The notes under the pieces: model-generated | What the model saw: the letters and a program-made list of their open reading frames with translations, nothing else | Told to the model about the DNA's origin: nothing | The model's database searches: none | Program-made: the position numbers and the translations under genes | Source of the DNA: Acidobacteriota bacterium | Lineage (GTDB): Bacteria > Acidobacteriota > Vicinamibacteria > Vicinamibacterales > JAFNAJ01 | Direction: 5' to 3' | NCBI GenBank assembly: GCA_017860085.1 | Contig: JAFNAJ010000002.1 | Coordinates: 1 to 37,202 of the forward strand | DNA: 37,202 nucleotides | Shown here: piece after piece, positions 1 to 37,202 of the stretch | How positions within the stretch are numbered: position 1 is the first letter of the stretch | Layout of the letters: the number at the start of each line of letters is the position of its first letter

Positions 1-90
1 TGGTCCGTCCTTGGTTCCCGGTGCTTGGTGCGAACCACGGACCAGGAACTCCGAACGGACCAAGAACGAAGAACCAAGTACCAAGAACCG
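1..90. repeat. GGTTC/GAACC-rich dispersed repeat, copy 1 (truncated by window edge), with inverted-repeat structure
   Basis: 1-29 and 34-62 form a 29-nt imperfect inverted repeat (22/29 Watson-Crick by hand) around loop GCGA; GAACC-type units continue to about 90. Shares the core GAACRAAGARCCAAGYAC (64-81) with two other loci. Confidence 0.8.
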
Positions 91-118
91 ACGCCGCTCT
101 GACACGCCCTTTGAACGC

Positions 119-2209
119 CTAGGGTTCGCGCACAGACGCGTCGTCAGCCACCCAGACCGAGACGGGCCGTTCCCCGAGCGCTGCAGGCAGAATGCGGGTC
201 ACCTGCACCCGCGCATCGTTGAACGACGCGCCACCCCCGAGGTCGGTCAGGCCGTCGGGCGCGAGCGCGGTGGCGGTCGCCCCGTTGATCGTGTGTCGTC
301 GCCACAACCCCTTGGGAAGGCTGACGGTGCCCTGCGTGATGGCATCGCCCACCGTGACCGTGCAGTGGACCTCGCCGAGCGCGTTGAACACGCGCACGAC
401 GTCGGCGGTGTTGATGCCGCGCTCGGCCGCGTCGGCGCCGTGCATGTAGAGCGAGGCGGGTGCCGTGCGTAACTCGCCCAGCGTCGAGCTGATCGTCTTC
501 TCGCTCGCGGGCGAGATCAAGGCAAGGGGGAACTGCTCGGTGGCCGGGTCGGCCTGGAAGCGATAGAGCCCGTCCGGGGCCTCCCGCTCGAGCGCCTCCG
601 GGAACAGATCGATCTTGCCGTCGGCGGTTCGAGGCTGGACGTCCACGAACTGGACTGGCGTGCGGCCGCCCGGCGGCAGCGGCTGGGCGCCATCGCCGAG
701 CACCGCATCTCGAACGTCGGCGGGTATCGCGCTGGCGACCCGCAGCATGGTCTCGGCCTCACCCTCGACGTCGTCGCGTTGACCCAGGCGCGCGGCCAGT
801 TCCGCGAACACCTCCATGTTCGACCGGGCCTCTCCGGCGACGTCGATGGCCGGCTTCACCAGTTGCAGGTTGTAGGCGCCGTAGCCTCGAGCGATGTCGT
901 AGGTTTCGAGGAACGTCGTGGCCGGCAGCAGCACATCGGCAAACTGCGCCGTGTCGGTCATCACCTGCTCGAAGACCACGGTGAACAGGTCTTCCCGGGC
1001 CAGTCCCTCGAGAATGCGATTTTGATCCGGGACGGTGGCCACCGGGTTGCAGTTGTACACGAACAGGCACTTGACCGGCGGGTTGTCGAGCTCGGTCAGT
1101 GCCCGCCCCAGGCGGTTCATGTTCACGACGCGGGTGTCGGGATCGGGGACGCGTCGCCAGGCGCTGGTGGCGAGGCCCCAGGCCGCCGAGTTGCTCATCG
1201 TGTAGCCGCCGCCGCGCACGCCAAACTTGCCGGCGACGGCCGGCAGGGCGAGGACTGCAAGCGCGGCATTGCCGCCGTTGCGATTGCGTTCGAGGCCCCA
1301 CCCGCAACGGATGACCGCAGGCGTGGTGGCGCGGTAAAGCTCGGCCATCTCGTGAAGCATGGCCGGCGCGACACCGGACACCTCGCCCGCGCGCTCGAAC
1401 GTCCACGGCCGGGCGCGCTCGCGGAGCTCGGCCGCGCCGCGCGCGTGCGCGTCGAGGAACTCCGAGTCGGCATGGCCGTGCTCGAAGAGATACCGGTGCA
1501 CGGAGAGCGCCACGGCGACGTCAGTGCCCGGTCGAATGGGAACGTGCAGGTCGGCGAGCTTCGCCAGCGATGTCTGCCGTGGATCCACGACCACGAGCGC
1601 TGCGCCCCTCGCGCGTGCCTCGCGAATGAACGGTACGAGGTGGATGCCCGAGGCCGATGGGTTGGCGCCCCATACGATGATCAGGCGCGCGTGAACGTAG
1701 TCCTCGTAGGCGACACCCGCCATCTTGCCGTACATCGCCTGGGCGGCCGCGCCGGTCGGGGCTGCGCACAACGTGCGGGCCAGCCGCGACGATCCAAGCG
1801 CCGCAAAGAAGTCGGCATCGGTGGTGCCCTGCGTCACCAGGCCATTCGAGCCCCCGTAGCAGAAGGGCAGGATTGCCTCGCCGCCGACGGTGCGGCGCAC
1901 CTCCTCCAGGCGCTCGGCGATGGTCTGTAAGGCCTCGTCCCAGCTGACGCGCCTGAACGTGCCGTCGCCCTTGCGGCCCGACCGCACGGCCGGATACAGG
2001 AGTCGTTCGAGCCCGTAGACGCGATCGCCGAACCGGCGCACCTTCGCGCAGATGAACCCATTCGTCGTCGGCGTCCGCTTCGAGCCGTCGATCGCGGCGA
2101 CGCGGCCTCGCTCGACCGACACGGAGAGGCTGCACGAGTCGGGGCAATCGAGCGGACAGGCCGTGTCGACCGTGCTCCGGCCCCAGGTGCGCGGGGGCTT
2201 CGTGGGCAT
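119..2209 (-). CDS. Molybdopterin-dependent oxidoreductase (formate dehydrogenase / DMSO reductase superfamily)
   Basis: 696 aa; N-terminal 4Fe-4S motif CPLDCPDSCSLSV...NGFICAKV; typical motifs WDEAL, IIVWGANPSASG, VVDPRQT, FVYNCNPVATVPDQ, DVLLPATTFLE. Confidence 0.9.
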   Translation of the reverse strand: MPTKPPRTWGRSTVDTACPLDCPDSCSLSVSVERGRVAAIDGSKRTPTTNGFICAKVRRFGDRVYGLERLLYPAVRSGRKGDGTFRRVSWDEALQTIAERLEEVRRTVGGEAILPFCYGGSNGLVTQGTTDADFFAALGSSRLARTLCAAPTGAAAQAMYGKMAGVAYEDYVHARLIIVWGANPSASGIHLVPFIREARARGAALVVVDPRQTSLAKLADLHVPIRPGTDVAVALSVHRYLFEHGHADSEFLDAHARGAAELRERARPWTFERAGEVSGVAPAMLHEMAELYRATTPAVIRCGWGLERNRNGGNAALAVLALPAVAGKFGVRGGGYTMSNSAAWGLATSAWRRVPDPDTRVVNMNRLGRALTELDNPPVKCLFVYNCNPVATVPDQNRILEGLAREDLFTVVFEQVMTDTAQFADVLLPATTFLETYDIARGYGAYNLQLVKPAIDVAGEARSNMEVFAELAARLGQRDDVEGEAETMLRVASAIPADVRDAVLGDGAQPLPPGGRTPVQFVDVQPRTADGKIDLFPEALEREAPDGLYRFQADPATEQFPLALISPASEKTISSTLGELRTAPASLYMHGADAAERGINTADVVRVFNALGEVHCTVTVGDAITQGTVSLPKGLWRRHTINGATATALAPDGLTDLGGGASFNDARVQVTRILPAALGERPVSVWVADDASVREP

Positions 2210-2343
2210 GCCGCCAGTCTACCATCCGCGTCGACGGCGGCCGCCGTCGGTCGGGGACCTCAGAGACCCTGGCAGCGTCAATGGTTGAGCCGAGCCGAGA
2301 TTTCGACGTATCGTCTGGAGCGTCGGCCCCTTGGACATTGCCC

Positions 2344-3621
2344 ATGCGTCGTCGCCGTTGGATTCTCGCGCTGCTCGCTCTGATCGTGGTCGCGGCCGCC
2401 GTTGTCTCGATGCGACGCGCTGGTGGTGCGGCCGTGGACGTGACGGCCGAGCCGGCACGCCGCCAGGCCGTGTTCCGGGCGTCGGTCACCGCCTCGGGCG
2501 AGATCGTCGCGACGCGCTATGCCGACATCGGCTCGAGCGTCATGGGTAAGATCGTCGAGCTCAACGTGAAGGAGGGCGACACGGTCAAGGCCGGCCAGGT
2601 GCTGGCGCGGATCGACCCGGTCCAGGCCCGGGCCGACCTGACCGCGGCCCAGGCGTTCATCAGGGCGCTCGAGTCGGAGGCGCTGGCGGCCGACGAGCAG
2701 GTGCGGGCGGCCCAGGCCGACCGGGCGTTTGCCGCGGCCCGGCTTGGGCAGGCGGATCTCGAGTTGAAGCGAGCCCGGGACCTGCACGAGCAGCAGCTCC
2801 TGCCGCGCTCGGAACTCGACGCGCGCCAGGCCGAGTACGACAGTGCCGCCGCGCAGCTCAAGGCCGCCGAGGCGGCCATCGACCGCGCACGCAACACGGG
2901 TCTCGCGTCGCAGGGGCGTGTCGGCCAGGCCCGGGCGCAGGCCACGCGGGCGCGCGATGTGGTCTCGAAGACCGAGGTCACCTCGCCGATGAACGGCGTG
3001 GTGTCACGCCTGCAGGTTCGCGAAGGCGAGATGGTGGTGATCGGCATCCAGAACCAGCCGGGCACCGTGCTGATGACCGTGTCGGATCTGTCGGCCATCG
3101 ACGCCGAGGTGAAGGTGGCCGAGGCCGATGTGCTCCGGCTGAAGCTCGGGCAGGCGGCCACCGTCGTCCTCGAGGCGTTGCCAGGCCGTGAGTTCCGGGG
3201 ACGCGTCGTCGAGATCGGGGCCAGTGCGCTCCCGGTGACTGGCGCTGCGGCCGCGGCGCGCGAGTTTCGGGTGCTGGTGAGGCTCGACCAGGCCGATGCC
3301 GCGCTCAGGCCGGGCCTGACCTGCGATGTCGAGATCCTGACCGACGAGCGTGCGAACGTGATCAGCGTTCCGCTCCAGTCGGTGGTGCTGAGGCCGGCGG
3401 GCGGTGGCGCAGTCGGGTCAGGGAGGGAGCAGCCCGGCGTGTTCGTCGTGGAGGACGAGCGCGCGCGTTTCACGCCGGTGAAGACCGGGATCATCGGCGG
3501 GCTCGACATGGAGGTCTCTGGCCTCGACGAGAAGGCGCTCGTCGTGAGCGGTCCTTACCAGGCGCTGCGTGACCTCGCCGACGGGGCGCGTATTCGCGTG
3601 CAGACGTCGACGGGACGCTGA
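2344..3621 (+). CDS. HlyD/MacA-family periplasmic adaptor subunit
   Basis: Signal anchor MRRRRWILALLALIVVAAAVV, biotinyl/lipoyl-like domain, coiled-coil hairpin, 'VTSPMNGVVSRLQVREGEMV'. The ORF opens at 2281 but 2344 is the better start. Confidence 0.88.
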   Translation: MRRRRWILALLALIVVAAAVVSMRRAGGAAVDVTAEPARRQAVFRASVTASGEIVATRYADIGSSVMGKIVELNVKEGDTVKAGQVLARIDPVQARADLTAAQAFIRALESEALAADEQVRAAQADRAFAAARLGQADLELKRARDLHEQQLLPRSELDARQAEYDSAAAQLKAAEAAIDRARNTGLASQGRVGQARAQATRARDVVSKTEVTSPMNGVVSRLQVREGEMVVIGIQNQPGTVLMTVSDLSAIDAEVKVAEADVLRLKLGQAATVVLEALPGREFRGRVVEIGASALPVTGAAAAAREFRVLVRLDQADAALRPGLTCDVEILTDERANVISVPLQSVVLRPAGGGAVGSGREQPGVFVVEDERARFTPVKTGIIGGLDMEVSGLDEKALVVSGPYQALRDLADGARIRVQTSTGR

Positions 3622-3648
3622 ACGGCGCCACGCACGGCAGCCGGCCGT

Positions 3649-4932
3649 GTGCGGCCGCGAAACGGACACACAAGGGTGCAGGCCGAGATCCACGGAGCGT
3701 TTCGCGATGGGGCCGAGGCCGCTTGGCAGGCCGTCGGGACGCTTCGTGCCCACCCTCTTCGCACGAGCCTCGGCACGCTCGCCATCCTCGTGGCCGTGGC
3801 AACCGTGGCCAGCGTCATCACCGTGCTCGACGGCGTGAAGCGGTTCGCTCGCGAGAGCGCCGAGCGGGCCTTCGGAAGCGAGACCTTCGTCGTCGCCCAG
3901 ATTGCTTCGACGGGGCGGGTCAGCCGGCGCGAGCTCGAGCGCAAGCTGCAGCGCAACCCGGTGATCCGGCGCGCCGACCTCAAGTTTCTCGACAAGCACG
4001 CGTCGGGCCTCGTCATCTACGCGCCGAGCGTGCTGCGGAACGCCAGCGTGTCGGCCGAGGGTCGCACCTACGACTATGCCGCGGTGACCGGTACGACCGC
4101 GGAGCTGAGCCGCATTCGCGACTTGGGGATCGTTGCCGGCCGCTTCTTCGGCAAGGACGAAGAGAGCAGGGCGGCGCAGGTGGCCGTGATCGGCGCCGAC
4201 ATCGTGGACACCGTGTTTCCTGGGCGAGACCCCCTCGGGCAGACCATCCGGGTCGCCGGCCGCGGCTTTGAGGTCGTCGGCATCCAGGGGCGCCTCGGGT
4301 CGTCGGGTGGCGCGTCACTCGACCGCTCTGTCTGGATCCCGCTGCTCGCGTTCGAGCGCGCGTTCGGCCCGCCCGCCACGCTGCAGATCTTCGCGCGACC
4401 CGTGCGGGCCGGCGCCACCACCCCGGCGGAGGATCACGCGCGAGCCACGCTCAGGGCCCGGCGCGGCCTCGGGCCCGGCATCGAGGACACCTTCGACATC
4501 CTCCTGCCCGAGGCGGCGCGGGGATTCGTGCAGCAGATCTCGTCGCGGATCGGCATCGCGGCGGTCCCGATTGCCGTCATGGCCCTGCTGGCGGCCGTCG
4601 TCGTGGTCACCAACACCGTGCTCGTGTCGGTGAGCCAACGGACCCGCGAGATAGGCGTCAGACGCGCGCTCGGCGCCCGCCGACGCCAACTGATGTTCGA
4701 GGTGTTTGCCGAGTCGGGCCTCGTGGCCATTGCGGGGGGGAGCCTCGCGCTGATCCTGGTCTGGCTGCTCACCGGGGTCCTGTCGAAGCTGACCGGTTTT
4801 GGGCTGACGCTGGCGCCGTCGACCGCATTCTGGTCGCTCTTCTCCGCGTCGGTCGCAGGCATCGTGGCCGGCTGGTACCCCGCGCGGCGTGCGGTCCGCA
4901 TCGACATCATCGCGGCCTTGAGGAACGAGTGA
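3649..4932 (+). CDS. MacB-like ABC transporter permease (MacB_PCD + FtsX), no ATPase domain
   Basis: 'HPLRTSLGTLAILVAVATVASV', C-terminal FtsX 'SQRTREIGVRRALGARRRQLMFEVFAES' and 'GWYPARRAVRIDIIAALRNE'. Start could be GTG 3676. Confidence 0.88.
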   Translation: MRPRNGHTRVQAEIHGAFRDGAEAAWQAVGTLRAHPLRTSLGTLAILVAVATVASVITVLDGVKRFARESAERAFGSETFVVAQIASTGRVSRRELERKLQRNPVIRRADLKFLDKHASGLVIYAPSVLRNASVSAEGRTYDYAAVTGTTAELSRIRDLGIVAGRFFGKDEESRAAQVAVIGADIVDTVFPGRDPLGQTIRVAGRGFEVVGIQGRLGSSGGASLDRSVWIPLLAFERAFGPPATLQIFARPVRAGATTPAEDHARATLRARRGLGPGIEDTFDILLPEAARGFVQQISSRIGIAAVPIAVMALLAAVVVVTNTVLVSVSQRTREIGVRRALGARRRQLMFEVFAESGLVAIAGGSLALILVWLLTGVLSKLTGFGLTLAPSTAFWSLFSASVAGIVAGWYPARRAVRIDIIAALRNE

Positions 4933-4933
4933 G

Positions 4934-6226
4934 ATGGCCCTGGTGCAGCGCACGGCCTTCACGCGATGGCGCACCGAGCTCTTCGAGTCGTGGTCGCTGG
5001 CGCTCGACTCCGTCCGCACCCAACCCACCCGGTCGACGCTCGCCATCATCGGCATCGTCATCGGGATCGTCACCGTGGTGATCGTGGCCTCGGTCCTGGC
5101 AGGCCTGCGCAACTCGGTCGCGGATCTGTTCCGCGATCTGGGCACCGACAACGTGTTCGCCTTCCACCTGACGGGAGACCCCTACTCGCCGCCCTCGGAG
5201 CGGGAGGCGCGGCGCCAGCCGCTGGAGCCGGTCTTCGCGCGCGAGCTCGCTCGCCGCGGCGACGCCATTCGCGACGTGGCCCTGCAGGTGATCGTGCCCT
5301 CGGTCGTCAACGGCCGCGCCTTGACCGCGCGCGTCGGCAGCGCCGAGTCGGACACGGTGCTCGTCGAGGGCGCGTCCTCCAACTTCTTCGACATCGTCGG
5401 GGGCGAGTTCGCCGCCGGGCGTCCCTTCACCGAGCTCGAGGACCGCGCGGGCGCGCGGGTGGCCGTGATTGGCGCCAACCTGGCGAAGGCGTTGTTTGGC
5501 GGATCGGGACGCGGGCGCTCGATCGGCCAGCAGGTGCTGCTCGACGGCGAGTCGTACTACGTCGTGGGCGAGCTGGTACCGCGGCGCGGGGGTTTCTTTG
5601 GGGAGAACCGGCAGGACAACGTCATGTCGTTGCCGGTCGGCGCCGTCCGTCGTCGCTTCTCCGAGGCCAAGAACACCGTGCTCTACGTCCGCTCGGAACC
5701 CGGGCGCCTCGAAGAGACGAAGGTCGAGACCGAAGCCATCTTGCGGCAGCTGCGCGGGCTTGCCCCGGGGGAACCCAACGACTTCAACCTCTCGACCTCC
5801 GAGCAGATCATCGCGACGTTCGACCGGGTGAGCCTCGCCATCGGGCTCGCCACGATCGCGCTGGCTGGCGTCAGCCTGTTCATTGGGGGCATCGGCATCG
5901 CCAACGTCATGATCATCAGCGTGACCGAGCGCACGCGCGAGGTGGGCGTGAGGATCGCGATTGGGGCCAAGCGTCACGAGGTGCTGCGGCAGTTCCTGCT
6001 CGAGGCCATGCTGCTGTCCGGCATTGGCGGGGTCGTGGGCCTCGCCATTGCCCTCGGGATCAGTCAGACGATCCGCTGGCTCGCGCCGGGATTCTCGTCC
6101 GGGGCCCCGCTGTGGGTGATCATCGCGGGTATCGTCAGCGCGCTCGGCACCGGCATCGTGGCGGGCTACTGGCCGGCCCGGCGCGCGGCAGGCCTCGATC
6201 CCGTCGAGGCGCTACGCTATGAGTAG
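4934..6226 (+). CDS. MacB-like ABC transporter permease (MacB_PCD + FtsX), second copy
   Basis: 'QPTRSTLAIIGIVIGIVTVVIV', 'SVTERTREVGVRIAIGAKRHEVLRQFLLEAMLLS', 'GYWPARRAAGLDPVEALRYE'. Confidence 0.9.
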   Translation: MALVQRTAFTRWRTELFESWSLALDSVRTQPTRSTLAIIGIVIGIVTVVIVASVLAGLRNSVADLFRDLGTDNVFAFHLTGDPYSPPSEREARRQPLEPVFARELARRGDAIRDVALQVIVPSVVNGRALTARVGSAESDTVLVEGASSNFFDIVGGEFAAGRPFTELEDRAGARVAVIGANLAKALFGGSGRGRSIGQQVLLDGESYYVVGELVPRRGGFFGENRQDNVMSLPVGAVRRRFSEAKNTVLYVRSEPGRLEETKVETEAILRQLRGLAPGEPNDFNLSTSEQIIATFDRVSLAIGLATIALAGVSLFIGGIGIANVMIISVTERTREVGVRIAIGAKRHEVLRQFLLEAMLLSGIGGVVGLAIALGISQTIRWLAPGFSSGAPLWVIIAGIVSALGTGIVAGYWPARRAAGLDPVEALRYE

Positions 6227-7511
6227 CGGCACCGTGCCGCCGCCGCCACATGCCGATCGGCCACGCGTCGTGGTGATTGGGGGCGGCTTTGGCGGGCTCA
6301 CGCTGGCGAAGGCCCTGCGACGCGCCCCGGTCGACGTGACGCTGGTCGACCGACGGAACCACCACGTCTTTCAGCCACTCCTGTATCAGGTGGCCACGGC
6401 TGGCCTGTCTCCCGCGGACATCGCCTCGCCCATCCGCTGGATCCTGCGTCGGCAGCGCAATGCGCAGGTGCTGCTGGCCGAGGCGCGTGGCATCGACGTC
6501 GCCGAGCGCCGCGTTCACCTCGACATCGGTGAGCTTCACTACGATGTCCTCGTCGTGGCATCGGGCGCGACCCACGCGTACTTTGGCCGCGACGAGTGGA
6601 AGGAGCGAGCGCCGGGCCTGAAGACGCTCGACGATGCGCTGGCGATGCGCCGGCGGGTCCTGCTGGCCTTCGAGAGGGCAGAGCGGACGACCGATCGGGG
6701 GGCGCAGTCGAGGCAGCTCACGTTCGTCGTCGTGGGCGGAGGGCCAACCGGCGTGGAGTTGGCCGGCGCTCTGGCCGAGATCGCTCGGCACGCGCTCAGC
6801 CGCGAGTTCAAGGCCATCGACCCGGGATCCGCGCGCATCGTCCTTTGCGAGGGTGGGCCCCGGCTGCTCCCGACGTTTCCCGAGCCGCTCGGGCAGTACG
6901 CCGAGCACGCGCTCCGTGAGCTGGGTGTGGAGGTCAGGACGGGGACCGTCGTGACCGGCATCGATGAGGATGGCGTCACGCTCGGCGAGGTGCGGATCGA
7001 TACGGAGACGGTGTTGTGGGCGGCCGGCGTTTCCGCGTCTTCGCTCGGGCGTGCGATGCAGGTTCCCGTCGACCGCGTCGGACGCGTGCTCGTGGAGCCC
7101 GACCTGACCGTGCCCGGGCACCCTGAGGTGTACGTGATCGGCGACCTGGCGGCGTTCACCCACCAGGACGGACGTCCCCTGCCCGGCGTTGCCCAGGTGG
7201 CGATTCAGCAGGCCGGCGTCGCTGCGGCCAACATCGTGCGCAGCCTTCGTGGGCTGCCGCGGCGGCCCTTCCGCTACCGCGATCCCGGCAACATGGCCAC
7301 CATCGGTCGCGCGCACGCGGTGGCTGACTTTGGGAGGCTCCAGGTCCGGGGCTGGCCGGCGTGGCTCTTGTGGCTGCTCATCCACGTCATCTACCTGACG
7401 GGTTTTCGCAACCGCCTGGTCGTCCTCGTGCAGTGGTCGTTCGCGTACTTCACCTATCAGCGCAGCATCCGCCTGATTACCGGGGAGGATCTCCCATCGC
7501 GACGATCCTGA
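6219..7511 (+). CDS. Type II NADH:quinone oxidoreductase (NDH-2) family
   Basis: 'RVVVIGGGFGGLTLAKAL', 'NHHVFQPLLYQVATAGLSPADIASPIR', 'VVVGGGPTGVELAGALAEIA', 'YVIGDLAA', 'GVAQVAIQQ'. Overlaps the preceding permease by 8 nt. Confidence 0.92.
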   Translation: MSSGTVPPPPHADRPRVVVIGGGFGGLTLAKALRRAPVDVTLVDRRNHHVFQPLLYQVATAGLSPADIASPIRWILRRQRNAQVLLAEARGIDVAERRVHLDIGELHYDVLVVASGATHAYFGRDEWKERAPGLKTLDDALAMRRRVLLAFERAERTTDRGAQSRQLTFVVVGGGPTGVELAGALAEIARHALSREFKAIDPGSARIVLCEGGPRLLPTFPEPLGQYAEHALRELGVEVRTGTVVTGIDEDGVTLGEVRIDTETVLWAAGVSASSLGRAMQVPVDRVGRVLVEPDLTVPGHPEVYVIGDLAAFTHQDGRPLPGVAQVAIQQAGVAAANIVRSLRGLPRRPFRYRDPGNMATIGRAHAVADFGRLQVRGWPAWLLWLLIHVIYLTGFRNRLVVLVQWSFAYFTYQRSIRLITGEDLPSRRS

Positions 7512-7549
7512 GCCTGCTGGTCGCCCTGGCGGCCGTGATCGCGGCCTTC

Positions 7550-8464
7550 ATGCCCGTGTCGGCAGCCGTCGTCGAGCGGTACTACAGCCGGACGCTCGTG
7601 GCGACCTGGGTCCAGGCATGGCGCCACCCGGGCGGCGCGTGGCCACGCGTGGGCGGTGCGCTCTCGTTGACTGTCGGCATGGTGGCGAGCCTCTACCTCG
7701 TGTTCCTGGCGACGTGGGGACTGAACTACCGACGCGAACCGGTGTGGCGGCACGTCGCGTTCGACGAGTCGCGCGTGACACGGACGTCGATCGAGTCCAT
7801 GGCCTCGCGTGCCGTGGCTGAGCTCAATCGCCTCCATCCGACGGCGCATCGCGCGTCGTGGCCGGACGGCAACGCGCTGGTTCGAGCGATGGCGCCGGCG
7901 TTCGCCGCCGTGCAGGGCGAACTGGGGCTGGCGCACGCGGCGACTCCCGGTGCTCCGAAACCGACGGTGTTCGGGCCCTACTTCCGATGGACCTCAGTGT
8001 CGGGGATGATCGACCCCTTCTTCCTCGAGGTCATGCTCACGCCCGATGCCCTGCCGTTCGAGCGGCCCGCACTGCTTGCGCACGAGTGGGGCCACCTCGC
8101 CGGCTTTGCCCACGAGGCCGAGGCCGGTTTTGTGGGGTGGGTGACGGCGATGCGTGCCGGTGAGCAGGCGCAGTACAGCGCGTGGCTCGACCTGTATCCG
8201 CGGTTGACCGCAGCGCTGCCGACCGACACGCGAGCCCGGCTGGATCGCGCGCTCGCGGAAGGACCGCGGTCTGACTATCGAGCCATCGCGAGGCGGTTGG
8301 CCAAGGCGTCGCCGCGCCTGCAGCGCGTCGCCTGGCAGGGATACGACGGTTTTCTGAGGGCCAACCGGGTCGCCGAGGGCGTGGCCAGCTACGACCGCGT
8401 CGTCACCCTCGTCGTCGGCACCCGGTTTGGCGACGGCTGGACGCTCGGCGCCGCGGGGTCATGA
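7550..8464 (+). CDS. DUF3810-like membrane-associated putative zinc metalloprotease
   Basis: HEWGHLAGFAHEAEAGF (HExxH...E zincin-like motif). The ORF is open from 7361; the hydrophobic stretch just upstream (ATILSLLVALAAVIAAF) suggests a non-ATG start before 7550. Confidence 0.7.
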   Translation: MPVSAAVVERYYSRTLVATWVQAWRHPGGAWPRVGGALSLTVGMVASLYLVFLATWGLNYRREPVWRHVAFDESRVTRTSIESMASRAVAELNRLHPTAHRASWPDGNALVRAMAPAFAAVQGELGLAHAATPGAPKPTVFGPYFRWTSVSGMIDPFFLEVMLTPDALPFERPALLAHEWGHLAGFAHEAEAGFVGWVTAMRAGEQAQYSAWLDLYPRLTAALPTDTRARLDRALAEGPRSDYRAIARRLAKASPRLQRVAWQGYDGFLRANRVAEGVASYDRVVTLVVGTRFGDGWTLGAAGS

Positions 8465-9274
8465 ACCGCTGCGCCCCTCGAGCCTGACGCCGCCGTTCAC
8501 GACCTCGAGCCGGATCCTGGCGCCCCCGCCGTTGATGCGGCCCTCGAGGCGCCGGCGCGACGACTCGGTGGAGTCGACCGAGAGTCCACTGGTTGAGATG
8601 CCGCCGTTCACCGTCGTGGCCGAGATGTCGGCCTTCGCCGAATCAGGCAGGGCCAGGCGCACGCCGCCGTTGACGGTCTCGAGGGTCACACCGTCCTGGT
8701 GCAGGACGGCTACCTCGACGTCGACACCGCCGTTGGTCGTGCTGGCCTTGACCGTGCCCGTCAGGCCGCGCCCCTCGACGCCGCCGTTGGTCGTCTCGGC
8801 CTCGACCCGACCCGCGATCTGACGCACACTGATCCGACCGTTGGTGTTGCCGATCCGCACCGAGGCCGTGCCCGGCATCTCGACGTAGTAGTCCACCCTC
8901 GCGTGGCCGCTCGAGAACATGCCGCCCGACGGCGCCTTCGTCTCGACCCGCACGAGGCCGGGTTCGACCGTGTCCTTGATCTCGACCCGCTTCAGGGCCT
9001 CGCGGGCACCGTCCTCCGTGCCGCCCTTGGCGACGCGCTCGGCCCGCACGTGCACTTTCCCATCGCGCGACGGTTCGACCTCGATGGTGCCGTTGGTGTT
9101 GACGATCTCCACCCGTCCGTCGGCAGAGAGGTCGAAGGTCTTCGTCCACTCGTCGCGTGCCTCCGCGGACAGGTGGGAGAACGCGAGCTCGCACGCCGAC
9201 GCGGCCGCGGCCGCCAGGACCACGACGCACGTGGCAACGAGCCTCTTCCAGGGTCGAGCAGCCGTGACTGGCAT
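8459..9274 (-). CDS. DUF4097-type beta-strand repeat exported protein
   Basis: Signal peptide-like N-terminus (LVATCVVVLAAAAASACELAF) and serial NTNG/TTNGG/TVNGG motifs. Internal start MPVTAARPWKRL chosen. Confidence 0.75.
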   Translation of the reverse strand: MPVTAARPWKRLVATCVVVLAAAAASACELAFSHLSAEARDEWTKTFDLSADGRVEIVNTNGTIEVEPSRDGKVHVRAERVAKGGTEDGAREALKRVEIKDTVEPGLVRVETKAPSGGMFSSGHARVDYYVEMPGTASVRIGNTNGRISVRQIAGRVEAETTNGGVEGRGLTGTVKASTTNGGVDVEVAVLHQDGVTLETVNGGVRLALPDSAKADISATTVNGGISTSGLSVDSTESSRRRLEGRINGGGARIRLEVVNGGVRLEGRSGS

Positions 9275-9332
9275 GGGGTGACGTCTCCTCCGTCTGGCGT
9301 AGACGTAGCTCGGCCGGTCGAAGTTCGGCCTG

Positions 9333-9683
9333 TCAGGCCTGCTTCGCGCCAGACTGCTGCAGGGCCGCGACGAACCGACGCACCTGCTCGTCGGCGTCGT
9401 CCGGCAGCTGGGCAAAGGCCACGCCGAAGGTATAGGTGACGGTGCTCCCGTCCACCGTGTAGCGGCTGTGGACGATTTCCCCTCGCACCAGCGTCACTGT
9501 CCGATCGTCGAGCGCGAGGGAGAACTCGTGGAGGCCCAGGGGCGACAACTGGGTGGCCGTGTCGATGAGCATGCCGCCGACGCTCATCTGGCGCACCTCG
9601 ATCGGCTGCTCCTCGGGCCCCACGCGCCCCGGCACGGGCTTGAGCAAGTTGATCCTTGGCGCACGGCGCCGTTCGATGGACAC
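9333..9683 (-). CDS. PilZ domain protein
   Basis: RRRAPR...VRQMSVGGMLI; matches RxxxR and (D/N)xSxxG except Q replaces D/N. Confidence 0.72.
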   Translation of the reverse strand: MSIERRRAPRINLLKPVPGRVGPEEQPIEVRQMSVGGMLIDTATQLSPLGLHEFSLALDDRTVTLVRGEIVHSRYTVDGSTVTYTFGVAFAQLPDDADEQVRRFVAALQQSGAKQA

Positions 9684-9686
9684 GTG

Positions 9687-10958
9687 TCACCTCCTCGCCG
9701 GCAGCGCGTCGCCCTCGTGCGGCGCACGCGGGGGGTAGTGCGACGCCACGTACTCGTCGATCAGGGCACGGAACTGCGCCGACAGCTGATCGTAGGTGCC
9801 CTGCAAGGTCACCGCGTGCCGACCGTCGATGTAGACCGGGCAATGCGGCGCCTCGCCCGTTCCCGGAAGGCTGATCCCGATGTTGGCCGCCTTCGATTCT
9901 CCCGGGCCATTCACGATGCAGCCCATCACCGCGAGGGTCAGCGCCTCGACTCCCTCGTGCCGGCGCTTCCACTCGGGCATCTGCTCGCGCACGTAGCCCT
10001 GCACGCGTTCGGCCAGCTCCTGGAAGGTCGTGCTCGTCGTGCGTCCGCATCCAGGACAGGCGGTCACGCTCGGCGCGAACGAACGGATTCCCAGCGCCTG
10101 GAGCAGTTCCTGGCAGGCGTACACCTCCTCGCGGCGATCACCGCCGGGACGTGGCGTGAGCGACACCCGGATCGTGTCGCCGATACCCTCAGCCAGCAGC
10201 ACGGCCATGGCGGCCGACGACCAGACGAGTCCCTTCAGGCCCATGCCCGCCTCGGTCAGGCCCAGGTGGAGCGGCTGGTCGGTTGCCCGCGAGAGCTGGC
10301 GATACACGGTGATGAGGTCGCGGGGCCTGGACACCTTGCAGGAGATGATGATCTGGCCCTTGGCGAGCCCGCACTCCAGCGCGAGCGCGGTCGATTCGAG
10401 CGCGGAGAGGATCATGCACTCGTTGTAGATCTCCTCCGACGATCGCCCGAGCGCGCGGTCGGTGTTCTCCTGCATCTTGCGCATCACCAGCTCCTGGTTG
10501 AGCGAGCCGGCATTGACGCCGATACGCACGGGGCGGCCGCAATCGCGCGCGACCTTGCAGATGGTCGCGAAATTGTCGTCGCGGCGCGCGCCGGTGCCGA
10601 CGTTTCCGGGGTTGATGCGGTACTTGTCGAGCGCCTCGGCACAGGCCGGGTGTTGCGTCAGGAGGAGGTGCCCGTTGTAGTGGAAGTCTCCGATCAGAGG
10701 GGCCAGGCACCCGGCGTCGACCATTCTTCGCTTGATCTCCGGCACCGCCGCCGCGGCTTCGTGCGTGTTGACCGTCACCCGCACCATCTCGGACCCTGCC
10801 TCGGCGAGCTCGATGCACTGACGGGCCGTGCCTTCGACGTCGGTGGTGTCGGTGCTCGTCATCGACTGGACCACGATCGGCGCGCCGCCGCCCACCTGGA
10901 CCTGGCCCACGCGGACTCCAACCGTTCGGTGCAACTTCAACGTCTCCATGGCGCTCAC
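9687..10958 (-). CDS. ispG: 4-hydroxy-3-methylbut-2-en-1-yl diphosphate synthase (GcpE/IspG)
   Basis: '[30 protein letters not shown]', '[14 protein letters not shown]', 'RINPGNVG', 'CPGCGRT', '[26 protein letters not shown]'. Confidence 0.97.
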
Positions 10959-11317
10959 TCGTCCACCTCGCCCGCGCGGATGCTGTCGACGAACGACCGA
11001 ACGACCTCGAGCGCCAGGGGCGTCGGATCGACGAACTGGAGCCCCGCAACGTAGGTGACGGTGTCTCCGTCGACCGCCACGCGGGCGTGCACGACGCGCG
11101 CGTGCAAGCTCACTGCCCGGTGGCCCAGTGAGATCCGGAAGTCGTGGTCGACCCGGGGCGACAACGGCGCCGTCGTCTCAACGGTCATGCCGCCCAGGCT
11201 CAGCTGTCTGACCTGCACGCGCTCGTCCAGGGTGATGAGGTGGCCCTCCACCTCGGCCAGAAGGTCGACTCTTGGTGTCCGCCGCCGGTCTGGCATCCAG
11301 TCGAACGTCTTGGTCAT
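10955..11317 (-). CDS. PilZ domain protein (paralogue of 9333-9683)
   Basis: [15 protein letters not shown]...[20 protein letters not shown]; overlaps ispG by 4 nt. Confidence 0.72.
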
Positions 11318-11343
11318 GACGCGCGGGGTTGCTCTCCGTTCCT

Positions 11344-11973
11344 TCAGTCGACGCGCACGACGGACCTCGTGCTCCGGTGGCTCCGGAGGACCTCGGCGCC
11401 GAGGCGCTTGGCCAGGTACAGCTTCGACTCGCCGTTGTCCTCGGGGTGTCGCTCGAACTTGACGACCTCGAACGCCAGGTGGGCCAACGTCCCCCGCATG
11501 TGGTGGAACCGGTTCTTCGTCTTGACGACGATGACGTCGAAGCCCTCCGTGAGGGCCCAGCCTTCCTGTTCCTCGGTCAGGGCGCGATAGAACCCCCGGC
11601 CCCGCCAGTCGCTGCGCGTTCCGCCGATCCAGCTGTAGAGGACGCGGCGCGACGAGAAGTCGACCGCATCGCGAATCCGCGCGACCAGGTCGGCCAACTT
11701 GGGGTCGCGCTCGTCGCCGGTCACCTCGTGCGACACCTTGTAGGCCACCGGGATCACGACGGTCGGGTCGTCCGGCAGGCGCGTTTCGGCCATCAGGATC
11801 GAGTGAGGCCGACCCTGCAGGCGCTCCACGATCTCGGCTGCCGTCTTTCGATGCGGGAACTCGCCGAAGAACTCCTCGATGTACTGGATCTCGAGGGCTC
11901 CCTGTTCGAGGCCGTACTGCCTGATGCTGTACGTCGATGTGGGCGGTTCGCTCGACACGCGTTCGGTCCTCAC
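11344..11973 (-). CDS. GNAT-like N-acetyltransferase
   Basis: 'RVLYSWIGGTRSDWRGRGFYRALTEEQEGWALTEGFDVIVVKTKNRFHHM' resembles a GNAT acyl-CoA binding loop. GTG start. Confidence 0.6.
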   Translation of the reverse strand: MRTERVSSEPPTSTYSIRQYGLEQGALEIQYIEEFFGEFPHRKTAAEIVERLQGRPHSILMAETRLPDDPTVVIPVAYKVSHEVTGDERDPKLADLVARIRDAVDFSSRRVLYSWIGGTRSDWRGRGFYRALTEEQEGWALTEGFDVIVVKTKNRFHHMRGTLAHLAFEVVKFERHPEDNGESKLYLAKRLGAEVLRSHRSTRSVVRVD

Positions 11974-11991
11974 CCGATCCGAATGCCCGAC

Positions 11992-11997
11992 ATTATA
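11992..11997 (-). promoter_or_regulatory. Candidate -10 box (TATAAT) for the GNAT-PilZ-ispG-PilZ unit
   Basis: Perfect TATAAT on the minus strand, 18 nt upstream of the GTG start; no convincing -35 seen. Confidence 0.4.
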
Positions 11998-12036
11998 CGA
12001 GGGCGCGCTCGGCCGCCCACGGCTCGTCGGAATCGA

Positions 12037-13278
12037 TCACACGCTGGCCGCCGCCGCGGCCACGGACGGCTGGCGAGGACGCCGGCGCCGATCGAAGAGC
12101 GGCCGGGCCAGCACCCTGACGCTTCGCCGCCAGGCTTCGTAGAGGTAGAAGGCTGGCGTCCGGTCGGCGAGCAGCACGGTGTCGTCGGGGTTGACGACGA
12201 TGCTGACCTCGATGTTCGGGGCGGCCCCCACGGGCAGCCAGTGACGCCGGCACGCCAGGTACACGTGGCGCATCACCCGCACCATGTCCTCGTAGCGCGG
12301 GCTCGGCCACTCCTCCATGTCGCAGCCCACCGTGGGCCGGAAGATGCACACGGTCGGGAAGCAGCCCAGGCCGGTGATCGCGTCGATGGCCTTGAGCGTC
12401 TCGTCGATCGGCTCGATGCCGGCAATGATCTCGCCCGACACGGCCCCTCGTGTCATCTTCTCCGCGCAGTACTGCATGGCCTCGAAGAAGAGCGGCTGCC
12501 CGAGGATGCGCGCCTTGCCCGGGCAGACCTCGGCGAACCACGCAGGGTCGAAGAGCTCGACGCAGAACGACACGTGATCGGCGCCGGCACCGATGAGCCG
12601 GTCGTACGCTGAGAAATCACGCTCGGGCGTCAGCTGGATTCCCACCAGCATGCCGACCTCGTTCTTCACGGCATTCACGTAAGGGAGGATGGCCTCGATG
12701 CCCCGATTGCCCTGGAAACCGCCGTTGAAGTGCACGAACGTGGCGCCCGACTCGTCGCGGGCTGCGCGGCACGTCTCGACCACGTCCTCCACGGTCTTGC
12801 TGGCGGCCTCCGCGTCGCCGACGTTGCGACCAGTCGTGCAGAAACGGCAGTTGAGCCGCGGGTCGAAGTTCCAGAAGGCGCAGACGGCGTTCACGTAGAT
12901 GCCGAGGTAGGTTCCTTGCAGCACGCCGACGCGCTGCATCGGCACGCCCTGCGAGGTTGCGCGTGAATACCACGCCGGCTCCGCGGGGATCCTGACCGGA
13001 TAGCGGGTGTCCGACCGCGTGTCGTGAACCCGGTAGCCGTCGCCGGGCGAACCCTCGAGCACGTAAGGCGAGTCCTTGACGAAGTGCTCGACGACCGGCG
13101 CATTCACCCAGACTGCGGGTTTGACGAGCGATCCAGTTGGCAGCACCAGTTCGAGGCCCGACCCGAGCCCCGCCCGCGTTCGGGAAATCCCTCGCGCGCC
13201 GGTGAGGTCGACCACGTCCGGGACGCGAATGCCGCGACAGAAGAGGTCGATCTCGAGCTCGCAGGCGTTGAGTGGCAT
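12037..13278 (-). CDS. Radical SAM-like protein with non-canonical cysteine spacing (possibly related to the MSMEG_0568 family)
   Basis: 'YVNAVCAFWNFDPRLNCRFCTTGRNVGD' (C-x10-C-x2-C), then 'ATFVHFNGGFQGNRGIEAILPYV', 'VSFCVELFDPAWFAEVCPGKA', 'IAGIEPIDETLKAIDAI', 'FRPTVG', consistent with a SAM TIM barrel. Confidence 0.72.
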   Translation of the reverse strand: MPLNACELEIDLFCRGIRVPDVVDLTGARGISRTRAGLGSGLELVLPTGSLVKPAVWVNAPVVEHFVKDSPYVLEGSPGDGYRVHDTRSDTRYPVRIPAEPAWYSRATSQGVPMQRVGVLQGTYLGIYVNAVCAFWNFDPRLNCRFCTTGRNVGDAEAASKTVEDVVETCRAARDESGATFVHFNGGFQGNRGIEAILPYVNAVKNEVGMLVGIQLTPERDFSAYDRLIGAGADHVSFCVELFDPAWFAEVCPGKARILGQPLFFEAMQYCAEKMTRGAVSGEIIAGIEPIDETLKAIDAITGLGCFPTVCIFRPTVGCDMEEWPSPRYEDMVRVMRHVYLACRRHWLPVGAAPNIEVSIVVNPDDTVLLADRTPAFYLYEAWRRSVRVLARPLFDRRRRPRQPSVAAAAASV

Positions 13279-13311
13279 GAACCGGCGGTGGCGGCAGGCG
13301 CCGCAGGTCCG

Positions 13312-13317
13312 ATTATA
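13312..13317 (-). promoter_or_regulatory. Candidate -10 box (TATAAT) for the radical SAM gene
   Basis: Perfect TATAAT on the minus strand about 34 nt upstream of the start; -35 weak. Confidence 0.35.
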
Positions 13318-13323
13318 TGCGGC

Positions 13324-13896
13324 CTAGGGTTTCTCTTTTTCTCGCTGGCGTCGTTCGAGTTCCGCGAGCACGGCCTGCACCTCGCGTCGGGCTTGCTCCT
13401 CGCGCCTGCTGCGGATGGCATCCTTGATGCCTTTGACCAGCCACTGGCTGCCGAGGGTGAGCGCGGCCGTCGTCGCGGCCATCTGGGCGAGCTCGCCCGG
13501 GGAAAAGGCCCCGAATGACTGGGCCTCGGGCGGCGTGACCATCGACAGGTACTCACGATGGGTCAGCGAGGTGGACGGTGCAGCCCCGCGGCTCAGGGTC
13601 TCCTCGCCCACGAAGTCGGCGAACCTCGGCAGCCGTCCCTCGATGTCGACCGAGAAGACCGGTCCCTGGGGCTCTGGCAGACGGATCGCGGACTCTCGCT
13701 CGAGCCCGCGACGAATCCGGTCGAGCGAGACGGGAGGCAACGGCGTGCCCTCCGGTGACGCGGTCCCCGGTGGCTGCTGCGGATCCTGGTCGCCGCGGCC
13801 CGAGGGCGATGCCGCCTGCGCCGCGACGCACGGGTCAGCCATGACCGCCGCCAGGGTGGCGGTCATGAACCCGGAGACCATGCGGCGCAGGATCAC
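13324..13896 (-). CDS. Hypothetical exported protein with C-terminal hydrophobic segment
   Basis: Signal-like N-terminus (FMTATLAAVMADPCVAAQA), Pro-rich linker, then 'LAQMAATTAALTLGSQWLVKGIKDAIRSRREEQARREVQAVLAELERRQREKEKP'. Confidence 0.55.
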   Translation of the reverse strand: MILRRMVSGFMTATLAAVMADPCVAAQAASPSGRGDQDPQQPPGTASPEGTPLPPVSLDRIRRGLERESAIRLPEPQGPVFSVDIEGRLPRFADFVGEETLSRGAAPSTSLTHREYLSMVTPPEAQSFGAFSPGELAQMAATTAALTLGSQWLVKGIKDAIRSRREEQARREVQAVLAELERRQREKEKP

Positions 13897-13931
13897 ATTC
13901 GTTTAGACCGCGCACGGAGCAGCCCGGTTGG

Positions 13932-14432
13932 CTACTGCTCGTCAGCCGATGGGCCGTAGATCGACGGAACTGGCACGTCCCGAAGGCGCAGGTAGACGCT
14001 CATCTGGCCCCGGTGGTGCACGGTGTGGTTGAACACAAAAGAACGGAGCACGCCCGCCTTCGGCATGGTGAGCACGACCTGCTCGCCCGACGTGAGCGAC
14101 CACGACTGCATCAGCTGGGCGTCGCTGGCGTCGGCGATATGCGTGCGTGCCGCGGCGACGTGCCTGTCGAACTCGGCCAGCAGGGCGGCCGCGTTCTCGT
14201 GGGTCGCATGGAGGCTCTCTCGATCCACCGAGTCCATGTCGAACCTGTCGCGGCTGAGCGTGATGGGGACCCACGACGGGATGTTCGCGATGTGCGCGGC
14301 CAGCTCCGCGATGGTCATCGACTTGGCGTGCGGTTTCCAGGCAGGGTCGGAGAACGGGACGCGTTCGAGCACGCGCCGGGTGACGGCCATTTCGTGATCG
14401 AACTCGGGGAGCAGCGCATCCTTGATCGCCAT
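13932..14432 (-). CDS. DinB family protein
   Basis: 'ELAAHIANIPSWV' and 'RSFVFNHTVHHRGQMSVYLRLRDVPVPSIYGPSADE' (typical H...HHRGQ metal-site motif). Confidence 0.9.
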   Translation of the reverse strand: MAIKDALLPEFDHEMAVTRRVLERVPFSDPAWKPHAKSMTIAELAAHIANIPSWVPITLSRDRFDMDSVDRESLHATHENAAALLAEFDRHVAAARTHIADASDAQLMQSWSLTSGEQVVLTMPKAGVLRSFVFNHTVHHRGQMSVYLRLRDVPVPSIYGPSADEQ

Positions 14433-14504
14433 GAGGCCTCCTTGAGATCTCCGTTCCTGCAGTCTAGCACTCGGGGTTCGGCGATCGTGACGTGAAGAGA
14501 CCCG

Positions 14505-15593
14505 TCACGCGAGGTGTTCCATCAGCAGCCGGTGGAAGTGGTGGACGCCGGTTTCGCGCGCGGGCGAGTAGCGGCCACGCGAGTACAGCCTCGACCGCAC
14601 GCCACGCTGGACGGCCTCGACGACGACCTCGTCCTCCCGCTCCACGCGATCCAGGTCCACGCTGGCGCCCGCGCCAAGTTGGGCCGGGTCCCACACGTAC
14701 GAGAGGAAGGAGACACGCGTGCGATCCACCGCGAGCGGCCGGACGACGTTCAAGGAGATCCCCCACGGGTAGACGTTGATCATCGTGTTGGGGAACACCC
14801 AGAAGTAGTAGGCCGCGATCGACTGGCCGTGGTCGGGTGACGACCGGGGCAAATCGAACGTCGCGTCGCCCCCGCTGGCAACCCCAACCTGCACGTTCGA
14901 CCACCGAAACAGCTCGGTCCGGTATTGCGTGTAGTCGAGCGCCGCGGCGAGGCCCGCGTGCACGAACGGGACGTGAAACCCCTCCAGGTAGTTGTCGCAG
15001 TAGAGCGCCCAGTTGGCACGCACGAGGTACTCGCGCGACCGGCTGGGATCGAACACCGCCTGCCCGAGTGGCAACCACCCGACGCGAGCCTCGACCTCAG
15101 TGATGACCTCGTCGAACGCGACCAGGGGTGTGACCGACGTGAACAGCAGCTTGCCCCACTGCCGCAGCGGCAGCGCGGGAAGGCTCTCGGACGGCCGCGG
15201 GAAGTCGCGCGCAGCCTCGAACTCGGGCATCGACACGAAGCGCCCGTCGAGCGCGAAGCGGCGCCCGTGGTAGCGACAGCGGAGGCCGCCGGTGATGGAG
15301 GGTGCCTCGCACACCAGCATGCCCCGGTGGGTGCACACGTTCGACAGGCAATGCAGGCGGTCGTCGGTGTCGCGCGTGAGCAGGACGGGCTCGTCGACGC
15401 AGCCCTCGAGCACCGTGGTCGGCACGACCTGCCCAGGCACCTTCACCTGATCGATGTCGCCGACGAATTGCCAGCTGCGCGCAAAGACACGCTCGCGCAG
15501 CCGCTCGAACGTGGCCGGGTCGGTGTAGAACGACCCCGGCAGCGTCTCGGCCTCTGCGATCGCTGCGCGGATCTGGTCGGGCTCGATTGCCAT
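14505..15593 (-). CDS. Rieske non-haem iron oxygenase, alpha subunit
   Basis: Rieske motif VCTHRGMLVCEAPSITGGLRCRYHG; mononuclear Fe motif DNYLEGFHVPFVHAGL. Start MAIEPDQIR. Confidence 0.92.
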   Translation of the reverse strand: MAIEPDQIRAAIAEAETLPGSFYTDPATFERLRERVFARSWQFVGDIDQVKVPGQVVPTTVLEGCVDEPVLLTRDTDDRLHCLSNVCTHRGMLVCEAPSITGGLRCRYHGRRFALDGRFVSMPEFEAARDFPRPSESLPALPLRQWGKLLFTSVTPLVAFDEVITEVEARVGWLPLGQAVFDPSRSREYLVRANWALYCDNYLEGFHVPFVHAGLAAALDYTQYRTELFRWSNVQVGVASGGDATFDLPRSSPDHGQSIAAYYFWVFPNTMINVYPWGISLNVVRPLAVDRTRVSFLSYVWDPAQLGAGASVDLDRVEREDEVVVEAVQRGVRSRLYSRGRYSPARETGVHHFHRLLMEHLA

Positions 15594-15648
15594 GGTGGGT
15601 GGCCCGGCTGCGCACGGCCCCTTGCGGCGCGCCTCCATTGGCGCGACG

Positions 15649-16287
15649 ATGACACAGAGGTGGCTGGTCGTGCGGCCGAGCGAGGATATCACCGTGAGGT
15701 CAGAACCGGGAACACCCGCCGGATCGACCGGTGCCGATGCCCCGGGGGTGGCGCAGTTCCACGGGGGGCTGGTGTCAGGCCCATTCACGCTGCACGACGG
15801 GACCGCGGTCGCGATTCGCTCCATCCGCCCGGACGACGAGCCCGCGATGGTGCACTTCCACGAGTCGCTCTCGGACCAGTCCGTCTACCTCCGGTACTTC
15901 CACCCGCTCAAGCTCGGGGTCCGAGTCGCGCACGAGCGTCTCGAGCGCATCTGCCACGTCGATCCCGCCCACGAGATGGTGCTGGTGGCCGAGCGCGCCG
16001 GGCCGACGGGCGGGGATATCGTGGCGGTGGGACGCCTGACCCGTCAGCAGGCCGGCCGCGATGCCGAGTTCGCCATCGTCGTCAGCGATGCCGCACAGGG
16101 GCAGGGACTCGGGACCGAGATGCTGACGCGTCTCGTGGCAGGCGGCCGGCAGGCCGGACTCGCGCGCATCACGGGCGAGATCCTCCCCGAGAACCGGGCG
16201 ATGCAGGCGGTGTGCGAGAGGATTGGCTTCACTTGCGCGTACCTCGGCACCGAGGGCCTCGTGCACGCGGAGCTCGATCTCGGCTGA
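15649..16287 (+). CDS. GNAT N-acetyltransferase (resembles Pat-type protein acetyltransferase domain)
   Basis: 'AIRSIRPDDEPAMVHFHESLSDQSVYLRYFHPLK' and 'AQGQGLGTEMLTRLV...ITGEILPENRAMQAVCERIGF'. Confidence 0.82.
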   Translation: MTQRWLVVRPSEDITVRSEPGTPAGSTGADAPGVAQFHGGLVSGPFTLHDGTAVAIRSIRPDDEPAMVHFHESLSDQSVYLRYFHPLKLGVRVAHERLERICHVDPAHEMVLVAERAGPTGGDIVAVGRLTRQQAGRDAEFAIVVSDAAQGQGLGTEMLTRLVAGGRQAGLARITGEILPENRAMQAVCERIGFTCAYLGTEGLVHAELDLG

Positions 16288-16303
16288 CGCGGCGGCCTCG
16301 CCG

Positions 16304-16888
16304 CTACTTCCGCTGGAAGTCCACCTTCGGAGCCTGCTGCGCGTCGGCTGGCGCCTCGTAGTACGGGTATTCCTTGAAGCCGAAGACGGCCGCCGTGACG
16401 TTGGACGGGAACCGCCGCCGCAGCGTGTTGTACTCGAGGATGCGTTCGTTGTAGCGCATGCGGGCCACGGCGATGCGGTTCTCGGTGCCGGACAGCTCGT
16501 CCATCAGGCGGTTGAACGACTCACTCGATCGAAGCTGCGGGTAGTTCTCGACGATCGCGAGCAACCGGGCCAGCGCCGACGACTGCTCGTTGGCCGCGGC
16601 GATGGTCTCCTCGGGCGTTCGCGCGCCGGCCAGTTTCGCTCGCGACTCGGCGATGCGTCCAAAGACCTCCTGCTCCTGTCCCGCCACGCCCTTGACGGTC
16701 TCGACCAGGTTCGGGATGAGGTCGTTGCGACGCATGAGCTGGTTCTGTACCTCTCCCCACGCACCCTTGATGGCTTCTTCGCCGGACGTGAAGCGGTTGT
16801 AGGAGCAGCCCGGCAGCGCAAGCAGAACGATGGCCAGCGTGCCGGTGGCCAGAAGGGTGCGGGGGAGCCAGGCGAAGCGTTCAGTCAT
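16304..16888 (-). CDS. LemA family protein
   Basis: 'GCSYNRFTSGEEAIKGAWGEVQNQLMRRNDLIPNLVETVKGVAGQEQEVF', 'ENYPQLRSSESFNRLMDELSGTENRIAVARMRYNE'. Confidence 0.95.
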   Translation of the reverse strand: MTERFAWLPRTLLATGTLAIVLLALPGCSYNRFTSGEEAIKGAWGEVQNQLMRRNDLIPNLVETVKGVAGQEQEVFGRIAESRAKLAGARTPEETIAAANEQSSALARLLAIVENYPQLRSSESFNRLMDELSGTENRIAVARMRYNERILEYNTLRRRFPSNVTAAVFGFKEYPYYEAPADAQQAPKVDFQRK

Positions 16889-17162
16889 GGCGCGTCTCGT
16901 CGTTGGAAAAGAGCGGTCGCGTGGAAGTGTATCAGAGGATCAACATGCCGAGCACTGGCGGCGGCACTGCAGGTGTTCGCGCGCCGATCCGATACGCCGG
17001 CACAGCGCATCCTACAGCCCGTCGAGTCATCGGTGGTAAGCTAGCCCACCGGGCTTCCCGCAAGATCTCGACCCGTTCACGCGTGGCGTGGTGCGCGCGT
17101 GTGGCGACGGCGTGGGTGCCCCTGTCGACAAAGGAACCGCCCGGAGCCCAGGGCGCCGGGCC

Positions 17163-19859
17163 ATGCGACCCATGAAAACGACCGCCTCCAAGGACACGGC
17201 CGACGTCAATCCCATCGAGACTCGCGAGTGGCTGGAGTCGCTCGACTACGTCATCGAATCGAGCGGCCCCGTCAGGGCTGCCCGGCTCCTGCGGCAGCTC
17301 GAGATTCACGCTCGACGCTACGGCGTGAAGCCGCCGTTCACGGCCAACACGCCCTACGTGAACACGATCCGGGCCGAGGACCAGGTCACGATGCCCGGCA
17401 GCAACGAGATCGAACGGCGCATCAAGAGCCTCGTTCGCTGGAATGCGCTCGCGATGGTGGTGCGGGCCAACAAGCTCGAGGACGGCATCGGCGGCCACAT
17501 CTCGACCTATGCGTCGGCGGCGACCCTGTACGAGGTCGGATTCAATCACTTCTTCCGTGGCCGGGGCGAGTCGGGCGCCGACGGCGACCTCATCTTCTTC
17601 CAGGGACACGCCGCGCCGGGGATCTACGCCCGCGCGTTCCTCGAGGGCCGCGTGTCGCTCGAGCAGCTCGAGCGGTTCCGCCGCGAGCTGAAGCCCGGCG
17701 GGGGCCTTTCGTCGTACCCGCACCCCTGGCTGATGCCCGACTTCTGGGAGGTGCCAACCGTGTCGATGGGGCTCGGCCCCATCATGGCGATCTACCAGGC
17801 GCGGTTCAGTCGGTTCCTCGAGGATCGCGGGCTCCGCGCGATGAACGCGCGCAAGGTCTGGTGCTTCATGGGCGATGGCGAGACCGACGAGCCCGAGGCG
17901 CTGGGCGCGATCACGCTCGCCGCACGCGAGAAGCTCGACAACCTGATCTTCGTGATCAACTGCAACCTGCAGCGACTCGACGGGCCGGTGCGCGGCAACG
18001 GCCAGATCATCCAGGAGCTCGAGGCCGCCTTCCGCGGGGCCGGCTGGAACGTCATCAAGGTGCTCTGGGGGCGCGAGTGGGATGCCCTGCTCGCCAAGGA
18101 CCGCGACGGCATCCTCGCACGCCGCATGGGCGAGATCGTCGACGGTCAATACCAGAAGTACGCCGTCGAATCGGGTGACTACGTTCGCCAGCACTTCTGG
18201 GGGGCCGATCCTCGCCTGCTGGACATGGTGCGGCACCTGTCCGACGAGCAGCTGAAGAAGATGCGCCTCGGGGGGCACGACCCCGAGAAGGTCTACAACG
18301 CCTACCTGAGCGCGCTGAGCCACCGCGGGGCGCCGACGGTCATCCTCGCCCGCACGATCAAGGGCTACGGACTCGGCGAAGCTGGCGAGGGCAAGAACAT
18401 CACCCACCAGCAGAAGAAACTCAACGAGGACGAGCTCGCGGCGTTTCGCACGCGGTTCGGGATCCCGGTCTCCGACGAGGATCTCGCCGAGATCCCGTTC
18501 TACCGGCCGCCGGACGACTCGCCCGAGATTCAGTACCTGCGCGAGCGTCGGCGCACGCTCGGCGGTCCCGTGCCCGAGCGCAAGGTGGTGGCGCCCCCGA
18601 TCGAGTTGAAGCCGTCGTTCGACGAGCTCTTCGAGGAGTTCTACCGGGGCACCGACGGGCGTCGCGCGTCCACGACGATGGTGTTCGTCAGGATGCTGTC
18701 GAAGATGCTGCGGGACAAGGAACTCGGACACCTGGTGGTTCCCATCGTCCCCGACGAAGCTCGCACGTTCGGCATGGAGTCGCTCTTCCGGCAGGTGGGC
18801 ATCTACTCGCACGTCGGCCAGCTGTACGAGCCGGTCGACATGGACACCCTGCTGTACTACAAGGAAGCCACGAACGGCCAGATCTTCGAAGAAGGCATCA
18901 CCGAGGCAGGGTCGCTCTCGTCGTTCATCGCCGCCGGCACGGCCTATGCGACGCACGGCGTCAATACGATTCCGTTCTTCATCTTCTACTCGATGTTCGG
19001 GTTCCAGCGGATTGGCGACCTGATCTGGGCCGGGGCCGACATGCGCACGCGCGGGTTCCTGCTCGGAGGCACGTCGGGCCGAACGACGTTGGCGGGTGAA
19101 GGGCTGCAGCACCAGGACGGCCACAGCCACCTGCTGGCACTGCCCGTGCCCAACTGCAGGAGCTATGACCCGGCGTTTGCCTTCGAGATGGCGGCGATCA
19201 TCCAGGACGGCATCCGGCGGATGTATCACGACGGCGAGAGCGTGTTCTATTACCTCACCGTCATGAACGAGCAGTACGCGCAGCCGGCCATGCCGGACGG
19301 CGCAAAGGAGGGCATCCTGAAGGGCCTCTACCGCCTGCGTCCTGGCTCGCTCGAGAAGCCGAAGCTCCGCGCGCAGCTGTTCGGCAGCGGTGCCATCCTG
19401 CCCGAGGTGCTCAAGGCCCAAGCACTGCTCGCGGACAAGTACGCGGTGGGGGCCGACGTGTGGAGCGTGACGAGCTACACGGAGCTCTATCGGGAGGGCA
19501 ACGCGTGCGAGCGGTGGAACATGCTGCATCCCACAGCGACGCCACGCGTACCGTTCGTCACCGAGTGCCTCGGTGGCACCGAGGGTGTCCTGGTGGCCGC
19601 CAGCGACTATGTGAAGGCGCTGCCGCGCGCCATCGACCGGTGGATGCCGCGCCCGCTCACGTCGTTGGGCACCGACGGTTTCGGACGCAGCGAGAGCCGG
19701 GCCGCGCTGCGCGACTTCTTCGAGGTCGACCACCGGTTCGTGACGGTGGCCACGCTGGTGGCCCTGCTTCGCGAGCGCGCGATCGAGGCCAGGATCGTCG
19801 AGCAGGCCATGAAGGACCTCGACATCAACCCGGACAAGCTCGACCCGGCGGTTTCCTAG
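17163..19859 (+). CDS. aceE: Pyruvate dehydrogenase E1 component (homodimeric type)
   Basis: 'TREWLESLDYVI', 'ANTPYVNTI', 'FFQGHAAPGIYARAFLEGR', 'MGDGETDEPEALGAI', 'NLIFVINCNLQRLDGPVRGN', 'YSMFGFQRIGDLIWAGADMRTRGFLLGGTSGRTTLAGEGLQHQDGHSH'. Confidence 0.97.
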   Translation: MRPMKTTASKDTADVNPIETREWLESLDYVIESSGPVRAARLLRQLEIHARRYGVKPPFTANTPYVNTIRAEDQVTMPGSNEIERRIKSLVRWNALAMVVRANKLEDGIGGHISTYASAATLYEVGFNHFFRGRGESGADGDLIFFQGHAAPGIYARAFLEGRVSLEQLERFRRELKPGGGLSSYPHPWLMPDFWEVPTVSMGLGPIMAIYQARFSRFLEDRGLRAMNARKVWCFMGDGETDEPEALGAITLAAREKLDNLIFVINCNLQRLDGPVRGNGQIIQELEAAFRGAGWNVIKVLWGREWDALLAKDRDGILARRMGEIVDGQYQKYAVESGDYVRQHFWGADPRLLDMVRHLSDEQLKKMRLGGHDPEKVYNAYLSALSHRGAPTVILARTIKGYGLGEAGEGKNITHQQKKLNEDELAAFRTRFGIPVSDEDLAEIPFYRPPDDSPEIQYLRERRRTLGGPVPERKVVAPPIELKPSFDELFEEFYRGTDGRRASTTMVFVRMLSKMLRDKELGHLVVPIVPDEARTFGMESLFRQVGIYSHVGQLYEPVDMDTLLYYKEATNGQIFEEGITEAGSLSSFIAAGTAYATHGVNTIPFFIFYSMFGFQRIGDLIWAGADMRTRGFLLGGTSGRTTLAGEGLQHQDGHSHLLALPVPNCRSYDPAFAFEMAAIIQDGIRRMYHDGESVFYYLTVMNEQYAQPAMPDGAKEGILKGLYRLRPGSLEKPKLRAQLFGSGAILPEVLKAQALLADKYAVGADVWSVTSYTELYREGNACERWNMLHPTATPRVPFVTECLGGTEGVLVAASDYVKALPRAIDRWMPRPLTSLGTDGFGRSESRAALRDFFEVDHRFVTVATLVALLRERAIEARIVEQAMKDLDINPDKLDPAVS

Positions 19860-19873
19860 GCGGCGCTGGAACC

Positions 19874-21265
19874 ATGGTGACCAACGTCCTTCTTCCTGAA
19901 CTGGGCGAGAACGTCAGCGGCGGGGACGTCTTGCGCGTCCTCGTGGCCGTGGGCGAAACCGTGGCCCGCGATCAGCCCGTGCTCGAGCTCGAGACCGACA
20001 AGGCCACGATCGAGGTCCCGTCGCCCGTGGCCGGGCGCGTGCAGGACGTGCGAGTGAAAGAAGGCGACCGCATCAAGGTCGGTGATCTGGTGCTGGTTGT
20101 CGACGAGGCCGAGGGCGGGGTCGAGGCGGGCGCTGGCGCGCCAGTTCGACCGGCAGCGGTCACCGTCCAGCGCGTCCATGCGGTTCCAACCAGCGCCGGC
20201 GAGGCGCCGCCAATCCCGATCGAGGATAAGCCGGGCATGCTCGAGGACGCGCTCGAAGAGGCCAGGGCCGCGACCCCGGCGGACGTTCGTCGTGCCCCGG
20301 TCGTCGAGTTCAGCCGCCCTCGAGCTGCAGGCGAAGGCAGCGAGCCACGCACGCTGGCTCCGGCCGCGCCGTCGGTCCGGCGAGCCGCGCGGGAACTCGG
20401 CGTCGACGTCAGCCAGGTGACCGGGTCTGGGCCCGGAGGTCGCATCTCGGTGGACGACGTCAAGATGCACGTGAAGCGCATCATGTCGTCGGGTGCCCCG
20501 CGCCCGGCAGCCGCGCCGCACGTGGGTGCGGCCCGTGCGCCGCTTCCCGATTTCTCGGCGTGGGGCCAGGTCGAACGACGTCCCATGCGCGCCGTGCGGC
20601 GCAAGACGGCCGAGCACCTGAGCGCGGCGTGGACCGAGATCCCTCACGTCACGCAGTTCGACAAGGCCGACATCACGTCGCTCGAGGAGCTGCGCCATCG
20701 TTACGCGGACCGCGCAGCCGATGTCGGCGGCAAGCTCACGGTGACGGCCATCGCCATCAAGGTGGTCGCCACGGCGCTCAAGGTGTTTCCGCAGTTCTGC
20801 GCCTCGGTCGACATGGCAGCCGAGGAGATCATCTACAAGCACTACGTCCACGTCGGCGTCGCCGTCGACACCGAGCGCGGACTCCTGGTGCCCGTGATTC
20901 GCGATGCCGACCGAAAGAGCATCGTCCAGATCTCGGTGGAGCTGTCGCAGGTCAGCGAGCGGGCCAGGGCCAACAAGCTGTCGCTCGACGACATGCAGGG
21001 CGGAACCTTCACGATCACCAACCTTGGCGGCATCGGCGGCACGCACTTCACGCCGATCGTCAATCACCCGGAGGTCGCCATCCTGGGCGTGTCGCGGAGT
21101 CGAATCGAGCCGGTGTTCATCGATGGCGAGTTCAAGCCGCGCCAGATGCTGCCCTTGTCGCTGTCGTACGACCACCGCGTCATCGACGGGGCCGATGGGA
21201 TCCGCTTTCTGCGGTGGGTCGTCGAAGCGCTGGAGCAGCCCTTCCTGCTGTCGCTGGAAGGCTAG
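19874..21265 (+). CDS. aceF: Dihydrolipoyl acetyltransferase E2 of pyruvate dehydrogenase
   Basis: One lipoyl domain (ETDKATIEVPSP), peripheral subunit binding domain (SVRRAARELGVDVSQVTGSGPGGRISVDDV), catalytic SLSYDHRVIDGADG. Confidence 0.95.
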   Translation: MVTNVLLPELGENVSGGDVLRVLVAVGETVARDQPVLELETDKATIEVPSPVAGRVQDVRVKEGDRIKVGDLVLVVDEAEGGVEAGAGAPVRPAAVTVQRVHAVPTSAGEAPPIPIEDKPGMLEDALEEARAATPADVRRAPVVEFSRPRAAGEGSEPRTLAPAAPSVRRAARELGVDVSQVTGSGPGGRISVDDVKMHVKRIMSSGAPRPAAAPHVGAARAPLPDFSAWGQVERRPMRAVRRKTAEHLSAAWTEIPHVTQFDKADITSLEELRHRYADRAADVGGKLTVTAIAIKVVATALKVFPQFCASVDMAAEEIIYKHYVHVGVAVDTERGLLVPVIRDADRKSIVQISVELSQVSERARANKLSLDDMQGGTFTITNLGGIGGTHFTPIVNHPEVAILGVSRSRIEPVFIDGEFKPRQMLPLSLSYDHRVIDGADGIRFLRWVVEALEQPFLLSLEG

Positions 21266-21279
21266 GAGCGTCGGGGTCC

Positions 21280-22704
21280 ATGACTGAGCGCAAGACACAG
21301 GTGGCTGTCGTCGGCGGTGGGCCAGGCGGCTACGCGGCCGCCTTCCTCGGTGCCGACTTGGGCTTCGACGTGACGCTGGTCGACGAGGCCGCGAACCCGG
21401 GGGGCGTATGCCTCTACCGTGGCTGCATCCCCTCGAAAGCCCTGCTGCACGTCGCCCGGCTGCTGACCGAGGCGCGTCACGCGTCGGCGTGGGGTGTCGA
21501 TTTCGACGCGCCGCGCGTGGACCTCGATCGCCTGCGGGCATGGAAGACGGCCGTGGTCGAGAGGCTGACCGACGGGCTCGGGCAACTCTCCCGCCAGCGC
21601 AAGGTGCGGTACGTCCGCGGGCGTGCGAGCCTTCTTGACCCCCACACCTTGAGCATCACGACCTCCGAGGACGAGGAGCACCTCGCGTTCGACCACGCCA
21701 TCCTGGCCACGGGATCTCGACCGGCCACCATCCCGGGGCTCCCGCACGACAGCCCGCGCGTGGTCGATTCGACCGCGGCGCTCGACCTGCCCGACATCCC
21801 CGGCCGGCTGCTCGTGATCGGCGGAGGCTACATCGGCCTCGAGTTGGGCACTGTCTACGCGGCGCTGGGCTCGCGCGTCACCGTCGTCGAGATGATGTCG
21901 GGGCTGCTGCCGGGGGCCGATCGCGACCTCGTCGGGGTTCTCGCGCGGCGCGTGGAGCAGGCGTGCGACGCCGTGCGTCTCGGCACCAAGGTGGTTGGTG
22001 CGCGCGAGGAACCAGACGGCGTCTACGTCACGTTCGAGGGGCCGGAGGGGCGCGAGCCGGAGCAGCGCTTCGACCGCGTGCTCGTGGCCGTGGGACGCAA
22101 GCCCAACTCGAACGTGCCGGGGCTCGAGCAGACGCGCGTGGCGATCGATGCACGCGGGTTCATCGAGGTCGACGCCCAGCGGCGTACGGCCGAGCCCTCG
22201 ATTTTCGCCATCGGCGACGTGGCGGGCGAGCCGATGCTCGCGCACAAGGCCTCGCATGAGGGTCGCGTCGCGGTGGAGGCGATTGCGGGCAAGAAGGTCG
22301 CCTTCGAGCCACGCGCCATTCCCGCGGTCGTGTTCACCGACCCCGAGGTCGCCTGGTGCGGCCTGACCGAGATGCAGGCCAAGGAACAGGGGACGCGCGT
22401 CGAGGTTGCCCGCTTTCCGTGGGCAGCGTCGGGGCGTGCGCTGACGCTCGATCGCAGCGACGGCCTCACGAAGCTCGTGATCGATCCCGACACCGAGCGG
22501 GTGCTGGGCATGGGCGTGGTCGGGCCGGGTGCCGGGGAACTCGTGGCCGAGGGCGTGCTCGCGGTCGAGATGGCCGCCGTGGCGAGCGACCTCGCGCTGA
22601 CGATCCACGCGCATCCGACGCTCTCGGAAACGGTCATGGAGGCAGCCGAGGCATTCTTCGGCCACGCGACGCACATCTACCGTCCCAAGCGGAGGGGCGC
22701 GTGA
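21280..22704 (+). CDS. lpdA: Dihydrolipoyl dehydrogenase (E3)
   Basis: 'VAVVGGGPGGYAAAFLGADLG', 'GGVCLYRGCIPSKALLH', 'RLLVIGGGYIGLELG', 'FAIGDVAGEPMLAHKASHEG', 'IHAHPTLSETVMEAAEAFFG'. Confidence 0.96.
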   Translation: MTERKTQVAVVGGGPGGYAAAFLGADLGFDVTLVDEAANPGGVCLYRGCIPSKALLHVARLLTEARHASAWGVDFDAPRVDLDRLRAWKTAVVERLTDGLGQLSRQRKVRYVRGRASLLDPHTLSITTSEDEEHLAFDHAILATGSRPATIPGLPHDSPRVVDSTAALDLPDIPGRLLVIGGGYIGLELGTVYAALGSRVTVVEMMSGLLPGADRDLVGVLARRVEQACDAVRLGTKVVGAREEPDGVYVTFEGPEGREPEQRFDRVLVAVGRKPNSNVPGLEQTRVAIDARGFIEVDAQRRTAEPSIFAIGDVAGEPMLAHKASHEGRVAVEAIAGKKVAFEPRAIPAVVFTDPEVAWCGLTEMQAKEQGTRVEVARFPWAASGRALTLDRSDGLTKLVIDPDTERVLGMGVVGPGAGELVAEGVLAVEMAAVASDLALTIHAHPTLSETVMEAAEAFFGHATHIYRPKRRGA

Positions 22705-22800
22705 CGTGACTGCCTCACCGGCGAACCGTCGGGTCGAGGTTCCGTCCAATGCAGGAAACCATGTTTCAGCGCGGATCCGGGTAAGAATCGGAGGTTCTGT

Positions 22801-23433
22801 ATGGAGAAGATGGTGCGTGTGAGTCTGACAGCGGTCGCGAACACCGTCATGTTCACGACGATGATGGCCGTCGCCGGGTGCGGCGGGGGCCAGGCCGGCA
22901 AACCAGACCAGGTGCCGGGCATCTCGTCGGCGCCGGCGCCCCAGGCCGCGGTCGACCCGGCCAAGCGAGGGGAGTACCTCGTGACCATCGGCGGCTGCAA
23001 CGACTGCCACACACCGTGGAAGATGGGAGCCAACGGCCCGGAGCCCGACATGACCGCCATGCTGTCGGGGCATCCGGCCGCGCTGCAGATGCCGCCGGCG
23101 CCGGCGCCTTCCGGGCCCTGGCTCTGGTTTGGCGCCGGCAGCAATACGGCGTTTGCGGGTCCCTGGGGCGTGAGCTATGCCATCAACCTCACACCGGACG
23201 AGGAGACCGGGATCGGGTTGTGGAACGAGCAGGTCTTCGTCAACGCCCTGAAGACCGGGCGTCACATGGGCGTCGGCCGTCCCATCCTGCCGCCGATGCC
23301 GTGGCAGGGATACTCGAAGATGACCGACGAGGATCTGAAGGCCGTCTACGCGTACCTGCGGACGATCCCGGCCAAGAAGAACCAGCCGCCGGACCCGGTG
23401 ATCAACGAAGCGCCAGCGCCTCCGCCGCAGTAG
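22801..23433 (+). CDS. c-type cytochrome lipoprotein
   Basis: Lipobox-like VAGC, haem motif CNDCH, 'LTPDEETGIGLWNEQVFVNALKTGRHMGVGRPILPPMPWQGYSKMTDEDLKAVYAYLRTIP'. Confidence 0.88.
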   Translation: MEKMVRVSLTAVANTVMFTTMMAVAGCGGGQAGKPDQVPGISSAPAPQAAVDPAKRGEYLVTIGGCNDCHTPWKMGANGPEPDMTAMLSGHPAALQMPPAPAPSGPWLWFGAGSNTAFAGPWGVSYAINLTPDEETGIGLWNEQVFVNALKTGRHMGVGRPILPPMPWQGYSKMTDEDLKAVYAYLRTIPAKKNQPPDPVINEAPAPPPQ

Positions 23434-23461
23434 GGTTTCGGCGCGCGGCGGCACGCGCCTC

Positions 23462-24220
23462 TCAGTCGCGCGCGAGCTGGCGCGCACGACGGAAGACGTC
23501 GTCCAGCATCCCGGCGGTCAGGCGACCGGTGTTCGTGTTCTGTCGGCTGGGGTGGTACGACTCGATGAGCATCGGAAGCCCAGCCACGGCAGGCTCGAAG
23601 ACGTGGCCGTGCGCGAACCGCGGTCGGGGGGTCACGGACACGCCCTTTGCGCGGGCCAGCTTCCAGTAGGCGTCTGATGCCACCCTTCCCAGCGCGACGA
23701 TGACGCGCACTCGGCCGAGCGCCTCCAACTCGGCCAGCAGGTGCGGAAAGCAGTGCTCCAGCTCATCGCGCGTCGGCTTGTTGCCGGGCGGCGCGCAGCG
23801 GACCGCCGCGGCGATGAACGCGCCGGTCAGGCGCAGGCCGTCGCTCGCATGCCGCGAGGTGGGTCGCGACGCGAGGCCGTTGGCGTGCATGGCCCGCATC
23901 AGGAAATCGCCCGAGCCGTCGCCCGTGAAGACCCGGCCCGTCCGATTGGCCCCATGGGCGGCCGGCGCGAGCCCCAGCACCAGGATGCGCGCCTCGGGAT
24001 CGCCAAACCCCGGGACCGGCCTGCCCCAGTACGTGTCGTTGCGGTGGGCGGCCTTCTTGTCCCGGGCAATCCGCGCGCAGTACTCGCGGAGCCGCGGACA
24101 TCGCTCACACGAGACGATCGCGCTCGCCACGCGGTCCAGTGAAGAAACCGGGCTGGTTCCGGGTGCTTGGCTCTTCGTTCGTGGTCCGTCCGGAGTTCTT
24201 GGTTCTTCGTGCCGAGCCAT
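23462..24220 (-). CDS. Uracil-DNA glycosylase, family 5 (UDGb-like); start uncertain
   Basis: 'CERCPRLREYCARIARDKKAAHRNDTYWGRPVPGFGDPEARILVLGLAPAAHGANRTGRVFTGDGSGDFL', 'IESYHPSRQNTNTGRLT'. N-terminal residues MARHEEPRTPDGPRTKSQAPG are repeat-derived. Confidence 0.88.
   Translation of the reverse strand: MARHEEPRTPDGPRTKSQAPGTSPVSSLDRVASAIVSCERCPRLREYCARIARDKKAAHRNDTYWGRPVPGFGDPEARILVLGLAPAAHGANRTGRVFTGDGSGDFLMRAMHANGLASRPTSRHASDGLRLTGAFIAAAVRCAPPGNKPTRDELEHCFPHLLAELEALGRVRVIVALGRVASDAYWKLARAKGVSVTPRPRFAHGHVFEPAVAGLPMLIESYHPSRQNTNTGRLTAGMLDDVFRRARQLARD
24153..24212. repeat. GGTTC/GAACC-rich dispersed repeat, copy 2 (single arm)
   Basis: Reverse complement of 24162-24199 matches window 45-82 at 33/38 positions (hand alignment); 24163-24180 is the shared core on the minus strand. 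Confidence 0.8.
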
Positions 24221-24287
24221 CAAGATTCCGCACTCGATCACGTCACCTGCCGCAGCGCCGAGCACAAGCGCCTGCAGGCCCGCGCCG

Positions 24288-25199
24288 TCAGGATTTCGAG
24301 GCGGCCGCCCGCTCGAACGCGTCGGCCTGTTCGTGCGCGTGGTACGAGCTCCGCACGAGAGGTGCCGACTCGACGTGTCCGAAGCCCATGTCCAGGGCCA
24401 GGCGTCGCAACTCGGCAAACTCGCTCGGGTGGTAGTAGCGCACCAAGGGCAGGTGCTGCTCCGAGGGACGCAGGTACTGACCGATCGTGAGAATCTCGAC
24501 GCCCACGCCGCGGAGGTCGCGCAGGGTCTGCACCACCTCCTCCCACTCCTCGCCCAGGCCAACCATCAGCCCTGACTTGGTCGGGATGTGGGGCGCATAC
24601 CGTCTCGACCGATCGAGCAACTCGAGCGTGCGCGTGTACCGTCCGCCCGATCTCGCCAGTCGGTAGAGGCGAGGCACCGTCTCGGTATTGTGGTTGAGCA
24701 CATCCGGCCCGGCGTCGAGCACGGCGTGCAGCGGTTCGGCCTTGCCCTGGAAATCCGGGATCAGCACCTCGACCTTGGCGCTGGCGTTGGCCGCCCGAAT
24801 CCGCCGAATCGTCTCCGCGAAGATGTAGGCTCCGCCGTCGGGCAAATCGTCGCGATCCACCGACGTGATCACGACGTAGCGCAGCCCCAGGTCGCGGACG
24901 GCGCTCGCCACCCTGGCGGGTTCCTCGAGGTCGTAGATCGGGGGCTTGCCGTGCGCCACCGCGCAATAGCCGCACGCACGCGTGCACACGTCGCCGAGAA
25001 TCATGAACGTGGCGGTGCCGTGGTGCCAGCACTCGCCGATGTTCGGGCAGTGCGCTTCCTCGCAGACGGTGTTGAGCTGGAGATTCCGCATCAACCCCTT
25101 GAGCCGGACGTAGTTATCCGACCCCGGGGCGCGGACCTTGAGCCAGTCGGGCTTGGGCTCGCGCCGGCGAACGTCCGTCAGCGGAATCACGCCCTGCAT
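24288..25199 (-). CDS. lipA: Lipoyl synthase
   Basis: CEEAHCPNIGECW and CTRACGYCAV cysteine motifs, 'GTATFMILGDVC', 'NHNTETVPRLY', 'TKSGLMVGLGE', 'LTIGQYLRPSEQHLPLVRYYHPSEF'. Confidence 0.97.
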   Translation of the reverse strand: MQGVIPLTDVRRREPKPDWLKVRAPGSDNYVRLKGLMRNLQLNTVCEEAHCPNIGECWHHGTATFMILGDVCTRACGYCAVAHGKPPIYDLEEPARVASAVRDLGLRYVVITSVDRDDLPDGGAYIFAETIRRIRAANASAKVEVLIPDFQGKAEPLHAVLDAGPDVLNHNTETVPRLYRLARSGGRYTRTLELLDRSRRYAPHIPTKSGLMVGLGEEWEEVVQTLRDLRGVGVEILTIGQYLRPSEQHLPLVRYYHPSEFAELRRLALDMGFGHVESAPLVRSSYHAHEQADAFERAAASKS

Positions 25200-25269
25200 A
25201 TCCGGTCCATGCTACCACGCGGTCCCCCGGTTCTCCGGGGGGACAGTTGGTGCTACCCTCCTGCCACCT

Positions 25270-27669
25270 ATGAGACGCCTTCTGCGGACGCTCCGGTTGC
25301 TGCTCCTCCTCGTGCTCCTCGTCGCTCTCGTCGCAGCCGGCTGGCTTGCCTACCGCGCGGCGGCGGCACGACCCGTCGTCGAGGGCACGCTGATCGTCGA
25401 GGGGCTGTCGGGTGAGGTCGAGATCCTGCGAGACGTGGACGCCGTTCCTCACATTCGCGCCCGGAACGAATCGGACGCCATGTTCGCCCTCGGGTTCGTG
25501 CACGCGCAGGAGCGGCTGTGGCAGATGGAGTTCCAGCGCCGGCTCGGCCAAGGACGGCTGGCCGAGCTGCTCGGGCCAGAGGCCGTCGCCAGCGATCGCT
25601 TCTTCCGCACGATCGGTCTGGGGCGGGCGTCGAAAGCGCAGTGGCCTCACCTCAGCGCCGAGGCGCGAAGGATGACGGGCGCCTACGTCCGTGGGATCAA
25701 CGCGTTCATTGCCCGCACGCCTGCGCGCGCGTTGCCCATCGAGTTCGCCATCCTGCGGGCGACCCCGGAGCCATGGACGCCCGAGGACGTCATCGTGTGG
25801 ACCAAGGTCATGGGCGTCCTGCTCAGCACCAACTGGCGCGACGAACTGCTGAGGGTGCGCCTGGCGGCGCGGGTGGGGACCGATGGGGCAGCGTGGTTGA
25901 TGCCGCCCTACACCGTCAACGGTCCGGTCATCGTGGCAAGCGCTCCGGCGACGTCGCCCACCGCTGCGGTCGGCGGCCGGTCGGTTCCCGAGATCGATCC
26001 CAGGCGCCTCGCATCGCTCGCGAGCGCGGCGCTGACCCCGGGGGCGCTCGGGGGCGTCGGCGCCAGCAACAGTTGGGTTCTGTCGGGTGCGCGCACAACG
26101 ACGGGACAGCCGATCCTCGCAAACGATCCGCACCTGTCAGCCCAGGCGCCTGCCGTCTGGTTCCTCGCGCATCTCGAGGGCGGGCGTCTGAATGCCATTG
26201 GTGCGACCATGCCCGGGCTGCCCGGAGTCGTGCTCGGTCACAACGGTCGCATCGCGTGGGGCGCGACCAACCTGATGGTGGACAACCAGGACCTGTTCAT
26301 CGAGCGCGTCAACGCCAACCACGAGGCGCTGTTCCAGGGCGCGTGGGAGCCCATGCGCGTCGTGCGTGAGACGATTCGCGTCAAGGGGGCGCCCGACGAG
26401 ACCGTCGTCGTGCGGTCGACGAGGCACGGGCCGCTCGTCTCCGACGTCCTCGACTCACCAGGCGAGACGCTTGCGCTCCGGTGGGCAGCGCTCGACGACG
26501 ACGACGCGAGCATCGACGCGTTCATCGGGATCAATTTCGCTCGCACGTGGGACGAGTTCGCTCGTGCCGCCGCGCGGGCGCACGGCATCGTGCAGAACCT
26601 GGTGTATGCCGATGTCGCGGGCAACATCGGCTACGCGGCGCCTGGCGCGATTCCGGCTCGGGTTCGCGGCGACGGCACGGTGCCCGTGCCGGGTTGGACC
26701 GGGGAGTACGAGTGGGCCGGGTACCTGTCCGCCGACCAGTGGCCCCGTGCGATCAACCCGCAGGCGGGCTTCATCGCGACGGCCAACAACCAGGCCTTGC
26801 CAGACGCGGCGAGCCCCTTCATCAGCAGCAACTGGGAGCCCGGCTATCGCGCCGCGCGCATCGTCGAGATGATCCAGGCCAAGTCCGCGCATTCCGTGGA
26901 AGACGTGATGCGCATGCAGGGCGACGTCCGCTCGGCCCAGGTGCGGGTCGTGCTGCCCTGGCTGCTCAGGGCCAAGGTCACCGACCCGGTCGCTGTGGCT
27001 GTGGTCGACCGCCTGAAGAAGTGGGATGGGGATCTTCGCGGCGACAGCCCGGACGCGGCGGCCTACGAGGCCTGGGTGAGCGCTGCGGCGGAACGGATCT
27101 TCGCTGATGAGATCGGGGCGTCCCTCTGGGCCGAGTACGCGAACGTGCCGCCGTGGACGTCGAAGGCCCTCGATCGCGTGGCGCACGCCGGGGCGCCTCC
27201 GTTCTGTGACGACGTGCGGACCTCGGCGCGCGAGTCGTGCGAGGAGATTTTGGGATCGGCCCTCTCGGACGCGATCGTGGCGATGACCCGCCGGCAGGGG
27301 ACAGATGTCGCGTCGTGGCGGTGGGACGCAGTCAACGCGGTCACGTTCCCGCACCGACCTTTCCACGCCGTCCGACTGCTGCGGCCGCTGTTCAGCAAGA
27401 CCGTTGCCGTGGGGGGCGATGCCAATACCGTGAGCCCCGTGATGCGCGCGAAGGACACCACGATCGTGGCGTCCTATCGGCAGGTCATCGATCTGGCCGA
27501 CGTGGACCGCTCGCGTTTCGTGCAGACGCTGGGGCAGTCGGGGCACCTTCTCAGTCGTCACTACGACGACATGCTGCCGCGCTGGGCGGGCAGCGATCTC
27601 GTCCCCATGCGGTTCTCACGCCAGGCCGTGGACGCGGCCGCGGCCAGCCGACTGACGTTGCGACCCTGA
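25270..27669 (+). CDS. Penicillin acylase family protein (Ntn hydrolase)
   Basis: 'ALGFVHAQERLWQMEFQRRLGQGRLAEL', Ntn site 'GGVGASNSWVLSGARTTTGQPILANDPHL', 'PGVVLGHNGRIAWGATNLMVDNQDLF'. Confidence 0.94.
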   Translation: MRRLLRTLRLLLLLVLLVALVAAGWLAYRAAAARPVVEGTLIVEGLSGEVEILRDVDAVPHIRARNESDAMFALGFVHAQERLWQMEFQRRLGQGRLAELLGPEAVASDRFFRTIGLGRASKAQWPHLSAEARRMTGAYVRGINAFIARTPARALPIEFAILRATPEPWTPEDVIVWTKVMGVLLSTNWRDELLRVRLAARVGTDGAAWLMPPYTVNGPVIVASAPATSPTAAVGGRSVPEIDPRRLASLASAALTPGALGGVGASNSWVLSGARTTTGQPILANDPHLSAQAPAVWFLAHLEGGRLNAIGATMPGLPGVVLGHNGRIAWGATNLMVDNQDLFIERVNANHEALFQGAWEPMRVVRETIRVKGAPDETVVVRSTRHGPLVSDVLDSPGETLALRWAALDDDDASIDAFIGINFARTWDEFARAAARAHGIVQNLVYADVAGNIGYAAPGAIPARVRGDGTVPVPGWTGEYEWAGYLSADQWPRAINPQAGFIATANNQALPDAASPFISSNWEPGYRAARIVEMIQAKSAHSVEDVMRMQGDVRSAQVRVVLPWLLRAKVTDPVAVAVVDRLKKWDGDLRGDSPDAAAYEAWVSAAAERIFADEIGASLWAEYANVPPWTSKALDRVAHAGAPPFCDDVRTSARESCEEILGSALSDAIVAMTRRQGTDVASWRWDAVNAVTFPHRPFHAVRLLRPLFSKTVAVGGDANTVSPVMRAKDTTIVASYRQVIDLADVDRSRFVQTLGQSGHLLSRHYDDMLPRWAGSDLVPMRFSRQAVDAAAASRLTLRP

Positions 27670-27678
27670 GACGGTCAC

Positions 27679-27698
27679 GGCCGGCCCGAAGGCCGGCC
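27679..27698 (+). terminator. Perfect hairpin GGCCGGCC-CGAA-GGCCGGCC, terminator-like but without T-tract
   Basis: 8-bp perfect stem with 4-nt loop, 10 nt after the penicillin acylase stop codon. Confidence 0.45.
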
Positions 27699-27735
27699 GA
27701 CGCCGCTCGACGGTGCGACCACGCCCTGCGGCCAG

Positions 27736-27765
27736 TTGACGCTGTTCGCGAGGGCCGCGGATAAT
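27736..27765 (+). promoter_or_regulatory. Candidate sigma70-type promoter of boxC (TTGACG-N18-GATAAT)
   Basis: -35 TTGACG 27736-27741, -10 GATAAT 27760-27765; boxC ATG at 27774 lies only 8 nt after the -10. Confidence 0.55.
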
Positions 27766-27773
27766 GGTGTCGA

Positions 27774-29432
27774 ATGTCACAATCGAGCCTGACGTCTCGA
27801 ATCGACTTCGAGACCCGCCCAGACCTGTACCGTCACTGGACGCTCTCCTTTGACGGGCCCATTGCCGTGCTCGCGATGGACGTGCAGGAGGATGGCGGCC
27901 TCTCCTCCGACTACCGCCTGAAGCTGAATTCCTACGACCTCGGCGTCGACGTCGAGCTCGCCGACGCCCTGCAGCGCATTCGCTTCGAGCACCCGGAGGT
28001 GCACGCCGTGGTGGTCCGCAGCGGCAAGGAGCGGATCTTCTGCGCCGGCGCCAACATCTTCATGCTGTCGGGCTCGAGCCACGCGCTCAAGGTGAATTTC
28101 TGCAAGTTCACCAACGAGACGCGGCTGGCCATCGAGGATGCCAGCGCCCACTCGGGGCTGAAGTTCATCGCGGCGGTCAACGGCATCTGCGCCGGTGGCG
28201 GGTACGAACTCGCGCTGGCCTGCGACGAGATCCACATGGTCGATGATGGAAGCGCGGCCGTGAGCCTGCCCGAGACGCCGCTGCTCGGGGTGCTGCCAGG
28301 TACCGGAGGACTCACCCGGCTCGTGGACAAGCGCAAGGTCCGGCGCGACCTCGCCGATCTCTTCTGCACGATCGTCGAGGGCGTCAAGGGCCGAAAGGCG
28401 GTCGAGCAGGGACTTGTCGACAAGGTGCACCCCACCAGCCGGTTCCTGCCAGCCGTCATGCAGCGCGCGCTGGAACTGGCGAAGACGTCGGACCGGCCAA
28501 CGAGCGGGCCCGGCGTCACGCTCGGCCCGCTTGGCGGCGAGGTGTCCGACCAGGGCGTGCGCTATTCGCACGTCACGCTCGTCGTCGATCGCGAACGTCG
28601 CACCGGTGAGCTGACGGTCAGGGCGCCGCGCGAGCCGCAGCCGGAGACGGTCGAGGCGATCGTTGCCGCCGGTGACGGGTACTGGCCGCTGCGCGCCTTC
28701 CGCGAACTGGATGCGGCCGTGCTGCACCTGCGCCTCAACGAGCCCGAGGTCGGCACGGTGGTGATTCGAACCGAGGGCGATGCCGACGCCGTGCTCGGCG
28801 TCGATCGCATGCTGCTGACTCACGCCGATCACTGGCTCGTGCGGGAGATCACGCTCTTCATGAAGCGGACGTTGAAGCGGCTCGACCTGACGGCCCGCAG
28901 CTTCATCGCGCTCATCGAGCCAGGTTCGTGTTTCGCGGGCAGCCTGTTCGAGCTCGCGCTGGCGGCCGACCGGTCGTACATGCTCGATGATCCCGAGCGT
29001 CCCGTTTCGGTCGCCTTGTCGGGCATGAACGCCGGGCCCCTGCCCATGAGCAACGGGCTGAGCCGTCTGCAGACGCGCTTCCTCGGGAAGCCGGACTTCG
29101 TCGACGAATTGCTCGCCGAGACCGAGCCGTTCGACGCGCCGGCCGCCAGCGACGGGGAGCTCGTGACGTCGGCCCCCGACGAACTCGATTGGGACGACGA
29201 GGTGCGGCTGGCCATCGAGGCGCGCGCGGCGTTTTCTCCCGATGCCCTGACGGGGATGGAGGCCAACCTGCGCTTTGCCGGGCCCGAGACGATGGAGACC
29301 AAGATCTTCGGTCGCCTGTCGGCCTGGCAGAACTGGATCTTCCAGCGGCCCAACGCGGTGGGCGAGCGAGGCGCGCTCAAGGCGTTCGGTGCGGCCCAGG
29401 GCCGTCCCCAGTTCGACTGGACACGCACGTAG
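27774..29432 (+). CDS. boxC: 2,3-epoxybenzoyl-CoA dihydrolase (BoxC)
   Basis: 552 aa crotonase-like protein: 'AVLAMDVQEDGGLSSDYRLKLNSYDLGVDVELADALQRIRFEHPEV', 'GICAGGGYELALACDEI', 'PGTGGLTRLVDKRKVRRDLADLFCT'. boxB is next downstream. Confidence 0.94.
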   Translation: MSQSSLTSRIDFETRPDLYRHWTLSFDGPIAVLAMDVQEDGGLSSDYRLKLNSYDLGVDVELADALQRIRFEHPEVHAVVVRSGKERIFCAGANIFMLSGSSHALKVNFCKFTNETRLAIEDASAHSGLKFIAAVNGICAGGGYELALACDEIHMVDDGSAAVSLPETPLLGVLPGTGGLTRLVDKRKVRRDLADLFCTIVEGVKGRKAVEQGLVDKVHPTSRFLPAVMQRALELAKTSDRPTSGPGVTLGPLGGEVSDQGVRYSHVTLVVDRERRTGELTVRAPREPQPETVEAIVAAGDGYWPLRAFRELDAAVLHLRLNEPEVGTVVIRTEGDADAVLGVDRMLLTHADHWLVREITLFMKRTLKRLDLTARSFIALIEPGSCFAGSLFELALAADRSYMLDDPERPVSVALSGMNAGPLPMSNGLSRLQTRFLGKPDFVDELLAETEPFDAPAASDGELVTSAPDELDWDDEVRLAIEARAAFSPDALTGMEANLRFAGPETMETKIFGRLSAWQNWIFQRPNAVGERGALKAFGAAQGRPQFDWTRT

Positions 29433-29457
29433 GCGCGGCTCGATGGACGCGGTGGGC

Positions 29458-29629
29458 GGTCTTGGTTCTTGGTTCCTGGTTCTTGGTTCGTGGTCCGTTC
29501 GTGGTTCCTGGTTCCTGGTTCGTTCTTGGTTCACGGTTGTGCGCGCCGCGCACAAGGAACGAGGCACGAACCAAGGACCTTGAACCAGGCACGGACCAGG
29601 AACCAAGAACAAAGAACCAAGCACTGACC
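29458..29629. repeat. GGTTC/GAACC dispersed repeat, copy 3: full-length long imperfect inverted repeat with heptamer/tetramer units
   Basis: Left arm TTGGTTC-TTGGTTC-CTGGTTC-TTGGTTC-GTGGTCC-GTTC-GTGGTTC-CTGGTTC-CTGGTTC-GTTC-TTGGTTC (29462-29532); centre TTGTGCGC-GCC-GCGCACAA (29537-29555); right arm of GAACCAR/GCAC/GAAC units to about 29629. Confidence 0.9.
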
Positions 29630-29660
29630 GCGGTTGATCCGTGTGGCTGAGGACTGACCG

Positions 29661-31079
29661 ATGATCTCCCATGAGCTGATCCCCAACAACGTCAACCTGT
29701 CGAGCAACAAGCGGTTGCAGCGTGCGCTCGAGCACTGGCAGCCTCGGTACCTCGACTGGTGGCGCGAAATGGGCCCCCAGGGCTTCCAGGACTATCACCG
29801 CGTCTACCTGCGGACGGCGGTGAGCGTCGATCCCGACGGGTGGTGCCACTACGACTACGTCAAGATGCCGGAGTACCGCTGGGGCATCTTCTTGACGCCC
29901 CCGGTCAAGGACCGCACGATCGGCTTCGGCGACTTCTTCGGGCAGCCGGTCTGGCAGGAGGTCCCCGGCGAGTTCCGCAACCCGCTCAAGCGCCTGATCG
30001 TGCTCCAGGGCGACACGGAGCCGGCCAGCGTCGAACAGCAGCGGCGGCTGGGGCAGTCGTGCCCGAGCCTCTACGATCTCCGCAACCTGTTCCAGGTGAA
30101 CGTCGAGGAGGGACGCCATCTCTGGGCGATGGTCTACCTGCTGCATTCCTACTTTGGCCGCGACGGGCGCGACGAGGCCGAGGAAATGCTCGAGCGCTCG
30201 AGCGGCAACGAAGACAAGCCCCGCATGCTCGAAGCCTTCAACGAGCCCATCGACACCTGGCTCGACTTCTTCATGTTCGCGATGTTCACGGATCGCGACG
30301 GCAAGTCGCAGCTGATGTCGCTCGCCGAGAGCTCGCTCGACCCGCTGTCGCGCACGACGCGCTTCATGTTGACCGAGGAGGCGCATCACCTGTTCGTGGG
30401 GGAGAGCGGCGTGGCCCGCATCATCCAGCGGACGTCGGAGCTGATGCGGCAGACCGGCCTGTCCGGCGACGTGCGGCGGGTGGGCGGCATCGACCTGCCA
30501 CTCATCCAGCGCCACCTCAACTTCTGGTTCAGCGCCAGCGTCGACCTGCACGGCAGCGAGATCTCGACCAACGCCGCGACCTACTTCGCGAACGGCCTCA
30601 AGGGGCGGGCGAAGGAGGACAGCTGGGAGGACCACCGCGCCCTGCACGGCACCTACGCCGTCGACGTGTTCGAGAACGGGGTAGGGCTGACGCGGAACGT
30701 GCCGGCACGCAACGCCATGAACGAGATGCTGCGGGACTGGTACATCAAGGACGCCACGGCCGGCGTCGAGCGCTGGAACCGGATCCTCGAGCGTGGTGGG
30801 CTCTCCGACCGGCTGTATGTGCCGTCACGACGCTTCAACCGCAAGATCGGGATCTATGCCGACCAGCACTTCACCCCGGAGGGACGGCCCATCTCGGCCG
30901 AGCAGTGGGAGGCGCGCAAGCACGAGTGGCTGCCGACGGCCAACGACAAGGCGTACCTGAAGAGCCTCACGACCCGACCGGTCTTCGAGGTCGGCCAGTA
31001 CGCCAACTGGATCGCGCCACCCTCCAAGGGGATCAACCGCCAGCCCCTGGACTTCGAGTACGTGAGGACCGACGAGTGA
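29661..31079 (+). CDS. boxB: Benzoyl-CoA 2,3-epoxidase oxygenase component (BoxB)
   Basis: 'PNNVNLSSNKRLQRALEHWQPRYLDWW', di-iron motifs 'VNVEEGRHLWAMVYLL' and 'LTEEAHHLFVGESG', 'RRVGGIDLPLIQRHLNFWFSASVDLHG'. Confidence 0.95.
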   Translation: MISHELIPNNVNLSSNKRLQRALEHWQPRYLDWWREMGPQGFQDYHRVYLRTAVSVDPDGWCHYDYVKMPEYRWGIFLTPPVKDRTIGFGDFFGQPVWQEVPGEFRNPLKRLIVLQGDTEPASVEQQRRLGQSCPSLYDLRNLFQVNVEEGRHLWAMVYLLHSYFGRDGRDEAEEMLERSSGNEDKPRMLEAFNEPIDTWLDFFMFAMFTDRDGKSQLMSLAESSLDPLSRTTRFMLTEEAHHLFVGESGVARIIQRTSELMRQTGLSGDVRRVGGIDLPLIQRHLNFWFSASVDLHGSEISTNAATYFANGLKGRAKEDSWEDHRALHGTYAVDVFENGVGLTRNVPARNAMNEMLRDWYIKDATAGVERWNRILERGGLSDRLYVPSRRFNRKIGIYADQHFTPEGRPISAEQWEARKHEWLPTANDKAYLKSLTTRPVFEVGQYANWIAPPSKGINRQPLDFEYVRTDE

Positions 31080-32239
31080 CGGACCTCGCATCCTGGCGCG
31101 CCCAGTTTCCCATCCTCGCCACCTGCACGTACCTCGTCAGTCACTCGCTGGGCGCCATGCCCCTTGGCGCGCGTGACAAGCTGGCGCGCTTCGCCGACCA
31201 GTGGGCGACGCGCGGCGTGCGCGCGTGGCATGAGGGATGGTGGGAGATCGGCCGAACCACCGGCGACCTGCTGGCACCGATCCTCGGCGTGCCGCGAGGG
31301 TCGGTGTCGATGCACCAGAACGTCTCCGTGGCGCAGGCCATCGTGGCCTCGTGCTATCGCTACGACGGGCCGCGTCGGCGCGTCGTGATGTCGGCGCTGG
31401 AGTTCCCCACCAACCTCTACCTCTACCACGCGTTCGAGCGCTTCGGCGCCGAGGTGGTGGTTGTGCCTGCCGACGACCCCGTTCGGGTCGACACCGCGCG
31501 GTTCCTCGACGCGATCGACGAGCGCACGGTGCTCGTGCCGTTCTCGCTGGTCCTGTTCAAGAGCGCGTTCGTGCAGGACGCGCAGGCCATCGTCGAGAAG
31601 GCGCGCCGGGTGGGGGCGCACGCGATCGCCGACGTGTACCAGGCGGCCGGCACCCTGCCCCTCGACCTTGCCGCGCTCGGCGTCGAGTACGCCGTCGGCG
31701 GGTCGGTGAAGTGGCTGTGCGGTGGCCCAGGGGCCGGCTACCTCTACGTGAGGCCCGATCTCGCGCCCTCGCTCGCGCCCGCGGTGACGGGCTGGGCGGC
31801 ACACGCGCGTCCCTTCCAGTTCGAAGCCGGTTCCATCGACTACGCGGACCCTTCGGAGCGCTTCCAGACGGGAACGCCAAACGTCGCCGCCTGGTCCATG
31901 GCGCAGGCCGGCTACGAGATCGTCGCGAACATCGGTGTGGCACGCATCCGCGAGCACTCCCAGCGGCTCACCGGCCGCATCGTCGACCATGCGCTCGCAC
32001 GGGGGTACGAGGTGAGGAGCCCCTTGGCGGCGGAGGCGCGCGGAGGGACCGTGACCCTCGCGGTGCCCAACTCGGAGCAGGTCGCCCAGGCCCTGCTCGG
32101 GCGCCAGGTGATCATCGACCACCGGCCCGGTGCCGGCATCCGGATGGCTCCGCACTTCTACACGACCGAGGCCGAGGTGGACTCCGCTCTGGCCACGCTC
32201 GACGAGCTCGTGAGCGCCGGCGCGGGCGTCGTGGGCTAG
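31076..32239 (+). CDS. Class V aminotransferase-fold PLP enzyme, kynureninase-like
   Basis: 'YLVSHSLGAMPLGARDKL', 'VVMSALEFPTNLY', 'AIADVYQAAGTLPLDL', PLP lysine region 'GGSVKWLCGGPGAGYLYVRPDL', 'FQTGTPNVAA'. GTG start overlaps the boxB stop by 4 nt. Confidence 0.82.
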   Translation: MTDLASWRAQFPILATCTYLVSHSLGAMPLGARDKLARFADQWATRGVRAWHEGWWEIGRTTGDLLAPILGVPRGSVSMHQNVSVAQAIVASCYRYDGPRRRVVMSALEFPTNLYLYHAFERFGAEVVVVPADDPVRVDTARFLDAIDERTVLVPFSLVLFKSAFVQDAQAIVEKARRVGAHAIADVYQAAGTLPLDLAALGVEYAVGGSVKWLCGGPGAGYLYVRPDLAPSLAPAVTGWAAHARPFQFEAGSIDYADPSERFQTGTPNVAAWSMAQAGYEIVANIGVARIREHSQRLTGRIVDHALARGYEVRSPLAAEARGGTVTLAVPNSEQVAQALLGRQVIIDHRPGAGIRMAPHFYTTEAEVDSALATLDELVSAGAGVVG

Positions 32240-32241
32240 CC

Positions 32242-33117
32242 ATGGGCCACGTTCGCATCGCGCGCATTGCCGTGCTCGGTGCCGGCACGATGGGCCACGG
32301 CATCGCCCATGCGTCGGCCGCGGCCGGTTTCGCGACGAGCGTGTACGACCCGTCCGGGGAAGCCTTGGCCAAGGCCAGCGCCGCCATCACGCACATCGTC
32401 ACGCGCGCGGTCGAGCGAAAGGGCGTCACGGAGCCGGAGGGCCGCGAGATCGTCAGCCGCGTGAACGCGACGACCGACCTCGCGCGCGCCGTGAGCGAGG
32501 CAGACTTCGTCATCGAGGCCGCGCCTGAGCGCATCGATCTGAAGCTCTCGCTGCTCGCCGCCATTGACCTGGCGGCGCCCGCGCACGCGCGTTTCGCGAC
32601 GAATACCTCTGCGCTGAGCATCACCGAGATGGCGACGGCGCTGACGAGGCCTTCGCGTCTCGGAGGCATGCACTTCTTCAACCCGGTTCACCGCATGCGC
32701 CTGGTCGAGGTCGTCCGGGCGCTCGACACCGATGAAGAGACCGTGGCGGCGATCGAGCACGTCGCGCACCGGATGGGCAAGGACACGGTCGTGGTGCGCG
32801 ACTCGGCGGGCTTTGTGACGAGCCGCGTGAACGCGCTCATCGGCAACGAGGCGTTCTACATGCTGCAGGAAGGCGTGGCGTCGGCGCGCGACATCGACAA
32901 GGCGCTGAAGCTCGGGCTGAACCATCCCATGGGTCCCTTCGAGCTGGTCGACCTCGTCGGACTCGACACCCGCCTGGCCGTGCTCGAGCACCTCCACAAG
33001 CACCTCGGCGAGAAGTACCGTCCCTGCCCGCTGCTCGCGGAGCACGTCCGAGCGGGCCGCCTGGGCCGCAAGGCTGGCCGCGGCGTCTACGAGTACCGCG
33101 CGACGCCCGCCGAGTGA
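32242..33117 (+). CDS. 3-hydroxyacyl-CoA dehydrogenase
   Basis: 'IAVLGAGTMGHGIAHASAAAGF', 'ATNTSALSITEMA', 'GGMHFFNPVHRMRLVEVV', 'DSAGFVTSRVNALIGNEAF', 'LKLGLNHPMGPFELVDLVGLD'. Confidence 0.95.
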   Translation: MGHVRIARIAVLGAGTMGHGIAHASAAAGFATSVYDPSGEALAKASAAITHIVTRAVERKGVTEPEGREIVSRVNATTDLARAVSEADFVIEAAPERIDLKLSLLAAIDLAAPAHARFATNTSALSITEMATALTRPSRLGGMHFFNPVHRMRLVEVVRALDTDEETVAAIEHVAHRMGKDTVVVRDSAGFVTSRVNALIGNEAFYMLQEGVASARDIDKALKLGLNHPMGPFELVDLVGLDTRLAVLEHLHKHLGEKYRPCPLLAEHVRAGRLGRKAGRGVYEYRATPAE

Positions 33118-33177
33118 CATTCGGCTCGGAAATCCGACCAAAAGCGGCCTTGATACCGGCCGCAGGAAGCGCTAGGC

Positions 33178-33213
33178 TTCCATTATGGAATGGCGTTCCG
33201 CATAGTGGAACGC
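33178..33213. promoter_or_regulatory. Two adjacent palindromes, candidate IclR-family operators
   Basis: TTCCA-TTA-TGGAA (33178-33190) and GCGTTCC-GCATAGT-GGAACGC (33193-33213), immediately upstream of the iclR start at 33235. Confidence 0.6.
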
Positions 33214-33234
33214 TCAGACAGCTCAGCGTCGGCC

Positions 33235-33972
33235 ATGACCACCTCAGCCAGCCGCGTCACCTCCCTCGAGAAGGCGCTCGACGTGTGCGAGGCGCTCAGC
33301 GCGTCGCCAAATGGCTTGTCGGTGGGTGAGGTGGCTCGCGCCGTGGGGCTGCCCAAGGCGACGGTGCACCGGCTGCTTCGCGTGCTCAAGGCTCGCGACT
33401 ATGTCCGCCAGGACGATGACACGAGCCGATACGGCCTGACGCTGAAGATGCTCGACCTGAGCTTCCGGCTCCTCGGGCGCTCGGAGCTGCGGCTGCACGC
33501 GTACCCGGTGGTCCGTGAGCACGTGCTCAAGACATCGCGCCGGGCGTTCGTCGCGGTTCCTGCCAGCGGCGAGGTCACCTACATCTGGGCAGCCGGGCCC
33601 GACAACGTGACGATGCACACCGTGTACGGGCGCGAGATGCCGGGCCATTGCGCGATCTACATCAACGCGACCCAGGCCGCTCGACGGCTGAGCTGCCTTC
33701 GGCTGGACGATTCCCGGCCAGCCGAGGCCGACGCTCCCGTCGTCAGGTTCGGGCCCGACGGCGCCGGAGTCTCGTCGCGCCGACTGAATTGCGCGTGTGC
33801 GCCCGTGCACGACTACACGGGGCGCGAGGTCGCCCGCGTGGGCTTGTTCGGGCACGGCAGCGACGAAGACGCGCTCGTGGGCCGTTTCGGCCGCGATGCG
33901 CGCGAGATCGCTCGCCTGGTTTCATTACGGCTGGGCTACCTGCCGTCGGCGGCGTTGGCCGTCAGCGCGTAG
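33235..33972 (+). CDS. IclR family transcriptional regulator
   Basis: 'TSLEKALDVCEALSASPNGLSVGEVARAVGLPKATVHRLLRVLKARDYV' wHTH plus effector domain. The ORF opens at 33190 inside the palindromes; start 33235 preferred. Confidence 0.92.
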   Translation: MTTSASRVTSLEKALDVCEALSASPNGLSVGEVARAVGLPKATVHRLLRVLKARDYVRQDDDTSRYGLTLKMLDLSFRLLGRSELRLHAYPVVREHVLKTSRRAFVAVPASGEVTYIWAAGPDNVTMHTVYGREMPGHCAIYINATQAARRLSCLRLDDSRPAEADAPVVRFGPDGAGVSSRRLNCACAPVHDYTGREVARVGLFGHGSDEDALVGRFGRDAREIARLVSLRLGYLPSAALAVSA

Positions 33973-34006
33973 CGAGGACCATCGGCCATTCGAGGAGGAC
34001 GACACC

Positions 34007-34267
34007 GTGGCGTACATCATCTGTGAGCCCTGCATCGGCACGAAGGACACGGCCTGCGTGGACGTGTGTCCCGTCGACTGCATCCACCCGCGCAAGGACG
34101 AGCCGGAGTTCCAGACCGCGGAAATGCTCTACATCCACCCCGACGAGTGCATCGACTGCGGCGCGTGCGTGCCAGCCTGCCCGGTTGAGGCGATCTTCGC
34201 CCTCGACGAGGTGCCGGAGAAGTGGAAGAACTTCATCCCGGTGAACGCCGAGTACTACCAGAAGTAG
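34007..34267 (+). CDS. Ferredoxin with two Fe-S cluster motifs (3Fe-4S/4Fe-4S or 4Fe-4S type)
   Basis: 86 aa from GTG: 'AYIICEPCIGTKDTACVDVCPVDCIH...CIDCGACVPACPVEAIF'. Found as the C-terminus of the 33797-34267 ORF. Confidence 0.92.
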   Translation: MAYIICEPCIGTKDTACVDVCPVDCIHPRKDEPEFQTAEMLYIHPDECIDCGACVPACPVEAIFALDEVPEKWKNFIPVNAEYYQK

Positions 34268-34330
34268 GGCGGGGTACGTGACGCGGGCCGACGCGCGGTC
34301 TCGCGGGTGAAGCCTGATAGGATTGACGCC

Positions 34331-34867
34331 ATGGGTCTCATCGACCACCGGTTTGCCGACAACATCATCACCACCACCGTTGACGACGTGCTCGCGTGGG
34401 CCAGGCAGTCGTCGCTCTGGCCCATGGGCTTCGGCCTCGCCTGTTGTGCCATTGAGATGATGGCGGCTGGCGGGCCTCGATTCGACATTGCCCGGTTTGG
34501 CGCCGAGGTGTTTCGCGCGTCGCCGCGGCAGGCCGACCTGATGATCGTGGCCGGCACGGTGACCAAGAAGATGGCACCCGTCCTGCGGCGGCTGTACGAC
34601 CAGATGGCCGAGCCCAAGTGGGTGATCTCGATGGGCAGTTGCTCGAACGCCGGCGGACCTTTCCCGACCTACAGCGTGCTGCAGGGGGTGGACAAGGTGG
34701 TGCCGGTCGACGTGTACATCTCAGGCTGCCCCCCGCGCCCCGAGGCGCTCTTCTACGGCATCATGCGTCTGCAGGATCGGATCAAGAAGGAGACCGCCGT
34801 GTTGCGCAAGTCGCGGGTGATTCCGGTGGGACAGGCCGAGCCCGTGCTCGTCGAGGACCGGGGGTAA
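34331..34867 (+). CDS. nuoB: NADH-quinone oxidoreductase subunit B (NuoB)
   Basis: '[65 protein letters not shown]', '[10 protein letters not shown]', '[15 protein letters not shown]'; all four N2-ligand cysteines present. Confidence 0.95.
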
Positions 34868-34871
34868 CGCC

Positions 34872-35342
34872 ATGTCTGGCCTGAAGCGCCTGCTCCGTTC
34901 GGTGTTCCTCGTCGATCTCGCGAAGGGCCTGCTCCTGACGCTCCGCTACACGCCGAAGCCCGCGTTCACGTTCCAGTACCCCGCGGAGCGGCGACCCGTG
35001 GCGCCGCGGTTCAGGGGTGTGCTCCGACTGCAGGTAGACCCTGAAACAGGTGCGCAAACGTGCATCGTCTGCGACCAGTGCGCCAAGGCCTGCCCGGACG
35101 ACCTCATCGCGCTCGGTGGTCATCGCGAGCCGGGTCAGAAGATCAAGATTCTCGATTACTTCGACTTCAACCTCTCCCGCTGCAGCTTCTGTGGGCTCTG
35201 CTCGGAGGTCTGCCCGACAAAGCCGATCAAGGCGCTCATCATGAGCGAGGATTACGAGCTCGGCAGCTACAGCCGCGCGACCCAGATCCTCAGGGTGGAC
35301 GAGATGTACGACGGGCTTCCCATTGAGCCCTACTCGCGGTAG
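34872..35342 (+). CDS. nuoI: NuoI-like 8Fe-8S ferredoxin subunit
   Basis: 'CIVCDQCAKACP' and 'CSFCGLCSEVCPTKPI', NuoI-like N-terminal helix 'LVDLAKGLLLTLRY', 'YELGSYSR'. Confidence 0.88.
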   Translation: MSGLKRLLRSVFLVDLAKGLLLTLRYTPKPAFTFQYPAERRPVAPRFRGVLRLQVDPETGAQTCIVCDQCAKACPDDLIALGGHREPGQKIKILDYFDFNLSRCSFCGLCSEVCPTKPIKALIMSEDYELGSYSRATQILRVDEMYDGLPIEPYSR

Positions 35343-35447
35343 ATTGGTCGACACCGTTTCCTGACGACTCGTTGATCAGAGTCCGGCCACGTCCTGCGCG
35401 GCGCACGCCGCGTCGGTCCACCGGCCAGGGTTGGCGGAGGTGAAGTC

Positions 35448-36959
35448 GTGCCCTTTGCCCGTGCGCGCATCCCAACGCTTGCGAGTCTCGGCCTGCTGCT
35501 GGTCGTGGTCGGTTTGAAGGCCGACGTCGGACAGGGGGCCGCGGTCGTTCAGCTCCAGCTTGGACAGTTGCTCGTCACCGAGGGCCGCTACGCCGATGCC
35601 GCCGAGGCCTACGAGCGCGCGTGGCGAGGAGGCGACCGACCGACGCGACTCGAGGCCGGGCGGGGACTGCTCGTCGCGTGGCTGCGCACCGCCGAGTTCA
35701 GGCGCGCGCGCGACCTCTCCGACGAGCTCGTGGCGCTGGCGCCGGCCGATCCGGCGGTGATCGCCCTGCGAGGCGACGCGCTGTGGGCGGCGGGCCAGTT
35801 CGATCTCGCCGAAGCGCGCTATCGAGACGCGCTGACGTTGGCGCCGGGTCAGCCCCGGGCGAGGAACGGTCTCGCCAAGACCCTGGCGGCGCGCAGCCAG
35901 CTGGAGGCCGCCCTCGACGAGGCTTCGGCCGCCGTGACCGCCGCGCCACGAGAAGCCGAGTTTCACCACACCCTCGGCTACCTCTACCAGCGGCTTCGGC
36001 GGTTTCCCGAGGCCGCCACGGCCTACTCGAGCTACATCAACCTCCTGCCGAACAAGGACCGGAGCGAGCAGGCCCTCTGGGCACGCCAGCAGGTGCGCTA
36101 CCTGCAGTCGTTCGGAACGCGGGTGCCCAGCGAGATCGAAGGCGACAGCCCCGACCTGCGGCTCACGATGCCGTTTCGACTGGTGCGCGACAAGATCATC
36201 GTCCAGGCACGGGTCAATGGCGGGGCGCCGTCGAACTTCGTGCTCGACACCGGGGCCGAGCTGACGGTGGTGACCAAGCGCACCGCCGAGCGTGCGGGCA
36301 TCACGCCGATCGTCTACACGCTCAGCGCCGGCGTCGGGCAGGTGGGTCTCCGCGGGCTCCAACTCGGCCGCATGGATTCGTTTCAGATCGGCCCGCTGAC
36401 GCTCACGAACGTGCCGACGCTCATCAAGAACCCCCCGCTCACGGACCTGCCGACTCGCGAGGCTGAGAGCTTCTCCCCGCTGGCCTACGGGCTCTCGGTG
36501 GCGATCGACTACAGGAATCGGGTCCTGACCATCGGCCGGTCGCTCGATGAACAGCCTGCGGCCGTCGAATTGCCGCTGCACCTGCACCGTCTGGCCATGG
36601 TCAAGGGGTTCCTGAACGGCGATCAGCCCGTCCACTTCGTGGTCGACACTGGCGGCGAGGTGATCTCGATCAGTCGAGCGACGCTCGACACGATCGCGGT
36701 GCCACCGGCCGCGCGGCGCATTCCGCTCAAGGTGTACGGCGTCTCGGGCTGGGATCCGAGTGCCTTCCTGCTGCCAGGCATGCACCTGGCGTTCGACGAG
36801 GTCAAGCTGTCCAACTTGCCGGTGGTCGTGCTCGACCTGGGCGCGCCGAGCGTGCTGCTCGGGTTCGAACTCGGCGGCACGGTGGGCCACCGGTTTCTGA
36901 GCAAGTACTCGATCGCGATCGACCTTCAGCGCAGCGTCTTGAGGCTGTCGTCGAGTTGA
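35448..36959 (+). CDS. TPR protein with two retropepsin-like aspartyl protease domains
   Basis: TPR-like N-terminus (LLVTEGRYADAAEAYERAW, YRDALTLAPGQPRARNGLAKTLA); 'NFVLDTGAELTVVTKRTAERAGI' and 'HFVVDTGGEVISISRATLD'. GTG start. Confidence 0.85.
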   Translation: MPFARARIPTLASLGLLLVVVGLKADVGQGAAVVQLQLGQLLVTEGRYADAAEAYERAWRGGDRPTRLEAGRGLLVAWLRTAEFRRARDLSDELVALAPADPAVIALRGDALWAAGQFDLAEARYRDALTLAPGQPRARNGLAKTLAARSQLEAALDEASAAVTAAPREAEFHHTLGYLYQRLRRFPEAATAYSSYINLLPNKDRSEQALWARQQVRYLQSFGTRVPSEIEGDSPDLRLTMPFRLVRDKIIVQARVNGGAPSNFVLDTGAELTVVTKRTAERAGITPIVYTLSAGVGQVGLRGLQLGRMDSFQIGPLTLTNVPTLIKNPPLTDLPTREAESFSPLAYGLSVAIDYRNRVLTIGRSLDEQPAAVELPLHLHRLAMVKGFLNGDQPVHFVVDTGGEVISISRATLDTIAVPPAARRIPLKVYGVSGWDPSAFLLPGMHLAFDEVKLSNLPVVVLDLGAPSVLLGFELGGTVGHRFLSKYSIAIDLQRSVLRLSSS

Positions 36960-37022
36960 CCCGCAGCCCTCGGCGATCAGCGGTCAGCTGACGGCGGAGG
37001 GCTGCGCACGTCGCCTGCGCGA

Positions 37023-37202
37023 CTAGAAGTCGTAGCCGATCCAGAACTTGAACTGGACCTTGCGGAATTCCTCGCTGCCGCCGTAGTACGCGAACACCGC
37101 GTCTTCCCACTCCTTGTTGAACATCGTGCGCCACGCCCAGTCGAAGTGCATGGGGAAGCCGAGCACCGCGGTGGTGAGGCCGATGCCGTACGAGGCGCGC
37201 GC
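37023..37202 (-). CDS. C-terminus of an outer-membrane beta-barrel-like protein (runs off window)
   Basis: Reverse-strand reading ...ARASYGIGLTTAVLGFPMHFDWAWRTMFNKEWEDAVFAYYGGSEEFRKVQFKFWIGYDF-stop; aromatic-terminated C-terminal strand. Absent from the ORF track because it is truncated. Confidence 0.7.
   Translation of the reverse strand, partial: ARASYGIGLTTAVLGFPMHFDWAWRTMFNKEWEDAVFAYYGGSEEFRKVQFKFWIGYDF

Follow-up and report, generated by a model that had tools for sequence, protein, structure and literature searches.

What is an imperfect palindrome of 172 bases, made up of 7- and 4-base units, doing in the spacer between boxC and boxB, and where did it come from? Direct reading places it at positions 29458-29629 of the window, by which we mean the whole stretch of 37,202 nucleotides analyzed here. 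The parts of the element, the genes on either side of it and two further members of its family in the window are as follows.

27774-29432, + strand: boxC, 552 aa, enoyl-CoA hydratase family; its stop lies 25 nt upstream of the element
29458-29536, + strand: left arm, GGTC and then heptamers NTGGTTC/GTGGTCC with two GTTC tetramers (from sequence, inverted repeats and family consensus)
29537-29555, no strand: centre, a perfect 8-bp stem TTGTGCGC/GCGCACAA with a GCC loop
29556-29629, - strand: right arm, the left arm inverted, with GAACCA heptamers and GCAC tetramers
29661-31079, + strand: boxB, 472 aa, its sole Pfam match (PaaA_PaaC) sub-threshold; its start lies 31 nt past the element
1-90, - strand: family copy clipped by the contig start, behind a molybdopterin oxidoreductase gene
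24154-24212, + strand: decayed left-arm copy, between the lipoyl synthase (lipA) and uracil-DNA glycosylase genes

Structure of the element

The left arm opens with GGTC (29458-29461) and continues over 29462-29532 as TTGGTTC TTGGTTC CTGGTTC TTGGTTC GTGGTCC GTTC GTGGTTC CTGGTTC CTGGTTC GTTC TTGGTTC, so that the unit order given in an earlier, sequence-only reading of this DNA (7-7-7-7-7-4-7-7-7-4-7) is exact. The central stem described there, TTGTGCGC (29537-29544) and GCGCACAA (29548-29555) around a GCC loop (29545-29547), is indeed perfect, but to call it the exact centre was slightly loose, since the middle of the stem and the midpoint of 29458-29629 are some 2.5 nt apart. An inverted-repeat search returned arms of 76 nt that are about 75-80% complementary; the 75% complementarity over those 76 nt bears out that the right arm repeats the left in inverted form.

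As RNA, the region 29440-29660 has a predicted folding energy of -124 kcal/mol. A set of 200 dinucleotide shuffles gave -82.2 +/- 4.6 (z = -9.2), and no shuffle was as stable as the native sequence. The long imperfect hairpin proposed earlier has a very large folding advantage over shuffled sequence. A scan of the window against Rfam gave no match at the gathering score.

A dispersed family in the genome

The palindrome is not a solitary curiosity. BLAST against its own assembly (3.27 Mb in 522 contigs) gives 65 matches, which correspond to about 30 distinct places, far from the absence of copies beyond chance that would have spoken against a repeat family. Within the window the pattern TGGTTC-N-TGGTTC occurs 27 times where 1.6 are expected, a count that takes in the partly decayed copies at 1-90 and 24154-24212. 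The 12 full copies, 129-202 nt in length, align with about 60 invariant columns and a fixed order of units. They share an invariant core in each arm, GGTCCGTTC in the left and GAACGGACC in the right, and typically run from CGGTTCTTGG to CCAAGAACCG; the centre varies among copies, and the central stem of the boxC-boxB element is not conserved in the others. Mapping the copies to genes, as had been suggested, places all but one of the roughly 30 between genes. With a simple codon-usage gene caller, the contexts of 29 copies are 17 co-directional, 5 convergent, 5 divergent, one at a contig edge and one within an ORF. Among 60 relatives searched, full-length matches to the consensus arm are confined to the source genome.

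The two arms of a copy show no sign of having evolved as partners. Arm complementarity is 36.5 within one copy and 39.2 between different copies, and double changes occur in just 2 of 38 consensus pairs; there is no base-pair covariation. Arms that are interchangeable in this way are what descent from one palindromic source predicts, and the lack of covariation gives no support for selection on RNA structure. At 13 copies inspected for target-site duplication there was none, the mean longest flank match being 3.0 nt compared with 2.9 nt for mismatched pairs. The genome also carries a separate element of another kind, in which a Y1 transposase gene (L356, G000:C522:1418-1753) has a 30-nt, 97% inverted repeat, TAGGAAAAGGGGACACTCATCTTTTTCGCG, on both sides.

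Presence and absence in relatives

Comparison of the orthologous boxC-boxB gap in 17 relatives, one of the checks proposed with the sequence-only reading, finds the element missing in the nearest of them, a member of the same family whose BoxB is 80% identical and whose gap is 79 nt long and array-free. Most other relatives have gaps of 5-57 nt, and a few carry short 7- or 8-mer arrays there. A member of another family, G053, has in the same gap an unrelated heptamer palindrome of the CCAGCTC/GAGCTGG type. The gap of G017 (L242) is filled by tandem repeats of about 30 nt (CAGCCAGGGCCGCAGATGACACCGTG...), unlike the 7-mer arrays.

A right-arm half copy lies in frame in an ORF of the DNA polymerase III alpha type (L288, G000:C278, 1554-1632), where it encodes an EPGTRN-type stretch immediately ahead of the finger domain. 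Relatives do not have this insert in the DnaE linker and carry other sequences at that point, several of which are different heptamer arrays. The linker of G008 (L367, G008:C114) contains a complete in-frame GGGATTC/GAATCCC palindrome, and the unit of that palindrome matches the arms framing a gene elsewhere in the same genome (L200), of the family considered next.

Association with PF05635 genes

The genome has a single PF05635/TIGR02436 gene, for a 23S rRNA intervening-sequence/four-helix bundle protein (IVP). The gene begins 37 bp behind an arm (G000:C2) that shows 91% identity over 69 bp to the left arm of the boxC-boxB element and has the same GGTCCGTTC 7+4 grammar. The contig ends inside the gene and the arm is visible on the left side only; the corresponding GAACGGACCAAGAAC right arm is predicted to follow the gene.

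This arrangement is widespread. Inverted flanks, defined as at least three 9-mers common to the upstream 250 bp and the reverse complement of the downstream 250 bp, are present at 83 of 104 PF05635 loci (80%), against 5-16% when the frame is moved by 700-850 bp; mismatched flank pairs show inverted 9-mer sharing in 155 of 2756 cases. The loci comprise 31 from the window's order, 19 from cyanobacteria (21 before removal of two fragments of a split gene), 28 from Xanthomonadales and a mixed set of 26 from Bacteroidota, Verrucomicrobiota, Planctomycetota, Myxococcota, Chloroflexota and Dyella. About 20% of the loci have no inverted flanks. Self-similarity beside the genes is greatest at a lag of 7 and weaker at 8 and 9; at period 7 it amounts to 6.9% in near flanks and 0.1% in far flanks in the window's order, 23.8% and 1.0% in cyanobacteria, and 10.9% and 0.9% in Xanthomonadales. 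Because the same architecture is found in complete and isolate genomes, it is not an artefact of metagenome assembly.

The heptamer itself varies among elements, with GGGAGTC/GACTCCC, GGGATTC/GAATCCC and CAGGGAG/CTCCCTG all occurring in other genomes of the window's order, and GGTTC-type arms framing PF05635 genes in G032, G022 and G004 as well. Arrays of four TGGTTC units turn up in public genomes of many phyla, with an IVP gene within 600 bp in just 2 of 120 contigs of other species, so the TGGTTC heptamer alone is no marker of the element. A control with the pattern written backwards was uninformative, since TTGGTTC reversed is a rotation of itself.

Arrays that stand without a gene can be compared with the IVP arms of their own genome. 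At 15 such solo sites (boxC-boxB gaps and DnaE linkers lacking an IVP gene, array-free sites counted too), the mean number of 8-mers shared was 18.3 with the arms of the same genome and 4.2 with those of other genomes, and the own genome ranked first in 7 of the 15 cases where 1.25 would be expected; the clearest match is that of the DnaE-linker palindrome of G008. The window element likewise shares the most 8-mers with the arms of its own genome among the 12 genomes compared. It has the inverted arms of roughly 7-nt units that characterize the gene-bearing element and shares an arm with the one in its own genome; between its arms there is a 3-nt loop and no PF05635 gene, and we therefore term it an ORF-less relative rather than a full element.

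PF05635 genes are also carried on cyanobacterial plasmids; two Calothrix copies lie in the same neighbourhood, and no empty site was seen there. On plasmids of Calothrix brevissima (L296 and L297) the S23/IVP gene stands beside a phage-type integrase gene, and the 18 bp to the next gene apparently leave no room for an arm on that side.

Turnover of arms and operon junctions

Three sites have conserved proteins on either side, which confirms their synteny. At each of them orthologous IVP genes are in place and the two arms match one another, although the unit differs by species. The pairs are L182 (TCAGTTT type) and L201 (CAGCTTC type); L187 and L193 (GGGAGTC) and L195 (ACGGGTA type); and L188 (GGGATTC) and L191 (GGCGGATA, an 8-mer). 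Such a joint change would come about either by templated replacement of both arms or by reinsertion of different elements. The IVP proteins at these sites are mutual or near-best matches, which leans toward joint templated replacement.

In Xanthomonadales, some IVP genes occupy what appear, judging from flanking protein sequence, to be the carA-carB (L327, L330, L342) and accB-accC (L333, L341) junctions. These are the same kind of place as the boxC-boxB junction. Some Xanthomonadales IVP elements have different units at one and the same junction.

Origin of the boxC-boxB palindrome

These observations support the view that the window element is probably a MITE-like relative, without an ORF, of the IVP elements, in which inverted 7-mer arrays stand on both sides of a PF05635/TIGR02436 four-helix bundle gene. 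The palindrome would then represent both inverted arms joined, with the IVP gene missing. Copies may have spread by duplication or transposition, with help from either the IVP protein or the hairpin itself, and would have settled where they do little harm, in short operon gaps and protein linkers. The suggestion of a selfish palindromic repeat, one of several in the sequence-only reading, fares well here, with a dispersed and conserved intergenic family that is missing from the orthologous gap in relatives. Neither transposition nor a recent empty site was seen in a comparison of one genome per species.

In a 23S rRNA intervening sequence (IVS), base pairing between the two ends creates a stem, which RNase III excises from the rRNA. 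In the boxC-boxB transcript, the arms may similarly pair into a long imperfect RNA hairpin, which would be a plausible RNase III substrate and, by analogy, is probably cut. Such a cut would do no more than part the two mRNA halves or stabilise them, and would not be what the element was selected for.

The arrays might instead be local mutational products, built by slippage and given their inverted arm by hairpin-templated strand switching, with no mobile element involved. Different arrays do occupy the same unconstrained sites in different lineages, as in the boxC-boxB gap and the DnaE linker, and the joint switching of both arms at syntenic IVP sites is what templated correction would give. 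The copies in this genome, however, have one sequence in common, its units in fixed order and its core invariant, and arms taken from different copies, left and right, show equal likeness, which points to a single source of descent and not to independent origins; nor does local mutation explain the placement of arrays at PF05635 genes. We consider this origin unlikely, and simple slippage alone, which had been raised earlier, fails to account for one conserved sequence in one unit order across 12 copies.

Slightly less likely again is that the palindrome serves the box operon as a cis-acting RNA (an RNase III site, stabiliser or attenuator) that selection maintains to set the BoxC:BoxB ratio, a kind of role that has been suggested for the 7-bp STRR hairpin between hupS and hupL of cyanobacteria. 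The very strong hairpin lies exactly between two co-directional genes, the one promoter-like site near the box genes is upstream of boxC with none in the gap itself, another family has a different heptamer palindrome in this gap (L244/L326), and a heptamer hairpin between hupS and hupL, with no function assigned, provides a precedent (PMC2670836). Yet most relatives with the same operon lack the element in that gap, and its own arms pair no better than those of different elements, with double changes at 2 of 38 pairs. The processing or attenuation specific to boxC and boxB that the sequence-only reading entertained finds no support, given about 30 related copies beside unrelated genes, in all orientations and once in a coding frame, whose pairs do not covary.

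A REPIN or MITE of a conventional transposase (RAYT or IS) is improbable. Short dispersed palindromes are typical of both and the genome does have one Y1 transposase gene, but that gene is bounded by a 30-nt inverted repeat of unrelated sequence and lacks GGTTC arms, and PF05635 is the only gene found between or beside arms of this kind. Together with the lack of target duplications, a Y1 transposase with ends of its own makes a conventional transposase unlikely as the agent. A RAYT/REPIN system was accordingly rejected as a candidate, no RAYT (Y1 transposase) gene being flanked by the window palindrome. The ends of the element are common to the IVP gene and not to a known transposase, the transposase search having covered Y1 transposases.

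A bidirectional intrinsic terminator is very improbable despite the strong G+C-rich hairpin, as the sequence-only reading had judged, for the element has no T tract and no terminator-like site, copies occur also in divergent gaps and inside an ORF, and 80-nt arms far exceed terminator stems.

Relation to known elements

To our knowledge, the heptamer arrays of cyanobacteria and other bacteria have so far had no agreed origin or function, and no catalytic function is known to us for the IVP protein. The IVP element with inverted heptamer arms appears to be widespread and little noticed: a search of the open literature found no paper tying heptamer arrays to PF05635/IVP genes. The statistical link between the two in several phyla provides a testable origin for the arrays and a candidate context for an orphan four-helix bundle family with a solved structure (2GSC, XCC0516). 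The same link would account for the recurrence of odd hairpins between co-transcribed genes (boxC-boxB, carA-carB, accB-accC) and for low-complexity protein insertions such as those in DnaE linkers, while the way in which the two arms turn over together at syntenic sites poses a directly testable puzzle.

A broader reading, which we put forward only tentatively, is that the heptamer repeats of cyanobacteria (STRR), Xanthomonas, Beggiatoaceae and the present genome may all be arms or gene-less remnants of one mobile, IVS-like class of element encoding an Avd-related four-helix bundle protein. Such elements would be inserted mainly at operon junctions and removed from transcripts by RNase III, the unit of both arms would be replaced together by some templated process, and the 23S rRNA IVS would be a special case. 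The elements described here resemble the latter in that the encoded IVP belongs to the same protein family, PF05635; they differ in lying between protein genes and having heptamer-array arms, the window copy being gene-less and placed between boxC and boxB, not in a 23S rRNA gene. The resemblance to REPIN/RAYT systems and MITEs lies in the multiple short, dispersed, gene-less palindromes with terminal inverted repeats and in the presence of a gene-bearing relative at another place in the genome, and the differences in the lack of a Y1 transposase with these arms and of target duplication, and in arms made of tandem units rather than a fixed REP. PF05635 itself resembles Avd of diversity-generating retroelements (PMC10053308).

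Closest in structure are the STRR of filamentous cyanobacteria, tandem 7-bp units that form a hairpin between hupS and hupL and have no assigned function (PMC2670836). Both consist of tandem 7-bp units, form hairpins and lie between operon genes, a likeness that is structural only and carries no claim of common lineage. By description the STRR are known as repeats only, whereas the arrays here frame PF05635 genes, cyanobacteria included, and the window family is set apart by a conserved sequence and a 7+4 grammar of its own.

The GGGAATC heptamers of Xanthomonas and GGGGA(C/T)T of Nostoc are likewise intergenic, with about 70 convergent (inverted) pairs in X. campestris; the paper reads them as G-quadruplexes and makes no mention of S23 or four-helix proteins (PMC4692102). 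The window unit is not a G-tract. GGGATTC/GGGAATC arms flank PF05635 genes at accB-accC in Xanthomonadales.

Dispersed intergenic heptanucleotide elements have been described in Geobacter metallireducens (PMC2700814), and TAACTGA repeats form dispersed intergenic 7-mer arrays in marine Beggiatoaceae, mostly single, in one orientation and upstream of start codons, where they were read as regulatory (PMC4679880). Neither paper reports a link to IVP genes (PMC4679880, PMC2700814). Arms of the NAACTGA type, similar to the Beggiatoaceae repeats, flank the PF05635 gene at L182.
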